64,000 bases of DNA, taken from the NCBI GenBank assembly GCA_036489315.1, contig DASXFZ010000010.1, positions 124,001 through 188,000 of the forward strand, read 5' to 3'. Under the pieces are notes generated by a model. It did no database searches. It was not told where the DNA came from and saw only the letters and a program-made list of their open reading frames with translations. Source of the DNA: Candidatus Cybelea sp. (lineage in GTDB: Bacteria; Vulcanimicrobiota; Vulcanimicrobiia; Vulcanimicrobiales; Vulcanimicrobiaceae). The number at the start of each line of letters is the position of its first letter. The first letter of the stretch is position 1. Shown here piece by piece: positions 1-64,000 of the stretch. Made by a program: the position numbers and the translations under genes.

Positions 1-58
1 TGAGCATCTGTATCCTCATCCGGTCCTTCATGGTCTGATATACGGCGCCCGGTGGCTT

Positions 59-96
59 TTGATTCAACGGGCGAGGTAACCTATCGTCTAACCTCG
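59..96 (+). promoter_or_regulatory. Candidate sigma-70 promoter with overlapping inverted repeat
   Basis: TTGATT at 59-64 and TATCGT at 82-87 are separated by 17 bases, a good fit to a -35/-10 pair reading towards the thioesterase gene at 137. The -10 lies between two arms CGAGGT (73-78) and ACCTCG (91-96), which could be an operator. Seen in sequence; the function is inference. Confidence 0.4.
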
Positions 97-136
97 GCAT
101 GAGGTAATAGGCTGCAAGGCGTATCTCCCCCAGGCA

Positions 137-532
137 ATGAGCGCGAAACTCGACATCGGCCGCTCGTATAGCCTACAGAGCCGCGTCGAGGAATGGATGA
201 CGGCTGAGAAGGCCGGTAACAAGGGCGTCGACGTACTTTCCACGTCGATGCTCGTCCAGCTGGTCGAAAGTGCGGCTATCCACTGCATTGAGCCGATCTT
301 GACCGCCGGGCAGATAACCCTCGGTACGCACATCGATCTCGAGCATCGCAAGCCGGTCCCGGTCGGGTTCATCGTCCGGACCGAAGTCGAGGTCGTGATG
401 CTCGACGGGCCGCGCGTAAGCTTCGCGGTCCAGGTCTTCGACGAGCAGGAAGCCGTGGCCGAAGGAAGCCACGAACGGTACATCATCGAAAAGGGCAAGT
501 TCCTCGCAAAACTGCGGGAAAAGCTCGCCTGA
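137..532 (+). CDS. Hotdog-fold thioesterase (fluoroacetyl-CoA thioesterase-like family)
   Basis: A 131-residue single-domain protein of the hotdog superfamily, close in layout to FlK-type and thioesterase-superfamily proteins. Supporting features are the N-terminal Ser/Thr-x-x-x-x-Leu-x-Glu segment around residues 36-45 (catalytic Thr/Glu region in FlK), the central helix containing ESAAIHC, and the following GTHIDLEHRKPVPVG strand region with conserved His and Gly. It would hydrolyse a small acyl-CoA, but the substrate cannot be read from the sequence. It starts at ATG 137, preceded by a weak AGG. It stands alone behind its own putative promoter. No signal peptide. Confidence 0.75.
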   Translation: MSAKLDIGRSYSLQSRVEEWMTAEKAGNKGVDVLSTSMLVQLVESAAIHCIEPILTAGQITLGTHIDLEHRKPVPVGFIVRTEVEVVMLDGPRVSFAVQVFDEQEAVAEGSHERYIIEKGKFLAKLREKLA

Positions 533-617
533 AGAGGCGAAAACCTGCAGGTAATCGGCCTCCCACTGCAGGGGAGCCAATCGGCAGTCCCCGAAGGTGA
601 ACGGAACGTGCCTTAGG

Positions 618-632
618 CCGCCCCCAGGGCGG
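618..632 (+). terminator. Weak GC hairpin between thioesterase and stalk-domain gene
   Basis: CCGCCC (618-623) and GGGCGG (627-632) form a six-pair stem with loop CCA. There is no T tract, so termination strength is doubtful; it could instead be leader structure of the next gene. Confidence 0.25.
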
Positions 633-669
633 TCGAAGGCTTAGTTCTCACAACAGCTAGGAGGACACA

Positions 670-1998
670 TTGAAGCGACTGAGCACTGGGGTCCTGGCCG
701 CGCTTATGGTAGCGGGTCTAGGGCTCAACGCGGTCGCGGCCCAGCCTGGCGCATCGCATGGCAACATTGGAACCAACGCGATCGCGCAAGACCAGGCCGC
801 GAACCCTGCTCCGCCGGCGAATTTTGGTTCGCCGCCGTCGGGTCAGTACCCGATTCTCTACAATGACCATCACGTCTACACCAAGCCCGACGTTCTCAAG
901 CAGGGCCGCGTTCTCGCGGCGCTGGTGAGAGGCGGAACGCTCTTGATCCCATTACGCTCGATGTTCGAGCAGATGGGCGCAACCGTTTCGTACGACGCGG
1001 GCACGAAGACTGCGACGGTCAGTAAACCCGGCGCCGAGGTCAAAGTGACCGTCGGTAAGCCGGAAGTCATCATCAACGGCGAATCGCGTCCGCTGGACGT
1101 TCCGCCGATGATCTATCAAGGCGCCGTTCTCGTACCGGTCCGTGTCATTTCGGAAGGTATGGGCGCATACGTGCTGTGGGTTCCGGATCGCCGGCTCGTC
1201 GTCGTACGGTACATTCCTGCGACGCCGCCGCCGTCACCGGCTCCGCCACCGCCGCCTCCGCCCCCGCCGCCGCCGCCGACACCGACGCCCGCTCCTTACT
1301 ACGACTTCTACGTGGCGGGCGACTACATCATCTCACCGACGGTGTACAACGAGTTCGTTAACGGCTCGCATAGCGACAACAACAGCGGCGGGTTCTCGTA
1401 CCGTCTCCACGGCGCGATCGAGATCCCGGTTGCGAACCTCCCGTTCATGGTCGCGGTCGACTATCGCCAATACAACTGGCAGCATGCCTGCGGCGGCACC
1501 GGCGATCCGGGCTGCTACGTGACCACGATCGGCGGTCTCGGCCAGGCGTCGGTTCCGGCGTTCCACGGCCAAGACTACTCGTTCGATACGCGTCTGGGGC
1601 TTCGCATCCTCAAGCCGCGCATCTACCTCGCTGCCGCATACCTCTGGCGTGGAAACAACTACGGCTATCCGCGCGAATCCAACATCGGCGTCGGGCTCGA
1701 AAAACTGCCCGATCTCGATCGCGTATTCTCGTTCTACGGTAGCGCGTACTACTTCTTCAACGTCAACGGCAACTACAGCAGCAACCCGCTGTCTTGCGGA
1801 AATCCCACCGGTCCCGGATGCACGTACCAGGTCGGATACAACGTCCTCAAGTACGACATCGGCGTATCCTACACGTTCCCCAGCTTCCCGCTCTTCATAG
1901 AGGCGGGCTTCCTGGGCGACCGTGGCTGGAATCTCAATGCCGCGCCGGTCGGCTTCTCAGAGAGTGGGCCGTACGCAGGCATCGGCCTGAAAATCTAG
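670..1998 (+). CDS. Secreted stalk-domain (copper amine oxidase N-terminal-like) protein with C-terminal beta-barrel-like domain
   Basis: 442 residues from a TTG start placed by a strong Shine-Dalgarno (TAGGAGGA, 658-665). Residues 1-24 are a Sec signal peptide ending AVAA. Residues about 67-181 match the stalk or copper-amine-oxidase N-domain: two beta-rich halves with LLIPLRSMFEQMGA and VLVPVRVISEGMGA. A linker follows with 12 consecutive prolines (192-203). Residues 210-442 are rich in alternating aromatic/polar strands and end in GIGLKI, resembling an outer-membrane beta-barrel, although a terminal Phe is missing. The stalk domain may bind cell wall or metal, with the barrel in an outer membrane; this is inference. 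The polyproline run would need EF-P. Confidence 0.7.
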   Translation: MKRLSTGVLAALMVAGLGLNAVAAQPGASHGNIGTNAIAQDQAANPAPPANFGSPPSGQYPILYNDHHVYTKPDVLKQGRVLAALVRGGTLLIPLRSMFEQMGATVSYDAGTKTATVSKPGAEVKVTVGKPEVIINGESRPLDVPPMIYQGAVLVPVRVISEGMGAYVLWVPDRRLVVVRYIPATPPPSPAPPPPPPPPPPPPTPTPAPYYDFYVAGDYIISPTVYNEFVNGSHSDNNSGGFSYRLHGAIEIPVANLPFMVAVDYRQYNWQHACGGTGDPGCYVTTIGGLGQASVPAFHGQDYSFDTRLGLRILKPRIYLAAAYLWRGNNYGYPRESNIGVGLEKLPDLDRVFSFYGSAYYFFNVNGNYSSNPLSCGNPTGPGCTYQVGYNVLKYDIGVSYTFPSFPLFIEAGFLGDRGWNLNAAPVGFSESGPYAGIGLKI

Positions 1999-2010
1999 TC
2001 TTCGGACCGG

Positions 2011-2056
2011 ATAACGTAAGAAGGTCTCCGCCGCTGGCGGAGACCTTCTTCGTTAT
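2011..2056. terminator. Strong bidirectional-type hairpin between convergent genes
   Basis: Positions 2018-2032 pair perfectly with 2036-2050 around a three-base loop, and the stem extends to 2011-2056 across a single bulged T. It sits between the convergent genes ending at 1998 (+) and 2161 (-), so it probably stops both transcripts. The T-run is short on both strands. Confidence 0.7.
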
Positions 2057-2160
2057 CGTGGGGAGCCATGATTTAGGTGAGTTCGCTTTGGTTTAGCCGG
2101 GATATTGCTCCGTCGCGGATACGGTTTTCGCGGCGGTGTAGCGGCGAGGGTACTGGCGGG

Positions 2161-2961
2161 TTACGGCTGTTGATACGTGAAGGGTTTAGGTGTGGGCGAG
2201 GACGTGGGCGTGGGGAACGCCGACATCGATGGATATTCGCTTGCCTCGGGCGACGGCTCCACGCATGGCGGTACGATCAACGCGACCGCGGGGTGGCCCG
2301 GTGCGGGCGAGGGGGTCGGCGAAGCGACCGGCGTGTTCTCGGGGTGGACGCCCTTGGGGAGCGGCGTCGGGCAGATCTGCGCGAGGGCGAACCAGTGCTC
2401 GGTGAATCCGCCGGAGGCGATCTGCGATTTCATCGTCTTGCCAAAATAGGTGTTGGGGTACTTCTGAACCAGCAGTTGCATGAACTGCCACGTCAGCTCT
2501 TGCTCCTGCTGCGTGTAAACTTTCCGCAAGACCAGTACTGCGAGGAAGTACGAACGCGCGAGCTGCGGGTCGTTGGGGTACTTGGCCGCCCACTTGCGAA
2601 GCGCTTCCGTCGCGAAATCCAGTTTCGCGATCAGGTGTTGATCGGTCGTGTAGTCTCCGGCGCTTACCGTACCATCTTTGTACGTGTTGTCGATGCCGAG
2701 GTAGCTCATCTTCATCCGTCCGAAGTACTCGTCGCCGGGTGCCGAGCTATTGAACTGTTCGCACTGGACATGTTGCCACTTGCTCTTGGTTGCGCCGCAG
2801 CCGTCGCTTGACGCCTGCTTTTTTACGGCCGCCGCGGTCGCGGCGGGTTTCGGCGATGGCGTGCTCGCGGCGGCTGTTGAAGCCGGCCCTTCTGTTGTGA
2901 GCAACGCAATCGAGCTGGTGGCGGCAACGGCAACGGACAACGCTGACAGCTTGAGTCTCAT
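2161..2961 (-). CDS. Secreted protein of unknown function with Pro/Ser/Thr-rich ends
   Basis: 266 residues, not recognised. The N-terminus is a signal peptide (hydrophobic residues 6-22), followed by an Ala/Pro/Thr-rich spacer. The core (about 55-200) is mostly helical with a pair of cysteines near residues 55 and 68 and segments like LATEALRKWAAKYPNDPQLARSY broken across helices, reminiscent of TPR-type outer-membrane lipoproteins (YfiO-like), but no repeat is clear. The C-terminal 60 residues are low-complexity Pro/Ser/Thr. It converges with the stalk-domain gene and diverges from the nitrilase. Codon use matches the neighbours, so I take it as a real gene of unknown role. Confidence 0.6.
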   Translation of the reverse strand: MRLKLSALSVAVAATSSIALLTTEGPASTAAASTPSPKPAATAAAVKKQASSDGCGATKSKWQHVQCEQFNSSAPGDEYFGRMKMSYLGIDNTYKDGTVSAGDYTTDQHLIAKLDFATEALRKWAAKYPNDPQLARSYFLAVLVLRKVYTQQEQELTWQFMQLLVQKYPNTYFGKTMKSQIASGGFTEHWFALAQICPTPLPKGVHPENTPVASPTPSPAPGHPAVALIVPPCVEPSPEASEYPSMSAFPTPTSSPTPKPFTYQQP

Positions 2962-3048
2962 CGGCTGTGATTTTTCTCGCGCGCGGGCTCACGGCCTCCC
3001 CGAGCACGCAAATGAGGGGCACTCCGACGACGTCGCGAACGTCGCGGC

Positions 3049-4338
3049 ATGAGTCGCTCAATCAGCGTCGCTGCTGTGCAGCTTCAAGCACGCGACCGCG
3101 GCGATTTTTCCAGCGCGTTCGTCGGCATCCTCGATGCCGTCGCTCGCGCGTCGCGAGATGCGGACCTGCTCGTGCTTCCGGAAGGCACGATTCCGGGCTA
3201 CGTGCTGGGTCACGATCCGCTCGATGCGCGCCAGGTCGACGATGCAATCGCCGGCCTGGCGAAGATCGCGCGTGCGACCGAAACGGTGATCGTCGTGGGC
3301 GCGGCGATCGCGGAGCGCGGCGCACAGCGTAACGGCGCAATCGTCATCGACGCCGATGGTTCCCTTGCCGGCCGCGCAGACAAGCTGTTCCTTTGGCACT
3401 TCGACCGGCGCTGGTTCGCCGGCGGAGAGCGCCTCGCTGCAGTGCGCACGAGCGTCGGCTCGCTCGGCGTGCTCGTCTGCGCCGACGGACGGCTGCCGAC
3501 GATTTCGCGCGCGCTCGTGGACGACGGCGCCGATCTGCTGGTCATGCCCACCGCCTGGGTCACAAGCGGGCGCGATCCGCGCGCTTTGGAGAACGTGCAG
3601 GCCGATCTGCTCGCACGCGTCCGCGCCTATGAGAATCGAGTCCCGTTCGTTGCCGCCAATAAGTGCGGCAGCGAGCTGGGCATGGTCGCCTACTGCGGCA
3701 AGAGCCAAATCGTCGACGCCGGCGGCGAGATCGTCGCGATTGCCGGCGAACGCCGGCCCGAAACGTTGCGCGCTTTACTGACGCTCGAATCCGAGCGCCC
3801 AGCGCGTGCGCAGCCGGTTGCGCCGGCTCCGCGCGCTTCGAGCCCCGGCGTGCCGCTCCGCATCGCAATCGCCGGCGAGTCGCTCCCGGCCGACGTGGAT
3901 TCTCGTCTCGAAATGCTCGACGATGCGTACGCCATCGCCCCCGGGGACTCGCAGCGACTCGAAATGCTCGACCGCGCTCTTCCCGCGGCCGCGGTCGGGG
4001 ACGAGCGCGTTCTCGATCCTGCCGGCCTGGTTCCGTATCGCCGCGCCGGTTATGGGCTCATCGTCTGGAGCAGCGATCTTCCCGAACCGTGGCTCGAACA
4101 TATCGCGCGGGCACGCGCGCTCGAGCTGCGCGTGTACCTCGTCGTCTTCGATCGCACGCGTGGGCGCGCGTTCGCCGTCGATCCCGACGGCACGATCGTC
4201 GCCGGCACGTTCGACGACTTTCGCCTCGCAAGCTTTACCTACGATCCGCGCAAGACGCGCGAGACGACCGTCGCGCCCGGCACCGACGTCGCGGAAGGCC
4301 TCGAGCGCATCGCCGCCCTCACCGGAGCGCGCGCGTGA
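3049..4338 (+). CDS. Carbon-nitrogen hydrolase (nitrilase superfamily) with a second, degenerate nitrilase-like domain
   Basis: 429 residues. The first domain (1-260) carries the full Glu-Lys-Cys triad: Glu45 in LPEGT, Lys112 in ADKLFLW and Cys144 in LVCADGR, so it should be an active amidase or nitrilase; the substrate is unknown. Residues about 270-420 repeat the back half of the fold (ARALELRVYLVVF followed by AVDPDGTIVAG parallels ARVRAYENRVPFV and QIVDAGGEIVAI in domain one) but contain no triad. The tandem arrangement is unusual for the family, whose members are usually 260-320 residues. The stop overlaps the next start (GTGA at 4335). Alternative: a fused unrelated domain. Confidence 0.8.
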   Translation: MSRSISVAAVQLQARDRGDFSSAFVGILDAVARASRDADLLVLPEGTIPGYVLGHDPLDARQVDDAIAGLAKIARATETVIVVGAAIAERGAQRNGAIVIDADGSLAGRADKLFLWHFDRRWFAGGERLAAVRTSVGSLGVLVCADGRLPTISRALVDDGADLLVMPTAWVTSGRDPRALENVQADLLARVRAYENRVPFVAANKCGSELGMVAYCGKSQIVDAGGEIVAIAGERRPETLRALLTLESERPARAQPVAPAPRASSPGVPLRIAIAGESLPADVDSRLEMLDDAYAIAPGDSQRLEMLDRALPAAAVGDERVLDPAGLVPYRRAGYGLIVWSSDLPEPWLEHIARARALELRVYLVVFDRTRGRAFAVDPDGTIVAGTFDDFRLASFTYDPRKTRETTVAPGTDVAEGLERIAALTGARA

Positions 4339-4874
4339 AGGCCATCAGAAGGACTCGCTTGATTTGGAGCCGCGTTAACTCGCTGGCGGCGGCGGTCGTC
4401 GCCGTCCTCGCGGCGATGGGAACGCTCTTTGCGCACCATCGCTCCGTCTCGGCACTCTCGGAGGAGAACCGCGCGATCATCGCCCAAGGCCGAGCCGTCG
4501 ACTCCTACAACGCGTACGAGGCCAAAGAGATCCGCTACACGATCTACCAGGCGCTGATCGCCGGCGGCGTCATTCGCGACGGCATCGCGCTCCAGCGCGT
4601 CAAGGCCGTCGCCGCCGACGAACGCCGCTCGTCACCGGCGATGCTCGCCGAAAGCGAAGCGCTCGATCAGCAAGCGAAGGATTCCGAAGCGCACGGCGAG
4701 ATGCTGATGCGCTCGTACGAGACCTTGCAGCTCGCCACGACCTTCTTCGAAATTGCGATCGTCTTCGTCTCGATCGCCACGCTGGCGGAAGTGCAGTACC
4801 TGTTGCCGGCCGGCGTGGTGCTCAGCGGCATTGGTCTGGTTTTCTTCGCAACCGGTCTTCTGCAGAGCCGCTAG
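4335..4874 (+). CDS. DUF4337-like membrane protein
   Basis: 179 residues starting at GTG 4335, overlapping the nitrilase stop by four bases, so translation is probably coupled. Layout matches DUF4337: an N-terminal transmembrane helix (about 17-34), a polar helical loop with SYNAYEAKEIRYTIYQ-like spacing that fits the family's WAYYQAK segment, and two closely spaced C-terminal transmembrane helices (about 137-177). Function of the family is unknown. The start was chosen over longer upstream readings because those run inside the nitrilase gene in another frame. Confidence 0.65.
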   Translation: MKAIRRTRLIWSRVNSLAAAVVAVLAAMGTLFAHHRSVSALSEENRAIIAQGRAVDSYNAYEAKEIRYTIYQALIAGGVIRDGIALQRVKAVAADERRSSPAMLAESEALDQQAKDSEAHGEMLMRSYETLQLATTFFEIAIVFVSIATLAEVQYLLPAGVVLSGIGLVFFATGLLQSR

Positions 4875-4894
4875 CGGAAGTGCAGGTTTAGCGA

Positions 4895-6136
4895 GTGCTG
4901 CGCAGGCTCGCGGTGCTCGTGCTCGCCTCGCTGATGCTCGCCGGCGCGAAGCCGGCAAAGCCGCAATCGCGCCTGGCCGCGGCAATGTTCGCGACCGCGC
5001 GCTGGCCATATCTGCCGGGCAGCATTCTGCCGCTGCGCATCGACGGAATCACCGTCCCCTACCACATCGCGGTGCTCGGGATCGGCCGGCTCGTGCAAAA
5101 CGCCAACGCGTACGCGGTTCCGTCGTCGGCCACCGGAGGATCGGCACTCTTGATCGCCGGCAACGCCCACGCGCTCGGTGTAACGAAGCTGCAGATCGCG
5201 CCGGCGCCGCGCGTCGACCGTCCGCTGGTCTTCGTCGCTTCCTACGACGACGGGCTCGTCGTGCACGATCCGGAGAGCTTCGCGGTGCGCGGCGTTCTCG
5301 CAACGGGCGGCGTGCCGACCGACGTCGCCGTCGACCGCTCCGGGCGCGTCGCCGCGACCGATACGCAGGGATCGGAGCTGACGCTGCTGAGCCTGGCGCC
5401 GTGGAACGTTGAAAAGGCCGGCGGCGTAGTATCGGGCGACGATGTCGCCTTCGATCCGGCGACGGGAGCGGTCTTCGTCACCGATCGCGACTACAACGGC
5501 AGCGGCGCGCTCACGCGCGTTGCGCTTGGAGGCGAGGTAACGCGCGTCGTTACGGGCGAGACGGCCGAAGGCATCGCCGTCGACCAACGGCGCGGAATCG
5601 TCTACGTCGCCAACGCCAACGACGGAACGATCGCCTTCGTCGATGCGAACACGCTTCGCGTGCTGCGGCGCTTCCCGGCCGTGCCGCGCGTCTTCTCGCT
5701 CGCTCTCTCGCCCGGCGGCGACCGGCTCTACGCCGTTTCGAATCAGTCGGCAGACTCACCCTTCGCCAGGCCCGGCGCCGCGATTGCGATCTCGCTAACC
5801 ACAGGCGTGCCGCGCGTGGTCGCGCGCAGCGCCGATCTCGCCTTTCCGATCGGCGTCGCGCTCGACGCGCGCAGCGATACGCTCTTCGTGAGCGACGAAG
5901 AGCGCCGCGAGGTCGACGTGCTCGATGCGCGCACGCTGCGCGCAAGACGCGCACCTCTGCGCACCTGCGCGATTCCCTGGAAGCTTACCGTCGACGAGCC
6001 CAGCGGGCGGCTCTACGTTCCTTGTGCGGGCGACAACGAGATCGACGTATTCGATACGCGCACCCTGCGCCGCATCGCACACGCCCCGTTTGCCACAGGC
6101 GGCTATCCGCTAGCCGTCGCAGTATGGCATCCGTGA
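4895..6136 (+). CDS. Secreted YncE-type beta-propeller protein
   Basis: 413 residues from GTG 4895, with a signal peptide (LRRLAVLVLASLMLAGA). The body is a run of about seven WD-like/YVTN repeats, each with a GVPTDVAVD, GIAVDQRRGIVYVAN or GVALDARSDTLFVSD type strand-turn, as in YncE and surface-layer propellers. No catalytic residues are expected. Such proteins are usually periplasmic or surface exposed and bind ligands or DNA. It overlaps the next gene (phosphodiester glycosidase), and both are exported, suggesting a shared envelope role. Confidence 0.75.
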   Translation: MLRRLAVLVLASLMLAGAKPAKPQSRLAAAMFATARWPYLPGSILPLRIDGITVPYHIAVLGIGRLVQNANAYAVPSSATGGSALLIAGNAHALGVTKLQIAPAPRVDRPLVFVASYDDGLVVHDPESFAVRGVLATGGVPTDVAVDRSGRVAATDTQGSELTLLSLAPWNVEKAGGVVSGDDVAFDPATGAVFVTDRDYNGSGALTRVALGGEVTRVVTGETAEGIAVDQRRGIVYVANANDGTIAFVDANTLRVLRRFPAVPRVFSLALSPGGDRLYAVSNQSADSPFARPGAAIAISLTTGVPRVVARSADLAFPIGVALDARSDTLFVSDEERREVDVLDARTLRARRAPLRTCAIPWKLTVDEPSGRLYVPCAGDNEIDVFDTRTLRRIAHAPFATGGYPLAVAVWHP

Positions 6137-8208
6137 ACCTCGTCGCGCTGATCGCCGCGCTCTTGCCTGCTCTCCTCACGCCCGCGGCGCCATTTCCGCG
6201 CATCGTGGCGCAGGCGCCGACGATCGAAAGCGTCGCCCCCGGGGTCGACTACGGCGATTATCAGCTGCTCACCGCCGACGGACCGCTCTCGGTTCACGTC
6301 ATCGTGGTCGCGCCGCATCGCGGCGACGTGCGGCTGGAGAACGTCTTATCCGGCGACGAGCTCGTCTCGCGCGGAGAGACGATCGGCTCGATGGCCAAGC
6401 GGACGCGGGCGATCGCCGGCATCAACGGCGACTTCTTCGATATCGGCAATACGAACCGTCCGGTGAACATGGTCGTACGCGGCGGCGCGCTGCTGCAGCT
6501 GCCGTACAAGCGATCCGTTCTCGCCATAACGCGCGACGGGACACCGCACATCGCGGAGTTCAGCTTCACGGGCCAAATGGAGATCGCGCAGCGCACGATG
6601 CCGCTCGACGGGATCGACGAGATGCCGCTCGGCGGTGCCGGGCTCTCGCTGCTCACCCCGTTCTACGGCCGCGTCGCCCCCCACGATAACGTTACGCTCG
6701 AAACGCTCGTGCCGCTGGGCGGCGTGCCGCCGCTCACACGCTATCGCATCACCGGCATCGCCGACAACTTGAGCCCTCAGCCGCCGGGATACTACGTGGC
6801 GATCGGCTTGAACGACTATAACTCCGTCGGCGCGCCCGACGTCGGCTCGGTGATCGGCGTCGACGGCGACCTCTCGCCGTTCGGGTTGACGTCGATCGCC
6901 ACCGCGATCGGCGGCGGTGCGCTGATCCTGCACGACGGCGCTTGGTACGACGATCCGGACGCTCCCTATCGCGAGGAGAACGCCCGTCGCGTCCCAGTCT
7001 CGGGTGCCGCGATCGCGCCCGACGGTCGCCTCTTCCTCGTCGAAGTCGACGGTCGTCAGGCCGAGCTGAGCATCGGCCTCAAGCGTCCGGAGTTCTCGGC
7101 CCTGATGCGCGCGCTCGGCGCGACCGAGGGGCTCCTGTTCGACGGCGGCGGCTCCTCGACGATGGTCGTCCGCCGCCTCGGCGACCCGGCCGCGGGCGTC
7201 GTCAACTCGCCGTCCGACGGTAAAGAACGTCCGGTCGCCGACGGCCTCTTCGTGTACAGTACGGCGCCGGTCGGGCCGGCGGTGCGCCTGGTCGCGCGCC
7301 CCGGCGTCGTTCGGGCGGTGCCCGGCGCCGGCGTTTCGTTGCGCGTCGCCGCGGTGGATTCCGCCAATAACGTCGCCGGCAACGGCGGTGCCGTAGAGGT
7401 TAGCGTTACGCCGGCCTCGCTCGGCTCGTATCGCGACGGTACCTTCTTCGCGGCGCATCGGGGGATCGGACGGCTCGCGTTGCGCAGTGCAAACCTCAAA
7501 GGCGAAGTGCCGGTAGAGGTCAAGGCGCGGCCGGCGCGCTCGCGCATCGAGCCGCCGCGGCCGAACGTCGACCAAAACGGACAGGTACTTCTCGCCGCGC
7601 AGGCGTTCGATGCGCGCGGCTACCCGCTGCAGCTGCCGTCATCTCTCCCCTGGAGCGCGAGCAGCGGTTCGATCGACGGGCGCGGCAGCTATCGCGCCGG
7701 GTCGAACGACGCCAACATCAGCGTCCGCATCGGCGATACGCTCGCGACGACGCGCGTGACCGTCGGCTCGCACGGGGTCGCACTTCCCTTCGCGCAAAGC
7801 GCGCGCTTCGTCACCGCGCCGCGCGGCGGCCCCGGCAGCCTTGCTAAAAATGCCGGCTGCGGCAGCTGCGTCCAGCTGCGCTTCTCGTTTTCGAACGGCG
7901 AGCGCGCCGCCTATGCGAAGGCCGACATCCCGCTGCCGGACGATACGATCGGCGTGGAGTTCGATCTCTCCGACGACGGCAGCGCCGCGCGCGTGCGCGT
8001 AGCGATTCGCAACGAAATCAACGAGGACGTCTTGCTCGACGCGACGCGTTTGGGGAACCCCGGATGGCGACACGTCGTCGTTCGATTTCCACCCGACGCG
8101 CAAGCGATGCGCCTCGTCTCGATCTACGTGCTGCCCTCGAAGGGCGTGGAGCTCTCCGATGGAAGCATTGGCCTGCGCAACGTTCGTGCGATCGTCGCGG
8201 GACACTAG
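6124..8208 (+). CDS. Phosphodiester glycosidase (NAGPA-domain) family exported protein
   Basis: 694 residues if started at ATG 6124; a GTG at 6133 that overlaps the upstream TGA (GTGA) is equally plausible and gives a cleaner signal peptide (NLVALIAALLPALL). The NAGPA domain (about residues 40-380) has the conserved INGDFFD near the front and LLFDGGGSST near the end, as in the human mannose-6-phosphate uncovering enzyme and bacterial YomE-like glycosidases. The remaining 300 residues are beta-rich, with one Ig-like segment and a C-terminal jelly-roll-like region, likely for glycan binding. The predicted role is cleavage of a sugar-1-phosphate diester in envelope or extracellular polymer. Confidence 0.8.
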   Translation: MASVNLVALIAALLPALLTPAAPFPRIVAQAPTIESVAPGVDYGDYQLLTADGPLSVHVIVVAPHRGDVRLENVLSGDELVSRGETIGSMAKRTRAIAGINGDFFDIGNTNRPVNMVVRGGALLQLPYKRSVLAITRDGTPHIAEFSFTGQMEIAQRTMPLDGIDEMPLGGAGLSLLTPFYGRVAPHDNVTLETLVPLGGVPPLTRYRITGIADNLSPQPPGYYVAIGLNDYNSVGAPDVGSVIGVDGDLSPFGLTSIATAIGGGALILHDGAWYDDPDAPYREENARRVPVSGAAIAPDGRLFLVEVDGRQAELSIGLKRPEFSALMRALGATEGLLFDGGGSSTMVVRRLGDPAAGVVNSPSDGKERPVADGLFVYSTAPVGPAVRLVARPGVVRAVPGAGVSLRVAAVDSANNVAGNGGAVEVSVTPASLGSYRDGTFFAAHRGIGRLALRSANLKGEVPVEVKARPARSRIEPPRPNVDQNGQVLLAAQAFDARGYPLQLPSSLPWSASSGSIDGRGSYRAGSNDANISVRIGDTLATTRVTVGSHGVALPFAQSARFVTAPRGGPGSLAKNAGCGSCVQLRFSFSNGERAAYAKADIPLPDDTIGVEFDLSDDGSAARVRVAIRNEINEDVLLDATRLGNPGWRHVVVRFPPDAQAMRLVSIYVLPSKGVELSDGSIGLRNVRAIVAGH

Positions 8209-8213
8209 GTTAG

Positions 8214-9104
8214 CTAGATTCGCACGATGAGTCCGCCCGCAAGCAGGAGCAGGCCGAGCACGACCGCGACGAGATTCGGCGTCGACACGACCTCGACTTG
8301 CGGATAGCTCACGATCTCGCCGCGCAAGCGCAGATTTGCGGCGCGAACTTCGTGCCCGTCAGCGCTCATCGCGATCCCGTGCGCCAGCGGGCGATCGTTC
8401 TCGTCGTCGACCGCAAAGAGCACCGCGCCGCCGGCGATGCTCGCATCGTGAAGAAATGCCGCGGCCTGCCGCGGATCGAATAGGATTGCTTTGATCACCC
8501 GGGCCGCCGACGGGACGTCGAACGAATCGAACGGCACGTCCATCCCCACGATCGTCTGATGCTGCTGCATCAGCAGCACGGGGGAGAGGAAGACCGCGCC
8601 CTGCGGCTGGGTTATGGTTAACCGGTTTCCGCGCAGGTCGCGAGCTTCGACGTAGACGACGCTGCGCGGCTGCGTGCGCAGCACGAAGCTGCCGGCGTTG
8701 CGCCGCCGTGACCCGATCTGCAGCGGCGCCTGAACCGGCCGTTCCAGCGTCACCGCCGTCGGGTCCCCGTTGACGAGGGGAAACCAAAGCGTCCCGAGCG
8801 ACTCGACGCGGACGCGCTGACCCGGAGCGCCGATAACGTCTCGATTATCCGGCGCGAAGAGGCCGTTGGCCACGCCCGCCACGCCGACGACGATCGCGCC
8901 GGCCGCGACGGCAGCCGTCGCCCAGCGCGAGCGCAGTCTCTTTGCTCGGTTGAAGACGCCCCGCGCCGAGACCGCCGCAACGACCAGCACTGCGGCGAGC
9001 CCGACGTTGTACCATCCGCTGTGATAAACCGGCTCTCCGGGGAGCAGCAACTCGAGGCAGACCGCCGCGCCGGCGATCAGCGCCGCCGAGATGAAACGCG
9101 TCAA
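8214..9104 (-). CDS. ResB-like membrane protein paired with TlpA
   Basis: 296 residues from TTG 9104, which overlaps the stop of the thioredoxin gene (TTGA). Three transmembrane helices in the first 90 residues (LIAGAAVCLELLL, VGLAAVLVVAAVSA, AVAAGAIVVGVAGV), a soluble domain of about 170 residues, and a final transmembrane helix (VVLGLLLLAGGLIV) preceded by SYPQVEVVSTPNL. This topology and the pre-helix segment resemble the C-terminal part of cytochrome c maturation protein ResB, but the match is weak. Adjacent TlpA supports a role in periplasmic thiol or haem-lyase chemistry. The reading frame is open far upstream only as a shadow of folD and the methyltransferase. Confidence 0.5.
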   Translation of the reverse strand: MTRFISAALIAGAAVCLELLLPGEPVYHSGWYNVGLAAVLVVAAVSARGVFNRAKRLRSRWATAAVAAGAIVVGVAGVANGLFAPDNRDVIGAPGQRVRVESLGTLWFPLVNGDPTAVTLERPVQAPLQIGSRRRNAGSFVLRTQPRSVVYVEARDLRGNRLTITQPQGAVFLSPVLLMQQHQTIVGMDVPFDSFDVPSAARVIKAILFDPRQAAAFLHDASIAGGAVLFAVDDENDRPLAHGIAMSADGHEVRAANLRLRGEIVSYPQVEVVSTPNLVAVVLGLLLLAGGLIVRI

Positions 9105-9634
9105 TTCGAGTGCGTTGCCGCAGCGACGGCGGCGCGCATCTGATCGAGCGTCAGTGCGCCGTCGAACCCTCGCACGACGACCCCTCGGCGATCGACGATC
9201 ACCGTCGTCGGCAGACCGAGCGCGGTATACGTTCGGCCGTATTGCTCGGCCGAGTCGATCCAGATCGGAAAGCGAATTCGCAGCGAAGCGGCGAACGCGC
9301 GCGCTCTCTGCGGCGACTCCCCTTCGTTGATCCCGACGACCGCGATACCGCGCGATCCGTACGCGTCGGCGAGCCTTTGGAGATCCGGCATCTCCGCTCG
9401 GCACGGCGGACACCAGGACGCCCAGAGATTCATGACGACGATCGAGCCGCGATACTGCGTGAGCGAAACGCGCTGCCCGAGATCGTCGCGCAGCGTGAAG
9501 ACCGGCGCCGGACGCCCGGCGGCACTGCTCGGCCCGTTCACGTTTGCCGGCTGCGAAAAGAAGTACGGCGCGGCGACCGCGGCCGACGCCGCCAGCACCA
9601 CGAAGACGCCGGCCCACGGAAGATAACGCTGCAC
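9101..9634 (-). CDS. TlpA/ResA-type membrane-anchored thioredoxin
   Basis: 177 residues. A signal anchor (residues 6-26) precedes a thioredoxin-like fold with the active site WCPPC (Cys75, Cys78), the AhpC/TSA-type segment FTLRDDLGQRVSL and cis-Pro in GLPTTVIVD. It would reduce or shuffle disulfides on the outer face of the inner membrane, typically apocytochrome c. It is the first gene of a two-gene minus-strand operon with the ResB-like protein at 8214-9104. Length is usual for TlpA-family proteins. Confidence 0.88.
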   Translation of the reverse strand: MQRYLPWAGVFVVLAASAAVAAPYFFSQPANVNGPSSAAGRPAPVFTLRDDLGQRVSLTQYRGSIVVMNLWASWCPPCRAEMPDLQRLADAYGSRGIAVVGINEGESPQRARAFAASLRIRFPIWIDSAEQYGRTYTALGLPTTVIVDRRGVVVRGFDGALTLDQMRAAVAAATHSN

Positions 9635-9698
9635 TGCACCGGCCCCTTCCGGATTGTAAAGCGAGGAGCCCTGCTTTCACGCACGAAACGGCGACGGC

Positions 9699-10559
9699 GT
9701 GCCTGCTACAATTCTCGACGGACGCGCACTGGCGGCGGAGCTTCGGACGGAGCTCGTCGAGCGAACCGGCGCGCTGCTCGAGCGTGGAATATCGCCGAGG
9801 CTCGCGATCGTCTTCGTCGGGGAGAACGAGTCGAGCCTCGCCTACGTGCGCAATCTCGCGCGGACCGGCGAGCGCTCCGGCATCGGTATCGAGGTGCGTC
9901 ATCTTCCCGAGAAGGCGTCGACCCGCGACGTGCGCGAGACGCTCGAAGAGCTTCGCGACGATCCGGCCACGCACGGAGTGATGCTGCAGCAGCCGCTCCC
10001 AGCGCATCTCGCAATCCGTGAGATCGCCGATGCGATTCCGGCCCATAAAGACGTCGACGGCACGCATCCCACCAACCAAGGCCACCTGGCCTTCGGCAGC
10101 GGAACGGAATACGTCCCGGCGACGCCGGCCGCGGTAATGCTGTTGTTGGAACGCAGCCCGCACTGGCCGCTGCGCGGGCGGCGCGCGGCGATGATCGGCC
10201 GTTCGATCGTCGTTGGTGCACCGGTCGCAATGCTGATGCTCGCACAGGATGCTACCGTAACGGTTTTGCACAAAGATTCGGCGTCGCTGCAGCCGTACGT
10301 CAGCCTTGCCGAAATCGTCGTGGTCGCAGCCGGCGCGCCGGGATTGATTCGCGGAGAAGATCTCATGCCGGGAGCGACGGTCATCGACGTCGGCACGACG
10401 CTCGTCGACGGCATCCTTCGCGGCGACGTCGACTTCGAGAGCGCGGTCGAGGTTGCCGGCGCGATCACTCCGGTACCCGGCGGAGTCGGCCCCGTAACGA
10501 ACGTTGCGCTGCTCCGCAACGTGGTCAAGGCAGCCGAATATGCGGCTGCAGGTCGCTAG
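9699..10559 (+). CDS. folD: FolD-family methylenetetrahydrofolate dehydrogenase/cyclohydrolase with altered catalytic Lys
   Basis: 286 residues from GTG 9699, a standard FolD length. Recognised by KDVDGTHPTNQG, the NADP-binding GRSIVVGAPVAMLML and the C-terminal PVPGGVGPVT signature. In the family the catalytic motif is Tyr-Val-x-x-Lys; here it reads YVRNLAR, so Tyr is kept but the Lys position is Leu (codon CTC). In characterised enzymes that Lys is required for cyclohydrolase activity, so this copy may be dehydrogenase-only or altered. It would act in one-carbon metabolism in the cytoplasm. Divergent from tlpA. Confidence 0.88.
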   Translation: MPATILDGRALAAELRTELVERTGALLERGISPRLAIVFVGENESSLAYVRNLARTGERSGIGIEVRHLPEKASTRDVRETLEELRDDPATHGVMLQQPLPAHLAIREIADAIPAHKDVDGTHPTNQGHLAFGSGTEYVPATPAAVMLLLERSPHWPLRGRRAAMIGRSIVVGAPVAMLMLAQDATVTVLHKDSASLQPYVSLAEIVVVAAGAPGLIRGEDLMPGATVIDVGTTLVDGILRGDVDFESAVEVAGAITPVPGGVGPVTNVALLRNVVKAAEYAAAGR

Positions 10560-10583
10560 TTCCGGGGCGCCAAAGCGGCCTGG

Positions 10584-11165
10584 GTGAAGCCGACGCCGCA
10601 CGAACTCGATGCGATGCAAGCCCAGCCGCATCCGCTGCTGCTCGAGCTCGAGCAGCACGCGCGCAAAAACGGCGTACCGGTCGTGTCGCGACAGACGGGG
10701 CGTCTGCTCTCGCTGCTCGTCACGGCGATGCAGGCGAGCCGCATCCTCGAAATCGGGACGGGCTACGGATATGCGACGCTCTGGATGGCGCTGGCGCAGC
10801 CGCGGATGGGCAAGATATGGACGATCGATCCAAGCGCCGCGCACACCGACGTGGCGCGCTCCTACTTCGGCCGCGCCGAGGAGGACGACTACATCGAGGT
10901 CTTCAATACGCCGGCGCTGGAACTGCTCGAAAACTTCCCGCATCGCAACCTGGATATCGCCTTCATCTCCGCGCACGAAACGAGCTACGAACGCTATCTC
11001 GAACTCGTAATCCCGACGCTGAAACTCTCGGGCCTCGTCATGTTCCACCACGCCGCCGCAGCGCAGCGCGAATTCCGCGAAACCTTTCTCGCCCGGCCCG
11101 ACCTCGACGCGATGATTCTCGCGCTCGACGACGACGCGATCGCCATCGGCGCGCGCCGTCAATGA
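10584..11165 (+). CDS. Class I SAM-dependent O-methyltransferase
   Basis: 193 residues from GTG 10584. The family is the catechol/caffeoyl-CoA O-methyltransferase group: motif I ILEIGTGYGYATLW, then IWTIDPS for the acidic ribose-binding residue, and a late GLVMFHHA segment. In true catechol methyltransferases the metal-binding site follows as DNVLW-like; here it reads FHHA, so the substrate may differ. It overlaps the flavin reductase start by four bases (ATGA), suggesting coupled translation. Confidence 0.8.
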   Translation: MKPTPHELDAMQAQPHPLLLELEQHARKNGVPVVSRQTGRLLSLLVTAMQASRILEIGTGYGYATLWMALAQPRMGKIWTIDPSAAHTDVARSYFGRAEEDDYIEVFNTPALELLENFPHRNLDIAFISAHETSYERYLELVIPTLKLSGLVMFHHAAAAQREFRETFLARPDLDAMILALDDDAIAIGARRQ

Positions 11166-11644
11166 GCGATTCGACCTCGTTCAGGCACGCGATGCGGCAC
11201 GTGCCCACCGGCGTGACGGTGGTGACGAGCCTGAAGGACGGCGAGCCTCGCGGGATCACCGTCAACGCGTTCGCCAGCGTCTCGCTCGAGCCGCCCTCGC
11301 TCTCGATCTGCATCAATCGCGAGGCGCGCAGCTACCTCTTTATCTCAACTTCGCGGATCTTCTGCGTGAACGTGCTGGCGGGCGATCAGCGGGCGCTCGC
11401 CGAGCGCTTTTCCGGCAAGGTACGCGAGCGCCAGTTCGTCGACGTCGACTACGAAGTCGAAGCGACCGGCGCTCCGGTCATCCCCGGCTGCATCGCGCAC
11501 TTCGATTGCGAGGTGGCGCACGAGTTTCACTTCGGATCGCACTCGATCCTGATCGGGCACGTGCTCTCGTGCAGCGCCCGTGCAGGCTCGCCGCTGGGAT
11601 ACTTCAACGGCGGCTTCCACGACTTTCACATCCAGGTGGATTAG
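11162..11644 (+). CDS. Flavin reductase (FMN-binding split-barrel)
   Basis: 160 residues from ATG 11162, overlapping the preceding stop. The start MSDSTSFRHAMRHVPTGVTVVT is the typical N-terminus of HpaC/FlaRed proteins, followed by GITVNAFASVSLEPP and ICINREARSY (FMN-binding) and the late YFNGGFH segment. It likely reduces FMN or FAD with NAD(P)H for a partner oxygenase, though none lies next to it. Longer upstream readings of this frame run inside the methyltransferase gene. Confidence 0.85.
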   Translation: MSDSTSFRHAMRHVPTGVTVVTSLKDGEPRGITVNAFASVSLEPPSLSICINREARSYLFISTSRIFCVNVLAGDQRALAERFSGKVRERQFVDVDYEVEATGAPVIPGCIAHFDCEVAHEFHFGSHSILIGHVLSCSARAGSPLGYFNGGFHDFHIQVD

Positions 11645-11653
11645 AGAGCACCG

Positions 11654-12295
11654 ATGCTGCGTCGCGAGACCTTCGCCGTCGGCCCGCTGGCCTGCAATTG
11701 CACGATCCTCGCCGACGACCGCAGCGGTGAGGCGATCGTGGTCGACGGCGGCGACGGCGTCGATGAAGTGGACGCCTATCTGCGCGAACGAAACTGGCGA
11801 GCCACGCGGCTCGTCCACACGCACGCGCATATCGATCACATTGGAGATCTCGAACGGCTGCGCGAGCTCACGAACGGCCGCGGGCTTCTGCATCCCGCCG
11901 ACCTCCCGCTCTACCAGTCGCTGGCAATGCAGGCGCGTTGGCTCGGCCTCCCGCATGCGCCGCGCGTCGTCCCGCTCGACGGCGATCTGCTCGACGGCGA
12001 CACGTTCGAACTCGGCGAAGCGCACATCGCGGTTCTGCACACCCCGGGGCACACACCCGGAAGCGTCTGCTTCGCGGCCGGCGACGGCTCTGAGACGATC
12101 TTGCTGACCGGCGATACGCTCTTCGCCGGGTCGATCGGCCGCTGGGACCTCGGCGGCACCTCGATGGCCGACATTGTCAGCTCGATTCAGCGCAAGTTGA
12201 TGGATTTTCCCGACGCGACGCCGGTCGTTCCCGGGCACGGGCCCTTCACGACGATCGGCACCGAGCGCCGCTCGAATCCCTACCTCCGTGCCTGA
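11654..12295 (+). CDS. Metallo-beta-lactamase-fold hydrolase (glyoxalase II-like)
   Basis: 213 residues. Zinc ligands are present in order: THAHIDH (HxHxDH), TPGHTPG, LTGDTLF with the bridging Asp, and VPGHGP near the end. The compact size, lacking the long C-terminal helical domain of GloB, matches the YcbL/GloB2 group of hydroxyacylglutathione hydrolase-like proteins. It could act on thioesters or lactoyl-thiols. It overlaps the ThpR start by eight bases. Confidence 0.85.
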   Translation: MLRRETFAVGPLACNCTILADDRSGEAIVVDGGDGVDEVDAYLRERNWRATRLVHTHAHIDHIGDLERLRELTNGRGLLHPADLPLYQSLAMQARWLGLPHAPRVVPLDGDLLDGDTFELGEAHIAVLHTPGHTPGSVCFAAGDGSETILLTGDTLFAGSIGRWDLGGTSMADIVSSIQRKLMDFPDATPVVPGHGPFTTIGTERRSNPYLRA

Positions 12296-12854
12296 ACGCA
12301 AGCGCCGCCTCTTCATCGGCATCGAGCTCGACGACGACGCGCGGGCGCGCTGCGAGGCGGTCGCCGATGCGCTGAGCGCGACCGGATTCGCCGCCCGCTT
12401 CGAAGCCCCGGAGAAGCTGCACGTCACGCTCGCCTTTCTGGGGAACGTGGAGGCGGCGCACTACGCCGCGATCGACGCGGCGCTTGGCGAGAGCGCCAAG
12501 CGCTGCGCACCGTTTACCCTCCACCTGGATAAAGCCGGCGCCTTTCCCAACGAGCGGCGTCCGCGCGTCGTCTACGTCGGGGCGCGCGAGCAGGGCGAAG
12601 CGTACCGTCATCTCGCCGCAGCCGTTCAAGGCGCCTACGCGGCGCTGGGCTTCACGTTCGAAGAAGATCCGGTCGCGCACGTCACGATCGCACGCGTAAA
12701 AGAAGCGTCGCGCCCGCTTCCGCTCATCGAGGTGACCCCGTTCACGCTCGAAGTGCGAACGATCTCACTCTTCGAATCGATCTTCGACGCCAAGGCAAAC
12801 ACCTCGCGCTACGAAGTTCCGCACCGCGCCCCGCTGCTCGCCGTGTCATCCTGA
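12288..12854 (+). CDS. thpR: RNA 2',3'-cyclic phosphodiesterase
   Basis: 188 residues from GTG 12288. The two HxTx motifs of the 2H phosphoesterase family are intact: HVTLAFLG about residue 45 and HVTIARV about residue 127, along with the opening RLFIGIEL. The enzyme hydrolyses 2',3'-cyclic phosphodiester ends of RNA. The last residues (AVSS) and the TGA stop lie inside a dispersed repeat element that begins at 12844, so the native C-terminus may have been replaced by the repeat. Confidence 0.85.
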   Translation: MPERKRRLFIGIELDDDARARCEAVADALSATGFAARFEAPEKLHVTLAFLGNVEAAHYAAIDAALGESAKRCAPFTLHLDKAGAFPNERRPRVVYVGAREQGEAYRHLAAAVQGAYAALGFTFEEDPVAHVTIARVKEASRPLPLIEVTPFTLEVRTISLFESIFDAKANTSRYEVPHRAPLLAVSS

Positions 12855-12906
12855 GCGCAACACACGCCGTGTCATCCTGAGCCTGTCGAAGGACGGTCGA
12901 AGGACG
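12844..12906. repeat. Dispersed repeat (TGTCATCCTGAGC family), one partial and one full copy
   Basis: TGTCATCCTGAGC occurs at 12844-12856 and again from 12869, where it is followed by CTGTCGAAGGACG and GTCGAAGGACG. A closely similar element is at 57416-57451. The first copy provides the thpR stop codon. Reverse complements of such elements (TCGACAGGCTCAGGATGAC type) are familiar to me as intergenic repeats in many environmental bacterial genomes; the copy number in this genome cannot be seen. Confidence 0.75.
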
Positions 12907-12913
12907 GGGGGCG

Positions 12914-13411
12914 TTAGCGCAGTTTGATGAGGAGCTTGGCCTCGCCGTTTCCGTTCGTCGACGCGACGGGCGCGTGCGCCGGCTCCGCCGCAGGAGCATC
13001 GGCCGGGCGCGGCATCGATCCGAAATCGGGCACGCTTCCGGCGCCGACTTTCGAGCGGTAGTCGTCGAGCGCGACGTGCAGCGCCTCGAGCGCGCGTTCG
13101 GGGTAATCTTTCTTCTTCTCGGGATAGCCGTCGAGCAGGCCCTCAACCTCGGCGGCACTGATCGCCGCTGCTTCGTCGATCGTTTTGCCCTTTGCGAGCT
13201 CGACAACGAGACTGCACGTCGCCGTTCCGAAACCGCAGCCGGTCGTGAAATACGAGATGTCCTCGATGACGGCGCCCGGCCCGACCTTCAAAAAGAAGTT
13301 GTACATGTCGCCGCAGGAGTCGCTGAAGTACTCGCCGCTCGCCGTCGGCTTCTCCATCGTGCGAAAGCCGGTGCGCTCTTCGACCAACCGCTGAAATTTC
13401 GGAAAATCCAT
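12914..13411 (-). CDS. IscU/NifU-like scaffold protein lacking the third ligand Cys
   Basis: 165 residues from ATG 13411, chosen because AGGAG sits about ten bases upstream; a longer reading to 13474 runs into the regulator gene. The U-type fold is recognised by SDSCGDMYNFFLKV (Cys33, Asp35) and FTTGCGFGTATCS (Cys59). In IscU and SufU a third Cys follows in the helix near residue 105; here that helix reads DYPERALEALHVAL with no Cys, while an extra Cys66 is present. The last 35 residues are Pro/Ala-rich. It may be a carrier rather than a full scaffold. It is co-oriented with the SufR-like gene. Confidence 0.75.
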   Translation of the reverse strand: MDFPKFQRLVEERTGFRTMEKPTASGEYFSDSCGDMYNFFLKVGPGAVIEDISYFTTGCGFGTATCSLVVELAKGKTIDEAAAISAAEVEGLLDGYPEKKKDYPERALEALHVALDDYRSKVGAGSVPDFGSMPRPADAPAAEPAHAPVASTNGNGEAKLLIKLR

Positions 13412-13425
13412 GAATCCAATAACTC

Positions 13426-14076
13426 CTAAGATACCGGCGTGGTTGCCCGCTCCGGGTGCATTTCGAAACGGCACTCTTTCCCGCCGTGCGCGAGCGACTC
13501 GGTCTGCTCGTGCCGGCCGCCGATCGTCTCGTCGATGACGTGGTGAATGACCTGGCAGACCTCCGGATGCTCTTTGGCGGCGTTAGAGTACGGACACGAG
13601 TGTTCGTGCAGCACGAAGCCGTCGTCGATCAGACTGTACTCGGCGACGACGCCGCTCTTGCGCAGCATCTCGGTGAGCTGGGCAACTCGCTCTTGCGGTT
13701 CGTCCGAGGTAACGCTGAGGCGGGCCCGCGCGACGGCGCGTTCGGAGAGGCCGTCGAAGATCTGCTTGACCGCCGGCGGACCGAATTGATCGCGCACCTC
13801 TCGCAATACCGCCGAGAGCATTTTGTCGTAGGCCTGAGGGAAGAGCCGGTCGGCTTCGGGTGTCAGCGAAAACTCGTAGGTGGGCTTGGTCGGGCCGCGC
13901 CGGACGGAGGTTTCGGCGACCAGACCGTCGCGCTCCAGGACCATCAGCTGCTGGCGAACCGCGTTGGGCGAGAGCCCGAAGACGTGCGCCAGGTCGGCCG
14001 CCGAGGCGGAGCCTCGCCGCCGCAGCTCGCTGACGATCTTTCCCCGAGTCGTCTGGAAGAAGCGGTCCTGGTGCAT
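13426..14076 (-). CDS. sufR: SufR-like winged-helix Fe-S-sensing repressor
   Basis: 216 residues. An N-terminal winged helix (SAADLAHVFGLSPNAVRQQLMVLERDGLV, residues about 23-53, split here by helix) fits the SufR/DeoR-type HTH. SufR binds a cluster through Cys-x12-Cys-x13-Cys; here Cys161 and Cys174 keep the x12 spacing, the next expected position is Arg188, and a further Cys202 follows. It is divergent from sufC at 14162 and probably represses the suf operon when clusters are plentiful. Three cysteines plus a His such as His189 could still hold a 2Fe-2S or 4Fe-4S cluster. Confidence 0.75.
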   Translation of the reverse strand: MHQDRFFQTTRGKIVSELRRRGSASAADLAHVFGLSPNAVRQQLMVLERDGLVAETSVRRGPTKPTYEFSLTPEADRLFPQAYDKMLSAVLREVRDQFGPPAVKQIFDGLSERAVARARLSVTSDEPQERVAQLTEMLRKSGVVAEYSLIDDGFVLHEHSCPYSNAAKEHPEVCQVIHHVIDETIGGRHEQTESLAHGGKECRFEMHPERATTPVS

Positions 14077-14109
14077 CTTTGGCGCTATCCTAGCATGAAA
14101 CGTCGCAGA

Positions 14110-14157
14110 TAGTAAAGTTTTTCCTTGACTTTCTAAGAGAGCCTCGGCTACGATAAT
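14110..14157 (+). promoter_or_regulatory. Candidate suf promoter and operator, leaderless
   Basis: TTGACT (14125-14130) is followed 18 bases later by TACGAT (14149-14154), or GATAAT at 14152-14157, just before the sufC ATG at 14162. Transcription would start at or within a few bases of the ATG, and there is no Shine-Dalgarno, so the message is probably leaderless. An imperfect inverted repeat (TAGTAAAGT ... ACTTTCTA, 14110-14135) covers the -35 and is a candidate SufR site. Confidence 0.45.
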
Positions 14158-14161
14158 TTCT

Positions 14162-14929
14162 ATGTCCGACCAAGGCCTTCATATCAGGAATCTGCGCTCC
14201 ACCATCGCCGGCAAAGAGATCCTCAAAGGAATCGACCTCTCGGTCGAGGCCGGCCGCGTGCACGCGCTGATGGGACCCAACGGCAGCGGCAAGTCGACGC
14301 TTGCTTTCTCGCTCACCGGCCACCCCCAGTACGAGGTGACCGGCAGCGTCGAGCTGGATGGCGAGGATATCCTCGCGCTCTCGCCCGACAAACGGGGGCG
14401 CGCGGGCCTTTTCCTTTCGTTTCAGTATCCCGCCGCGATCCCGGGCGTCAAAGTCGCCAACTTCCTGCACGCGGCTCGGCAAGCCGAGCGCCCCGGCGAT
14501 CTTCCGCCGGCGAAGTTTCGCGCGCTTCTCTTGGAAAAGATGGATCAGCTCGGCATCGATCCGTCCTTCATGGGGCGCTATCTGAACGACGGCTTCTCCG
14601 GCGGTGAAAAGAAGCGGCTCGAGATGCTGCAGCTCGCCGTCTTGGCGCCGAAATACGCGATCCTCGACGAAACCGATTCCGGCCTGGACATCGACGCACT
14701 CAAAGACGTCGGCGCGTCGATCGCTGCGCTGCGTGCGAGCGAGGAAGGGCGCAAAGCGGGCTTCCTTATCATCACGCACTACCCGCGAATCCTGCAGTAC
14801 GTCGTTCCCGACGTCGTGCACGTCATGATCGACGGACGCATCGTCAAGAGCGGCGACGCGGATCTCGCGCAGCGCGTCGAGCGCGAGGGTTACGATAAGC
14901 TCCGCGAGGAGGCCGAGGCTCTTGCCTAA
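14162..14929 (+). CDS. sufC: Fe-S assembly ATPase SufC
   Basis: 255 residues. ABC-type ATPase with Walker A GPNGSGKS (38-45), signature FSGGEKKRLEM, and Walker B with the SufC-typical ILDETDSGLDID, plus a late IITHYPRIL switch His. SufC binds the SufB/SufD proteins in the cytoplasm and couples ATP hydrolysis to cluster assembly. First gene of the sufC-sufD-sufS-sufU operon, overlapping sufD by eight bases; divergent from the regulator. Confidence 0.95.
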   Translation: MSDQGLHIRNLRSTIAGKEILKGIDLSVEAGRVHALMGPNGSGKSTLAFSLTGHPQYEVTGSVELDGEDILALSPDKRGRAGLFLSFQYPAAIPGVKVANFLHAARQAERPGDLPPAKFRALLLEKMDQLGIDPSFMGRYLNDGFSGGEKKRLEMLQLAVLAPKYAILDETDSGLDIDALKDVGASIAALRASEEGRKAGFLIITHYPRILQYVVPDVVHVMIDGRIVKSGDADLAQRVEREGYDKLREEAEALA

Positions 14930-16112
14930 CGTTGCCGTCGCGACGGCCGAGACTTCCCCGCTCTTCGGCCGCCTGGCAACGCTTCCCAACGAACCGCTTA
15001 CCAACGAGCAGCGGCGCGCTGCCCTCGAACGCTTTCTGGCGCTTCCGAGCGGGCGCGAACGCGCGGGCCGTTTCTGGCGAATCGATTTCGAAACGCTCGT
15101 CCCCGATATCGCGCGGCTCGATCTCAATCCCGCGATCGTTTCCGTCGAGAATCCCAATCCCGCCGTCGTCGTCTACGATCTCGCAACGGCGGCGCGCGAG
15201 TGCCCGCAACTGCTTGCTCGTGCCTTCGGAGCGACCGGAATCCATGCGACGAAGTTCGGCGCACTGACCGCTGCCTTCGCGCACGTCGGCTGCTTTATCC
15301 ACGTACCCGCCGATCGTGCCTGCGACCATCCGGTCGTGGTTCGTTACGCCGGCGGCGACGCGACCGTCTTCCCTTCGACCGTCGTGCTCGTCGAGCGCGG
15401 TGCGCGCGTCACGATCGTCGAACGCATCGAGGCCGATGCGGGCGCGTTCGTCTGCGGCGCGACCGAGATCGTCACCGAAGAGCACGCCGACGTTTCTTTT
15501 GCCGCGCTTCAGCAGGCCGCAGCCGCGCGCGTCGTCTGGAATCGCACGGCGCGTCCGGGCAAAGACGCGAAGATGGCCTGGGCCGACGCCGAACTCGGTG
15601 CCGATCTTGCGGCGGGCGATCTTACGGTTTCAATCGAGCAGACGGGAATCGCCGCAGAGATCGCGGCTATCTTCTTCCCCCGCGGCTCGCAGCACGTCGA
15701 CGTTATCAGCTCGGTCGAGCATCGGGCCGGCGAAGCGAGCTCGAATACCCTCGTCAAATCCGCGGCTCGCGAGCGTGGTCAGGCTCGGTTTCTCGGCAAC
15801 ATCCGCATCGCCGCGCACGCGCAGGGCAGCGACGCGCGCCTGCGCGATGACGCGCTGCTGCTCTCGCCCACGGCGCACATCGATTCGGTTCCCGCGCTCG
15901 AGATCGGCGCAAACGACGTCAAGGCCTATCACGGTGCGACGGTCGGCGCGATGGACTCCGAGCAAATCTTTTACATGGAGAGCCGCGGCATCGAACGCTC
16001 CGCCGCGGAACGCATGATCGCGCTGGGCTTTTTCGAGCCCGCGCTCGAGCGTTTCCCGACGGCCTCGCTGCGCGACGAGCTCCGTGAGGCTTTGGCGGCA
16101 AAGCTCTCGTGA
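14922..16112 (+). CDS. sufD: SufBD-family scaffold protein SufD
   Basis: 396 residues from TTG 14922, with GAGGAGG about ten bases upstream. The beta-helix SufBD core carries the C-terminal signature AYHGATVGAMDSEQIFYMESRGI (key residues His of HGAT, then SEQIFY), as in Firmicutes-type SufD proteins that have Ala or Ser before the His. The length and N-terminal helical region fit SufD rather than SufB (about 470 residues). SufB is not found anywhere in the window, so the complex partner must be elsewhere. Overlaps sufS by four bases. Confidence 0.88.
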   Translation: MPNVAVATAETSPLFGRLATLPNEPLTNEQRRAALERFLALPSGRERAGRFWRIDFETLVPDIARLDLNPAIVSVENPNPAVVVYDLATAARECPQLLARAFGATGIHATKFGALTAAFAHVGCFIHVPADRACDHPVVVRYAGGDATVFPSTVVLVERGARVTIVERIEADAGAFVCGATEIVTEEHADVSFAALQQAAAARVVWNRTARPGKDAKMAWADAELGADLAAGDLTVSIEQTGIAAEIAAIFFPRGSQHVDVISSVEHRAGEASSNTLVKSAARERGQARFLGNIRIAAHAQGSDARLRDDALLLSPTAHIDSVPALEIGANDVKAYHGATVGAMDSEQIFYMESRGIERSAAERMIALGFFEPALERFPTASLRDELREALAAKLS

Positions 16113-17359
16113 CGCAGACCTTACGCGTAGACCCGAAGGTCGAGCGCATCATCGCGGATTTCCCGATTCTCGCGCGGCCGACGTCGCGCGGAAAACGGCT
16201 GGTCTACCTCGACTCGGCCGCCACCTCGCAGAAGCCGCGGGCCGTCATCCAAGCCCTCGTCGACTACTACGAGCAGTACAACGCGAACATTCATCGCGGC
16301 GTCTACGAGATCGCGGAGCGGGCGACCGAAGCCTACGAGCAAGCGCGAGTCAAAGTCGCGCGCTTCATCGGCGCTCGCACGCCCGAGGTCGTCTGGGTCC
16401 GCAACACGACCGAGGCGGTTAACCTCGTCAGCTACTCTTGGGCGACGCACAACGTCGGTAAGGGCGACGCGATTCTGCTCAGCGAGCTGGAGCACCATTC
16501 GGATCTCGTGCCGTGGCAGCTCCTCGCCGAGCGAAACGGCGCAGAGCTTCGTTTTATTCCCGTTGACGAACGCGGCATTCACGTGCTCGACGACCTCGAT
16601 CGGCTCCTCGACGGCTGCAAGCTCGTCGCCGTCTCGCACGTCAGCAACACGCTGGGCACGATCGCGCCGCTAGAGAAGATCGTTCCGCGGGCGCACGCCG
16701 CGGGCGCGCTCGTTCTCGTCGATGGCGCGCAGGGCGCGCCGCATTTGCCGCTCGACGTCAAAGCGCTCGACGTCGACTTCTACGCCTTTAGCGGGCACAA
16801 GATGCTCGCCCCAACCGGTATCGGCGCCCTCTACGCCAAACGCGAACTGCTCGAAGCGATGCCGCCCTTCCTCAGCGGCGGCGACATGATCCGGAAGGTC
16901 GAGTACGCGCACACCTCATTCGCCGAACCGCCGCGCAAATTCGAGGCCGGCACGAGCAACATTGCCGACGCCATCGCCTTCGGCGTCGCCGTCGAGTATC
17001 TCGAAGGCGTGACGATGGAGTGGGTGCGCGAGCACGAGAAGGGCCTGACGACCTACGCCCTGGCGCGTTTGAGCGAATACGAGGCGCGCGGCCTCGCAAT
17101 CTACGGCCCACGCGATCCGGAGAAGATCTCCGGTGCGATCTCCTTCAACTTCGGCGACGTGCACGCGCACGATCTGGCCTCGATCCTCGATACCGAAGGC
17201 GTCTGCATACGCGCCGGCCATCACTGCACGATGCCGCTCATGGAAAAGATGGGCTGGAGCGCAACGGCGCGCGCGTCGTTCTATCTCTACAACACCGAGG
17301 CGGATATCGACGTGCTCTGCGAAGGAATCGAAAAGGCTGCTGCGGTCTTTGGGCTGTAG
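16109..17359 (+). CDS. sufS: Cysteine desulfurase SufS
   Basis: 416 residues from GTG 16109, overlapping the sufD stop. PLP-dependent group II desulfurase: LDSAATSQKP near the N-terminus, the PLP Lys in FSGHKMLAPTG, ELEHHSD for the cofactor-stacking His, and the active-site Cys in RAGHHCTMP. It takes sulfur from L-cysteine as a persulfide and passes it to SufU, encoded next. Standard length for SufS. Confidence 0.94.
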   Translation: MTQTLRVDPKVERIIADFPILARPTSRGKRLVYLDSAATSQKPRAVIQALVDYYEQYNANIHRGVYEIAERATEAYEQARVKVARFIGARTPEVVWVRNTTEAVNLVSYSWATHNVGKGDAILLSELEHHSDLVPWQLLAERNGAELRFIPVDERGIHVLDDLDRLLDGCKLVAVSHVSNTLGTIAPLEKIVPRAHAAGALVLVDGAQGAPHLPLDVKALDVDFYAFSGHKMLAPTGIGALYAKRELLEAMPPFLSGGDMIRKVEYAHTSFAEPPRKFEAGTSNIADAIAFGVAVEYLEGVTMEWVREHEKGLTTYALARLSEYEARGLAIYGPRDPEKISGAISFNFGDVHAHDLASILDTEGVCIRAGHHCTMPLMEKMGWSATARASFYLYNTEADIDVLCEGIEKAAAVFGL

Positions 17360-17373
17360 AGCGGTTCTCTAGG

Positions 17374-17766
17374 TTGGACGACTTTTACCGCGACTACATT
17401 CTCGACCACTACCGCAGTCCGCGGAACTTCGGCAATTTCGAGAATCCCGACGTCGAGGCCGAGGATCTCAACCCGCTCTGCGGCGATCAGATCAAGATGG
17501 AACTGAAGGTCGACGACGGCGTGATTCGCGACGTCCGCTTTTCCGGAAAAGGATGCGCGATCAGCCAAGCCTCGGCGTCGATGCTGACCGAACAGGTGAA
17601 GGGCATGAAGCTCGCCGATGTAGCCAAGCTTTCCAAAGAGGCCGTCCTCGATAACGTCGGGATCGGTATCAGCCCGACACGCATGAAGTGCGCGATGCTC
17701 GGCCTGCGCGTGCTCAAGAGCGCGGCGATCGGGCGACTCGCCGACTGGCCCGACGAAATCACCTGA
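17374..17766 (+). CDS. sufU: Zinc-dependent sulfurtransferase SufU
   Basis: 130 residues from TTG 17374, which gives the family N-terminus LDDFYRDYILDHYRSPRN. The frame is open further upstream but only inside sufS. Zinc and acceptor residues are intact: Cys36 and Asp38 (LCGD), Cys61 (GKGCAIS) and Cys106 (TRMKCAML). The insert between the second and third Cys marks SufU rather than IscU. It accepts persulfide sulfur from SufS. The Shine-Dalgarno is weak, so coupling to sufS is likely. Confidence 0.9.
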   Translation: MDDFYRDYILDHYRSPRNFGNFENPDVEAEDLNPLCGDQIKMELKVDDGVIRDVRFSGKGCAISQASASMLTEQVKGMKLADVAKLSKEAVLDNVGIGISPTRMKCAMLGLRVLKSAAIGRLADWPDEIT

Positions 17767-17772
17767 CCCGGG

Positions 17773-18561
17773 CTACTGCGGTTTGATCCAGTAGTGCTCG
17801 GTAATCTGTAGGCCGCCGGGGCCCGGCGCCACCGTAAACGTTTCGAAGTATTCGCCGGCGCTGGTTTTGACGTCGGCCATCACTTTATAACCCCCGCCCG
17901 AGGGCTCAGATCGAACCGATTCGACCGTCGCGTTCGCAGCCATGAACGCTTCGCTCGGCGATCCCTGCGCGAGATACGATCCCGCCGTGCTTCGATCACC
18001 GCGCGCAAGAGCGCCGAGATACGAACGCACGACCGACGTCGCGCGGTCCTCATTTGTCGCCGCAGCGGCCGTCGCCGTTGGTGCCGGCGGCCGCGCCTGT
18101 GCGACCGGTGGAACCGGCGTGGGCGTTCGGCGTACGGGCGCCGCAACGGGCGCAGCGTGCGGCGTCGGCGTGGGTGCCGCGCTCGCCGCGGGTGCCGCAG
18201 ACTTCTTCGGAGCGGGCGCTGGGCGTTTCGTCGGGGCGGCGCTCGGCGTCGAGCTGGGCGTCGTGCTCGGTCTCTGCGTGGGTGCGGCGCTCGCTCTTTG
18301 CGTGGGCACGGCGCTCGGTGTACTGGTGGGTGAAATCGTCGGAGAGATCGCCGGCTGCGGCGTCAGTGTCGGAAGCGCGGTGGGCTCGATGGCGACCGTC
18401 CCCGATGCGCGCTGCGGTTTTTGCTTCGAACCGCCGAAGAAATGCGCGAGGACGCCGCCCAACAAGAGCCCGGCCAGAACGACGACGATAACCAGTGGGA
18501 AGAGCGGCAGCCCTCCACGCGGCTCGTCGTCCGTGCGACGCCGCCGGGGGGGTTCCCTCAC
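17773..18561 (-). CDS. Single-pass membrane protein with long Pro/Thr/Ala stalk and C-terminal globular domain
   Basis: 262 residues from GTG 18561. A basic N-terminus, one transmembrane helix (about 20-42: LVIVVVLAGLLLGGVLAHF), a stalk of about 120 residues built from TPSAAPT-like units, then an 85-residue domain (ATSVVRSYLGALARGDRSTAGSYLAQG and on) that looks like an NTF2/lumazine-binding-type cone fold. The stalk suggests spanning of the wall or periplasm. Function unknown. One base overlaps the upstream gene's stop (TAGTG). Confidence 0.65.
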   Translation of the reverse strand: MREPPRRRRTDDEPRGGLPLFPLVIVVVLAGLLLGGVLAHFFGGSKQKPQRASGTVAIEPTALPTLTPQPAISPTISPTSTPSAVPTQRASAAPTQRPSTTPSSTPSAAPTKRPAPAPKKSAAPAASAAPTPTPHAAPVAAPVRRTPTPVPPVAQARPPAPTATAAAATNEDRATSVVRSYLGALARGDRSTAGSYLAQGSPSEAFMAANATVESVRSEPSGGGYKVMADVKTSAGEYFETFTVAPGPGGLQITEHYWIKPQ

Positions 18562-18953
18562 TATGTTGTTGCGAGCCGCTCTGCCAATGCGTCTCGTAGC
18601 GAGGCGGGCAAAGCGGTAATAAGCTCGGGTCTCTGCTCGACGAACAGCGCGGTAGCTTCCTTGAGCAGGTCGGGGTTCCCGCGCGCGTATGCAAGAAGGG
18701 CATCGACCGCGCCGTTCTCGCGTTGCGCGATGCTCTCGAGGGTCGTACCGGCGCCCTCGGCGGCGTCTTCAGAGGACTCGCCGCGCTCGCGGAACGCGTT
18801 GAAGACCGCTTCGATCAGCGCCTGATACGCATCTCGCGGCATCGCCGAAAGCTCGCGCGCATATAACACGGCGAGATCCGCCTCGTCCATCTTTGCGAGA
18901 AGCTTCTCGACTGCGCCGACGAGCATGTCGGCCGGCACGTTCCCGAAGGACAT
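18561..18953 (-). CDS. Small all-helical protein of unknown function
   Basis: 130 residues, no signal peptide and no membrane helix. Predicted to be a bundle of amphipathic helices rich in Ala, Glu and Leu (VEKLLAKMDEADLAVLYARELSAM and similar). I do not recognise the family. It directly precedes and touches the stalk protein gene, so the two are probably one operon. Codon use is like the neighbours. Confidence 0.6.
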   Translation of the reverse strand: MSFGNVPADMLVGAVEKLLAKMDEADLAVLYARELSAMPRDAYQALIEAVFNAFRERGESSEDAAEGAGTTLESIAQRENGAVDALLAYARGNPDLLKEATALFVEQRPELITALPASLRDALAERLATT

Positions 18954-19013
18954 CGGCCGATTGATTTATCCTCGACAGCAGGCAGCTCCTCGATGCGGAA
19001 GAAATTGCGCCCC

Positions 19014-19331
19014 ATGATCCGAGTGAAGGTGCCGCTCGATCTTCATGCCGTCGCCCTCGGCGGCTCGGGTGCCTTCGCGCTTGCCACGCCGCTGCGCGTT
19101 CGCGACCTGCTGGGGTTTGCGGTCCGGGAGGCGATCGGAAAACGAGCGCCACGCGACAAGTTCTCGCGCAGCGTCGGGCGGACGCTCGCGGGTCTCGCGT
19201 CGGGAGATTTCACGATCGACGTTAACGGGCGAAGCTATACCGACGCCGATACCGTCGTCGTTTGTGAGGGCACGGCAGACGTCCGCTTCTTCCTCAGCAC
19301 CCGGCGGAGGGTAGCGAAGAACCGCACCTAA
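19014..19331 (+). CDS. Small hypothetical protein
   Basis: 105 residues from ATG 19014; an ATG at 18993 in the same frame would add seven residues. Third codon positions are strongly G/C, supporting coding. A basic region (AIGKRAPRDKFSRSVGRTLAGLA) lies between two beta-prone parts (MIRVKVPLDL; DFTIDVNGRSYTDADTVVV). No family recognised. It is divergent from the gene at 18953. Confidence 0.5.
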   Translation: MIRVKVPLDLHAVALGGSGAFALATPLRVRDLLGFAVREAIGKRAPRDKFSRSVGRTLAGLASGDFTIDVNGRSYTDADTVVVCEGTADVRFFLSTRRRVAKNRT

Positions 19332-19417
19332 TGGCCACGAGCAACCGCAAGACCTCCTCTTGCGGCGGGTGATACTGTAAGTAGGAACAAGTCTTCTCGG
19401 CAGAAACGGAGTTCCCA

Positions 19418-20158
19418 ATCAAACTCGGCCTCCTCCTCGTTACCGCGCTCTTGCCGGTGACTCCATCTGCTTATGCAGATTTTCAGTACGATCTGCAGGG
19501 GCAAGATCTCTATCAGGTTCAGGCGGCGTCGACGGGCTCGCGGGTTTCGTACGACGGCACGGAGCTCTTGTCGGTGCGCCGGGATGGGGAAGCCACGCGC
19601 TTCGAGGCACGCGCCCGCTACGTTCGCGATAGCCCCGACGGTCGCACCGACGGCAATGCGAAGTTCGTCGCCGACATGATGCCGAACGGCGCGTTCGAGG
19701 ATCGCGTCGACGACGACCCCGACTTTTTGACGATCCTCAATCAACCGTTTGCCGTGCAGCTCGACGCGGCAACGCTGCGAGATCTGCAAGATCTGCGCGG
19801 TTCCGTTCCGTTCGCCGCCAACTCTCCGCTGGGCGGCGGCTCGGTATTACGAGGTTTCCTGCGCCCCGGAACCGACGGACCGATCGCGGGCCACCCCACG
19901 GTCGCGGTCCGTTTTCAAGCGCAAGGTCCGATGAACGGTGGGCTGCCCGGGCACGGCGGCGCCATCACCGGGACGATGCGGATGGACGGAACCGCCTACT
20001 ATTCTCTCGAGAACGCGATGCTGCTCGCGCTGCGCGCGACGCTGACTATCCAGGCGCGTCTGCACGACAGCAAGCCCGCTGTTTACGTGCCGGTACGCAT
20101 CACCTACGTGCGTTCGATTCGCGCGTCGGGTACGCCCGTCGTCAAAACGCCCCGATAA
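19418..20158 (+). CDS. Secreted protein of unknown function with an apparent ATC start
   Basis: 246 residues if translated from ATC 19418. The frame is closed by a TAG at 19382 and contains no ATG, GTG or TTG before TTG 19451. Starting at 19451 would destroy the signal peptide, whereas starting at ATC gives IKLGLLLVTALLPVTPSAYA, a textbook signal sequence, and GGAG lies six bases upstream (19408-19411). The mature part is beta-rich with no recognised domain. Alternatives are a sequencing error (ATG to ATC) or a true rare start. It converges with the next gene, overlapping by 17 bases. Confidence 0.6.
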   Translation: MKLGLLLVTALLPVTPSAYADFQYDLQGQDLYQVQAASTGSRVSYDGTELLSVRRDGEATRFEARARYVRDSPDGRTDGNAKFVADMMPNGAFEDRVDDDPDFLTILNQPFAVQLDAATLRDLQDLRGSVPFAANSPLGGGSVLRGFLRPGTDGPIAGHPTVAVRFQAQGPMNGGLPGHGGAITGTMRMDGTAYYSLENAMLLALRATLTIQARLHDSKPAVYVPVRITYVRSIRASGTPVVKTPR

Positions 20159-20534
20159 GCTCGACCTGCAGCGGGTGGCGGAAGGGCTCTTCCCGCAGTT
20201 CGGTCAGCGGGGTAAAGGCCAAATGGTTTTGATGGCAGTCGATGAGCATCTCGATCCCACGCTTCACGCAGCCGGTCTCTTCGACGTACTTTGCCAGCTT
20301 TTTCTTGAAGTAGGCGCGCGGGTCGTGTAGGACTTTCGCGTAGTACGGGTCGTCGGTCAAGCTTTGCGGATCGACGCCCTCTTTGGGGACGAGCCAGACG
20401 AACGACGGGTCCTCGCCCTGACGGTAACCGATGAGCACGAGCGGTATCGCTCTCGCCGAACGGAGGTTCGGCACGAAGCTGCAGATGGTATATGCGTCCA
20501 ACGAGATGTCCGTCGGTTCGATGGCCTGCTGCAT
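20142..20534 (-). CDS. Conserved-looking cytoplasmic protein of unknown function
   Basis: 130 residues from ATG 20534, preceded by GAAAGG; an in-frame TTG at 20570 is less likely because it lies against the terminator hairpin. No signal or membrane segment. Sequence is balanced alpha/beta (PLVLIGYRQGEDPSFVWLVPKEG; AYFKKKLAKYVEETGCVKRGIEML). I do not recognise the family. A strong intrinsic terminator sits in its 5' leader, so expression may be controlled by attenuation. Confidence 0.6.
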   Translation of the reverse strand: MQQAIEPTDISLDAYTICSFVPNLRSARAIPLVLIGYRQGEDPSFVWLVPKEGVDPQSLTDDPYYAKVLHDPRAYFKKKLAKYVEETGCVKRGIEMLIDCHQNHLAFTPLTELREEPFRHPLQVELIGAF

Positions 20535-20570
20535 GAGAATACCTTTCGCCGGTGGCTGCGGCACAAACAA

Positions 20571-20604
20571 AAAACCGCTTCGTCTCTCCTCGAGCGAAGC
20601 GGTC
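20571..20604 (-). terminator. Intrinsic terminator in the 5' leader of the 20142-20534 gene
   Basis: On the minus strand ACCGCTTCG pairs with CGAAGCGGT around a 12-base loop, followed at once by TTTTTTGTTTG. It is co-directional with, and only about 40 bases upstream of, the start at 20534. No other minus-strand gene lies upstream, so it either ends a small RNA or acts as an attenuator. Confidence 0.75.
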
Positions 20605-20733
20605 TTGCTATCAACGTCGGGCGGTCGGCCCGAGCAAACGCGGCATCACCCATCCTTGTCGGAAAGCACCCGAATTCCCCCCGGCCTGCGAGCTCGCCCG
20701 AGCGGCCGCTTTGAGGAGTTTTCGGGGCGCATG
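20605..20733 (-). promoter_or_regulatory. GC-rich, structure-prone leader or small-RNA region
   Basis: No ORF with coding character. On the minus strand it holds several potential stems (GCTCGGGCGAGC; CGG ... CCG around GTGCTTT) before the terminator at 20571-20604. It does not match the conserved cores of TPP, cobalamin, SAM-I, glycine, c-di-GMP-I or fluoride riboswitches that I can recall. Confidence 0.35.
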
Positions 20734-20761
20734 TGAAACCACCGGGCCTAGGTGTGGTGTC
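20734..20761 (+). promoter_or_regulatory. Candidate ECF-type promoter for the sigma factor operon
   Basis: TGAAAC (20734-20739) followed after 18 bases by TGTC (20758-20761) resembles ECF promoters (for example sigma-W TGAAAC...CGTA). Placed here it would allow autoregulation and start transcription near 20768, upstream of the GTG start at 20807. Spacing is slightly long; inference. Confidence 0.35.
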
Positions 20762-20806
20762 GGGCAAGGTATGAGCGCGCTCGCACCACTCCTTGCAGGA
20801 GTATAC

Positions 20807-21439
20807 GTGCCATCAGTGATTCCGTCGGGCCGAACCTCGGCCGTGCAGGCGGCGGGCGACTCGGCTCCCAGCGTCCAGAACTTCGAACGGATCGTCGATG
20901 ATTACCAGCGCCGTCTCTATGGATTTGCGCTGCGCATGACCGGCAACCGGGAAGACGCCGAGGAGATCGTCCAGGACGCCTTCGTGCGCGCCTATCGCGC
21001 GCTCGGCAAGATGTCCTCGGAGCAACGCGCAGACCTGCGCCTGCAGCCGTGGCTCTATACGATCACGCTCAACGTAACCCGCAACCGGCTGCGCAGCAAG
21101 CGCCCGTCCAACGTCGCACTCGACGCGCTAGCCGACCCCGATGCGCTCCTGCGCGAGTCAAACGAAGGGCCGCCGCAACCCGAAGCGATCGTCGAGCAGA
21201 ATACCGAGATCGCGCTGGTCGAGCGTGCCCTTCTCCAGCTGCCGATGCACCTGCGTGCCGCGGCCACCCTGCGCTTTATCGAAGGGCGCAGCCACCCCGA
21301 GATCGCCGAGATCCTCAATCAGCCGATCGGAACCGTAAAGTCGCACGTTCACCGCGCCGTGCGAATCTTACGCCGCATACTCGGCCCGCAAATCGGAAGA
21401 TTCGCCCCCGAAGGAGTTCCAGTACATGCGTTGTCGTGA
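20807..21439 (+). CDS. ECF sigma factor (sigma-70 family)
   Basis: 210 residues from GTG 20807, favoured because CAGGAG ends five bases upstream; an ATG at 20771 in frame would add 12 residues but has AAGG too close. Region 2 (YGFALRMTGNREDAEEIVQDAFVRAYRAL split across two helices, DAEEIVQDAF being the key motif) and region 4 (PEIAEILNQPIGTVKSHVHRAVRIL) are both complete; region 3 is absent, so this is an ECF type. It overlaps the following anti-sigma/alkyltransferase gene by 14 bases, so the pair should be translated in fixed ratio. That partner is expected to hold the sigma factor inactive until it is modified. Confidence 0.88.
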   Translation: MPSVIPSGRTSAVQAAGDSAPSVQNFERIVDDYQRRLYGFALRMTGNREDAEEIVQDAFVRAYRALGKMSSEQRADLRLQPWLYTITLNVTRNRLRSKRPSNVALDALADPDALLRESNEGPPQPEAIVEQNTEIALVERALLQLPMHLRAAATLRFIEGRSHPEIAEILNQPIGTVKSHVHRAVRILRRILGPQIGRFAPEGVPVHALS

Positions 21440-22157
21440 CGTTGATGCGTTATGGGACGAGCTGCGCGGCGAGTGCCGAGCCTCGTTAAAAGAGACCGTC
21501 CATACACATCTGAGCGCCTGCCCCTCCTGTCAGGCCGTCTACGAACAATACGCCGGTGTCGCCTACTGCCTCTCCTGCCTGCCGCAGCCCGAGCCTTCGT
21601 GCGATCTCGCCAAGAAGGTCATCACGCACATTGCCGCGCTCAAGGGTAAACTCTCGGCCCCGATCGTGCTGGCCGTAGTTTCCACACCTTTGGGCCGGCT
21701 CTACGTCGGATTCAAGGCCGAGCGGATTGCCTACGTCAGCCTCGATACCGGCGATCCGCCGGAGGAAATTGCGGCGCGCGCCGAGCGCCGGCTGCGCCGG
21801 AGCATTGTTTCCGGAGACGCGCCCGGCTGGCTCGTTCGGGCAATCGAGCGATTCTTCAGCACCTGGCAGGTCGACGATGCCATCATGGACTTGAGCGATC
21901 TCACCCCGTTCGAGCAGGACGCGCTCCGCGCGGCGGCCAGCATTCCGCCCGGTGAAGTCCGCTCGTACGCCTGGGTTGCGACGCAGATCGGCCGACCAAG
22001 GGCCGCACGTGCCGTTGGACGGGTGATGGCACGCAATCCAATGCCCCTTCTCTTTCCCTGCCACCGCGTCGTCGACTCCTCAGGCGATCTGCACGACTAC
22101 TATTACGGCCTCGAGATGAAAGCCCGACTACTGCAGATGGAGGGCTACCGCGGCTAG
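21426..22157 (+). CDS. Anti-sigma zinc-finger domain fused to O6-alkylguanine-DNA alkyltransferase
   Basis: 243 residues from ATG 21426, with AAGGAG nine bases upstream. Residues 1-60 are a zf-HC2-type anti-sigma domain: Cys3, then His28-x3-Cys32-x2-Cys35 (HLSACPSC), plus Cys48/Cys51. Residues 80-243 are a complete Ogt/MGMT: an N-terminal beta region (STPLGRLYVGF), the recognition helix with arginine finger PRAARAVGRVMARNP (191-205), the acceptor motif PCHRVV (Cys212) and the closing GLEMKARLLQMEG with the conserved Glu. There is no membrane helix. Following the logic of Ada, transfer of an alkyl group to Cys212 may relieve inhibition of the sigma factor encoded immediately upstream. The domains are clear; the mechanism is inference. 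Confidence 0.9.
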   Translation: MRCRDVDALWDELRGECRASLKETVHTHLSACPSCQAVYEQYAGVAYCLSCLPQPEPSCDLAKKVITHIAALKGKLSAPIVLAVVSTPLGRLYVGFKAERIAYVSLDTGDPPEEIAARAERRLRRSIVSGDAPGWLVRAIERFFSTWQVDDAIMDLSDLTPFEQDALRAAASIPPGEVRSYAWVATQIGRPRAARAVGRVMARNPMPLLFPCHRVVDSSGDLHDYYYGLEMKARLLQMEGYRG

Positions 22158-22203
22158 AAGCCAACCTTAACGAAGGTGGCGATTCGCGTCCTATTTTCCG
22201 TCC

Positions 22204-22234
22204 AGCCGCGGCTCATTTCGGGCCGCGCTGTTTT
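22204..22234 (+). terminator. Probable terminator after the sigma/anti-sigma operon
   Basis: CGCGGC (22207-22212) pairs with GCCGCG (22222-22227), extended by AG/CT, and is followed by GTTTTG. It closes the operon ending at 22157 and sits only seven bases before the PHP gene ATG at 22241. Confidence 0.45.
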
Positions 22235-22240
22235 GATCTG

Positions 22241-23776
22241 ATGGCCGATCCTCGAGTATCCGCCATCCCGGACGTGCACGGCCATGCCAAGGGCGAGCAC
22301 CGGCCGTTCACCGAGGAGCGCCCGATCGCATATTCGGCTCGGATGCTCTTCCTCTGGTTCTATCATGCTTGCCGGCGAATGTCGCCGCGCTTTCTGATGG
22401 TCGCCGATCACGCCAACTACCTCACGTTTGAGGACCCGGGGGCGGTTGCGACGGTCAGGCGCGCGCTCAAGCTCGCGCATGCCGGCGACCTGCTCGGGGC
22501 CGCCGAGACCGCCGGCGTCGAGATCTCGCACGCGGCGCTGGTCTCGGAGGGACTGCGGCGCGGCATGCGTTTTGCCATCGGCGCTGAGATCGACAACGAC
22601 CCGCGAGCACGCCCCGATGCTCAGAACATCGTCGATGCCCTGCGTCCGGACGGCATCATCCGTTCCGTGCACTTCGTTCCGATCCAGCATCCCGAGAAGG
22701 GGGCCGACTGGTCCTGGCCGTTCGACAGCCCCGAGTTCAGCGCGCTTCACGATCTGATTCCCCCCGAACGGCTGTGGGAGCTCTATACCGCCCGGCTCTT
22801 CGACGATATCGAGAAGCTGCCGACGCACATCGTCGGCCACTTCTACGTTCCGGCGGTTTACGGGCGCTGGCCGAATCAGAAGCTGCTCGAGCAGTACGAA
22901 GACCGGCTTCTCGACCTCTGTCACGCGCGGGGACTCGCCGTCGAGATCAACACGAGGTTCCTCTACCGCGATCATCCCGAGGAGCGCAAGCAAAAGTACC
23001 TGGAAGCCAACTCGCGCCTCGCCCGCAAGGCGAAGGCCCGAGGCGTCGGGATCGCGGTTGGCTCCGACGCGCACAGTCCGAAGGATCAAGGCAATGGGTT
23101 CGACGTGATCCTCCGATTGCTCGACGACGCGCACATCAACGAACTCGTCTTCCCAGTCGGCGGACGTCTGGCTCGCGTCGCCTTGCGCGCCACCCGCGAA
23201 CACCTCGAAGCCCAAGCGCAGGCGCGCCGCCAGCCGGCAGCGCCGGGAAGCAGTATCAGCGGATATAGCCGCGCCGAGTTGGGCCTGCCCGAAGAGAGCG
23301 AAAGCGTCGCCGGCTCGCGGTCGTCTCGCCGAGAAGGCGGCCCAAAGAAGCGCTCGGCTCCCGCCACGACGAGCACCTCGCGCCGAACCGTCGATTCGAC
23401 TTCTTCTGCTACGAAAGCGAAGGCGGCCCGCTTGGAAAAACTGGCCCCGGAACCGAAGAAAAAGGTCGCAAAGCAGCCCCCGCGACCGCCGGCGGCGCCT
23501 GCAAACCGAAAGAAAACGCCGGTGAAACCGCCGCCGCGAAGCAGCGCGAAGAAGTCGCCGGCCCCGCCGGTTAAGCCAAAGAAAGCGGTGCCCCGGAAGA
23601 GCCCGGTTCGCAAGGCGCCCAGCAAAAAAGCCGAGACGTCGAGCAAGAAAACCATTCGTAAGAAAACCGCGGTGAAGAAAGCCGTTCCGCGGCGACCGGT
23701 CAACAAGTTGAAGCGGCCGGCCGGAGCCGTCAAAAAGACCGCTAAGAAGAAAAAGACTGCGGCCAAGCGCCGCTAG
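22241..23776 (+). CDS. PHP-domain metal-dependent phosphoesterase with histone H1-like Lys/Pro/Ala tail
   Basis: 511 residues. Residues 1-320 form a PHP domain: DVHGHAKGEH at the start, ADHANY, GAEID and GSDAHSP provide the metal-binding His/Asp/Glu residues, as in histidinol phosphatase, PolX and YciV families. Residues from about 360 to the end are a disordered tail rich in KKS, PKKA, KKT and RKKT units, like histone H1 or bacterial HU-PAAKK tails, and should bind DNA or RNA. The combination suggests a nucleic-acid-directed phosphatase or nuclease. No Shine-Dalgarno before ATG 22241. Confidence 0.8.
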   Translation: MADPRVSAIPDVHGHAKGEHRPFTEERPIAYSARMLFLWFYHACRRMSPRFLMVADHANYLTFEDPGAVATVRRALKLAHAGDLLGAAETAGVEISHAALVSEGLRRGMRFAIGAEIDNDPRARPDAQNIVDALRPDGIIRSVHFVPIQHPEKGADWSWPFDSPEFSALHDLIPPERLWELYTARLFDDIEKLPTHIVGHFYVPAVYGRWPNQKLLEQYEDRLLDLCHARGLAVEINTRFLYRDHPEERKQKYLEANSRLARKAKARGVGIAVGSDAHSPKDQGNGFDVILRLLDDAHINELVFPVGGRLARVALRATREHLEAQAQARRQPAAPGSSISGYSRAELGLPEESESVAGSRSSRREGGPKKRSAPATTSTSRRTVDSTSSATKAKAARLEKLAPEPKKKVAKQPPRPPAAPANRKKTPVKPPPRSSAKKSPAPPVKPKKAVPRKSPVRKAPSKKAETSSKKTIRKKTAVKKAVPRRPVNKLKRPAGAVKKTAKKKKTAAKRR

Positions 23777-23802
23777 CAGCCAAATCGATAGGGGACAAGC
23801 AA

Positions 23803-25833
23803 GTGGCGGATATCGCGCGCCTTAGAAATATCGCATTCGTCGGACCGCATCACACCGGAAAGACGACGTTGGTCGAAGCGATTCTCGCCCACACCGGCGC
23901 CATCGGCCGCCGCGGCTCGATCTCCGACGGTACGACGGTTACCGATCACGAACCCGAAGACGCTGCGCACCTTCAATCGACCACCGTTGGGTTCGCGCAC
24001 GCGACCGACGACGGCATCGACATCACGATCGTCGACTCACCCGGTTTCGTCGACTTCTTCGAGGAGACAAAGCAGGCGCTTGCGGGCGTCGACGCCGCGA
24101 TCGTCGTGCTGGAAGCCGATCCCGGCCGCGTCGTTCAAACGCAAGGGGTCATCGATTACATCGAGTCGGTCCGGATGCCGCACATCTTCGTCATCAACAA
24201 GATGGATCGCCCGGGGGCGGACTTCGCGCAGACGCTCGCGGCGTTGCAGAGCGCCTACGGGCGCCACGTCGTCGCCGAACAGCTGCCGCTCGGCAGCGCC
24301 GAACACTTCCGCGGTTACGTCGATCTCGCAGAGCTGAAGGCCTTTACGCTCGAAGGTACGGAAGAATCGATTCCCGGCGATGCGCAGGATCAGGCGCAGC
24401 TCATGCACGTCGAGTTGTTAGAAGCGATGGCCGACTTCGACGATCACCTGATGGAAGAGCTGCTCGAGGGCGTCGAGCCGCCGCTCGAAGAGATCGAACG
24501 CGATCTTTGCAGCGAATGTTCCCACGATCAGGTCGTGCCGGTTCTGGTCGCGGCCGGAGCCTCCGGCGCCGGTGTCGCGGCACTCGTTCGCGCGATCGAA
24601 AAGTGGCTGCCGTCACCCGCCGATGCGCCGCAGGTCGATGCCGAGGGCCGTGCGATCCAACCCGATGCCGCCGGTCCGGTCATCGCGCGAATCGTCAAAA
24701 CGTCGATCCATCCGCAGAGCGGGAAGATTTCGATTGCGCGAATTCTCTCCGGAACCCTCAAGCATGACGCGACGCTGAGCAACGTCAGCAAACACGACGA
24801 AAAGGTCCGGCTCGGCGGCCTCTACCGTCTGCAAGGTAAAAAGCAAGAGCCGCTTACCGCGGCCGGCCCCGGCACGATCGTCGCGCTGGCGCGCCTCGAC
24901 TCGGTCGCGACGGGCGACACGCTCACGTCGAACGGACACAAAGTGCTGCTGCCGCGTTTTCCGGTGGCCGAACCAGTCTTCGCGGTCGCAATCAAGCCAA
25001 AGGAGCGCATCGACGAAGCGAAGATTTCGCAGATGCTCGCGCGCATCGTGGACGAGGATCCCGCGCTGCGTCTCGAGCGCGCCGACGTTACCCACGAGCT
25101 TCTCCTGCTGGGCAGCGGTGAACAGCACGTCTCGATCGCCGTCGAGCGCTTAGCGCGCAAGTACAAAGTTGAAGTCGAGACCGCCGCGCCCTCGATCCCG
25201 TATCTCGAGACGATCACCGGCGGAACCGAGATTCACTCGCGTTACAAGCACCAGACCGGCGGCCACGGGCAGTTCGGCGACGTCTGGCTTCGCTTCGAAC
25301 CGCGCGAACGCGGCGCCGGCATCACCTTCGACGAGAAGATCGTCGGCGGCGTCGTGCCGCGTCAGTTCATACCGGCCGTCGAAAAAGGCGTGCGCGAAGC
25401 GCTCGTCCACGGCCCGGGCGGCTACCCGGTCACCGATTTGCACGTGACGCTCTTCGACGGCCAGTATCACGACGTCGACTCGAGCGAGCAGTCGTTCAAG
25501 ACCGCGGCCGGCATGGGCGTGCGCGAGGCGCTCCCCAAGTGCAACCCGGTCGTGCTCGAACCGGTCGCGCACGTGAGCGTCATCGTGCCGTCGGCCTACA
25601 CGTCGACCGTCATTCAGCAGCTCACCGGCAAGCGCGGACAGATCCTCGGAATGAACCCGCACGACGATCGCGCCGGCGTCGACGTCGTTGAAGCGTACGT
25701 GCCGGCCGTCGAGCTCTCGCGCTATATCACCGAGCTGCGCACGGCGACGCAAGGCCTCGGCACGTATTCGTGGCGCCACGAACGCTACGATCCGGTACCG
25801 GGAAATCGCGTCGCCCCGAAAGCAGCCGTCTGA
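23803..25833 (+). CDS. EF-G-like translational GTPase (EF-G paralogue)
   Basis: 676 residues from GTG 23803, with AGGGGA about ten bases upstream. G1 reads GPHHTGKTT, G3 DSPGFVDF and G4 NKMD, followed by domains II-V of EF-G (GGHGQFGDVWLRFEP in domain IV, RGQILGMNP in domain V). The usual switch I RGITI is replaced by QSTTVGF, and G3 has Ser for Thr. These changes mark the EF-G2/EF-G-like paralogue group, whose members are often not general elongation factors. Function unknown; it may act in ribosome recycling or stress. Confidence 0.85.
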   Translation: MADIARLRNIAFVGPHHTGKTTLVEAILAHTGAIGRRGSISDGTTVTDHEPEDAAHLQSTTVGFAHATDDGIDITIVDSPGFVDFFEETKQALAGVDAAIVVLEADPGRVVQTQGVIDYIESVRMPHIFVINKMDRPGADFAQTLAALQSAYGRHVVAEQLPLGSAEHFRGYVDLAELKAFTLEGTEESIPGDAQDQAQLMHVELLEAMADFDDHLMEELLEGVEPPLEEIERDLCSECSHDQVVPVLVAAGASGAGVAALVRAIEKWLPSPADAPQVDAEGRAIQPDAAGPVIARIVKTSIHPQSGKISIARILSGTLKHDATLSNVSKHDEKVRLGGLYRLQGKKQEPLTAAGPGTIVALARLDSVATGDTLTSNGHKVLLPRFPVAEPVFAVAIKPKERIDEAKISQMLARIVDEDPALRLERADVTHELLLLGSGEQHVSIAVERLARKYKVEVETAAPSIPYLETITGGTEIHSRYKHQTGGHGQFGDVWLRFEPRERGAGITFDEKIVGGVVPRQFIPAVEKGVREALVHGPGGYPVTDLHVTLFDGQYHDVDSSEQSFKTAAGMGVREALPKCNPVVLEPVAHVSVIVPSAYTSTVIQQLTGKRGQILGMNPHDDRAGVDVVEAYVPAVELSRYITELRTATQGLGTYSWRHERYDPVPGNRVAPKAAV

Positions 25834-25835
25834 AG

Positions 25836-27473
25836 TTGCAATCCTCCGGGAGAATCCTCGCCGCAGCCGGCATACTGGCTCTCGGCCTGGCTGCCTGTAC
25901 GAAAACCGGGGGCGCCGGAACAGGCCGGCACGCGTGGACCACCCCGGGTCTCTTGCGAGTCGCTATCCAGACGGATTTGAAGAACCTTAATCCGCTGCTC
26001 AATTCCAACACCACCGACGGATTCATCGATGGGCTGATGTTCGAACCCCTGCTGACCGCCGATGACAAAGGCAACCCGCTGCCGATGCTCGCCGGCGAAG
26101 TTCCGACACTCGAGAACGGCGGGGTGAGCGCCGACGGCCTCACGATCACCTATCAGCTGCGCCACGACGTAAAGTGGAGCGACGGTGTCCCGCTGACGTC
26201 GGCCGACGTCAAGTGGTCGTGGGAAGCGATCATGAACCCGAACAACAACGTCGTTTCGCGCCACGGGTACGACTACATCGACTCGATCGATACGCCGAAT
26301 CCTCACCTCGTGGTCGTTCACCTCAAGCAACGGTTCTCGCCCTTCGTTAACACATTCTTTGCGGAAAGCGATCAGCCGTACATGGTCGCGCCCGCGCACG
26401 TTCTCGCGAAATACGCGAACCTCAATCAGGTTCCGTTCAACTCGCACCCCACCGTATCCGACGGCCCCTTCAAGTTCGTCGAGTGGGCGCACGGGGATCA
26501 CATTTCGCTGGTACGCAACGACGCTTTCTTCCTCGGGAAGCCCCGGCTGGACAAGATCGACATTAAGGTTTCGCCCGATGAGGACACCTCCGTCAACCTC
26601 CTGCAAACCCACGAGATCGACTACCTGTTCCAAGCCTCGATGCAGACATACCAGGTCCTGCACACGCTTCCCGACGTGAAGCTGGTCTGGGTGAACGTCA
26701 ACGGCTACGAGGCGATCCAGCTCAACTGCGCGCACGATTTTCTCAAAGACCCGCGCGTCCGTACGGCGATCTCGTATGCCATCGACCGGGCCTTCGTCGT
26801 GCACGCGCTGACCTTCGATACGCAAACGATCGCCTCCGAGGACATCCCCAACTGGATGTGGGCCTTCAATCCCAACGTTCGCGTATTCAAGCACGAGCCC
26901 GCCAAGGCGCACGATCTCTTGCTCCAGGCCGGATGGCGCCCCGGGCCCGACGGTATCATGCGCAAGAACGGGCAGCGTCTCTCGCTCGTAATGGTCACGA
27001 ACAACTCAAACGTCACCCGGCGGCGCGAGGCGCTCCTGATCCAAGGCTTCCTGAAGTCGGTTGGAGTCGATGTTTCGATCAAGTCTTATCCGGGCGACGT
27101 GCTGTTCGCGCCGGCCGGCATGGGCGGCATCCTCCAGCTGGGGAACTACGACATGTCGCTGACCGGCTGGTACGCGGGGATCGATCCCGACGACAGCTCG
27201 CAGTTCATGTGCCGCAACTTCCCGCCCGGCGGTTACAACTACACCCGGTACTGCAGCCCGCAGATGGAGGCGCTGCAGCGGGTCGCGCTGACGCACTACG
27301 ATAAGCCGACTCGCCGCGCCGCCTACTTCCGTATCCAAGAGCTGCTGGCACGGGACAACCCCGAGCTTTTCGACTACTATTACAAGCAGATGGAGCCGAT
27401 CAGCGTCGATTTCAAAGGGTTCGATCCCAACCCGGTGACCGAGTCCTGGAACGCATGGCAGTGGAGCATCTAG
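25836..27473 (+). CDS. Peptide/oligopeptide ABC transporter substrate-binding lipoprotein (SBP family 5)
   Basis: 545 residues from TTG 25836, three bases after the EF-G stop. Lipoprotein signal: hydrophobic LAAAGILALGLAAC with the lipobox Cys at about residue 19. The SBP_bac_5 fold is recognised by LNPLLNSNTTDGFI, FEPLLTAD, LTITYQLRHDVKWSDGVPLTSADV and the late DPDDSSQFMC region. It captures peptides or nickel-like solutes in the periplasm. No permease or ATPase genes are next to it, so it is an orphan component. The C-terminus overlaps pyrE by 19 bases. Confidence 0.85.
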   Translation: MQSSGRILAAAGILALGLAACTKTGGAGTGRHAWTTPGLLRVAIQTDLKNLNPLLNSNTTDGFIDGLMFEPLLTADDKGNPLPMLAGEVPTLENGGVSADGLTITYQLRHDVKWSDGVPLTSADVKWSWEAIMNPNNNVVSRHGYDYIDSIDTPNPHLVVVHLKQRFSPFVNTFFAESDQPYMVAPAHVLAKYANLNQVPFNSHPTVSDGPFKFVEWAHGDHISLVRNDAFFLGKPRLDKIDIKVSPDEDTSVNLLQTHEIDYLFQASMQTYQVLHTLPDVKLVWVNVNGYEAIQLNCAHDFLKDPRVRTAISYAIDRAFVVHALTFDTQTIASEDIPNWMWAFNPNVRVFKHEPAKAHDLLLQAGWRPGPDGIMRKNGQRLSLVMVTNNSNVTRRREALLIQGFLKSVGVDVSIKSYPGDVLFAPAGMGGILQLGNYDMSLTGWYAGIDPDDSSQFMCRNFPPGGYNYTRYCSPQMEALQRVALTHYDKPTRRAAYFRIQELLARDNPELFDYYYKQMEPISVDFKGFDPNPVTESWNAWQWSI

Positions 27474-27991
27474 GGTTACAAGATCTCGCGTGGCTTCGTA
27501 AAACCATCGTCGAACGCGCGCTGACCCGGGGCGAGTACGTCCTTTCGGGTGGGGTGCGCAGCGACTATTATATCGACAAGTTTCGGCTCTTCTCCGATCC
27601 TCACGTGCTGCGGCGCATCGCGCGGATGTTCACGCCGGTGATCGCCGAGACCAATCCCGACCTCGTCGGCGGCACCGAGCTCGGCGGCGTCGTCATCGCG
27701 ACCGCGGTCTCACAGCTTTCCGGCGTCCCGATGATCGCCGTGCGCAAGAAGCCGAAAGCATACGGTGCTTTCCCCGACGAATACGTCGAGGGCCCCTATC
27801 ACGCGGGTCAGCGGGTTCTGCTGCTCGAGGACGTGGTCACCAGCGGCTCCGAGCTGCTCGCGGCCGTTTCGCGGCTGCAGGAACTTGGCCTGACCGTCAC
27901 GCCCTACGCCGTCGTGAGCCGCGGCCTCGCGCCGGTGCGCGCGCTGATCGGATTTTCGCTGCCGCGCACCCAGCCGAAAACCGACAACTAG
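27455..27991 (+). CDS. pyrE: Orotate phosphoribosyltransferase
   Basis: 178 residues. Type I PRTase: the PRPP-binding motif VLLLEDVVTSGSE about residues 113-125 and the catalytic loop with VRKKPKAYG. YVLSGGVRSDYYID near the front is the family's substrate-binding segment. It converts orotate and PRPP to OMP in pyrimidine synthesis. It stands apart from other pyr genes in this window. Confidence 0.9.
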   Translation: MAVEHLGLQDLAWLRKTIVERALTRGEYVLSGGVRSDYYIDKFRLFSDPHVLRRIARMFTPVIAETNPDLVGGTELGGVVIATAVSQLSGVPMIAVRKKPKAYGAFPDEYVEGPYHAGQRVLLLEDVVTSGSELLAAVSRLQELGLTVTPYAVVSRGLAPVRALIGFSLPRTQPKTDN

Positions 27992-28040
27992 GGACGCCCT
28001 ACAGCAGTTCCATTCCGTCGTTTGCAAGCGCGACCCGTGC

Positions 28041-28496
28041 TCAAGGCAACGCGGCCAGCACGTCCTCCGCGTGCTCGTCGACGCTCACTTTCGGCCAGCT
28101 CTTGACGATCGTGCCCTCGCCATCGATCAGAAAGGTCGCGCGCGCCACACCCACGCTCTTTTTGCCGTCTCTGATTCGTTCGACGATCACGCCGAAGGCG
28201 TCGCAGAGCTTCGATTCGGTGTCCGCGAGCAGCGGGAACGGAATCGAGTATTTCGTTTTGAAGCGCTGGTGCGACTCGACGGAGTCGCGGCTGACGCCGA
28301 CGATGCGAGCGTTCTTTCGTTCGAACTGTTTGTAGATATCGCGGAACTGCGAGGCTTCGCTCGTGCAGCCCGGCGTGTCGTCCTTGGGATAAAAATAGAG
28401 GACTAGCGGTCCGCCGAGCAGATCCGTGGTCGAGACCGTTGTGCCCTGGTCGTCGAGCAGCGTGACGTCGGGGAGGCGGTCGCCTTCACCAAGCAA
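28041..28496 (-). CDS. bcp: Thioredoxin-dependent peroxiredoxin, BCP/PrxQ type
   Basis: 151 residues. Peroxidatic Cys in DTPGCTSEASQFRD, with FYPKDDTPG in front and GVSRDSVESHQRF after. The resolving Cys found five residues after the peroxidatic Cys in many BCPs is absent (SQ instead); another Cys occurs later in SKLCDAFG. It may therefore work as a one-Cys or atypical two-Cys enzyme, reducing hydroperoxides in the cytoplasm. Confidence 0.9.
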   Translation of the reverse strand: MLGEGDRLPDVTLLDDQGTTVSTTDLLGGPLVLYFYPKDDTPGCTSEASQFRDIYKQFERKNARIVGVSRDSVESHQRFKTKYSIPFPLLADTESKLCDAFGVIVERIRDGKKSVGVARATFLIDGEGTIVKSWPKVSVDEHAEDVLAALP

Positions 28497-28525
28497 GATT
28501 TCGCCCTTTCTCGAAGTGTGTTGTC

Positions 28526-29086
28526 GTGACTCCCCATCCGTTGGCCGTACGCCTCGTCGAACACCTGCGGGCCGCCCCCGCGGCCCGCGTGCTCGAGTTT
28601 GCCTCCGGACGGGGACGCAATACCGAGGCCCTGCGCGCCGACGGATTGACCGTCATCACCGTCGACGACCGTACGGCCGGCTCGGCCGCGCCGCTCGAGG
28701 GTCTATCCGGACGCTTCGCGGCGGCACTCTCGACCCACGGGCTCCTGCACGGCACGCCGGCGACGATCGCCGCCACCCTCGCCGGGATCGCCGGGCTTCT
28801 TGCCAAAGGCGCGCCGCTCTACGCAACCTTCGGCTCGGTGAACGATGCCCGCTTCGGCAGCGGGACGAAGATCGACGAGTTCGCCTATGCACCCGAATCG
28901 GGCGACGAGCGCGGCGTCGCGCACGCGTTCTTCGATCGCGAACGTCTGCGCGCACTTCTAGGAACTCAGTTCACGATTCTTTCTCTCGAGGAGCGCGACG
29001 CCGGGCAGAGCGCCGGGCACTGGGCCCACTCGGCGCGCCCGCTCTCGGACGCCGTCCATTGGTTTGCCGTCGCTACGGCAAAATAA
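28526..29086 (+). CDS. Class I SAM-dependent methyltransferase
   Basis: 186 residues from GTG 28526. Motif I VLEFASGRGRNTEAL and an acidic residue after strand two (ITVDDRT) give a Rossmann-type SAM-binding fold resembling TehB-like small methyltransferases. Middle region (LSTHGLLHGTPATIAATLAGIAGLL) matches motif IV/V topology. Substrate unknown. Divergent from bcp; the 3' end overlaps the next minus-strand gene by 14 bases. Confidence 0.7.
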   Translation: MTPHPLAVRLVEHLRAAPAARVLEFASGRGRNTEALRADGLTVITVDDRTAGSAAPLEGLSGRFAAALSTHGLLHGTPATIAATLAGIAGLLAKGAPLYATFGSVNDARFGSGTKIDEFAYAPESGDERGVAHAFFDRERLRALLGTQFTILSLEERDAGQSAGHWAHSARPLSDAVHWFAVATAK

Positions 29087-29279
29087 ACGCGCAGATAAAG
29101 GCGACGATCAGCGCGACGGCGACGATGCTGCCTGCCGTCTTGTGGCTGTACGGCTTGTGCACGTGGTGATGGGGATTGGTCCGCACCGCGACGGCATGGC
29201 GATGCAGCGGAATGTAGACCGCCGCTATCGCCGCGATGACGGTCAGCGGCGGGACGATCAGGCGAAGCGGATGATGCAC
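29073..29279 (-). CDS. Small two-helix membrane protein
   Basis: 68 residues. Two transmembrane segments (LIVPPLTVIAAIAAVYI and SIVAVALIVAFICAFIL) separated by a His-rich loop (RHAV ... NPHHHVHKPYSHK). It lies seven bases after thiG in the same direction, so it may be the last gene of the thi operon. Family not recognised; the His cluster could bind metal. Confidence 0.5.
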   Translation of the reverse strand: MHHPLRLIVPPLTVIAAIAAVYIPLHRHAVAVRTNPHHHVHKPYSHKTAGSIVAVALIVAFICAFILP

Positions 29280-29285
29280 GCCTAT

Positions 29286-30071
29286 CTATGAGCCGGGCGT
29301 AGCGATCAAATCCTGCATCGGGCTCGAGGCGCTGGCGTGGAGCCGTTTGCGCATGCGCCCGGCCAGAAACGCTTCGCGCCCGGCGACGACTGCGTGCTTC
29401 ATCGCGCTCGCCATTCGGACGGGATCGCTCGCGGCCGCGATCCCGGTGTTCATCAGGAGGGCATCGACGCCCAGCTCCATCGCAAGCGCCGCATCCGAGG
29501 CGGTGCCGACCCCGGCGTCGACGATCACCGGCACCTTCGCGCGTTCTTTGATGATGCGGATCGAGTACGGATTGCAGACGCCCAGGCCGCTGCCGATCGG
29601 CGCCGCGAGCGGCATGACCGCGGCGCAGCCCAGCTCCTCGAGCTGCTTGCACGCAACCGGATCGTCGCCGATGTACGGCAGTACCGTGAAGCCTTCTTTG
29701 ACGAGGCGTTCGGCCGCGGCGAGCGTTTCGCGCGAATCGGGATGCAGCGTCTGCGCGTCGCCGATGACCTCGAGCTTGATCAGATCGGTCTGCAGCAGCT
29801 CGCGCGCCAGCTGCGCGGTGAGCACGGCGTCTTTCGCGCAGTAGCAGCCGGCCGTATTGGGCAGAATCGTGTAGCGCTCGCGATCGATGTAGTCGAGCAT
29901 CGTCCGGCCCTGCCGATCGTCGAGGTTGATGCGCCGGATGGCGATCGTCACGATATGGGCACCGCTGGCTTCGTGCGCCGCCTGCATCACTTCCATTGAT
30001 GGATACTTGCCCGTGCCGACGATCAGCCGCGAGCGCAGCTCCAGCGCGCCGATGCGAAGTGCGTCCTCCAT
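29286..30071 (-). CDS. thiG: Thiazole synthase
   Basis: 261 residues. TIM-barrel enzyme that forms the thiazole phosphate of thiamine from deoxyxylulose 5-phosphate, dehydroglycine and ThiS-thiocarboxylate. Recognised by [27 protein letters not shown], the Schiff-base Lys in [10 protein letters not shown], and [12 protein letters not shown]. Its ATG overlaps the thiS stop by one base (TGATG). Normal length. Confidence 0.94.
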
Positions 30072-30271
30072 CAGCCGCCCGCCACCGCGGCGATGATTTC
30101 GAGCCGGTCGCCCTCTCGCAGGCGATTCGTATCGTACTGCGCGCGCGGAACGACGCGGTCGTTTTGCGCAACCGCAATGCCGGCGCGCGGCGACCCAAGG
30201 ATATCAAGCAGCGCACCGACCGTTACCTCGTCGGGCAGCTCGTGCAGCTCTCCGTTGACCGTTGCCTTCAC
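30071..30271 (-). CDS. thiS: Sulfur carrier protein
   Basis: 66 residues from GTG 30271, which overlaps the thiO stop (GTGA). Ubiquitin-like beta-grasp fold: [13 protein letters not shown] start, [13 protein letters not shown] centre, and the diagnostic C-terminal AVAGG whose last Gly is adenylated and thiocarboxylated. The frame is open further upstream only within thiO. Confidence 0.93.
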
Positions 30272-31413
30272 GCGTACGTCGTTCGCGCCGGGCGCGATTC
30301 TTCCGCGTTGGCGCGCTCGATCGAGAAAGGCCGCAGCGCTTGTGCCGTCGTTCCTTCGATCGCATCGGCGATCAGGCGCGCGGTAATCGGCGCGAGGAGG
30401 ATCCCATTGCGAAAGTGACCGGTGGCCAGAAAGTATCCGTCGAGCGGGGTTGCGCCGAGGAAGGGCAACCCGTCGGGCGTCCCCGGGCGTAGCCCCGCCC
30501 AGCTTTCGGTGACCGAAAAGCTCGCCAGCGACGGGGCCGCCGTCAACGCCGCGTGCAGCAGGTCGTGCATCCCCTGCGCGGTCGGGCGTTCGTCGAACCC
30601 AACCGCTTCTACCGTCGCTCCAACGAGCAGACGTCCGTCGTCTCTGGGCACGAGATAACAATGCGACGCCCAGGTCGCGCGGTGCACGAAGTCTTTCGGA
30701 ATGCCCAGCGCGAGCATCTGTCCCTTGACCGGCGTAACGGGTGGCCGGCACGACGTGGGCGGCCCCTCGAGCTGCGCCGCCCACGCCCCGCAGGCGTTGA
30801 CGACCCGCGCCGCCGCAACGAATCCCAAATCGGTCGCGACGCCGAGCACGCGACGCGTATCGCATTCGACGCGCAGCGATGCCGTTCTGATGATCCGTAC
30901 GCCGCGCGCTTCGCAAGCGCTCGCGAGCGCCCGCCCGAGGCGGCGATTGTCGACCGAGCCTTCGTCGCGGACGAGAAGCGCGCCGGTTAGGTGCGGGCCG
31001 AGCCAAGGTTCGGCAGCAAGCACCGCCGAGCGCGCCAGCAGTTCGCTGACGACGCCGCGCGATTTCAGGACACGATCCCGCTCGCGCAATTCCGCAAGCT
31101 CGGCCTCGTCGCTTGCGACGTGAAGCACGCCCCCGGAGCGCAGCTTCGCGTCGACGCCGCCGGCTTCGCGCACGCGCTCGACGAATGGCGGATACTCGCT
31201 CAGCGAGGCAACGCACAGCTCGAGCATCGCCGGCGCGTGCAGTACTTCCGTAAACGGCGCCAGCAAGCCGGCACCGGCCCACGACGCCGCGCGCGCGGGT
31301 TCGCCGCGGTCGTAAACACGGACCGTTGCCCCGCGCTGCGCGAGTTCGAAGGCGATCGCCAAGCCGATCAGTCCGGCACCCGCGACGATTACGTCGCCGC
31401 CCGCAGTCTTCAC
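30268..31413 (-). CDS. thiO: Glycine oxidase
   Basis: 381 residues. FAD-dependent DAO-family oxidase: dinucleotide motif VAGAGLIGLAIAFEL at the N-terminus, PVKGQMLAL in the middle, and GLRPGTPDGLPFLG plus GHFRNGILLAP at the C-terminus, as in ThiO. It oxidises glycine to dehydroglycine (iminoacetate) for the thiazole ring, as expected of aerobes without ThiH. Immediately upstream of thiS and thiG. No THI-box can be seen before it. Confidence 0.92.
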   Translation of the reverse strand: MKTAGGDVIVAGAGLIGLAIAFELAQRGATVRVYDRGEPARAASWAGAGLLAPFTEVLHAPAMLELCVASLSEYPPFVERVREAGGVDAKLRSGGVLHVASDEAELAELRERDRVLKSRGVVSELLARSAVLAAEPWLGPHLTGALLVRDEGSVDNRRLGRALASACEARGVRIIRTASLRVECDTRRVLGVATDLGFVAAARVVNACGAWAAQLEGPPTSCRPPVTPVKGQMLALGIPKDFVHRATWASHCYLVPRDDGRLLVGATVEAVGFDERPTAQGMHDLLHAALTAAPSLASFSVTESWAGLRPGTPDGLPFLGATPLDGYFLATGHFRNGILLAPITARLIADAIEGTTAQALRPFSIERANAEESRPARTTYA

Positions 31414-31416
31414 CGG

Positions 31417-33069
31417 CTACATTCCCGTATAGACGGGACCCTCGCCGCCCTCCGGCGGCACCCACGTGATGATCTGATATGGATCGGCGATGTCGCAGGT
31501 CTTGCAGTGCACGCAGTTTGTGAAATTGATCTGCAGGCGCCCCTCGAACCCTCCGTCGCTCTTTTCGAAGAGCGGCTCGTAGACGGCCGCGGGGCAGAAG
31601 TGACGGCACGGGTTGCCGTACTCGGCGGTGCAGCGGTCGCGGCAGATGTTCGTATCTGAGACGAGCAGGTGGCAGGGCTGATTCTCTTCGTGCATCGTGC
31701 CGCTGTTGTATACGTCGGTCAGCTTGTCGAAGGTAAGCACGTTGTCGATCTTCGCGCGCGGCGTCTCCTTGGGCTCCCAGCCCATCTTCTCCATCCGCTC
31801 GTACCCGGCTTCGCCGCCGAGCTTGTCGATGAATCCAAATCCGGCGCCGCCGGTAATGGTCGCGAGGCCTGCGTTAACGAGCCCGGCGAGCATGCCGTTG
31901 TGAAATCCCTGGTGAAAGTTGCGCGCCGTGCGAAGCTCGCCGTACGCCCAAGATTCTTTGAAGCGCCGCTCGTACGACGACAGCGTCTCGCGATCGAAGC
32001 GCTCCGCCTGCAGCGCTTCCCAAAGGGTCTCGGCGGCGAGCATCCCCGACTTCATTCCGAGGTGGATCCCCTTGAGGCGCATGCCGTTGAGGAAGCCGGC
32101 GGAATCGCCGACGAGCAGCAGCGCGTCGGCGTACGCGCGCGGCATCGTAAAGAGGCCGCCCTCCGGAATGGCTTTGGCGCCGTAACGGATCATCGTGCCG
32201 CCTTCGAGCATCTTAGCGACCACCGGGTGCAGCTTCAGACGCTGCAGCTCATTGTGCGGATCGGTCGTCGGGTTCTTGTAGTCGAGACCGGTCACCATGC
32301 CGATGTCGAGGATATTGGCGCCCATACCGTAGATGAAGCCGCCGCCGAACGTCTCCGACGGCAGCGGATATCCGAGCGTGTGAATCACGGAGCCCGCTTT
32401 GAAACGATCGTCGGGAAGCTGCCACAGCTCTTTGACGCCGGCGGCGTAAACCTCCGGCTCGCGCTCGGCGGCGAGATCCAAACGCGCAATCGCCTGCTTT
32501 GCAAGCGTGCCGCGCGGGCCTTCGCCGAGCACGACGACCTTCGCCATGATATCGGCGCCGGGTTCGTAGTTCGATTTCGGCGCGCCGTTATGATCGAGGC
32601 CTTTGTCGCCGGTGCGTACGCCGATGACGCTCTCGCCGTCCCACAGCAGCTCTTGTCCGGGAAACGCCGGAAAGACTTGCGCACCGGCTTCTTCGGCGCG
32701 CTCCGCGAGCCAGACGCACAGCTTCTGCAGCGAGGTGACGTACTTGCCGTGATTGTTCAGCGGCGGCGGCGTAAACGGCGCTTTGATCTTGCCGCCCGTC
32801 GTCAAGAGCCAGAGTTCGTCGCGGGTCACCGGCGATTCGATGGGAGCGCTCTGGAGCCACTGCGGCAGCAGTTCGTCGAGCGCGCGCGGATCCATGACCG
32901 CGCCTGAAAGGCCGTGATTGCCAACCTCCGCAGCCTTTTCGATCACGAGAACCTCCAGCGCGCGTCCAGCCTCTTGCGCGAGCTGCCCAAGACGAATCGC
33001 GCCCGCCAAGCTCGCAGGGCCGGCGCCGACGAACAGGACGTCTACTTCGAGCTGGTCGCGTTCGGGCAT
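31417..33069 (-). CDS. Electron transfer flavoprotein-ubiquinone oxidoreductase
   Basis: 550 residues from ATG 33069 (a TTG at 33117 would add 16). FAD-binding VLFVGAGPASLAGAIRL at the start, SGAVMDPRAL, FGGGFIYGMG, and GDSAGFLNGMRLKGIHLGMKSG, then a C-terminal ferredoxin-like domain with Cys ligands in RHFCPAAVYE and NCVHCKTCD. The enzyme feeds electrons from ETF (fatty acid and amino acid oxidation) into the quinone pool at the membrane. It sits four bases from thiO, probably cotranscribed. ETF subunits are not in the window. Confidence 0.92.
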   Translation of the reverse strand: MPERDQLEVDVLFVGAGPASLAGAIRLGQLAQEAGRALEVLVIEKAAEVGNHGLSGAVMDPRALDELLPQWLQSAPIESPVTRDELWLLTTGGKIKAPFTPPPLNNHGKYVTSLQKLCVWLAERAEEAGAQVFPAFPGQELLWDGESVIGVRTGDKGLDHNGAPKSNYEPGADIMAKVVVLGEGPRGTLAKQAIARLDLAAEREPEVYAAGVKELWQLPDDRFKAGSVIHTLGYPLPSETFGGGFIYGMGANILDIGMVTGLDYKNPTTDPHNELQRLKLHPVVAKMLEGGTMIRYGAKAIPEGGLFTMPRAYADALLLVGDSAGFLNGMRLKGIHLGMKSGMLAAETLWEALQAERFDRETLSSYERRFKESWAYGELRTARNFHQGFHNGMLAGLVNAGLATITGGAGFGFIDKLGGEAGYERMEKMGWEPKETPRAKIDNVLTFDKLTDVYNSGTMHEENQPCHLLVSDTNICRDRCTAEYGNPCRHFCPAAVYEPLFEKSDGGFEGRLQINFTNCVHCKTCDIADPYQIITWVPPEGGEGPVYTGM

Positions 33070-33128
33070 ACGGCTACTTACGCGCAACGGTAGGGGCCGA
33101 CCCTCCGGCTCGCGCAAAGGGCGTCACA

Positions 33129-34172
33129 ATGAGCCAAACGCTCCGTCGCAGTTTCGCCAGCGACAACAACGCGCCGATCGCTCCCGCAATCCTCGAAGCG
33201 ATTCTCGAGGCGAATGCCGGCGATGCCCCAGCCTACGGTGACGACGGCTGGACGGCGCGCGCGCGCGAGTGCTTTCGCGAGCACTTCGGCGAGGACGTCG
33301 AAGTCTATTTCGCGTTCAACGGCACGGGTGCAAACGTCGCAGCCCTGAGTTCGCTGCTGCGCCCGTGGGAAGCGGTGCTGGCTCCGGTGACCGCGCACTT
33401 GCAGAGCGACGAGTGCGGCGCGCTCGAGCGCTTCGCCGGTTCGAAGGTGATCGCCGTCGCAACGCGCGACGGCAAACTGCGCCCCGCCGATCTCGAACCC
33501 TATCTGCACGCCGCGGGCGTCGTCCACTTCGCGCAGCCGCGCGTGCTCTCGATCTCGCAATCTCCCGAGTTCGGCGGACTCTACGAAATCGCAGAGCTGC
33601 GCGAGCTCTGCCGCTTCGCGCACGACCGCGGGCTGATTGTTCACCTCGACGGCGCGCGTCTCTCGAACGCCGCCGCGGCGTTCGGTACCGGTCTGCGCGC
33701 GACCAGCGTTGACGCCGGCGTCGACGTGCTCACCTTCGGCGGCACGAAGAACGGGCTGATGCTCGGCGAGGCGATCTGCTTCTTCAAGCCGGCGATGCAC
33801 GCCGGGGCTGCACCCTTCGTCCAGAAGCAGTCGATGCAGCTGGCTTCGAAAATGCGCTACATCGCCGCGCAGTTCGTGGCGCTTCTTACCGAGGATAGGT
33901 GGCGCACGTACGCGGCGCACGCCAATGCGATGACGGCGCTGCTCCACGAGCGCCTGAAAGCAATCGACGGCCTGCGGATCACGCGAGAGGTGCGCTGCAA
34001 CGTCATCTTCGCGACCCTCGACCGCGCTGCGATCGAGCAAATTGCGCGCGAGTACTTTTTCTACGTCTTCGACGAGTCGCTGCCCGAAGTGCGCTGGATG
34101 ACGCACTGGGCGACGACGCCGGAGGACGTTGAGAATTTCGCCGGCTGCGTGAGAGGTGCGCTAGCGCGCTAG
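33129..34172 (+). CDS. Low-specificity L-threonine aldolase family protein
   Basis: 347 residues. PLP fold-type I: SDNNAPIAPAILEAI at the N-terminus, FNGTGANVAAL for phosphate binding, IVHLDGARLSNAA containing the PLP-binding Asp and Arg, and FGGTKNGLM with the Schiff-base Lys. Would cleave threonine or another beta-hydroxy amino acid to glycine and an aldehyde. Length and motif spacing are normal. Divergent from the ETF dehydrogenase. Confidence 0.9.
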   Translation: MSQTLRRSFASDNNAPIAPAILEAILEANAGDAPAYGDDGWTARARECFREHFGEDVEVYFAFNGTGANVAALSSLLRPWEAVLAPVTAHLQSDECGALERFAGSKVIAVATRDGKLRPADLEPYLHAAGVVHFAQPRVLSISQSPEFGGLYEIAELRELCRFAHDRGLIVHLDGARLSNAAAAFGTGLRATSVDAGVDVLTFGGTKNGLMLGEAICFFKPAMHAGAAPFVQKQSMQLASKMRYIAAQFVALLTEDRWRTYAAHANAMTALLHERLKAIDGLRITREVRCNVIFATLDRAAIEQIAREYFFYVFDESLPEVRWMTHWATTPEDVENFAGCVRGALAR

Positions 34173-34182
34173 TGGCCGGTAA

Positions 34183-35421
34183 CTAGGCCGTCCAGTCGAG
34201 CATCGCCGCCCATTCGGGTTTCGGAAAACGCTCCTTACTCTTGATCGCCTCGACGTACTTGCGCTTCCCGGCGCGGTTGCCCTTACCGAGCATCAGGCCG
34301 CCGACGAGGCGGTCTTCCCAAAAGAAGAGCGCGCGGTACCACTTCTTCTCTTTATCGATCTTGCGCGCAATCTCGAGATCGGGACGCAGATCGGTGCCCA
34401 AGCCGAACTGGGTGATCGTCTGCCCTTTGAAGAGCATCGACGAATACTCTGGTACGTCGTGATACTTTTCGCTGCCGCCCATCATGTTGAGCGCGACGAC
34501 CTTGCCGTGCGCGCCGGCGTTATTCCACGTGCCCATGCGGTACCGGATCTCTAGAATCGGGTCGTAGAAATCGGCGACATCGCCGGCGGCGTAGACGTGC
34601 TTTACGTTCGTCTCGAGGTGATCGTCGCAGAGGATGCCGTTCCGGCTGGTCTCGATGCCCGACCCGTCACAGATTTCCGTATTCATCGAAAGCCCGAAAC
34701 CGTAAGCGTAGCACTGCGCTTCGATCTCGGCGCCCTTGTTCGTCCGGACCTTGGTGATCGCCCCATTGGCGCGGACGAACTCCTCGACTTCCTCGCCGTA
34801 GTGCATGTAGACGCCCTCGGCGCGAGCCGCTTCATCGAGCAAGGCGCCGGCCTCTTCGTCGATAATCCGGTGCAGGCCGCGAGGGCCGCGCATCAGCCAG
34901 TGCGTCTCCAGCCCGCGCGAGGCGAATGCCTCGGCGAGCTCGTAAGCGATGAACGATCCGCCGATCGCCACGCCTGCCTTGCTCTCGTCGATCTGCTGCG
35001 AGATCGCGCGCGTCTCGTCGAGATACTGAAACGCAAAGAGATTTGAGGCGCCCTCGGAGCCGGGCTTCCCGCTGGGATTGGGGCGCCCGCCGGTCGCAAT
35101 TAAGAGCGCGTCGTACGGATAGGAGGTACCGTTGGCGGTAACGATCCGCTCTTCGGTAACGATGCGATCGACCGGCGTTTGGAGATGCAGATCGATGCGA
35201 TGCTCCTCGTGCCAGGCCACGTTGCGAATCATGACCTTGGCCTCGGGGATCTGCTTGCGCAGCATCGGCGGAAGCGAGATTCGGTTATAGAGCGTGTACG
35301 GCTCGTCGCCGAAGAGTGCGATCTCGCACGACGGATCGTGCTTGCGCAGCTGTTCGGCCGCCGTGGTTCCCGCAAAGCCGTTGCCGATGATCACGTACCT
35401 GCGATCGTCTGAACTCGCCAC
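34183..35421 (-). CDS. FAD-dependent NAD(P)H oxidoreductase (nitrite reductase large-subunit N-terminal/rubredoxin reductase type)
   Basis: 412 residues. Two nucleotide-binding regions: VIIGNGFAGTTAAEQL for FAD at the N-terminus and VAIGGSFIAYELAEAF for NAD(P)H about residue 150, with ALLIATGGRPN and YAAGDVADF between and after. YTLYNRISLPPML is typical of NirB-like and assimilatory proteins. No Cys-x-x-Cys, so not a disulfide reductase. The electron acceptor is unknown. Confidence 0.82.
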   Translation of the reverse strand: MASSDDRRYVIIGNGFAGTTAAEQLRKHDPSCEIALFGDEPYTLYNRISLPPMLRKQIPEAKVMIRNVAWHEEHRIDLHLQTPVDRIVTEERIVTANGTSYPYDALLIATGGRPNPSGKPGSEGASNLFAFQYLDETRAISQQIDESKAGVAIGGSFIAYELAEAFASRGLETHWLMRGPRGLHRIIDEEAGALLDEAARAEGVYMHYGEEVEEFVRANGAITKVRTNKGAEIEAQCYAYGFGLSMNTEICDGSGIETSRNGILCDDHLETNVKHVYAAGDVADFYDPILEIRYRMGTWNNAGAHGKVVALNMMGGSEKYHDVPEYSSMLFKGQTITQFGLGTDLRPDLEIARKIDKEKKWYRALFFWEDRLVGGLMLGKGNRAGKRKYVEAIKSKERFPKPEWAAMLDWTA

Positions 35422-35453
35422 CAGGCGCAGCTTCGCCGTCGGCAGAACTCGTC

Positions 35454-35807
35454 ATGCCGATGGACGCGCGCTTGGAACAGGTCCTCAACGCTTTCGCGGC
35501 AGCGCACGGCGAGTACAAGCTGGCACGCCTCGAGTTCGCGCTCCATCATCCGGCCAAGCCGGCGCCGCCCGTCGTCGGCGCTTTGTGCGAATCCTGCGAG
35601 GTTGAGCTGCGAACGCTCTTCCCGCAAATCGAAATGCAGCTGGAGACCGCGCTGGCCTTCGCGGGCCGTTACGAACGCGGCCGCCGCCGGAGGCGCCGCC
35701 CCGATCCGCAGTTTCGGCTCTATTCGCAGTCGTTACGCGAGTTGGATCGCTGCGCGCGGGCGCTGCGCTGGATGCTCACCATCACCGAGAGCCGCTACGA
35801 TCTTTAG
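35454..35807 (+). CDS. Small helical protein of unknown function
   Basis: 117 residues. Predicted helical hairpins with two cysteines spaced CESC (about residues 45-48) and a basic patch GRRRRRRPDPQF in the middle. No signal peptide. Not recognised. It is divergent from the FAD oxidoreductase with only 32 bases between starts, and its frame has coding-like G/C third positions. Confidence 0.5.
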   Translation: MPMDARLEQVLNAFAAAHGEYKLARLEFALHHPAKPAPPVVGALCESCEVELRTLFPQIEMQLETALAFAGRYERGRRRRRRPDPQFRLYSQSLRELDRCARALRWMLTITESRYDL

Positions 35808-35816
35808 GCTTTGGAC

Positions 35817-37028
35817 CTAGCGCAGCGCTAGGCCGACCATCATCGCGTAGCCGGTTTCGAGCGCGCGTTCGTCAATATCGAAGTGCGCGCTGTGCTGCGG
35901 GTACGCACCCTTCTCCGGTCCGCGCGCGCCGATCAGGAAATAGGCGCCGGGACGCAGATCCTGCATGAAGGACATGTCCTCCGACCACATGACGATCTGG
36001 TGCGGATCGACGACGTTCTCCGGGCCGGCCACTTCGCGCGCGACCGCGCGCACGACGTCGTTTGCGCCCGCGTCGTTGACGGTCGGCGGATAGTTGTAGC
36101 GGTAATCGAAGCGGTACTCGAGCCGCATCGCCTCGCAGAGCCCCGCCACCACGCGCTCGATGCGCTTCGGAAGCTCGTCCCGAACCGCGGCGTCGAAGGC
36201 GCGAACGCTGCCTTGCAGCGTCGCCCGCTCGGGGATCACGTTGTACGTGGTGCCGGAATGGATCGAGCCGACGGTAACGACGACCGGCTCGCTCGCCGCA
36301 TACTCGCGACTCACGATCGTTTGCAGTAAGCCGACGAGCTGCGCTGCCGCGACGATCGGGTCGATCGCGTTCTGCGGCATCGCTCCGTGGCCGCCCTTAC
36401 CGACCAACTCGATGTCGAACTGATCCGACGACGCAAAGAACGGGCCATCCCGAATGCCGAGCTTACCGACGTCCAGCCCGCTGTACACGTGCAGCGCAAA
36501 CGTCCGGTCGACGTGAGGATTCTCCAGCGCCCCGTCCTCGATCATCAGCTTGTTGCCGCAGTGTCCTTCCTCGCCGGGCTGAAAGCAGAAGACGATCGTC
36601 CCGGCGATCTCCGCCGTGCGGGAGCGCAACGCGCGCGCAGCCGCGAGCAGAATCGCCATGTGGGCGTCGTGCCCGCAGGCGTGCATCGTGCCGGCGTTGA
36701 CCGAGCGGTAGATTTCGTCGTTTTGCTCTTCGACCGGAAGCGCGTCCATATCGGCCCGCAGCAGCGTGACCGGCCCGGGCCTCTCGCCGCGCAGCGTCGC
36801 CAGGATGCCGGTCTTCCCGATGCCGGTGCGAATCTCGTCGTAACCGGCGTCGCGCAGTTCGCGCTCGATGAAGGCCGCCGTTTCGAACTCTTCGAGCGAG
36901 CGCTCCGGGTGCGAGTGGAAGTGGCGGCGATAGCGGACGAGCTCGTCGATCGGGACGGAAGAGCTATCGAGTGTTTTGATCAATCGCTTTGAACCATAGT
37001 TGAGACGTCGTAGCCGCGCTGCTGGCAT
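35817..37028 (-). CDS. M20-family amidohydrolase (IAA-amino acid hydrolase/hippuricase-like)
   Basis: 403 residues from ATG 37028; a TTG at 36980 would give the more usual short lead before RRHFHSHPE, so the true start is uncertain. Metal-binding segments of the M20D group are present: MHACGHDAHMA, QPGEEGHCGN, and the late HSAHFD. A dimerisation domain with GGHGAMPQNAIDP lies in the middle. It would hydrolyse an N-acyl amino acid in the cytoplasm. Confidence 0.88.
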   Translation of the reverse strand: MPAARLRRLNYGSKRLIKTLDSSSVPIDELVRYRRHFHSHPERSLEEFETAAFIERELRDAGYDEIRTGIGKTGILATLRGERPGPVTLLRADMDALPVEEQNDEIYRSVNAGTMHACGHDAHMAILLAAARALRSRTAEIAGTIVFCFQPGEEGHCGNKLMIEDGALENPHVDRTFALHVYSGLDVGKLGIRDGPFFASSDQFDIELVGKGGHGAMPQNAIDPIVAAAQLVGLLQTIVSREYAASEPVVVTVGSIHSGTTYNVIPERATLQGSVRAFDAAVRDELPKRIERVVAGLCEAMRLEYRFDYRYNYPPTVNDAGANDVVRAVAREVAGPENVVDPHQIVMWSEDMSFMQDLRPGAYFLIGARGPEKGAYPQHSAHFDIDERALETGYAMMVGLALR

Positions 37029-37105
37029 ACGAGGCCGAAGGTACCGCGACCTGTACGGCCCGCCTTCGCGCAGGATTTGCACGCGGCAGCGAGCGACTAG
37101 GCCTT

Positions 37106-38134
37106 GTGAGTCAAGCCAAACCTGCCCCGGCGGAACTGGAACGCTGCGGGCTGGGCAACGAGCAGCTCGTTGCGATCTTCCGCACGATGGTGACGCAGCG
37201 CACCCTGGAGAACCGGGGCTTCCAACTCAACCGCCAGGGAAAGATCCCGTTTGCGTCGGCCAGCGAAGGGCACGAAGCGGTCCAAGCCGGTGCCGCCATG
37301 GCCTTTGAGCGGGGCAAAGATATCTTGGTGCCCTATTATCGCGACCTCGGCCTCGCGCTCGGCGTCGGGGTGACGCCCTACGAGGTCCTTCTCTCGCTCT
37401 TCGCTCGCGCCGCCGATCACTCGGCCGGGCGCCAGTTCCCGCACCACTACGCGAGCCGCAGCCTCGGCGTGCATACGATCAGCTCGGTCATCGCGGCGCA
37501 GCTGCCGCACGCCGCCGGCGCTGCCTACGCTATCCAGTATCGGGGCGAGGCAGGGCGAGCGGTGCTCACGACGTTCGGCGACGGCGCCACCAGCGAGGGC
37601 GAGTGGCACGAGTCGCTCAACTTCGCCGCCGTCCACCGTCTGCCGATCGTCTTTCTCTGCGAAAATAACGAATGGGCGATCTCGACCCCGCTGGCCAAAC
37701 AGATGGGGCAGCCCGATGTCTATCGCCGGGCCGAAGGCTACGGTATGCCCGGAGCGGCGGTGGATGGAATGGACCCGATCGCCTGCTACGCCGCCGTCGG
37801 TAAAGCGATGGCCCGGGCTCGGACCGGCGGCGGCCCAACATTGGTCGAAGCCAAGTGCTACCGCTTCCTCGCCCACACGACCGACGACGACGACCGCACC
37901 TACCGGTCTCGCGACGAGGTCGAGGAACGCCGGAAACGCGACCCCGTTCCCTGCTTCGAACGCTTGCTGGTCGAGCGGGGGATTCTGAGCGCGGAAGGGG
38001 CGGAAGCGTTGAAGCGTTCCGTCCTCGAAGAAGCTAACGACGCCACGGACCGTGCTGAAGCGATGGCCTATCCGGCCGCAGCCGATCTCTACGAACGGGT
38101 CTACGCGCAGAGTTGGCATCCGTGGATTACTTGA
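37106..38134 (+). CDS. 2-oxoacid dehydrogenase E1 alpha subunit, copy 1
   Basis: 342 residues from GTG 37106. Thiamine diphosphate-binding motif GDGATSEGEWHESLNFA ... ENNEWAIS (GDG to NN) is intact. SEGHEAVQAG and YYRDLGLALG near the front are typical of the pyruvate/branched-chain E1 alpha family. The protein decarboxylates a 2-oxoacid and acylates E2 lipoyl groups. It is followed by a paralogue of equal length, suggesting a tandem duplication with possible different substrates. Confidence 0.9.
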   Translation: MSQAKPAPAELERCGLGNEQLVAIFRTMVTQRTLENRGFQLNRQGKIPFASASEGHEAVQAGAAMAFERGKDILVPYYRDLGLALGVGVTPYEVLLSLFARAADHSAGRQFPHHYASRSLGVHTISSVIAAQLPHAAGAAYAIQYRGEAGRAVLTTFGDGATSEGEWHESLNFAAVHRLPIVFLCENNEWAISTPLAKQMGQPDVYRRAEGYGMPGAAVDGMDPIACYAAVGKAMARARTGGGPTLVEAKCYRFLAHTTDDDDRTYRSRDEVEERRKRDPVPCFERLLVERGILSAEGAEALKRSVLEEANDATDRAEAMAYPAAADLYERVYAQSWHPWIT

Positions 38135-38145
38135 GCAGAGGTTCT

Positions 38146-39174
38146 ATGGCTACGACGGATTTACGAACGGGCGGTCTCGAGCGTCACGGTTTGAGCGACC
38201 AGCAGTTGCGCGACATCTTCCGCAACATGCTGCTGCAGCGCCAGCTCGACAACCGCGGCTTCCAACTCAACCGTCAAGGCAAGGTTCCCTTTGCCCTGGG
38301 CAGCGAGGGACATGAAGCCCTGCAGGCCGGTGCGGCGATGGCCTTTAACCGCGGTTCCGATATTCTCGCCCCTTACTATCGCGATCTCGGGCTCTGCCTG
38401 GGCATCGGCCTCTCGCCCTACGAGATCATGCTCTCGATTTTTGCGCGCGCCGAGGATCACAACGGCGGCCGTCAGTTTCCGAATCACTACTCTTCGAAAC
38501 AAGCCGGCCTGATGTCGTTCTCCTCGATCCTCGCCGCGCATCTGCCGCACGCGGTCGGCGCCGCCTACGCCCTGAAATATCGCGGCGACGACGGTCGCGC
38601 CGTCTTGGCAACCTGCGGCGACGGAACGACCAGCGAAGGCGAGTGGCACGAGTCGATGAACTTCGCGGCCGTTCACAAGCTCCCGTTCGTGATGCTCGTT
38701 GAAAACAACGAGTGGGCGATCTCGACGCCGCTCGAAAAGCAGATGGCGCAGCCCGAGATCTGGAAGCGCGCCGAAGGCTACGGCATGCCCGGCTGCCGCT
38801 TCAATGGCTTCGATCCCATCGAAACCTACGCGGCGGTTAAGAACGCAATGGACCGCGCGCGTTCGGGCGGGGGACCCTCGCTGATCGAGGGCACGTGCTA
38901 CCGCTATCTCGCGCACTCGACCGACGACAACGACATGACCTATCGCACTCGCGAGGAAGTCAGCGAGCGTCGCAAGCACGATCCGGTACCGGCCTTCGAA
39001 GCCGTGCTCCTCGAGCGCGGGATCGTGACCCCGCAAGACGTCGCGGCGATGCGCAAGGACGTTCTGCGCGAGACCAACGAGGCGACCGACGCGGCCGAAG
39101 CGCTTCCCTATCCGAAGGCCGAAGATCTTTATACGCACGTCTACGAAGGAGCGTGGCAACCGTGGCAGTCGTAA
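38146..39174 (+). CDS. 2-oxoacid dehydrogenase E1 alpha subunit, copy 2
   Basis: 342 residues from ATG 38146, placed by AGAGG five bases upstream; the same frame is open 33 bases earlier. ThDP motif GDGTTSEGEWHESMNFA ... ENNEWAIS is intact. Strongly similar along its whole length to the preceding gene, including identical blocks such as NRGFQLNRQGK. The stop overlaps the E1 beta start by 13 bases, so this copy is the one coupled to E1 beta. Confidence 0.9.
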   Translation: MATTDLRTGGLERHGLSDQQLRDIFRNMLLQRQLDNRGFQLNRQGKVPFALGSEGHEALQAGAAMAFNRGSDILAPYYRDLGLCLGIGLSPYEIMLSIFARAEDHNGGRQFPNHYSSKQAGLMSFSSILAAHLPHAVGAAYALKYRGDDGRAVLATCGDGTTSEGEWHESMNFAAVHKLPFVMLVENNEWAISTPLEKQMAQPEIWKRAEGYGMPGCRFNGFDPIETYAAVKNAMDRARSGGGPSLIEGTCYRYLAHSTDDNDMTYRTREEVSERRKHDPVPAFEAVLLERGIVTPQDVAAMRKDVLRETNEATDAAEALPYPKAEDLYTHVYEGAWQPWQS

Positions 39175-40169
39175 GCAGCACGAGCTCGACGGTGATGAAT
39201 AACGTCGAGGCGGTCCGCGCGACCCTCTACGAAGCGATGCGCAACGACGACCGCACGATCATTTTGGGCGAGGACGTCGGCGCCCGTGGAAACGTTTTTC
39301 TGATCACCAAGGATTTCATCGGCGAGTTCGGCGAGGCGCGCGTTATCGACACCCCGATTGCCGAAGCCTCGATCGTCGGCATCGCCGTCGGCATGGCGAT
39401 GGAAGGCCTGCGGCCGATTGCCGAGATCCAGTTCGCCGATTTCATCTATCCCTCGTTCAACCAGATCGTCGGCGAGGCGGCCAAGATCCGCTACCGCTCC
39501 AACGGCGAGTACACGTGCCCGCTTGTAATCCGCACGCCCTACGGCGGCGGCGTTCGCGGCGCGCTTTCCCACTCGGTCTCGATCGAAGCGCTGTTCTATC
39601 ACGTTCCGGGCTTGAAAATCGTCGCCCCGTCCTTTCCCGACGACGTAAAAGGGCTGCTGAACTCGGCGATCGATGACCCCGACCCGGTCCTCTTCTTGGA
39701 GCACAAGAAGACGTATCGGCTGATCAAAGGGGAGGTGCCCGACGGTCACTACACGATTCCGCTGGGCAAGGCGAGAGTTCGTAAAGCGGGCGCGCAGTTG
39801 ACGGTCGTTTCGTACGGCCTTTACGTGCACTGGGCGATCGAGGCGGCCGAGCGGCTCGAAAAGGAAGGCCTCTCGGTCGAAGTGATCGACCTGCGCTCGA
39901 TTCGTCCGATGGACAAGACGGCGATTCTCGATAGCGTGCGCAAGACGCGCAAGCTGCTGATCGTTCACGAAGACAACAAGTTCGGTGGCGTCGGCGCGGA
40001 GATCGGCGCGATGGTCGCCGAGGAGGCACTCTTCGATCTCGACGCGCCGATCCGTCGCCTCGCGGCGCCGGACGTTCCCGCGATGGGCTATGCGCTGCCG
40101 CTCGAAGAAGAGTATATGTCGTCGCCTGCCAAGATGGCCGAGACGATGCGCGAAATGGTGAAGTTCTGA
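39162..40169 (+). CDS. 2-oxoacid dehydrogenase E1 beta subunit
   Basis: 335 residues from GTG 39162 (AAGGAG ten bases upstream); ATG 39195 is an alternative. Transketolase-like pyrimidine-binding and C-terminal domains: LGEDVGARGNVF, RVIDTPIAEASIVG, RTPYGGGVRGALSHS and VEVIDLRSIRPMD are characteristic of BCKDH/PDH E1 beta. Forms an alpha2beta2 E1 with one or both upstream alpha subunits. Its stop shares one base with the E2 start. Confidence 0.92.
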   Translation: MAVVSSTSSTVMNNVEAVRATLYEAMRNDDRTIILGEDVGARGNVFLITKDFIGEFGEARVIDTPIAEASIVGIAVGMAMEGLRPIAEIQFADFIYPSFNQIVGEAAKIRYRSNGEYTCPLVIRTPYGGGVRGALSHSVSIEALFYHVPGLKIVAPSFPDDVKGLLNSAIDDPDPVLFLEHKKTYRLIKGEVPDGHYTIPLGKARVRKAGAQLTVVSYGLYVHWAIEAAERLEKEGLSVEVIDLRSIRPMDKTAILDSVRKTRKLLIVHEDNKFGGVGAEIGAMVAEEALFDLDAPIRRLAAPDVPAMGYALPLEEEYMSSPAKMAETMREMVKF

Positions 40170-41518
40170 TGAATACGACAATCACGATGCCGCAACTCGG
40201 CGAAACGGTTACCGAAGGTACCGTCGCACAGTGGCTCAAGAGCGTCGGCGACTCCGTCGACAAATACGAAGACTTCGTCGAAGTCTCTACCGATAAAGTC
40301 AACGCCGGCGTACCGTCGCCGGTCACCGGCACGATCCGCGAACTGCTCGTCAAGGAAGGTGAAACGGTCGCAACGGGCACGCCGATCGCGGTAATCGAAG
40401 AGGTCGGCGCCGCCTCCGCTTCGGCTGCATCGGCCGCCCCCGCGGAATCTGCTCCCGTACCGGCGCCCACCGCGCCGGCAGCCTCGGCGCCCGCACCGGC
40501 CCTCGCGACCGAGCGTCCGCAGCCCGGTCCTTCTTCAAACGGCTCGCCGGCGGCGGGCGCCGTCGACGGGGCCGAAGCCGAAGGCGCGCTGCGCGGCGCG
40601 TCGCCCGCCGTCCGCCGCCTCGCGCGCGAGCACCACATCGACATCCGCGCGATCAAAGGCAGCGGAAGCAACGGCCGCGTAACGGCCGACGACGTTTTGG
40701 CCGCGACACGCACCGGCGCCCCGGCAGCGACTGCCGCCGTGCCGGCCGCACCGCCATTCGAAGCGCCCGACGCGACGCGTACGTCGACCTACGCACAGCC
40801 GATTCCCGGCACGACGGTCACGCTCACGCAAGCTCGGCGCATCATCGCCGAACGCATGGTCGAGAGCCGGCGCACCGCGCCGCACGCGTGGTCGATGGTC
40901 GAGATTGACGTCACCGAGGTTTGGAAGTGGCGCGTTCGCGAGAAAGATCGCTTCGAGCGCGAGACCGGGTACAAGCTGACGCTGCTCCCCTTCTTCGTTC
41001 GCGCAGTCGTCGAATCTCTCGCTGCATTTCCGTTGATGAATGCGCGCTTCGTGCCCGCCGACGGTTCGAATCAAGCGAGTATCTACGTTAACGGCGAAGT
41101 GAACGTTGGGGTGGCCATCGGCCTGCCCACCAACCTCGTCGTTCCGGTGATCAAGAATGCCGACAAGCTCTCGATCAAGGGCCTCGCAATCGCGGCCGGA
41201 GAGCTGATCGAAAAGGCGCGCAAGGGCAAGCTCGGGGTCGACGATCTCGCCGGCGGCACGTTTACCGTCAACAACAACGGCGCCAACGGATCGTGGGCCT
41301 CGGCGCCGATCATCAACGGCGGGCAAGCCGGCATCGTCACGATGGAAACGGTCGTCAAAAAGCTCGTCGTGCGCGACGACGATTCGATCGCAATCCGTTC
41401 GATGATGAACTCCTGCCTCTCGCTCGATCATCGCGTCGTCGACGGCTACGTAGCCAGCGGCTTCCTCGCCGATCTCAAGCGGCGGCTCGAGCGGATGGGG
41501 CCGCAGGGAGAGCTGTAG
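40169..41518 (+). CDS. 2-oxoacid dehydrogenase E2 (dihydrolipoyl acyltransferase)
   Basis: 449 residues. N-terminal lipoyl domain (1-80) with lipoyl-Lys in VSTDKVNAG; a long Ala/Pro linker; peripheral subunit-binding domain (SPAVRRLAREHHIDI ... NGRVTADDV, about 150-190); catalytic domain ending in LSLDHRVVDG with the acyltransfer His. Forms the complex core. No E3 (lipoamide dehydrogenase) is encoded in the window, so E3 must be shared. A long antisense reading frame over this gene is a codon-bias shadow. Confidence 0.92.
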   Translation: MNTTITMPQLGETVTEGTVAQWLKSVGDSVDKYEDFVEVSTDKVNAGVPSPVTGTIRELLVKEGETVATGTPIAVIEEVGAASASAASAAPAESAPVPAPTAPAASAPAPALATERPQPGPSSNGSPAAGAVDGAEAEGALRGASPAVRRLAREHHIDIRAIKGSGSNGRVTADDVLAATRTGAPAATAAVPAAPPFEAPDATRTSTYAQPIPGTTVTLTQARRIIAERMVESRRTAPHAWSMVEIDVTEVWKWRVREKDRFERETGYKLTLLPFFVRAVVESLAAFPLMNARFVPADGSNQASIYVNGEVNVGVAIGLPTNLVVPVIKNADKLSIKGLAIAAGELIEKARKGKLGVDDLAGGTFTVNNNGANGSWASAPIINGGQAGIVTMETVVKKLVVRDDDSIAIRSMMNSCLSLDHRVVDGYVASGFLADLKRRLERMGPQGEL

Positions 41519-41523
41519 ACTAA

Positions 41524-41904
41524 ATTCAGATCCGCAAGCAGTTCCGCTTCGAATCCGCCCACGTTCTGCCGTCCCACCCCGGAAAGTGCTCGCGGATGCA
41601 CGGGCACTCGTATCGCCTCGAAGTTGCCGTCCGGGGCCCGGTTCAGACCACCGGGCCCGCGCGCGGCATGATCGAGGACTTCGACGTCATCGAACGCATC
41701 GTCAACGAACGCATTGTGGATCGCCTCGACCATCACAGCCTCAACGACGTCGTCGAGAATCCAACAGTCGAAAATTTGCTTGGCTATATCTGGGAGCAGC
41801 TCGCCGGCGAACTACAGGGCCTCGACGAGCTCGTCCTCTGGGAAACGAGCACCGCCCGCGGCATCCTGCGCAAAGACGATTTCAGCCGTGCTCCAACTAG
41901 CTGA
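41524..41904 (+). CDS. queD: 6-carboxytetrahydropterin synthase with an ATT or ATC start
   Basis: About 126 residues. The zinc and catalytic residues of QueD are FESAH, the Cys of GKCSR and MHGHSY, so the protein must begin upstream of ATG 41596. In this frame an in-frame TAA lies at 41521, leaving only ATT (41524), CAG and ATC (41530) before RKQFRFESAH. Hence it starts at ATT or ATC, or there is an error here. The rest (GMIEDFDVIE, DHHSLND, PTVENL) is typical. It makes the pterin precursor of queuosine and deazapurines. Overlaps queE. Confidence 0.85.
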   Translation: MQIRKQFRFESAHVLPSHPGKCSRMHGHSYRLEVAVRGPVQTTGPARGMIEDFDVIERIVNERIVDRLDHHSLNDVVENPTVENLLGYIWEQLAGELQGLDELVLWETSTARGILRKDDFSRAPTS

Positions 41905-42463
41905 GATCTTCTACAGCGTCCAGGGTGAAGGGACGTGGACCGGAACGCCGGCGGTGTTCGTGCGGCTTGCCGGGTGCAATCTCGCCTGCGATTTTTGCGA
42001 TACGGACTATTCGACGAAGTTTTTCGCCGCCGTCGAAGAGGTCGTCGCGCGCGTGCGCGAGGCCGGCGGCGATTGTCCGATGGTGGTGCTCACCGGCGGC
42101 GAGCCGCTGGCGCAGGCCGAGACCCCGGCGCTAATCGAAGCGCTGCGGCGCGACGGGCGGCGCGTGCACGTCGAGTCGAACGGCACGATCTTCACCGAGC
42201 TTTCCGACGACGTGTGGCTATGCATCTCGCCCAAGGAACGGGTCGATCCGCGTATGGCGATGCGCGCAAACGAAGCCAAGCTGATCGTCGACGAGCGCGT
42301 GCCGGAGGAGCACCTCGCGCTATTTGCCGACAAGCCGCTGATACTGCTGCAGCCGGAGGGCAACAAGCCGGCGAACGTCGGGCTCGCGCTCGACTACGTC
42401 AAAGCCCACCCGCGGCGCTTTCGTCTCTCGCTCCAGACCCACAAGTTCATCGGTGTTCCGTGA
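41888..42463 (+). CDS. queE: 7-carboxy-7-deazaguanine synthase (radical SAM)
   Basis: 191 residues from GTG 41888, overlapping queD by 17 bases. EIFYSVQGEGTWTGTPAVF is the family opening, the radical-SAM cluster is CNLACDFC (Cys-x3-Cys-x2-Cys), and VLTGGEPL binds SAM. It converts the QueD product to CDG. The shortened core relative to other radical SAM enzymes is normal for QueE. QueC and QueF are not in the window. Confidence 0.92.
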   Translation: MLQLAEIFYSVQGEGTWTGTPAVFVRLAGCNLACDFCDTDYSTKFFAAVEEVVARVREAGGDCPMVVLTGGEPLAQAETPALIEALRRDGRRVHVESNGTIFTELSDDVWLCISPKERVDPRMAMRANEAKLIVDERVPEEHLALFADKPLILLQPEGNKPANVGLALDYVKAHPRRFRLSLQTHKFIGVP

Positions 42464-43062
42464 TTCTGCTCTGCTGCGCCGTCGAAGCCGAACTCGCATT
42501 CTGGTGCCCACGCGATGGGGTCGATCGGCTCGTCAGCGGGGTCGGACCGGTCGAGGCCGCGAGCGCGGTTACCGCTTCGCTCGCAACGGGTAAATACAGC
42601 CTCGTCGTGAACGCGGGAATCGCCGGTGCATTCGACGGAGCCGCGGCGGTCGGTGACGGGGTCGTCGTCTCGGAGGAACGCATGGAGCTGCGGCTCGAGA
42701 GCGGTGAGGCCTTCTCGCTGCCGCGGGGCGAACGCACGGTGGAGAGCGCGCGTTCCGATGCGAGCCTCGTTACGCGCTTGCAGGCCGCCGGATTTGCCGC
42801 CGTGCGCGGGATAACCGTCTCCCGCGTGACGTCGAGCGAAGCGACGGCCCAGCGCCTCGCGCAGACGCTTGGCGCCCAGGTCGAATCGATGGAAGGTTTT
42901 GCCGTGCTGCGTGCCGCGCAGCGAGCCGGCGTTGCCGCGATCGAGGTGCGCGGCATCTCGAATCGCTGCGGTGCGCGCGAGCGCAGCGGCTGGAATTTCG
43001 CCGCCGGACTCGCCGGCTTACAGAGCGTCACCTCCACACTGTTGGAGCTATGTACACCCTAG
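42460..43062 (+). CDS. mqnB: Futalosine hydrolase
   Basis: 200 residues from GTG 42460 (GTGA overlap with queE). Nucleoside phosphorylase/MTAN fold: SGVGPVEAA, VVNAGIAGAF, VESMEGFAV and EVRGISNRCG ... RSGWNF. The VRGISN block separates MqnB from MTA/SAH nucleosidase. It cleaves futalosine to dehypoxanthine futalosine in the alternative menaquinone route. The following gene is mqnD, supporting the call. Confidence 0.88.
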   Translation: MILLCCAVEAELAFWCPRDGVDRLVSGVGPVEAASAVTASLATGKYSLVVNAGIAGAFDGAAAVGDGVVVSEERMELRLESGEAFSLPRGERTVESARSDASLVTRLQAAGFAAVRGITVSRVTSSEATAQRLAQTLGAQVESMEGFAVLRAAQRAGVAAIEVRGISNRCGARERSGWNFAAGLAGLQSVTSTLLELCTP

Positions 43063-43883
43063 CCTATTCGCCCTGTCCCAACGACACCTACATCTTCGGC
43101 GCCCTCACCAACGGCCTGCTAACGGGCGCGCCCGAGGTACACGCCCACCTCGCCGATATCGAGGAGCTCAATACGGCCGCCGCACGCGGGGAGTACGCGC
43201 TGACAAAGGTGAGTTACGGCGCAATACCATTCCTGATGGACCGCTATCGCATACTCTCGTCGGGCGGCGCGCTGGGCCGCGGCTGCGGGCCGCTTTTGGT
43301 CGCCCGTCCGGACACGTCGCCTCAGCTCTTCGCCGATTTCGCGCACAAAAAGATCGCCATCCCCGGCGAGCGGACCACCGCGTTCATGCTGCTCCAGCTC
43401 GCGCTGGGCCGGCGCCCGAAGGCGGTCCAGATGCGCTTCGACCGCATCGTAGACGCAGTCGTAAACGGCGAGGTCGATGCCGGGCTCATCATCCACGAAT
43501 CGCGCTTCACCTATCGCGATGCCGGGCTGATCGCGATCGCCGATCTCGGCGAGTGGTGGGAGAACATGACGCTCCTGCCCGTTCCGTTGGGAGCAATACT
43601 CGTTCGCAACGACGTCGATCCGGCGCAGGTTCTTGCGCTCGACGAGGCGATCCGCGCGAGCCTGCACTTCGCCCGTACGAACGAAGCGGCAGTGATGCCC
43701 TACGTTCGCGAGCACGCCTTCGAAATGAACGACGACGTGATGCGTTCGCACATCGCGCTCTACGTCAACGACTTCAGCGACGATCTCGGCGAGACGGGAC
43801 GCGACGCAGTGCGCGCGCTCTTCTTGCGGGCGCACGAAGCCGGCGTCTTGGGCCGCGCGATGGAACCGGTCTTTGCAACGTAA
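43050..43883 (+). CDS. mqnD: 1,4-dihydroxy-6-naphthoate synthase
   Basis: 277 residues. Periplasmic-binding-protein fold enzyme of the futalosine pathway, recognised by the N-terminal YSPCPNDTYIFGAL and by VSYGAIPF, GRGCGPL and DAGLIIHESRFTY. It splits cyclic dehypoxanthine futalosine to the naphthoate. Overlaps mqnB by 13 bases. MqnA, MqnC and MqnE are not in the window. Confidence 0.92.
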   Translation: MYTLAYSPCPNDTYIFGALTNGLLTGAPEVHAHLADIEELNTAAARGEYALTKVSYGAIPFLMDRYRILSSGGALGRGCGPLLVARPDTSPQLFADFAHKKIAIPGERTTAFMLLQLALGRRPKAVQMRFDRIVDAVVNGEVDAGLIIHESRFTYRDAGLIAIADLGEWWENMTLLPVPLGAILVRNDVDPAQVLALDEAIRASLHFARTNEAAVMPYVREHAFEMNDDVMRSHIALYVNDFSDDLGETGRDAVRALFLRAHEAGVLGRAMEPVFAT

Positions 43884-45096
43884 AGGTTTTCTCGCCGCAG
43901 CGGCCGGGTTGGGAGTGGCTGCCGCGGCGCCGGCGCTGGCCGAATCGCTGCCGCCGGCGCGAATCGAACTGGGCAACGAAGTCTTTCTGCGCCGTGCCTG
44001 GCGCGATCTGGGCGGCCGCGCGATCGGATTGATTACCAACCAAAGCGGTGTTACCTCGCAACTGGAATCGATCGTCGACGCGACGCTGCGCCAAGGAAAG
44101 GTCCGCGTTAAAGCGATCTACGCGCCGGAGCACGGGTTTCGCGGCGACCGCAACGCGGGCGCCTCGGTCGCCTCGTATATCGATCCGCAGACGCATCTCC
44201 CGGTCTACAGCCTCTACGGCGCCTCGAAACACCCCAGCGCGCAAATGCTCGACGGCGTCGACGTCATGTGCTTCGACATTCAAGACGTCGGCTCGCGCGC
44301 GTACACCTACATCTCGACGATGGCCTACGCGATGCAGGCCGCCAAGCAGTTCAACAAAGAGTTCTGGGTGCTCGACCGTCCCAATCCGATCGGCGGCGCC
44401 GTCGAAGGGCCGGTGCTGGAACCGCCCTATGAGTCGTTCATCGGCCTCTATCCGATCGCGATGCGCCACGGGATGACGATCGGCGAGCTGGCGGGGCTTT
44501 TCAACGACCACTTCAGCATCGGCGCAAAGCTTCGCGTCGTCCGCATGACCGGCTGGGGGCACGCGATGATCTGGCCCGATACGCGGCTGCAGTGGGTTGC
44601 GACCTCGCCGAACATTCCCGACTGGCAGACGACGTTCGTCTATCCCGGCACCGGATTGCTCGACAGCGCCGGCATCAACAACGGAAGCGGCTACACCAAG
44701 CCGTTCTTCCTGGCCGGAGCGTTAGCGATCGACGGATCCAAGCTCGCGGAACGCTTGAACGCGCGCAATCTTCCCGGCGTCTGGTTTCGCCCGGCCGCGT
44801 GGACGCCATACGTCGGCTTTTGGAAGGGCCGCGAGCTCACCGGGGTAGAGCTGATGGTCTTCGATCCGCGCCGCTTCGCGGCGGTACGTTCCGCGGTGGA
44901 GATCCTCGTTGCGGTTCGCGATCTGTTCCCGCGGGCAATCCAAATCGCGAGCATCGCCGGGCTCGATCGCGATTGGGGAACCGATTCCATTCGGCGGAAC
45001 CTGCTTGCCGGAAGGAGCGCACGCGAGATCCTCGATCAGTGGGCGCCCGCCGTGGCGAGCTTTGAATCGCTGCGACGGCGATATCTGCTCTACTAG
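43873..45096 (+). CDS. DUF1343/NamZ-type exo-beta-N-acetylmuramidase, exported
   Basis: 407 residues from TTG 43873, overlapping mqnD. A signal peptide (FLAAAAGLGVAAAAPALA, possibly Tat-like though RKGF is weak) precedes a full DUF1343 domain: GLITNQSGV, YAPEHGFRG, DVMCFDIQDVGSRAYTY, LDRPNPIGG, YPIAMRHGMT. NamZ trims MurNAc from peptidoglycan fragments. It is the last gene of the run that begins with E1 alpha and is followed by two hairpins. Confidence 0.88.
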   Translation: MQRKGFLAAAAGLGVAAAAPALAESLPPARIELGNEVFLRRAWRDLGGRAIGLITNQSGVTSQLESIVDATLRQGKVRVKAIYAPEHGFRGDRNAGASVASYIDPQTHLPVYSLYGASKHPSAQMLDGVDVMCFDIQDVGSRAYTYISTMAYAMQAAKQFNKEFWVLDRPNPIGGAVEGPVLEPPYESFIGLYPIAMRHGMTIGELAGLFNDHFSIGAKLRVVRMTGWGHAMIWPDTRLQWVATSPNIPDWQTTFVYPGTGLLDSAGINNGSGYTKPFFLAGALAIDGSKLAERLNARNLPGVWFRPAAWTPYVGFWKGRELTGVELMVFDPRRFAAVRSAVEILVAVRDLFPRAIQIASIAGLDRDWGTDSIRRNLLAGRSAREILDQWAPAVASFESLRRRYLLY

Positions 45097-45150
45097 GAGC
45101 CCGTCGGGCTCCTAGGAAAACACGAGCCCCCGCCAGTTTGGCGGGGGCTC
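45093..45150 (+). terminator. Two tandem terminator hairpins
   Basis: CTAGGAGCCC (45093-45102) pairs with GGGCTCCTAG (45106-45115), and GAGCCCCCGCC (45124-45134) pairs perfectly with GGCGGGGGCTC (45140-45150). They end the long E1 alpha-to-NamZ run. T tracts are weak. Confidence 0.7.
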
Positions 45151-45319
45151 TGCGTTGTCGATGACCGTTTCTTACCAGTCCCAGTACCCTGCAGCGTCCC
45201 TCAACGATCTTGGAGGAGATCGCGAAAGAACGAATTCGCGTACATGGTCCACGTCCACATGATGTTCGATTATGCTGGCATAGCGAAACCCCGGTTGTCA
45301 AGGTCCGAATGGCGACTCG
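45151..45319 (+). other. Non-coding gap before glcD
   Basis: Contains a small hairpin CGATCT-TGGAGG-AGATCG (45205-45222) with the Shine-Dalgarno-like GGAGG in its loop, and no convincing promoter pair. I see no gene. Confidence 0.4.
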
Positions 45320-46720
45320 TTGAAGCGTCTTGGCATGCTGCGCGAGCGGTTAATCGGCGCGCTTGGAACGGACGGCGTAAAAACCGAGCCCGAAGACCTC
45401 TCGGTATACGCCTTCGACGCTTACACGGATGGCGGCCGACCGTTGGCCGTCGTCTTGCCGCGATCGACCAATGAGGTGAGCGCCGTCGTGAAGATCGCCC
45501 GCGAGTTCGGCGAGCCGATTGTCGCCCGCGGCGCCGGCACCGGGCTCTGCGGCGGCGCCGTTCCGGCCGCCGGCGGCATCGTCATCTCGACGATGCGGAT
45601 GAATCGCATCCTGGAGCTCGACGCCGCAAATCGCCGGGCGCGAGTCGAGCCTGGCCTCATCAACCTCGATCTCTCGCGCCGCGTCGCCGCCGACGGTCTT
45701 TTCTTTGCACCGGACCCTTCGTCGCAGCAGATCTCGACGATCGGCGGCAACATCGCGACCAATGCCGGCGGCCCGCACTGCCTCTCGTACGGAACGACCG
45801 TCAACCACGTGCTCGGTCTTGAGGTCGTCGACGAAACCGGCGAGGTTTTCACGACGAGCATCGACGATTCGGGCTACGATCTCACCGCGGCGCTCGTCGG
45901 CAGCGAAGGCACCCTGGGCATCGTCACCTCGGCGTGGGTGCGGCTCCTCGCGCAGCCCGAGGCCGTCCGGGTCTGGGTAGCGGCCTTCGACCAAATGGAG
46001 GCCGCCTCCGAAGCGGTCTCGGCGATCGTAGCCGCGGGAATCGTGCCGACCGCACTTGAGATGATGGACTCGGTCATCGTCACCGCCGTTGAAGCCGCCT
46101 TTCATGCCGGCTACCCGACGGGCGCCGCGGCGGTCCTGCTCGTGGAAAGCGCCGGCTTTGAAGAGGACGTCGCCGCTGCGGAATCGGCCATTCGCGCGAT
46201 CGTCAACCAGCACGGGGCACGCTACATGCGCGGCGCGCGCACGGCGGCCGAGCGCGCCGCGCTCTGGGCCGGACGAAAGGGCGCGGCCGGTGCGACCGGC
46301 CGCATTGCACCGAACTATTACACACAGGACGTCTGCGTGCCGCGCAGCAAGCTCCCGACGGCGCTGCGCGCGGTCGCAGCGGCCGCCGCCGAACACGCGA
46401 TCACGGTCGGCAACGTCTTCCACGCCGGCGACGGTAACTTACACCCGCTGCTGATGTACGACCGGCGTGACCGGCGGCAAGTAGCGGCCGTCGTCCTGAC
46501 GGGCAATGCGATCCTCGAGTCGGCGATCGAACTCGGCGGCACGATCAGCGGCGAGCACGGCATCGGCTGGGAGAAGCGCGACGCGATGACGCGAGTCTAC
46601 ACGACCGCAGATCTGGCAGCGATGGGACGCGTGCGCGACGTCTTCGATCCGCGGCGGCGGCTCAACCCAGAGAAGATCTTTCCGAGCGGAGCGCGCTGCT
46701 CCGAGGTTACCCCGCCGTGA
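45320..46720 (+). CDS. glcD: Glycolate oxidase subunit GlcD (FAD-linked 2-hydroxyacid oxidase)
   Basis: 466 residues from TTG 45320 (ATG 45335 possible). VAO/PCMH-type FAD domain with RGAGTGLCGGA, DPSSQQISTIGGNIATNAGG and GSEGTLGIVT, and a C-terminal FAD-oxidase domain with NVFHAGDGNLHP and GEHGIGWEKR. Oxidises glycolate or D-lactate. The stop overlaps the glcE start by four bases. No GlcF iron-sulfur subunit follows. Confidence 0.88.
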   Translation: MKRLGMLRERLIGALGTDGVKTEPEDLSVYAFDAYTDGGRPLAVVLPRSTNEVSAVVKIAREFGEPIVARGAGTGLCGGAVPAAGGIVISTMRMNRILELDAANRRARVEPGLINLDLSRRVAADGLFFAPDPSSQQISTIGGNIATNAGGPHCLSYGTTVNHVLGLEVVDETGEVFTTSIDDSGYDLTAALVGSEGTLGIVTSAWVRLLAQPEAVRVWVAAFDQMEAASEAVSAIVAAGIVPTALEMMDSVIVTAVEAAFHAGYPTGAAAVLLVESAGFEEDVAAAESAIRAIVNQHGARYMRGARTAAERAALWAGRKGAAGATGRIAPNYYTQDVCVPRSKLPTALRAVAAAAAEHAITVGNVFHAGDGNLHPLLMYDRRDRRQVAAVVLTGNAILESAIELGGTISGEHGIGWEKRDAMTRVYTTADLAAMGRVRDVFDPRRRLNPEKIFPSGARCSEVTPP

Positions 46721-47940
46721 GAACGGCCACGGCCCCGGTCGCACCCGAAACGATCGACGCGCTCGGAACGATCGTCGCGCAGGCCGACCGCGGCGGCGGA
46801 AAGATCTCGATCGCCGGCGGGAACACGCTGTCGGGAATGGGGCTTCCGCTCGAGGCGCCCGCGCTCGCGCTCTCGACGCTGCGTCTCACCGGCGTCGTCG
46901 CCAACGAAAGCGCCGACCTCACGATCGCGGTGCGCGCCGGCATGACGCTGCAGGGCGTCAACGTGCTGCTCGCGGGCCAGGGACAGTTTATTCCGTTCGA
47001 CGCGCCTGCTCCTCAGTACGCGACGGTCGGCGGCACGCTCGCGGCGGGATGGCTAGGCCCGCGCCGCCATCGCTACGGCCGCCTGCGCGATTATTTGATC
47101 GGCTCGGCGATCGTCCTCGCCGACGGCAGCGTTGCGCGTGCCGGCGGCATGGTCGTCAAGAACGTCGCCGGCTACGATATGAGCCGTCTCTACGTCGGCT
47201 CGTTCGGAACGCTCGGCATTCTCGTGCAGGCAAACTTTAAGACGATCCCGGCGCCCGGCCACGCGCGGATCTTTCTCGCGCCGCTTCCCGAGCGAACCCG
47301 CGAGCGCGCGTTTGCCGCACTGGCAGCGCTGCCCGTTGCGCCGTCGGCCGCTTTTTGGGTCGACGGTTTTCACAACTCGATCGACGGCGACGACGGCAAC
47401 GAAGGGCGCGTCGCCGTGCTGCTCGATGGGAGCGAGGCGCTTCTGGAGCGCGCCACGCGCGACCTTCGCTCGGCGCTGGGGCGGGCCGGCGTGCCGGAGA
47501 CGCGCGTGTTCGATACGGGTGCCCGCGAGTCGTTTCAGCGCATCGTCGACGCCTACGTCGCCAACCTCGGCGAACGATCCGTGACCTATCGCATCGCTTC
47601 GTTCCCGACAGAATCGGCGGAGCGCGCGCTGAATATCCAGCAACTCGCCCGCCGGTACGACCTGCGAACCGAAACGATCGTCGACGCGCTCAACGGCGAC
47701 GTAGTCCTGCGTGCGAGCGGCCTCGATTCGCGCACGCTCGGCGGAAAGATCGAGAGCTTCGATGACGCAATCCACGAGCTCGAACCTGGGGCACAAGTGA
47801 TCGCCTGCGAGCATCCGCATCGCGTTCATCTCAACGCGTGGGGCGAAGCGCCGGCGGCCGTCGAGCGGATGAGAGCGCTCAAAGCGCGTTTCGACCCGAA
47901 TCGCACGCTCAATCCCGGTCGATTCGTGGGCGGTATCTAG
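46717..47940 (+). CDS. glcE: Glycolate oxidase subunit GlcE (FAD-binding)
   Basis: 407 residues from GTG 46717. Shorter FAD-binding homologue of GlcD: ISIAGGNTLSGMG, QYATVGGTLAAGWLGPRRHRYG, VKNVAGYDMSRLYVGSFGTLGIL are the GlcE signature blocks. It pairs with GlcD in the membrane-associated oxidase. The end (RFDPNRTLNPGRFVGG) is the usual C-terminus. Intact length suggests a working protein despite the absent glcF. Confidence 0.87.
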   Translation: MRTATAPVAPETIDALGTIVAQADRGGGKISIAGGNTLSGMGLPLEAPALALSTLRLTGVVANESADLTIAVRAGMTLQGVNVLLAGQGQFIPFDAPAPQYATVGGTLAAGWLGPRRHRYGRLRDYLIGSAIVLADGSVARAGGMVVKNVAGYDMSRLYVGSFGTLGILVQANFKTIPAPGHARIFLAPLPERTRERAFAALAALPVAPSAAFWVDGFHNSIDGDDGNEGRVAVLLDGSEALLERATRDLRSALGRAGVPETRVFDTGARESFQRIVDAYVANLGERSVTYRIASFPTESAERALNIQQLARRYDLRTETIVDALNGDVVLRASGLDSRTLGGKIESFDDAIHELEPGAQVIACEHPHRVHLNAWGEAPAAVERMRALKARFDPNRTLNPGRFVGGI

Positions 47941-47989
47941 TCCTCTACGGCGCAAAGGAGGCCCCTGCCAAATCTGGAACCGAGCAACC

Positions 47990-48712
47990 ATGAATAGATT
48001 GGCACTACGCGGTTTTATTGCTATTTGTCTGGTCTTCTCGGTTTCGGGCATCGTGCGTGCCGCCGCACCCACGCCCGCGCCGCCGCCGACGCCGGCACCC
48101 GCCGAATCGGCTGCCGAGCAGACCTTCGTGAGCACGGTAACGACCGATCTCCAAAGTCGCTTTGCGACTACTTCACAAGCGACGGCTGCGGGCTACTTCC
48201 GGTATACCGACGAGGATCAGACCGGTGCGATCAGTTGGGTGAACACGAAGTACTGGCAGAGCGACGAGCAACATCCCAGTCAGCTTTGGTACGACGTTAC
48301 CGGCCGACTCATCGGCGCCGACTTTTCGGTGCTGCAGAGTAACTCGAAGGCGCCGCCAACGAGCTGGGGCGTCAGGCCCTCGCGCTGGCTCGACTTCTCG
48401 CCCGGGCACGTGCACTTCGGGATCAAGACGGCCTCCGGCGTCGCCTACGGCGCTGCGGGCTCGAAGACGATGGCGAAGGCCGGCGGCTCGATCGACAATC
48501 CGGCCGCGGCCGAAATCGTGAAGATGGGCAAGCTTCCGCGTTACAAAGTTCTAAAGATCCCGGCGCCGGCAAACGCGTCGCAGGTCGCATTCGTCTTTCC
48601 GTTCCCGGCAATTTGGGATCTCCAGGTTTGGCTCGTTCCCAATCCGCTCGGCGCCTTTGCCGAGCACAATCCGAACGTCAAGCCGAGCGCGAACGCAAAA
48701 GAGCAGGACTAA
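47990..48712 (+). CDS. Secreted protein of unknown function
   Basis: 240 residues. Signal peptide (about 1-25, ending VRAAAP), a Pro/Ala/Thr spacer, then a beta-rich domain with WVNTKYWQSD, WYDVTGRLIGADFSV, WGVRPSRWLDFSPGHVHFGI. The His-x-His after SPGHVHFGI might bind a ligand or metal. No family recognised. AAAGGAGG at 47954-47961 is too far from ATG 47990 to serve as its ribosome site. Confidence 0.6.
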   Translation: MNRLALRGFIAICLVFSVSGIVRAAAPTPAPPPTPAPAESAAEQTFVSTVTTDLQSRFATTSQATAAGYFRYTDEDQTGAISWVNTKYWQSDEQHPSQLWYDVTGRLIGADFSVLQSNSKAPPTSWGVRPSRWLDFSPGHVHFGIKTASGVAYGAAGSKTMAKAGGSIDNPAAAEIVKMGKLPRYKVLKIPAPANASQVAFVFPFPAIWDLQVWLVPNPLGAFAEHNPNVKPSANAKEQD

Positions 48713-48732
48713 AGGGATAGCGATTCGCTCGC

Positions 48733-49674
48733 TCAGCGCGCAGCGAGCGAATCCATCTTGAACTCGAGCGCCTCGAGATATTTTTCCGCGTCCATCGCGG
48801 CACGGCAACCCATCCCCGCGGCAGTAATCGCTTGCCGGTAGCGATGGTCGTTAACGTCGCCGGCGACGAAGACGCCCTCGGCATTCGTCGTCGTGCCGTC
48901 GGGCGACGCGATGTAGCCGAGTTCGTCGAGATCGATCTGACCGGCGAAGATGCCCGTGTTGGGAATATGACCGATCGCGATGAAGAGCGCGTCGGTTTTA
49001 AACTCCGACGTGCTGCCGTCGACGACGTTGCGCAGACGCAGCCCAGCGAGGTGCGTATCGCCCAAAACTTCCTCGACGACCGTGTTCCAGATGAAATCGA
49101 TCTTCTCGTGAGCGCTCGCGCGGGTGGCCATGATTTTGCTGCCGCGCAGGCGGTCGCGGCGATGGATCAGCGTAACGCGGCGGCCGAAGCGCGTGAGAAA
49201 GAGCGCCTCTTCGAGCGCGGAGTCGCCCCCGCCGACGACGGCGATCTGCTTGTCGCGGAAAAACGCGCCGTCGCAAGTGGCGCAGGTCGAGACGCCGCGG
49301 CCGCGCAGGCGATCCTCGCCCGGTATGTCGAGCCAGCGCGCGCTCGCGCCGGTCGCGACGATCACGGTCTCGGCTTCGTACTGCGCGTCGAGCGTGCGAA
49401 CGATCAGCGGGCGCTTTGCAAACTCGACGGAGGTCACGTCGACGTTTTCGATCCGCGCGCCGAAACGCTCGGCCTGTTCGCGAAAGCGGATCATCAAATC
49501 GGGCCCCATGATCCCTTCGGGAAAACCGGGGTAGTTCTCGACGTCGGTCGTCAGCATCAGCTGGCCGCCGTAGAGTCCGCCGGCTAACACGAGCGGACGA
49601 AGGTTGGCTCGGGCTGCGTAGACGGCGGCGGTTAAGCCGGCCGGCCCCGAACCAATGACGATCACGCGTTCCAT
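48733..49674 (-). CDS. trxB: Thioredoxin reductase
   Basis: 313 residues from ATG 49674; the open frame extends further upstream but that part lies within the divergent gene. FAD motif VIVIGSGPAGLTAAVYA, redox pair CATC in GVSTCATCDGAFF, NADPH motif VVGGGDSALEEALFL, and C-terminal GVFVAGDVNDHRYRQAITAAGMG. Reduces thioredoxin-type proteins (such as the TlpA pathway indirectly and BCP). Normal length. Confidence 0.94.
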   Translation of the reverse strand: MERVIVIGSGPAGLTAAVYAARANLRPLVLAGGLYGGQLMLTTDVENYPGFPEGIMGPDLMIRFREQAERFGARIENVDVTSVEFAKRPLIVRTLDAQYEAETVIVATGASARWLDIPGEDRLRGRGVSTCATCDGAFFRDKQIAVVGGGDSALEEALFLTRFGRRVTLIHRRDRLRGSKIMATRASAHEKIDFIWNTVVEEVLGDTHLAGLRLRNVVDGSTSEFKTDALFIAIGHIPNTGIFAGQIDLDELGYIASPDGTTTNAEGVFVAGDVNDHRYRQAITAAGMGCRAAMDAEKYLEALEFKMDSLAAR

Positions 49675-49746
49675 TCCCGCCCTTTTCGACTCGGGCGAGC
49701 GCTTCCCGGTTGCAGCCGTTGCCGGCGCAGCGTCGAAGCAGCGGCT

Positions 49747-50583
49747 ATGATCAATCACCAGTTGCCGCTGGAGGACACGTTCGGCGATATCCTGCGCAAG
49801 GCGCTCAAGGGAACCCGCACGAGCGAGGCACAGCTCGCCGATGCAACCGGAATCCCCAAGGATACGATCGCGCACTGGCTCAAAGATGAAGGCGCCGCCA
49901 ACGACGAGCAGGCGCGCGCCGTCGCCGCGATCCTACGGCTCGATGGTGAGAAGCTCGCCGATAGCGCGGCCGGACGATGGCAACCGCCGCCGATCGAGCG
50001 CGCCGATATCCGGCGTCATCCACAGGATCCGCAGCCGAGCAACGGTTACGTCTTCTTCCTCCAAGACGGGCGCCGCGCCGCGCTGATCGACCCGGCCGGC
50101 ATCCCAGCCAACCTGCTGCGCGTTCTGCGCGACGGTGACTACCAGCTGCAGTACATTTTGATCACGCACAAACATGCCGATCACTGCGACGCGACCGGCG
50201 ACGTCGCGCAGGCCTTTCCGCAAGCGCAGATCGTGATGCACGAACTCGATGTAAAGGCGATCGGCCCACTCGCGAGCGGCGCGCTGCGCATCCGCGACGG
50301 GGAAACGCTCCCTTTCGGCGACGACGCGTCGATTCGCATGCTGCACACGCCCGGCCACACCGACGGCTCGTCCTCGTTTCTCTTCCAAGGCGCGCTCTTT
50401 TCCGGCGACACGCTCTTTGCGGCGAGCGTCGGCGGCGCGTACGGCGACAAGAGCACCTACGGCGACATTCTCAACAGCGTGCGCAGCAAGATGTTCACGC
50501 TTCCCGACGACACGGTCGTCATGCCGGGCCACGGTCCGCCAACAAAAATCGGCCTAGAAAAGCACCACAACCCGTTCTTCTAA
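49747..50583 (+). CDS. HTH domain fused to metallo-beta-lactamase-fold hydrolase
   Basis: 278 residues. Residues about 8-75 look like an XRE/Cro-type helix-turn-helix (RTSEAQLADATGIPKDTIAHWLKDE, with helix 2-turn-helix 3 around 27-45). Residues about 95-278 form an MBL domain with THKHADH (His141, His143, Asp145, His146), TPGHTDGS, FSGDTLF and VMPGHGP, so the zinc site is complete and glyoxalase II-like. The pairing suggests a DNA-binding protein that senses or acts on a metabolite. Divergent from trxB. Confidence 0.8.
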   Translation: MINHQLPLEDTFGDILRKALKGTRTSEAQLADATGIPKDTIAHWLKDEGAANDEQARAVAAILRLDGEKLADSAAGRWQPPPIERADIRRHPQDPQPSNGYVFFLQDGRRAALIDPAGIPANLLRVLRDGDYQLQYILITHKHADHCDATGDVAQAFPQAQIVMHELDVKAIGPLASGALRIRDGETLPFGDDASIRMLHTPGHTDGSSSFLFQGALFSGDTLFAASVGGAYGDKSTYGDILNSVRSKMFTLPDDTVVMPGHGPPTKIGLEKHHNPFF

Positions 50584-50587
50584 CGGG

Positions 50588-50965
50588 CTACTCGCGGTGC
50601 GCGAGAGGCACGCTCACGCTGGCGCCGTCTGAACCGGCGATCGTCGCCCCACTCTCTTTCGGAGCGCTGCTCGATTCGCGGATGAGCTCGAATTGGAAGA
50701 CGGTTTGACCCGACGACGGCAGCGACGTTTCGACGTGCTGCGGCGAGCAGTATTTCGGAGTGCAGAACGCGGCCAGCCAGCCGTTGGCGACCCCACGCGC
50801 TTGGAGGCGAACGAGCGCCTTCGGTTTGCCGGAGACCTCGAGCCGGTACTTTGCGGCGGCGGAGCTGGTGCTTTGAAACTCACTGCCCGTCCAGGGTTGA
50901 ATCGAAAGCCGGGTCGGCTGGGCGAGCGCGAGCAGCGTGATAGCGGCGACGATCAAAACCTTCAC
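50588..50965 (-). CDS. Small secreted protein of unknown function
   Basis: 125 residues with a signal peptide (VLIVAAITLLALAQP). The mature part is beta-rich with a cysteine pair in FCTPKYCSP that could form a disulfide. Not recognised. It overlaps the stop of the ABC permease gene upstream (50962-50965), so it is probably the third gene of the transporter operon. Confidence 0.6.
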   Translation of the reverse strand: MKVLIVAAITLLALAQPTRLSIQPWTGSEFQSTSSAAAKYRLEVSGKPKALVRLQARGVANGWLAAFCTPKYCSPQHVETSLPSSGQTVFQFELIRESSSAPKESGATIAGSDGASVSVPLAHRE

Positions 50966-51726
50966 GTTCGAAGCTTATATCCGATTGCGGTCATTCGCAA
51001 GACGATTCCAAGTGAAATCGCCGTGAGAAATGCGACCATCCCGATGGAGAACGCGGGCGCAAGGTCGCTTTGCCCGGTATAGCTGCGCCGGAAGGCGTCG
51101 ATCGTGTAAAAGATCGGATTGAAGAGTTCGAAATTGCGCAGCGTGGGCGGAAGCATTTTCGCCGAGGTAAAGACGCCGCCGACGAAGGTAAGCGGCGTGA
51201 TGACGAAGGTCGTTAGGATGGCGATGTGATCGAACTTGTCGGCGACCAGGCCGAAGATCAGTCCGAGCGCGGAAAATAGCACCGATACGAGCGCGATGAT
51301 GCCGAAATAGAGCAGCCAGTTCGAGGGCGCGGCGTGCACGAGCACGACGCCGAGCCCGGTGATCAATCCGGCGATCAGCAGCGAGCGCGCGAGGCTGCCG
51401 AGAACGTACCCGCCGACAAGCTCGTAGGCCGACATCGGCGCGATCAGCAGCTCCTGGATCGAGTTCATAAAGCGTCCCTGAAAGAGCGAGCTCGAGCACT
51501 CGCCGTAGGACGAATCGATGACTTGCAGCATGATCAGCCCCGGGATCAGAAACTGCGCGTAGCTGACTCCCTGGATGCTCGGGATGCGGCTGCCGATCCC
51601 CAGGCCGAAGACAAAAACGTAGAGCAGGGTCGTGATGATCGGCGGCCAGATCACCTGGTTGATGATCTTGAGGCTGCGCACCATCTCGCGCTTGACCAGC
51701 GTCCACAGCGCGACGCCGTTAATCAC
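50962..51726 (-). CDS. ABC-2 type exporter permease
   Basis: 254 residues from GTG 51726, with GGAG eight bases upstream; longer readings run inside the ATPase gene. Six predicted transmembrane helices and the ABC-2 signature region GVSYAQFLIPGLIMLQVIDSSYGE and PLTFVGGVFTSAKMLPP. Resembles NodJ/YadH-type exporters of lipids, polysaccharide or drugs. It pairs with the ATPase, overlapping by eight bases. Confidence 0.88.
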   Translation of the reverse strand: MINGVALWTLVKREMVRSLKIINQVIWPPIITTLLYVFVFGLGIGSRIPSIQGVSYAQFLIPGLIMLQVIDSSYGECSSSLFQGRFMNSIQELLIAPMSAYELVGGYVLGSLARSLLIAGLITGLGVVLVHAAPSNWLLYFGIIALVSVLFSALGLIFGLVADKFDHIAILTTFVITPLTFVGGVFTSAKMLPPTLRNFELFNPIFYTIDAFRRSYTGQSDLAPAFSIGMVAFLTAISLGIVLRMTAIGYKLRT

Positions 51727-52450
51727 GAACCAGCTCCAGAAAGACGTCCTGCAGTGACGAGCCCGCCGCCACCAGCTCTTCGGTCGGTTTTTCGGTGACG
51801 ATCCGGCCCCTGCGGACGATCGCAATCCGCCGGCAGAGTTCTTCGGCTTCTTCCAAGTAGTGCGTCGTCAGAAAAATCGTCAACCCCTCGGCGTTGAGTC
51901 TCTTCAACCACTGCCAGAGCTCGAGGCGCAGCTCGACGTCGACGCCCGCCGTCGGTTCGTCGAGAATCAGCAGGCGCGGCTCGTGGATCAGCGCGCGAGC
52001 AAGGGAGAGGCGCCGTTTCTGGCCGCCGGAGATCTTCGTATACTCGAGGTGCGCGTGCGACGTGAGACCGAAACGCTCGAGCAGCGCATCGGCGCGCTCC
52101 GCCACGCGCTTGCCGCGCAGCCCGTAGTAGCCGGCCGAATAGATCAGCACGTCGCGCAACGATAGATAGCGATCGAAGTTGTACTCTTGTGGCGACAGCC
52201 CGATGAGCTGCCGCGCCTGCCGCCACTCGCGCTCGTTGTCGTAGCCGAAGATGCGAATGCTGCCGGAGCTCTTGCGCGCGAGCCCGACGATCGCGTTGAT
52301 GGTCGTCGTTTTCCCCGCGCCGTTGGGGCCGAGAAAACCGAAGAACTCGCCTGACTCGACGCGCAGCGAGATGCCGTCGACGGCCGTGAAACTCCCGTAC
52401 TGCTTGACGAGCCGGTCGACGTCGACCGCTAAGGGATCAGTTTCTTTAAT
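51719..52450 (-). CDS. ABC-2 type exporter ATPase (start uncertain, possibly ATT)
   Basis: 243 residues if started at ATT 52450; the first canonical codon that keeps the whole ATPase is TTG 52510, which would overlap the phosphodiesterase gene by over 80 bases. Walker A GPNGAGKT, signature ISGGQKRRLSLA, Walker B LLILDEPTAGVD and H-loop FLTTHYLEEAEE are intact, with a drug/polysaccharide-exporter type VDVDRLVKQYGSF beginning. Energises the adjacent permease. Confidence 0.88.
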   Translation of the reverse strand: MKETDPLAVDVDRLVKQYGSFTAVDGISLRVESGEFFGFLGPNGAGKTTTINAIVGLARKSSGSIRIFGYDNEREWRQARQLIGLSPQEYNFDRYLSLRDVLIYSAGYYGLRGKRVAERADALLERFGLTSHAHLEYTKISGGQKRRLSLARALIHEPRLLILDEPTAGVDVELRLELWQWLKRLNAEGLTIFLTTHYLEEAEELCRRIAIVRRGRIVTEKPTEELVAAGSSLQDVFLELVRD

Positions 52451-53163
52451 TGCTTGTACCGGTGGCGGCGAAGGGTAGCGATGAGCTCTGCACTCTCCGG
52501 AATCCCGCAATCGCTCAATTGGGTTGCAACTTTCTTCACGTCGAAGGGCACGCGCCGGTGCTTGACCTCCCAGCCGCCGGCACGCTCGGTGAAGATCGCG
52601 TAGCAGGCGCGCGGGTCGCCGTCCTTCGGCACGCCGGCCGAGGCGACGTTCACCAGCAGCCGCCCCCGCCACATCCGTACGTAGGGAAGGTGCAGGTGCC
52701 CGAAGGCAATCGTCGTGGCGCGCTCGTCTCCCACGAGCCGCTCGAGCGTCGTCTCGTCCGCATCCGGCCAGATGTGCTCCTCGTCGTTTTTTGGGTTGGC
52801 GTGGACGATCAACAGCTGATTGTCATCTTCGCCGATGCGCATCGCGAAAGGGAGGTCGCGCAGCCACGAAAGCCAGCGTTCGCCGAGTTCGCGGCGCGTC
52901 CAGTCGATTCGCGCAACATCCGCAGCGCTGTGCTCGCCGTCGCTCGCGCCGTCACAGAGAAAGCGATCCTTGTTGCCGCGAATGCAGGCGGCGCCTAGCT
53001 CCTCCAGCCGCTGCAGCACTTTCTTCGGCTTCGGGCCCGCCAAGCAAAGGTCGCCCGCGACGATGACCGCGTCGGCGTCCCCCTGCGCGTCGAGGTCTGC
53101 GAGGCAAGCGTCGAGGGCTAAGAGATTACCGTGAATATCAGAGAGGACGGCGATGCGCATCAA
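52429..53163 (-). CDS. Calcineurin-like metallophosphoesterase
   Basis: 244 residues. Metal-site motifs LSDIHGN, VAGDLCLAG, RGNKDRF, VHANPKND and FGHLHLPY belong to the YfcE/MPE superfamily; the usual GNHD is GNKD. Probably a small phosphodiesterase on cyclic nucleotides or phosphoprotein-like substrates. ATG 53160 directly follows the first ATG and could be used instead. Overlaps the ABC ATPase region by about 20 bases. Confidence 0.85.
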   Translation of the reverse strand: MMRIAVLSDIHGNLLALDACLADLDAQGDADAVIVAGDLCLAGPKPKKVLQRLEELGAACIRGNKDRFLCDGASDGEHSAADVARIDWTRRELGERWLSWLRDLPFAMRIGEDDNQLLIVHANPKNDEEHIWPDADETTLERLVGDERATTIAFGHLHLPYVRMWRGRLLVNVASAGVPKDGDPRACYAIFTERAGGWEVKHRRVPFDVKKVATQLSDCGIPESAELIATLRRHRYKQLKKLIP

Positions 53164-53173
53164 TCATCGAGCT

Positions 53174-54010
53174 TCAATCGCGCTTGAGAACCAGGGTCAG
53201 CATCGCCGGCGTCAATCCAATCTTCGTAAACTCGTAAAGATCGATCGATTCCACCGTGATGCCTTGCCGGCTCATCTGCGCGAGCGCCGTGCGGTACCGG
53301 ATATCGGCCAGCACGTGCCGCTCGTCCAAACAGAGAACGCCCGCGGCGTTCTCTTCGCCGCGCTCGAGTACGATCGTCTTGCACCCTTCGAAGGCCGCCG
53401 GATCCGCCGAATCCCCACCGATGACGATCGTGTCGTTCGCAATCGCGGCCGCGACGCTCCGTAACGCCCCGACGCCCGGAGCGAGATTCACCTTGAGGAC
53501 GCGATAGCCGTGGGCCGCAGCCAGCCGTGCAAAGCCTTCGCGGCCGACGTCGTTTCCACGCGAGCCGGCGCCCACGAAAGCCGTCTCGCCCGCCAAAATC
53601 ACGTCATTGCCGTCGAGCAGACCGGGCCCGGAAATGTGCCCGGCGATCGGCACGTCGATGCGCGCGAACTCGGACTGCATTCGGTCCGCCTCGGCTCGTC
53701 GCGACATCGCACTCGGGCGCATGAGCACGACGCCGTCGCGCAGCGCTACCGCGGCGTCGCCGGCACTAATCTCGTAGGCGTCGCGGCCGTGCGATTCAAA
53801 CGAGATCGTCTCAACGCCGAAGTACTCGAGCGTCGAGCGCAGTACGTCGTGCTGTTCGCAGGCTCGCTCGTAGATCGCGCCGGGTTCTCCGGCGAGCGGA
53901 CGGGCGCCCTCGATCGCCGCACTGGGGCGAACCAAAACCGCGCTGCGCAACGGGCCCGTAGGATTCTCCACGAGGCGTGGGCCGAAACCGACTTTGCCGT
54001 GCGCGCTCAT
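53174..54010 (-). CDS. DDAH/arginine deiminase-fold protein lacking catalytic His and Cys
   Basis: 278 residues. The beta/alpha propeller of the guanidino-modifying superfamily is recognised by GDAAVALRDGVVLMRPSAMSRR (split motif GDA ... RP), GLLDGNDVILAG, FVGAGSRGND and IDLYEFTKIG. In active DDAH the catalytic His occurs in a CLHLKS-like segment and the nucleophilic Cys in the final strand; here those read VGALRS and GLTPAMLTL, with no Cys near the C-terminus. It is probably a pseudoenzyme or binding protein. Overlaps the next gene by four bases. Confidence 0.7.
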   Translation of the reverse strand: MSAHGKVGFGPRLVENPTGPLRSAVLVRPSAAIEGARPLAGEPGAIYERACEQHDVLRSTLEYFGVETISFESHGRDAYEISAGDAAVALRDGVVLMRPSAMSRRAEADRMQSEFARIDVPIAGHISGPGLLDGNDVILAGETAFVGAGSRGNDVGREGFARLAAAHGYRVLKVNLAPGVGALRSVAAAIANDTIVIGGDSADPAAFEGCKTIVLERGEENAAGVLCLDERHVLADIRYRTALAQMSRQGITVESIDLYEFTKIGLTPAMLTLVLKRD

Positions 54011-56337
54011 CGGACCTGATACGCTTGCGGAACCGGGACGCCGGTGAACAACGGCGCCAAATCGGAGGCCAACAGGTCGGCCAGGCTCAGCGGCGGCAAA
54101 CCGAAGATCTCCTCCTCGGTCTTCACGACGCTCGCGACGCTGAGGTGATCTTCGGCGACGAACCCGCGGCGCGCGAGCGGCGAAACGACGAGCGCATAGC
54201 TGCGCATCGCGTTGACGTGGTCGGTGGGCGACTCGATGGCCGCCGGGACGACGAAGAGGGCCGTCGAGCTCCAGTGCGGCGTATGTGAAATGAAATCGAC
54301 GATCTTGCCGAGGGCGTGATCGGCGTCGCCGACGTCGGCGGCGGTAGCGCCGCTCGGCAGCGAGACGTAGGTAAAGTTGGGCATTCGATCGGCCTCCACG
54401 TAACGCTGCATGTCGCGCACGAACTCGTCGGCGCGCGTTGAATCGGTCACTTTGGGATTATAACCGGGATAGTCGAGATCCACGTTGCCCGCCAGCGCCC
54501 CCAGCGCCGGAACATCGTAGTGATAGAGGGATCCGTCATATCCCGAAAGGCGCATGAGCCCCCCGTAGTCGCGATAGGTCAGGCCGGCCCGCGCCATCGC
54601 GTTGAACAGGTATCCGGTGCGGCCGTAGTCCTCGGGGTCGTCGCCGTGGTCTTGCAGGGGTGAGCGCGCCGCCCCGGCGGCGTCGACGAGCTGTTGATAG
54701 AGCGTAGCATCGGAAGCCGTCGCCACCTGTTTGGCGACGTTAGGGTCGGCGTCGGAGGCATAAAAGTTGTCGGCCAGCGCATAGCTTCGCGCCAACTGGT
54801 GAAGATTGGGCGTCGTGCTCTCCGGATAGAGGCTCAAGGCTGCGTCGCCGTTGCCGTGCGCGCTGCCCGAATCGTCTTTGAGATCGCCGAGCATCGCGTC
54901 GTACGCGCGGTCCCCGACGGCGATGTAGACGACGTGATCGATGACTTCGCTGCGCTTGTTCGAGCGCAGCGGCGGAATGACCGGATCGAACTTTGCGACG
55001 CTCGGCGTCCGGTTGTAGCGCAGCGCGGCGAGCGTTGCCTTGACCAGCGACGTGTGCTTGAGATCGATTCGCTGCAGGACGCCCCAGCCGTCGACGCCTT
55101 TCGCGCTGGCGACGTAGAGATAGCGCCCGTTGCTCGAGAGTGCGATCGCACTCGGATACCACGCCGTCGGGATGAGGCCGTAGCGGTAACGAGTCGTTCG
55201 TTTCGCGTCGAGCACCGCGACGGAGTTGAGCCCGGCAAGCGCCACGAAGAGTCGCTTTCCGTCGGGACTGAGCGCTTCGGCGCTGGGTTGCGCGCCGTAC
55301 GGCGCGCCGGGATAGAGCCGCAGGTCGAGCCCGCGTACGACGCGCGGGGCCCCGCGCAGGCTGACCACCGCAACGCGATCGATATTTGAGAGCGCAACGT
55401 AAGCGAGCCGCCCGTCTCGGCTCAAGGTGATCGCTCCCGGCGAGGCGCCGCCGACGATCTGCGTACCGTCCGGAGCGGGATCCATCGGCACGGTTGCCGG
55501 GTCGGCAATTGCGTTCCCCGCCGAAAGCTCCGAAACCGAAAGCGTCGACGACTTCGCCGAATCGAAGGCCGGCGCCGCGAACTGCGGCTCCGGCTGCGGC
55601 GTGGGCAGCGCACGATACGCCGAGAGCCCGCTGCTGCTGGAAATTACGACGCAGCGGCCGGCGACGACGTAGAGCGGCGCGTCGCCGACCGGAATCGGCC
55701 GCACGACCGAACGCGTCGACAAATCGATCTCGACGACCGCATTAGCGACGTTGTCGGCAACGTACGCGTCGCGACCGTCGCCGGAAACCGAGATCTCCGC
55801 GGGCAGCGCGTGCGCCGAAAGGGCGATCGACGTCTCGGGTGTCAGCGTTCCGGCGGCGTCGAGATCGAAGACGCGCACCGCACTCGTTGCCGCATCGGAG
55901 GCAAGCACGATCGTGCGCATCGGGTCCTTCGGATCGCGTGCGGTGGCCACTCCCATGAAGAACGTCGCGGACGGATCCCGATACACGCTTGCCGGTCGCA
56001 TCGTCTGCACGTTGATGACGGTAAGCGACGGGCCCGTGACCAGGCCAGCCTGGGCGGCCGAGGCCGGTCCGGCAAACGCGCTGCCCGCATTGGAGAGAAT
56101 GGCGTACCGTCCTTCCGGCGAAAGCGCCATTCCAAAGGTGCCGGTTCCGACGAAGACGCTCGTCCCGGCCGGTGCGGCGATTCTTCCATTGGGAAGAATA
56201 GCATCGGTGGGATGCACACGATCGGCTCCGGCTGGCCGGACGCCGGCCGGCGCCGAATACACGATAAGGGGAGCGGGTCGGGCTGCACCTAAGAGGACGG
56301 CCGCTAACAAAGCCGCTGGAAATTGCCTAAACGACAC
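54007..56337 (-). CDS. Secreted YncE-type propeller fused to a phosphoesterase-like domain with altered catalytic motifs
   Basis: 776 residues from GTG 56337, with a signal peptide (FPAALLAAVLLGAARP). Residues about 25-460 are a YVTN-type propeller; residues about 475-776 match the alkaline-phosphatase-like phosphoesterase seen in such fusions (VVYIAVGDRAYDAMLGD, TPNLHQLARSYALADNFY, TDHVNAMRSYALVVSPLARRGFV). In active relatives the first motif reads KENRTYD and a later one EDDxQxGxDHVD; here these are VGDRAYD and PAAIESPTDHVN. Catalysis may be lost or changed. Confidence 0.8.
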   Translation of the reverse strand: MSFRQFPAALLAAVLLGAARPAPLIVYSAPAGVRPAGADRVHPTDAILPNGRIAAPAGTSVFVGTGTFGMALSPEGRYAILSNAGSAFAGPASAAQAGLVTGPSLTVINVQTMRPASVYRDPSATFFMGVATARDPKDPMRTIVLASDAATSAVRVFDLDAAGTLTPETSIALSAHALPAEISVSGDGRDAYVADNVANAVVEIDLSTRSVVRPIPVGDAPLYVVAGRCVVISSSSGLSAYRALPTPQPEPQFAAPAFDSAKSSTLSVSELSAGNAIADPATVPMDPAPDGTQIVGGASPGAITLSRDGRLAYVALSNIDRVAVVSLRGAPRVVRGLDLRLYPGAPYGAQPSAEALSPDGKRLFVALAGLNSVAVLDAKRTTRYRYGLIPTAWYPSAIALSSNGRYLYVASAKGVDGWGVLQRIDLKHTSLVKATLAALRYNRTPSVAKFDPVIPPLRSNKRSEVIDHVVYIAVGDRAYDAMLGDLKDDSGSAHGNGDAALSLYPESTTPNLHQLARSYALADNFYASDADPNVAKQVATASDATLYQQLVDAAGAARSPLQDHGDDPEDYGRTGYLFNAMARAGLTYRDYGGLMRLSGYDGSLYHYDVPALGALAGNVDLDYPGYNPKVTDSTRADEFVRDMQRYVEADRMPNFTYVSLPSGATAADVGDADHALGKIVDFISHTPHWSSTALFVVPAAIESPTDHVNAMRSYALVVSPLARRGFVAEDHLSVASVVKTEEEIFGLPPLSLADLLASDLAPLFTGVPVPQAYQVR

Positions 56338-56349
56338 GGGAGGTAAACC

Positions 56350-57426
56350 ATTACCATTGCAGGCCGTCAGTACCCTGCCGTTTTAGCGGTGGCCACCGCC
56401 GTCCCGCCGTACGCGCTGGGGCAGGCTGAGGTAATTCGCCGTATCGATCTCGCGCTCGGCCCTCGTTCGCGAGAAATCGTGCGGCTGCTCCCGATGTTCG
56501 GCAACACGGGCATCGATCGCCGCTATTCGTCGGTACCGATCGAGTGGTACGAAGATCTCCACGATTGGCCCGACCGTAATAGCGTCTACCTCGATTCGGC
56601 GCTCGATCTGCTGGAACGGGCGACGCGCGAGGCGCTCGCCCGCGCGCAGCGCAGCGCGGAGGAAATCGACTCGATCGTCGTCGTCTCGACGACGGGCATC
56701 GCGACGCCGAGTCTCGACGCACTGTTGATGGAGCGGATGAAGTTGCGCCGCACGACTCGGCGGCTGCCGATTTTCGGGCTCGGCTGCGCGGGCGGCGTCA
56801 TCGGCCTGGAGCGCGCGGCGACGATCGCCGGCGCAAACCCGCGCTCGCTCGTCCTGTTCCTCGTCGTCGAGCTCTGCACGCTCTGCTTTAGGCGCGACGA
56901 CTTTTCTAAGAGCAACATCGTCGCGACCGCGCTCTTCGGAGACGGCGCGGCCGCGGCACTGCTCGAGTGCGGCGGCGAGGGGCCGGCCGTCGTCGGCGGC
57001 GGCGAGTTCACCTGGCCCGATTCGCTCGACGTCATGGGCTGGGACGTTACCGGCGAGGGGCTCAAGGCAATCTTCTCGCGGGACATCCCCGAACTCGTCA
57101 CCACGAAGCTCAACGAGGTGGCAGCGTCGTTCTTGGAGGAACATTCGTTGGCGCTTTCCGACATCGACCGCTTCGTCTGCCACCCCGGCGGCGCGAAAGT
57201 GCTCGATGCGCTCGAAGTCGCCTTCGAAATCGATGCAACGCGGCTGACGGAGTCGCGCGAGGTGTTGCGCGACTACGGCAACATGTCGGCGGCGACCGTG
57301 ATGTTCGTCCTCGAGCGAACGCTCGCGTCGAAGGAACCGTGGCGACGCGCGCTGGTCAGCGCGCTCGGGCCCGGATTTACCGCCGGTTTCACGCTCCTCG
57401 AAAACCGCTCATCTTTGTCATCCTGA
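56350..57426 (+). CDS. Type III polyketide synthase (alkylpyrone synthase-like), apparent ATT start
   Basis: 358 residues from ATT 56350, or 345 from GTG 56389. GGGAGG (56338-56343) is spaced six bases from the ATT, and an in-frame TAA at 56344 rules out earlier starts; the extra N-terminus (AVLAVATAVPP) matches the family better than starting at MATAVPP. Catalytic Cys in GLGCAGGVIG, His in FVCHPGG and Asn in YGNMSAAT are all present. Likely makes alkylpyrones or resorcinols, like BpsA. The final residues SSLSS and the stop come from the repeat at 57416. Confidence 0.85.
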   Translation: MTIAGRQYPAVLAVATAVPPYALGQAEVIRRIDLALGPRSREIVRLLPMFGNTGIDRRYSSVPIEWYEDLHDWPDRNSVYLDSALDLLERATREALARAQRSAEEIDSIVVVSTTGIATPSLDALLMERMKLRRTTRRLPIFGLGCAGGVIGLERAATIAGANPRSLVLFLVVELCTLCFRRDDFSKSNIVATALFGDGAAAALLECGGEGPAVVGGGEFTWPDSLDVMGWDVTGEGLKAIFSRDIPELVTTKLNEVAASFLEEHSLALSDIDRFVCHPGGAKVLDALEVAFEIDATRLTESREVLRDYGNMSAATVMFVLERTLASKEPWRRALVSALGPGFTAGFTLLENRSSLSS

Positions 57427-57451
57427 GCTTGTCGAAGGATTGTCGAAGGAC
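57416..57451. repeat. Dispersed repeat (TGTCATCCTGAGC family), second locus
   Basis: TGTCATCCTGAGC followed by TTGTCGAAGGA and TTGTCGAAGGACA. It differs at only about four positions from the full copy at 12869-12906. Its TGA is the stop codon of the polyketide synthase gene, paralleling the position of the thpR copy. Confidence 0.75.
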
Positions 57452-57453
57452 AG

Positions 57454-57954
57454 GTGAGCGTTCTCTACATCGTTCTCGGGCTGGTCGTGCTGCAGCGGCT
57501 CGCCGAGCTGCTCTTTGCGGCACGAAATACGCGCCGGCTGCTGGCGCGCGGCGGCGTCGAAATCGGCGCGTATCAATACCCCTTCTTCATCCTGCTGCAC
57601 GGCGCATGGCTCGTCAGCATGGCCCTGCTGATCCCGCCCTGGCGCGCGCCGAACTGGACGCTGCTGGCGGTATACCTGCTGCTGCAGCCGCTGCGCGTCT
57701 GGGCCATCGCGAGCCTCGGGCCATACTGGACGACGCGAATCATCACGGTGCCCGGCGAGCCGCTCGTCCGGCGCGGCGCGTACCGCTTTTTTCGTCATCC
57801 CAACTACATCGCGGTCTGTGCGGAGATCGCGGTTCTGCCGCTGGCATTCGGGGCCGTCGAGATCGCGATCGTCTTCTCCGTTCTCAACGCGTCGCTGCTG
57901 TCGTGGCGCATTCGCATCGAGGAGCGGGCGCTGCTTATGAGACGCGGTCGATAA
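57454..57954 (+). CDS. ICMT-type membrane methyltransferase (BpsB-like)
   Basis: 166 residues from GTG 57454. Four or more membrane helices and the isoprenylcysteine carboxyl methyltransferase signature: GAYRFFRHPNYIAV followed by RIRIEERALL. In Bacillus, BpsB of this family O-methylates the alkylpyrones made by the adjacent type III synthase BpsA; the same gene order here supports that role. The end overlaps the convergent malic enzyme gene by 20 bases. Confidence 0.82.
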   Translation: MSVLYIVLGLVVLQRLAELLFAARNTRRLLARGGVEIGAYQYPFFILLHGAWLVSMALLIPPWRAPNWTLLAVYLLLQPLRVWAIASLGPYWTTRIITVPGEPLVRRGAYRFFRHPNYIAVCAEIAVLPLAFGAVEIAIVFSVLNASLLSWRIRIEERALLMRRGR

Positions 57955-59380
57955 CGTCTTCGCCTTCGAGCTTCGCCGGCGTGCGCCGCGCGACGCCGTC
58001 TTCGATCGCGGCAGTGGCAACGGCTTTCGCCACTGCGTCGACGACGCGAACGTCGAAGACGCTGGGGATCACGTATTCGGCGCTGATCTCCTCTTCGGTG
58101 ACGATCTCGGCGATCGCGAAGGCGGCCGCCAGCTTCATGCGTTCGGTGATCCGCCGCGCGCGCACGTCGAGCGCGCCGCGGAAGATGCCCGGGAAGGCCA
58201 GCAAGTTGTTGACTTGATTGGGGAAATCCGACCGGCCGGTGGCGATGACCGCGGCGACCGGCCCGGCGACGTCGGGCATGATCTCCGGCGTTGGGTTCGC
58301 CATCGCGAAGACGATCGGATCGCGCCCCATGTTTGCGATGTGCTCGGGTTGGAGAATGCCCGGAGCAGAGACGCCGATGAAAACGTCGGTTCCTTCGAGG
58401 ACCTCACGCAGCGTCCCGCGCCGGTTCTCGCGGTTGCAGTTCTCGGCCAGCCACCGCCAGTGCGGATTCTCGTAGCGGTCGGTGCGGTTGAGCGCGCCGC
58501 CGCGGTCGACCGGGATGACGTCGCGAACTCCGGCGCTCAGCAGCATCTTGATCGTCGCGGTTCCTGCGGCACCGCTGCCCGAGACGACGACTTGCAGATC
58601 CTCGAGCCGCTTGCCGACCACGCGCGCCGCGTTGATCAGCGCCGCGAGGATGACGACGGCCGTTCCGTGCTGGTCGTCGTGCATCACGGGAATATCCAAG
58701 GCTTCGATCAGGCGATCCTCGACCTCGAAGCAGCGAGGAGCGCTGATATCTTCGAGATTGATGCCGCCGAAGACGGGCGCGATGCGCACGACGGTCTCGA
58801 CGATCTCGTCGACGTTCTTTGTGTCGAGGCAGATCGGGAAGGCGTCGATATCGGCAAACTGCTTGAAGAGCATCGCCTTGCCTTCCATCACCGGAAGCGC
58901 GCCGAGCGGCCCGATATCACCCAAGCCGAGCACCGCCGTGCCGTCGGTGACGACCGCAACCGAGTTGCGCTTGACCGTCAGCTGAAAGGCTTTACTGGGA
59001 TCGGCGGCGATCGCCATCGAGACGCGCGCGACGCCGGGCGTGTAAACCGTCGAAAGATCCTGACGCGTTTTGATCGAGATCTTCGAGTCGACGCGAATCT
59101 TGCCGCCGATGTGCGCGAGAAAGGTCGAATCGGCAGCGAAGATAATGCGCGCGCCGTCGACCGCCTCGATAGCCTTGCGGACGTCGCTCGCTACCGCATC
59201 GGAGGCGACCCCGATCGTCACGTCACGCACGACGCGCGACCGCCCAACGGTGTGCATGTCGACCGCGTTGATCGCTCCACCTGCATCCCCGATCGTGTTG
59301 GCGAGCACCCCGAACGAACCGGGCTCGTTCGGCATCTCGATCCGCAAGACGAGCGTAAGCGAAATCGCTGGTTGCGTCAT
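57935..59380 (-). CDS. NAD(P)-dependent malic enzyme with N-terminal ACT domain
   Basis: 481 residues. An ACT domain (about 8-80, RIEMPNEPGSFGVLANTIGDAGG split) precedes the malic core: VYTPGVARV with the catalytic Tyr, MEGKAMLFKQFADIDAFPI with the Lys, GGINLEDISAPRCFEVE for metal, and VVSGSGAAGTATIKML for NAD(P). ACT at the N-terminus suggests allosteric control by a small ligand, perhaps an amino acid. It decarboxylates malate to pyruvate. The start codon lies within a 19-base tandem duplication. Confidence 0.92.
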   Translation of the reverse strand: MTQPAISLTLVLRIEMPNEPGSFGVLANTIGDAGGAINAVDMHTVGRSRVVRDVTIGVASDAVASDVRKAIEAVDGARIIFAADSTFLAHIGGKIRVDSKISIKTRQDLSTVYTPGVARVSMAIAADPSKAFQLTVKRNSVAVVTDGTAVLGLGDIGPLGALPVMEGKAMLFKQFADIDAFPICLDTKNVDEIVETVVRIAPVFGGINLEDISAPRCFEVEDRLIEALDIPVMHDDQHGTAVVILAALINAARVVGKRLEDLQVVVSGSGAAGTATIKMLLSAGVRDVIPVDRGGALNRTDRYENPHWRWLAENCNRENRRGTLREVLEGTDVFIGVSAPGILQPEHIANMGRDPIVFAMANPTPEIMPDVAGPVAAVIATGRSDFPNQVNNLLAFPGIFRGALDVRARRITERMKLAAAFAIAEIVTEEEISAEYVIPSVFDVRVVDAVAKAVATAAIEDGVARRTPAKLEGEDVIDRVS

Positions 59381-59412
59381 CTCACGTAGCCCTCGTCATC
59401 TCACTTAGCCCT
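59375..59412 (-). repeat. Tandem 19-base duplication of the malic enzyme start region
   Basis: Two adjacent 19-base units (59375-59393 and 59394-59412) differ at one base. Each contains an ATG ACG start on the minus strand. The upstream copy would encode a five-codon ORF (MTRAT) ending at a TGA two bases before the real ATG at 59380. Confidence 0.75.
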
Positions 59413-59439
59413 CGAAGCATTGCGGGCACGTGCGATGCC

Positions 59440-60771
59440 TCAGTTCCCGCTGACCGTTAGTTCGGATATGCGGAAGGAAGGCGAGACGACGGCCGAGTCC
59501 CAGCGCAGATCGCTGGCGATCGCGTCGATGTGCTCGAGCATCTCGGTGTACTGTCCGGCAACGGTAAACTCGTCGATCGGATACGCCAGCTCTCCGTTTT
59601 CGATGAAGAATCCGCGCGCGCCGCGGCTGTACGTACCCGAGGCGTGTTCGGTCGCGAAGCCGATCGTATCGAGCACGAGAACGCCCAGCGGCGTCGCCGC
59701 GATCAGTTCGGGAAGCGACATCGTCCCCGGTTCGACATAGAAGTTGTTCGGCCCGATGCCGCCGCCGGTCGAGTTGCCCGTGCTTGTGGTGCCGAGCTTA
59801 CGCGCATAGTAGGTGTCGTAGAGGAACGTGCGCAGCACGCCGTTTTCGAAGACCGGCGTTCGCCGCGTGGGAACCCCTTCACCGTCGAAGGGCGAGCTTC
59901 CGAGTTTGCCGGGAAGGCCGCCGTCATCCACGATCGTTACCAGCCCGCTGCCGACGCGGCTTCCGACCCGTTCGGTGAGCCAGGAGTTGTTAATTGCCAC
60001 GTTCGCGGCCGAGACGGCGGCGAAGATGTCGTCGAGGAATGCCGCCGCGACGTCGCGCTCGAAGATCACCGGCACGCGCATCGTCTGCGGCTTGCGCGCG
60101 CCAAAAAGGTCGACCGCGCGCCGCACCGCCGTCGTCGCGACGGCCGTCGGAGGCTCGAGCTCGCCGAGATAACGCCCCGCCGTACCGTAGTGAGCGATCC
60201 GCTTCACGCCTCCGTCCAGCGCGACGGGACCGGTCGAGCGCCCAGCGCGCGTCCAAGAATAGGCGCCGGCAAAACCGGAGGTATTGGCAATCGCCGTCAC
60301 GGCGACTGCGTCGCTATAGTTGGAGCCGCTTGAGTTGACGACGCGCGTATCGGCTTCGCGAATCAAACGCTCCAGCTTCATCGCGTCGTCGACCTTCTCG
60401 CCGCCCGCCCGATCGGCGATGCGATCGTCGAAGAGTGCGAGATCGACGCTGCTCTGCGCGACCGTCTCGGCCAGACCCGCAAACTCGTCGACCGCGACGT
60501 GCGCGGCCTGCGCGACCGCGCGGCGGATGGCGTCGTTCATCCCTTCGGCCGAGAAATCCGAGGTCGAGAGCGTCGCTTTGCGCCCTTCGCAGAAGATCCG
60601 CATGAAGAGGCTCTTGCCGGTCGAGCCCTCGAGTTTTGAGATCGCCCGTTCCCGCGCTTCGGCGTGAAAGCGCCGCGCGACGGAGACCGAGGCCTCGGCG
60701 CTCTGCGCTCCCGCCGCTTGAGCGAGCTTGAGGGCTTCGCAGGCCAACTCGACCGCGCCGGCCTCATTCAT
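59440..60771 (-). CDS. pmbA: TldE/PmbA-type subunit of the TldD/TldE metalloprotease
   Basis: 443 residues from ATG 60771, overlapping the tldD stop. The non-catalytic partner of TldD: VARRFHAEARERAISKLEGSTGKSL (split), FSAEGMNDAIRRAV, NTSGFAGAYSWT, and the C-terminal NSTGGGIGPNNFYVEPG and RGFFIENGELAYPI. It lacks the HExxxH of TldD, as expected. The heterodimer degrades unfolded peptides and processes some modified peptides. Confidence 0.88.
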   Translation of the reverse strand: MNEAGAVELACEALKLAQAAGAQSAEASVSVARRFHAEARERAISKLEGSTGKSLFMRIFCEGRKATLSTSDFSAEGMNDAIRRAVAQAAHVAVDEFAGLAETVAQSSVDLALFDDRIADRAGGEKVDDAMKLERLIREADTRVVNSSGSNYSDAVAVTAIANTSGFAGAYSWTRAGRSTGPVALDGGVKRIAHYGTAGRYLGELEPPTAVATTAVRRAVDLFGARKPQTMRVPVIFERDVAAAFLDDIFAAVSAANVAINNSWLTERVGSRVGSGLVTIVDDGGLPGKLGSSPFDGEGVPTRRTPVFENGVLRTFLYDTYYARKLGTTSTGNSTGGGIGPNNFYVEPGTMSLPELIAATPLGVLVLDTIGFATEHASGTYSRGARGFFIENGELAYPIDEFTVAGQYTEMLEHIDAIASDLRWDSAVVSPSFRISELTVSGN

Positions 60772-62161
60772 GCTGGGTACCGCCCACGGTGATCGAGGCG
60801 ATCTTGACGGTCGGCATGCCGACACCCACCGGCACGTACTGACCGCCCTTGCCGCAGGTGTAGTGCCCGCGAGCCAAGCGGCTGTCATTGCCGACGGCCA
60901 CGACCTTCATCATCGCGTCGGGACCGTTGCCGATAATCGTCGCATTTCGCACCGGAGCCGTGATCTTGCCCTTCTCGACGAGATAGCCCTCGCCAACCAT
61001 AAAAACGAAGTCCCCTTTCGCGATCTCGACCTGGCCGCCGGCAAAGGACTTGGCGTAGATGCCGCGCTGTGTTGACGCGACGATCTCTTCGACGCTCGAC
61101 TCGCCGTTAGGCATGTAGGTGTTGCACATGCGCGGCTGCGGGGCGAAGCGGAAGGATTGGCGGCGCCCGCTTCCGGTAGATTGCACGCCCATCAGGCGCG
61201 CGTTGAGTGTGTCTTGCATATAACCACGGAGCACGCCGTTTTCGACCAGAACCTTGTGTTGCCCCGGGACGCCCTCGTCGTCGACGTTGACGCTGCCCCG
61301 CTCTTCTTTGAGATTACCGTCGTCGTAGATCGTTACGAGCTCGCTTGCGACTTGCTCCCCCACGCGCCCGCTATAGAGCGAGGTGCCGCGCCGATTGAAG
61401 TCGCTTTCGAGGCCGTGGCCGACCGCTTCGTGAAGGAGCACGCCGCCGCCGCCTGCGCCGACGATCATCTCCATCTCTCCAGCCGGAGCCGGCGCCGCGC
61501 AGAGGTTGACGATCGCCATGCGAGCCGCTTCTTCTGCAAGATCCTCGGGTCTCTGCAGGTCGAAGTACGAAATCGAGGTTCGTCCGCCGTCGCCGACGTA
61601 GCCCGAGCTGCGCTCCTGTTTGTCGGTCGCCACCGCTTGAACACCCAGCGTAATGAGCGGCCGGTGATCGCGCACCATCCGGCCCTCGCTCGTCGCGATC
61701 CAGACCTCTTGGCTCTCGTCGAACACCTGCGCGTTAACCGCGACGATACGCGGGTCGTAGCCGCGCGCCTTTACGTCCGCACGCTTGAGCAGCCCCGCGT
61801 AGAGCGCCGCATCGACCGGCGTGACGAGATCGCCGTCGTAGAGCGAGGGGACGCTCTCGATTCGCAGATCGACCGCCGCCGCCTTACCCGACGGCGCCGT
61901 CCGGGCGATCAGCGCGGCGGCGTCCGCAGCCTCGAGCAGCGCGTTGTCGCTCAGGTCGTCGGAGCATGCGAAACCGGCCGACTCTCCCATGACGACTCGA
62001 ATCCCGACACCGAGCGTCACGCCGTAAGAAGAATCGTGGATTCGGCCGTCTTGAAGCCGGTAGGTCACGGTACGCCGCCGCTCGCAGAAAACGTCGGCAT
62101 ATTCGCCGCCGTGCTGCAGTGCGCGATCGAGCAATCGAGAGAGAAGGGCTTCGTCGAACAA
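60764..62161 (-). CDS. tldD: TldD-type zinc metalloprotease subunit
   Basis: 465 residues from TTG 62161, placed because AGGAG ends five bases upstream; GTG 62167 overlaps that Shine-Dalgarno. Zinc motif HEAVGHGLE, with the later NVDDEGVPGQ, CNTYMPNGES and GGQVEIAKGDF blocks of TldD. First gene of the tldD-pmbA pair, overlapping it by eight bases. Cytoplasmic protease for small unfolded or RiPP-like peptides. Confidence 0.92.
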   Translation of the reverse strand: MFDEALLSRLLDRALQHGGEYADVFCERRRTVTYRLQDGRIHDSSYGVTLGVGIRVVMGESAGFACSDDLSDNALLEAADAAALIARTAPSGKAAAVDLRIESVPSLYDGDLVTPVDAALYAGLLKRADVKARGYDPRIVAVNAQVFDESQEVWIATSEGRMVRDHRPLITLGVQAVATDKQERSSGYVGDGGRTSISYFDLQRPEDLAEEAARMAIVNLCAAPAPAGEMEMIVGAGGGGVLLHEAVGHGLESDFNRRGTSLYSGRVGEQVASELVTIYDDGNLKEERGSVNVDDEGVPGQHKVLVENGVLRGYMQDTLNARLMGVQSTGSGRRQSFRFAPQPRMCNTYMPNGESSVEEIVASTQRGIYAKSFAGGQVEIAKGDFVFMVGEGYLVEKGKITAPVRNATIIGNGPDAMMKVVAVGNDSRLARGHYTCGKGGQYVPVGVGMPTVKIASITVGGTQHE

Positions 62162-62190
62162 ATTCACTCCTAAGCGGCCTTACCGGCCAT

Positions 62191-63573
62191 TCAAAACTCG
62201 ACCAAACGGTCGATGGCTCGAACGATCGACGCGTCGGGATCGGCGGGCGAGCCGTCGATCAAAAACGCGAATGCGACTCGGCCGTGGTGCGTCGTATTTG
62301 CATAACCGGCAAGGGACGAGACATCGGAAAGGTGCCCACTCTTGGCCCGTACCCGGCCAAGAGCCGAGGTAAAGTCGTAATCGGCGAGCGTTCCTTGCCT
62401 CCCTCCAAGCGGCAGCAAATGATAGAGCGATGCCTCCTGGGCCAGGAGCAGCCGGCCGATGGTAATCGCCGCGACCCGATTGCTCGGCGAGAGACCGCTG
62501 CCGTCGAAAAGCCGTAGTCCGGGAGCCGGAATTCCCATCCGTCCAAGGAACCGCCGCTCGGCCGCGACGCCGCCGGCATCGTCGGGCTGTCCGCCCGTCC
62601 CGCCGACCGTGCGCAGGAGCTCTTCTGCGTAGTGATTGTCCGAAACGTAGAGCATGTGGGATTCGAGCGCGGTCAGCGGCGCGGACTTGTGATCCCAGAG
62701 AACGATGCTGCCCAGCGGCGCGGCCCCAAGCCCCGGCGGGTCGGCCGAGGCGATACCGCGCGCCGCGAGGAGCGCCTTCGTCTGCCCCGCCACGTAGCGT
62801 GAGACGTCGGTCATCGGCGTCCAGACGTCCTGTTCGACGCCGCCCACGGCTTCGTGCGACTCGATCGTGTCACCGTCGAGTGAAATCGCACTGGTCGGTG
62901 CCGCGTAGTCCTGGCCGTCGTCATCGAGACCCCAATGCGGGTTGCGGCCCGGACCGGTTTGCGCGGTCGCATCGACGACGACGGCGCCGTTGATGCGATG
63001 CACGCCGCCGCGGGAGAGCATCGCGATACCGTTGCGGAGATCGGTACTGCGCAGCGATGGATCGCCTGAGCCCACGAGCCACAGGTTTCCGTCCAACGTG
63101 CCGGCGGTTGGCGTCGCATCGGCGGTAAAGATCGTATGGAAGCGATACTTCGGGCCGAGCGCGTCGAGCGCGCTGGCCGCGACGATCAGCTTCTGAACCG
63201 AGGCCGGCGCGACCGCGCGACCCGAGGAATCGTCGTAGATGAGGCGTCCGTCGCTGCCCAGGACCGCCAGGCTCCACTGGTGGGCTCCGGCGAGTGCCGG
63301 TGCGAAGGCGTCGTGCAGCGCCGTGGTGAGCGCGAAGCGCTGCCGGTTCGTCCACGGCGGCGAAAAGGCCGCGCGGGCGACGCTCCTGGGAGGGTGCAGT
63401 GGAGGAGTCGCAGCGATGCTGCGCCCCGCGCCCCTGCTGTGACCGTCATTCCACAACCATATCGCCAAGGTAGCGAGCGTAACGAGCCCGAGAAAGGCGA
63501 AAACCCGGCGCTTACGGACGAGCGAGCGCTTCGATCTTCTCCTGTAGCCTACGCTGGTCTTCACGTAACTCAT
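62191..63573 (-). CDS. dacB: D-alanyl-D-alanine carboxypeptidase/endopeptidase PBP4
   Basis: 460 residues from ATG 63573 with GAGGA five bases upstream. A basic N-terminus and one membrane segment (FAFLGLVTLATLAIWLW), then class C penicillin-binding motifs: SVQK (PASVQKL), SDN (YVSDNHYAEELL) and KSG (RAKSGHLSD). The insert domain between the first two motifs is present. It trims or cleaves peptidoglycan peptides in the periplasm. Its start overlaps the end of the upstream gene by 62 bases. Confidence 0.92.
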   Translation of the reverse strand: MSYVKTSVGYRRRSKRSLVRKRRVFAFLGLVTLATLAIWLWNDGHSRGAGRSIAATPPLHPPRSVARAAFSPPWTNRQRFALTTALHDAFAPALAGAHQWSLAVLGSDGRLIYDDSSGRAVAPASVQKLIVAASALDALGPKYRFHTIFTADATPTAGTLDGNLWLVGSGDPSLRSTDLRNGIAMLSRGGVHRINGAVVVDATAQTGPGRNPHWGLDDDGQDYAAPTSAISLDGDTIESHEAVGGVEQDVWTPMTDVSRYVAGQTKALLAARGIASADPPGLGAAPLGSIVLWDHKSAPLTALESHMLYVSDNHYAEELLRTVGGTGGQPDDAGGVAAERRFLGRMGIPAPGLRLFDGSGLSPSNRVAAITIGRLLLAQEASLYHLLPLGGRQGTLADYDFTSALGRVRAKSGHLSDVSSLAGYANTTHHGRVAFAFLIDGSPADPDASIVRAIDRLVEF

Positions 63574-64000
63574 CGAGGTCCTCGCGCAGCCCCGTGACTT
63601 GCGCCGGAACTTTTTCCGCCTTTCGAATTCTCATCGCCGCTTCCATTGCGTCACGGCGCATGCGTCCGTCGACCGCTTCTACAGCGAGACGGTCGAGCGC
63701 CGGCAAAAGCCGCGCGTCCCCAAGCGATTCGGCGGCGGCGACTGCCTCCAGTGCCACCAAGAAACCGGAATCGTCGAGAAGCACTTCGAGTTCGTCGGCA
63801 ACGCGTTTGCGCCCCTCTTCGACCAGCGCGCCCGCCCGTCCTAACGCGACGACCGCCGCTCGGCGCAATCCTTCGGCGTGTTCCGAACGCGCGGCATCGG
63901 CGAGGATCGGTATCGCGCGCGCGTCGGCCAGCTCGGCCAGCCCAAGCGCCGCACCGGCCTCAACCGTTCCGTTCCAGGTCGTCTCCTTTACCGCAGCGGC
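63512..64000 (-). CDS. C-terminal part of an M1-family aminopeptidase-like protein with HEAT repeats (runs off the window)
   Basis: 162 residues visible, open through position 64000. HEAT-like helical repeats (VEAGAALGLAELADARAIPIL; LRRAAVVALGRAG) and a terminal coiled coil (LREDLDELREDQRRLQEKI, ending LARP). This arrangement matches the C-terminal region of bacterial M1 aminopeptidases whose catalytic domain would lie beyond the right edge. An internal TTG at 63868 is not the true start. Identification rests on the tail only. Confidence 0.6.
   Translation of the reverse strand, partial: AAAVKETTWNGTVEAGAALGLAELADARAIPILADAARSEHAEGLRRAAVVALGRAGALVEEGRKRVADELEVLLDDSGFLVALEAVAAAESLGDARLLPALDRLAVEAVDGRMRRDAMEAAMRIRKAEKVPAQVTGLREDLDELREDQRRLQEKIEALARP

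Follow-up and report, generated by a model that had tools for sequence, protein, structure and literature searches.

In the 64,000-nucleotide stretch of DNA analysed here (the window), an ECF sigma factor gene (20771–21439, forward strand) is followed on the same strand by one open frame of 243 amino acids (21426–22157), which encodes an N-terminal zinc anti-sigma (ZAS) domain and then a complete O6-alkylguanine-DNA alkyltransferase. This ZAS–alkyltransferase fusion gene was defined from the reading frame, Pfam, an alignment of 69 copies and a structural model. The sigma stop codon ends at 21439 and the fusion ATG lies at 21426, so that the two genes share 14 bases (21426–21439), as the first-pass annotation had described; such an overlap suggests translational coupling. 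An ECF sigma gene was found immediately 5' of the fusion in all 67 loci with enough upstream sequence, with an overlap of 14 bases in 51, an overlap of 11 bases in 5 and a gap of 0–8 bases in 11. Directly 3' of the fusion lies a gene for a PHP-domain protein with a long Lys/Ala/Pro-rich tail (22241–23776), and in several relatives a pyrrolidone-carboxylate peptidase-like ORF is placed between the two.

The sigma protein was recognised by Pfam as Sigma70_r2 (E 7e-16) and Sigma70_r4_2 (E 3e-13), both over cut-off and the only sigma regions that it has, and its assignment to the ECF type was given by TIGR02937 sigma70-ECF at 95 bits (cut-off 42.9). The best solved relative of the sigma profile was SigW (E 2.9e-28). 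Across the order the sigma factor was 72–92 % identical and the fusion less conserved, at 45–86 % identity to the window copy; no sigma ortholog outside the order was found at E 1e-25 in 20 genomes. The sigma start had earlier been placed at 20734, which proved wrong, as that base opens a stop codon in the given frame and sits within the −35 element (20733–20740). The gene is instead predicted to start either at the ATG at 20771 or at a GTG at 20807 preceded by AGGAG. The ribosome-binding-like AGGAG and the GTG (20797–20809, forward strand) form a likely alternative start based on conservation in relatives: a GGAGTATACGTG-like sequence is kept at this position in many of them, and divergent loci such as L063 and L070 have no upstream ATG at the sigma start position.

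A probable sigma-dependent autoregulatory promoter was located at 20733–20761 on the forward strand, consisting of the −35 element GTGAAACC, an 18-base spacer and the −10 element GTC. The motif GAAAC[CT] was present at the expected position 5' of the sigma gene in 58 of 65 loci, 40 of which had GT(C/T) 18 bases after it, and in most family members it was preceded by GT. The operon therefore probably drives itself from a predicted GTGAAACC-N18-GTC/T promoter. The strict motif, GTGAAACC-N17-19-GTC, was scanned over 18 genomes of the genus and gave about four sites per genome. These were mostly singletons, no recurring target promoter was found besides the operon's own, and for this reason no claim is made for a regulon. 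A looser motif gave 7 sites against 8 for a reversed control; its matches were considered mostly chance and were set aside. The operon motif with its spacing was also not found in the regions upstream of the other MGMT genes in the window's genome. Members of the genus carry a dyad of the type ACCAC-N10-GTGGT in the −35/−10 spacer (20737–20760 in the window), which is possibly an operator or possibly a chance product of the promoter letters.

The fusion is a single gene: no Met codon occurs between residues 2 and 153, and its full-length copies in relatives are unbroken, so that the possibility of two separate genes was ruled out. Pfam recognised the alkyltransferase far above cut-off (PF01035, DNA_binding_1, E 7e-28), and the window protein alone gave a weak zf-HC2 match of 18.7 bits against a cut-off of 22.2 (E 0.0019). 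The residues named in the first-pass annotation were all recovered: Cys3, His28, Cys32 and Cys35 of the zinc motif, PCHRVV (211–216) with Cys212, the arginine finger Arg195, and Glu239. Good support for its description of the protein as an anti-sigma/MGMT fusion comes from an RsiW profile match, an invariant CHCC site, the invariant coupling to a sigma gene, the complete catalytic site and the full AGT fold.

The N-terminal zinc anti-sigma domain covers residues 1–77 (21426–21656, forward strand), as judged from profile matching, zf-HC2 and predicted helices. A profile built from 61 copies of this domain matched RsiW in the SigW complex 5WUQ (E 9.4e-5, residues 19–75) and, more weakly, chain 3HUG_B (E 0.021), which we take to be the anti-sigma partner known as RslA. 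The zf-HC2 domain was recognised in 22 of the 61 copies, with a best E of 2.9e-5. The structural model of the domain had a pLDDT of 82 and helices predicted at residues 4–15, 21–31, 33–41, 43–50 and 61–77, in the expected order; a Foldseek search of this model against the PDB gave no fold match. The zinc ligands Cys3 (21432), His28 (21507), Cys32 (21519) and Cys35 (21528), spanning 21432–21530 on the forward strand, were unchanged in all 69 copies as C3-x24-H28-x3-C32-x2-C35. This spacing agrees with the published definition of a ZAS domain, which is HxxxCxxC with a Cys or His 23–26 residues before it (PMC4960319). In class I anti-sigma factors helix 1 touches sigma4, often via an acidic residue, and helix 4 touches sigma2 (PMC7406223). 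Trp10-Asp11 in helix 1 of the fusion was invariant among the 69 copies, and a probable sigma2-binding helix 4 was assigned to residues about 59–76 (21600–21653, forward strand) by alignment with the helix-4 region of RsiW. The domain would be expected to bind both zinc and the sigma factor. Extra cysteines occur beside the zinc motif, at position 48 in 62, position 51 in 59 and position 59 in 40 of the 69 copies, and these possibly form a second redox or metal site.

The alkyltransferase domain covers residues 79–240 (21660–22145, forward strand). Its model had a mean pLDDT of 84–96 in each ten-residue block from residue 81, and its best match was the C-terminal domain of Escherichia coli Ada, 1SFE (Z 19.7, 161 residues, 2.4 Å). 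The two-subdomain AGT fold was found over residues 78–242, and the next-best matches were other alkyltransferases. The PCHRV active site (22056–22070, forward strand), with the acceptor Cys212 at 22059–22061, was invariant in all 69 copies, as were Y181, N204, P211, H213, R214, V215 and E239; R195 was present in 68. The alkyltransferase half is complete and would be predicted to be active in repair. A dead, ATL-like alkyltransferase was ruled out by the invariance of Cys212. Three other members of the family were identified in the window's genome (G000), so the fusion is not the cell's sole alkyltransferase. One is an AraC-HTH/MGMT gene (contig C44, L002:1152-2055) broken by an apparent frameshift, apparently a pseudogene or an assembly error. 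Another is a 176-residue ATL-like protein (contig C22, L004:1252-1782) with PAHR for PCHR, a change of Cys to Ala. The third is a stand-alone Ogt, and the presence of this separate enzyme means that the fusion need not persist for repair alone.

The window comes from a Candidatus Eremiobacterota MAG, and the distribution of the fusion was determined by hand count across 149 genomes of this phylum, with fusions counted whether whole or cut by contig ends. It was present in 98 of the 103 genomes of one order, including 94 of 99 in the window's family and all four in a second family, with the neighbouring ECF gene present at each of the 67 loci noted above. The five genomes of the family without it were 61–88 % complete. 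It was found in none of the other 46 genomes of the phylum, where the families had stand-alone alkyltransferases only. The carriers are soil bacteria of a little-studied phylum. No ZAS–MGMT fusion from outside Eremiobacterota was found in a plasmid collection, and a contig scan with a single query sequence had a reach of close relatives only. The neighbouring genes are also conserved, so that the locus is old and vertically inherited, with its zinc site and suicide enzyme intact and joined for as long as the order has existed; synteny of the locus across the order ruled out that the fusion had arisen laterally or by accident in a single MAG. The 69 distinct full-length copies used for the constraint alignment extend down to 45 % identity, and the invariance of the zinc and catalytic residues among them, bar one change at R195, is far from chance and means that both halves are selected as one protein.

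Within the order, a sister type of ECF/alkyltransferase system was identified both in the second family and among several genera of the first (L123:2451-4538, L124, L125, L126, L127, L128, L129–L133, L136 and L137). In these loci the gene after an ECF sigma gene encodes a protein that opens with a short helical segment, continues with an alkyltransferase bearing PCHRV and ends in an Ada_Zn_binding domain that keeps all four cysteines. A nucleic-acid 2OG-Fe(II) oxygenase (PF09859, E 3.5e-75) adjoins the pair in four loci. The sister sigma in one genome (G029) was 47 % identical to that of the window; the sigma tree gave no support either way for a common origin of the two. In the alkyltransferase tree, the fusion and sister domains grouped with two genes from class-mates and apart from the Ada and Ogt genes of the phylum (96/83). 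These class-mates' MGMT genes (L139 and L140) branch near the ECF-linked clade and have no adjacent sigma gene.

The sister pair was also found in Actinomycetota, in Rubrobacter radiotolerans, Nonomuraea gerenzanensis and three Streptomyces plasmids. These plasmids (L163, L165 and L166) carry an ECF sigma gene together with genes for an MGMT-Ada(Zn) protein and for a separate MGMT close to metF, and on these linear plasmids the clusters possibly represent an island for methyl metabolism or alkylation. On a plasmid of Streptomyces sp. NBC_00212 (L167:1685-3031), sigma region 4, an alkyltransferase and an Ada zinc domain are combined in one 448-residue protein, in which Pfam did not recognise sigma region 2; the gene is followed by that of a stand-alone MGMT. 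No ZAS zinc site is present in the sister proteins. The two kinds differ in having a ZAS zinc site versus an Ada acceptor site, and have in common a sigma factor, an alkyltransferase and probably helix 4. As the alkyltransferase is common to both kinds and the ZAS zinc site is not, the alkyltransferase is the likely sensor. The ECF plus MGMT-Ada(Zn) systems and the sigma/acceptor fusion of NBC_00212 give strong, though indirect, support to alkylation as the input.

Compared with known systems, the fusion is best read as ChrR-like in layout and Ada-like in logic. As in Ada of E. coli, which provides the closest AGT fold, a suicide alkyltransferase lies inside a regulator that would serve the alkylation response; unlike Ada, the fusion lacks both the AraC DNA-binding domain and the N-terminal Cys4 acceptor domain, and its output would pass through an anti-sigma domain and an ECF sigma factor. 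Neither an Ada zinc domain nor an AraC-type HTH was found in the fusion protein by Pfam, and an Ada zinc domain was absent from the window's genome at E 1e-5. RsrA/sigmaR resembles the fusion system in its CHCC site, with a Cys 23–26 residues before HxxxCxxC, and in a similar −35/−10 pattern, but RsrA is a single domain that senses disulfide stress, whereas the fusion carries an alkyltransferase of 165 residues as well. RsiW and SigW are the closest solved relatives of the N-terminal domain and the sigma factor by sequence profile. RsiW is membrane-bound and released by proteolysis, and the fusion has an enzyme domain where RsiW has its membrane part. ChrR, like the fusion, is a soluble ZAS protein that carries a sensor domain at its C-terminus and whose gene directly follows that of its ECF sigma factor, but ChrR pairs an HHCC site with a cupin, in place of CHCC with an alkyltransferase, and responds to singlet oxygen (PMC4960319, PMC6432622).

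A link between ECF sigma factors and MGMT has been published for group ECF122, which is listed in a review with 6-O-methylguanine DNA methyltransferase neighbours and, unlike the present system, without an anti-sigma factor (PMC8999054). ECF122, compared here by description only, is possibly the MGMT-Ada(Zn) sister type. The first-pass annotation knew of no described system with the present architecture; this held for the ZAS–MGMT fusion itself, which was not found in the literature searched (the main ECF classification paper lay outside that search), but not for the association of ECF sigma genes with MGMT neighbours. The fusion therefore joins two known kinds, ECF122 being already published and no ZAS–alkyltransferase fusion having been found in the literature or the plasmid collection.

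ZAS domains hold ECF sigma factors, and Ada turns alkyl transfer into a transcription signal. We consider it reasonably probable that the fusion is a soluble class I (ZAS) anti-sigma factor that has a fused working alkyltransferase as its sensor and releases the sigma factor on alkylation. In the unstressed cell the N-terminal domain (helices 1–4, with zinc at C3/H28/C32/C35) would keep the co-translated sigma factor off RNA polymerase. When the alkyltransferase encounters an alkyl donor, O6-alkylguanine or some other, Cys212 would irreversibly take up the alkyl group. Alkylated AGT is destabilised, and such destabilisation of the fold, or engagement of the lesion, may then loosen the anti-sigma domain and free the sigma factor. 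Using the GTGAAACC-N18-GTC promoter, the freed sigma factor would transcribe the operon that encodes it, supplying more sigma and more unused repair/anti-sigma protein, and the fresh fusion would repair leftover lesions and recapture the sigma factor once the damage is gone. The gene fusion, the coupling, the zinc and catalytic residues, the predicted alkyltransferase fold and the conserved promoter are the parts of this scheme to which sequence analysis lends support; sigma binding, zinc binding, repair activity, release on alkylation and a wider regulon are what we infer. The chances are about even that the system is a one-way, self-resetting switch in which each repair spends one anti-sigma and frees one sigma, so that damage is counted, and that it belongs to a wider class of ECF/alkyl-acceptor systems in several phyla, independent of the AraC-type Ada.

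Sigma release on alkylation is weakened as a reading by the position of the window's N-terminal domain below the zf-HC2 cut-off and the lack of a PDB fold match for its model, by the recurrence of the strict motif only at the operon's own promoter, and by the lack of a ZAS zinc site in the sister proteins. The main rival is an RsrA-like thiol switch, in which oxidation or electrophile attack at the CHCC site (C3 with C32/C35) frees the sigma factor and the alkyltransferase is a passenger that comes along with the induced stress response. Such a switch would be consistent with the promoter, as GTGAAACY-N18-GTC/T is similar to GGAAY-N18-GTT of the SigR type. In RsrA a zinc site of the CHCC type senses disulfides, and its N-terminal Cys was found necessary in oxidative release (PMC4960319). 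Redox may for this reason be the input or a second input, and C48 and C51 are also present in many copies. We nevertheless regard the thiol switch as unlikely, given that the sister ECF systems keep the alkyltransferase and add an Ada acceptor domain while lacking the ZAS zinc site, and that a passenger need not remain fused order-wide, with no split copy among the full-length matches.

Alkyl uptake could also occur at a zinc-bound ZAS cysteine in the style of the Ada N-domain, where zinc-bound thiolates are methyl acceptors, leaving the alkyltransferase only to repair. We know of no ZAS site that acts as an alkyl acceptor, and the sister proteins have a separate Ada domain for alkyl uptake and no ZAS site. 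These points make such a zinc-thiolate sensor quite improbable, despite the invariance of the three zinc cysteines and the true Ada zinc domain of the sister proteins. The likeness of the N-terminal profile to the anti-sigma factor RsiW, and a conserved self-promoter typical of regulated ECF sigma/anti-sigma operons, argue in turn against a system free of alkylation or redox control, in which the N-terminal domain acts as a tether between the alkyltransferase and the sigma factor or RNA polymerase for transcription-coupled targeting, or proteolysis controls the anti-sigma factor. A tether would likewise keep the fusion and the operon and would agree with the lack of a regulon found by the strict motif, but we judge this explanation very improbable.

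Bacterial alkylation sensing is known mainly via Ada-type AraC activators. If sigma release on alkylation is correct, a sigma/anti-sigma route with a repair enzyme as its sensor would constitute a second design for alkylation sensing, and would explain why some ECF groups adjoin alkyltransferase genes. The means by which a sensor domain fused to a ZAS protein brings about sigma release is a question already raised (PMC4960319), and it would become testable here, where the chemical input is defined and the acceptor is a single residue. In these bacteria, the repair of alkylated DNA could itself switch on defence genes.
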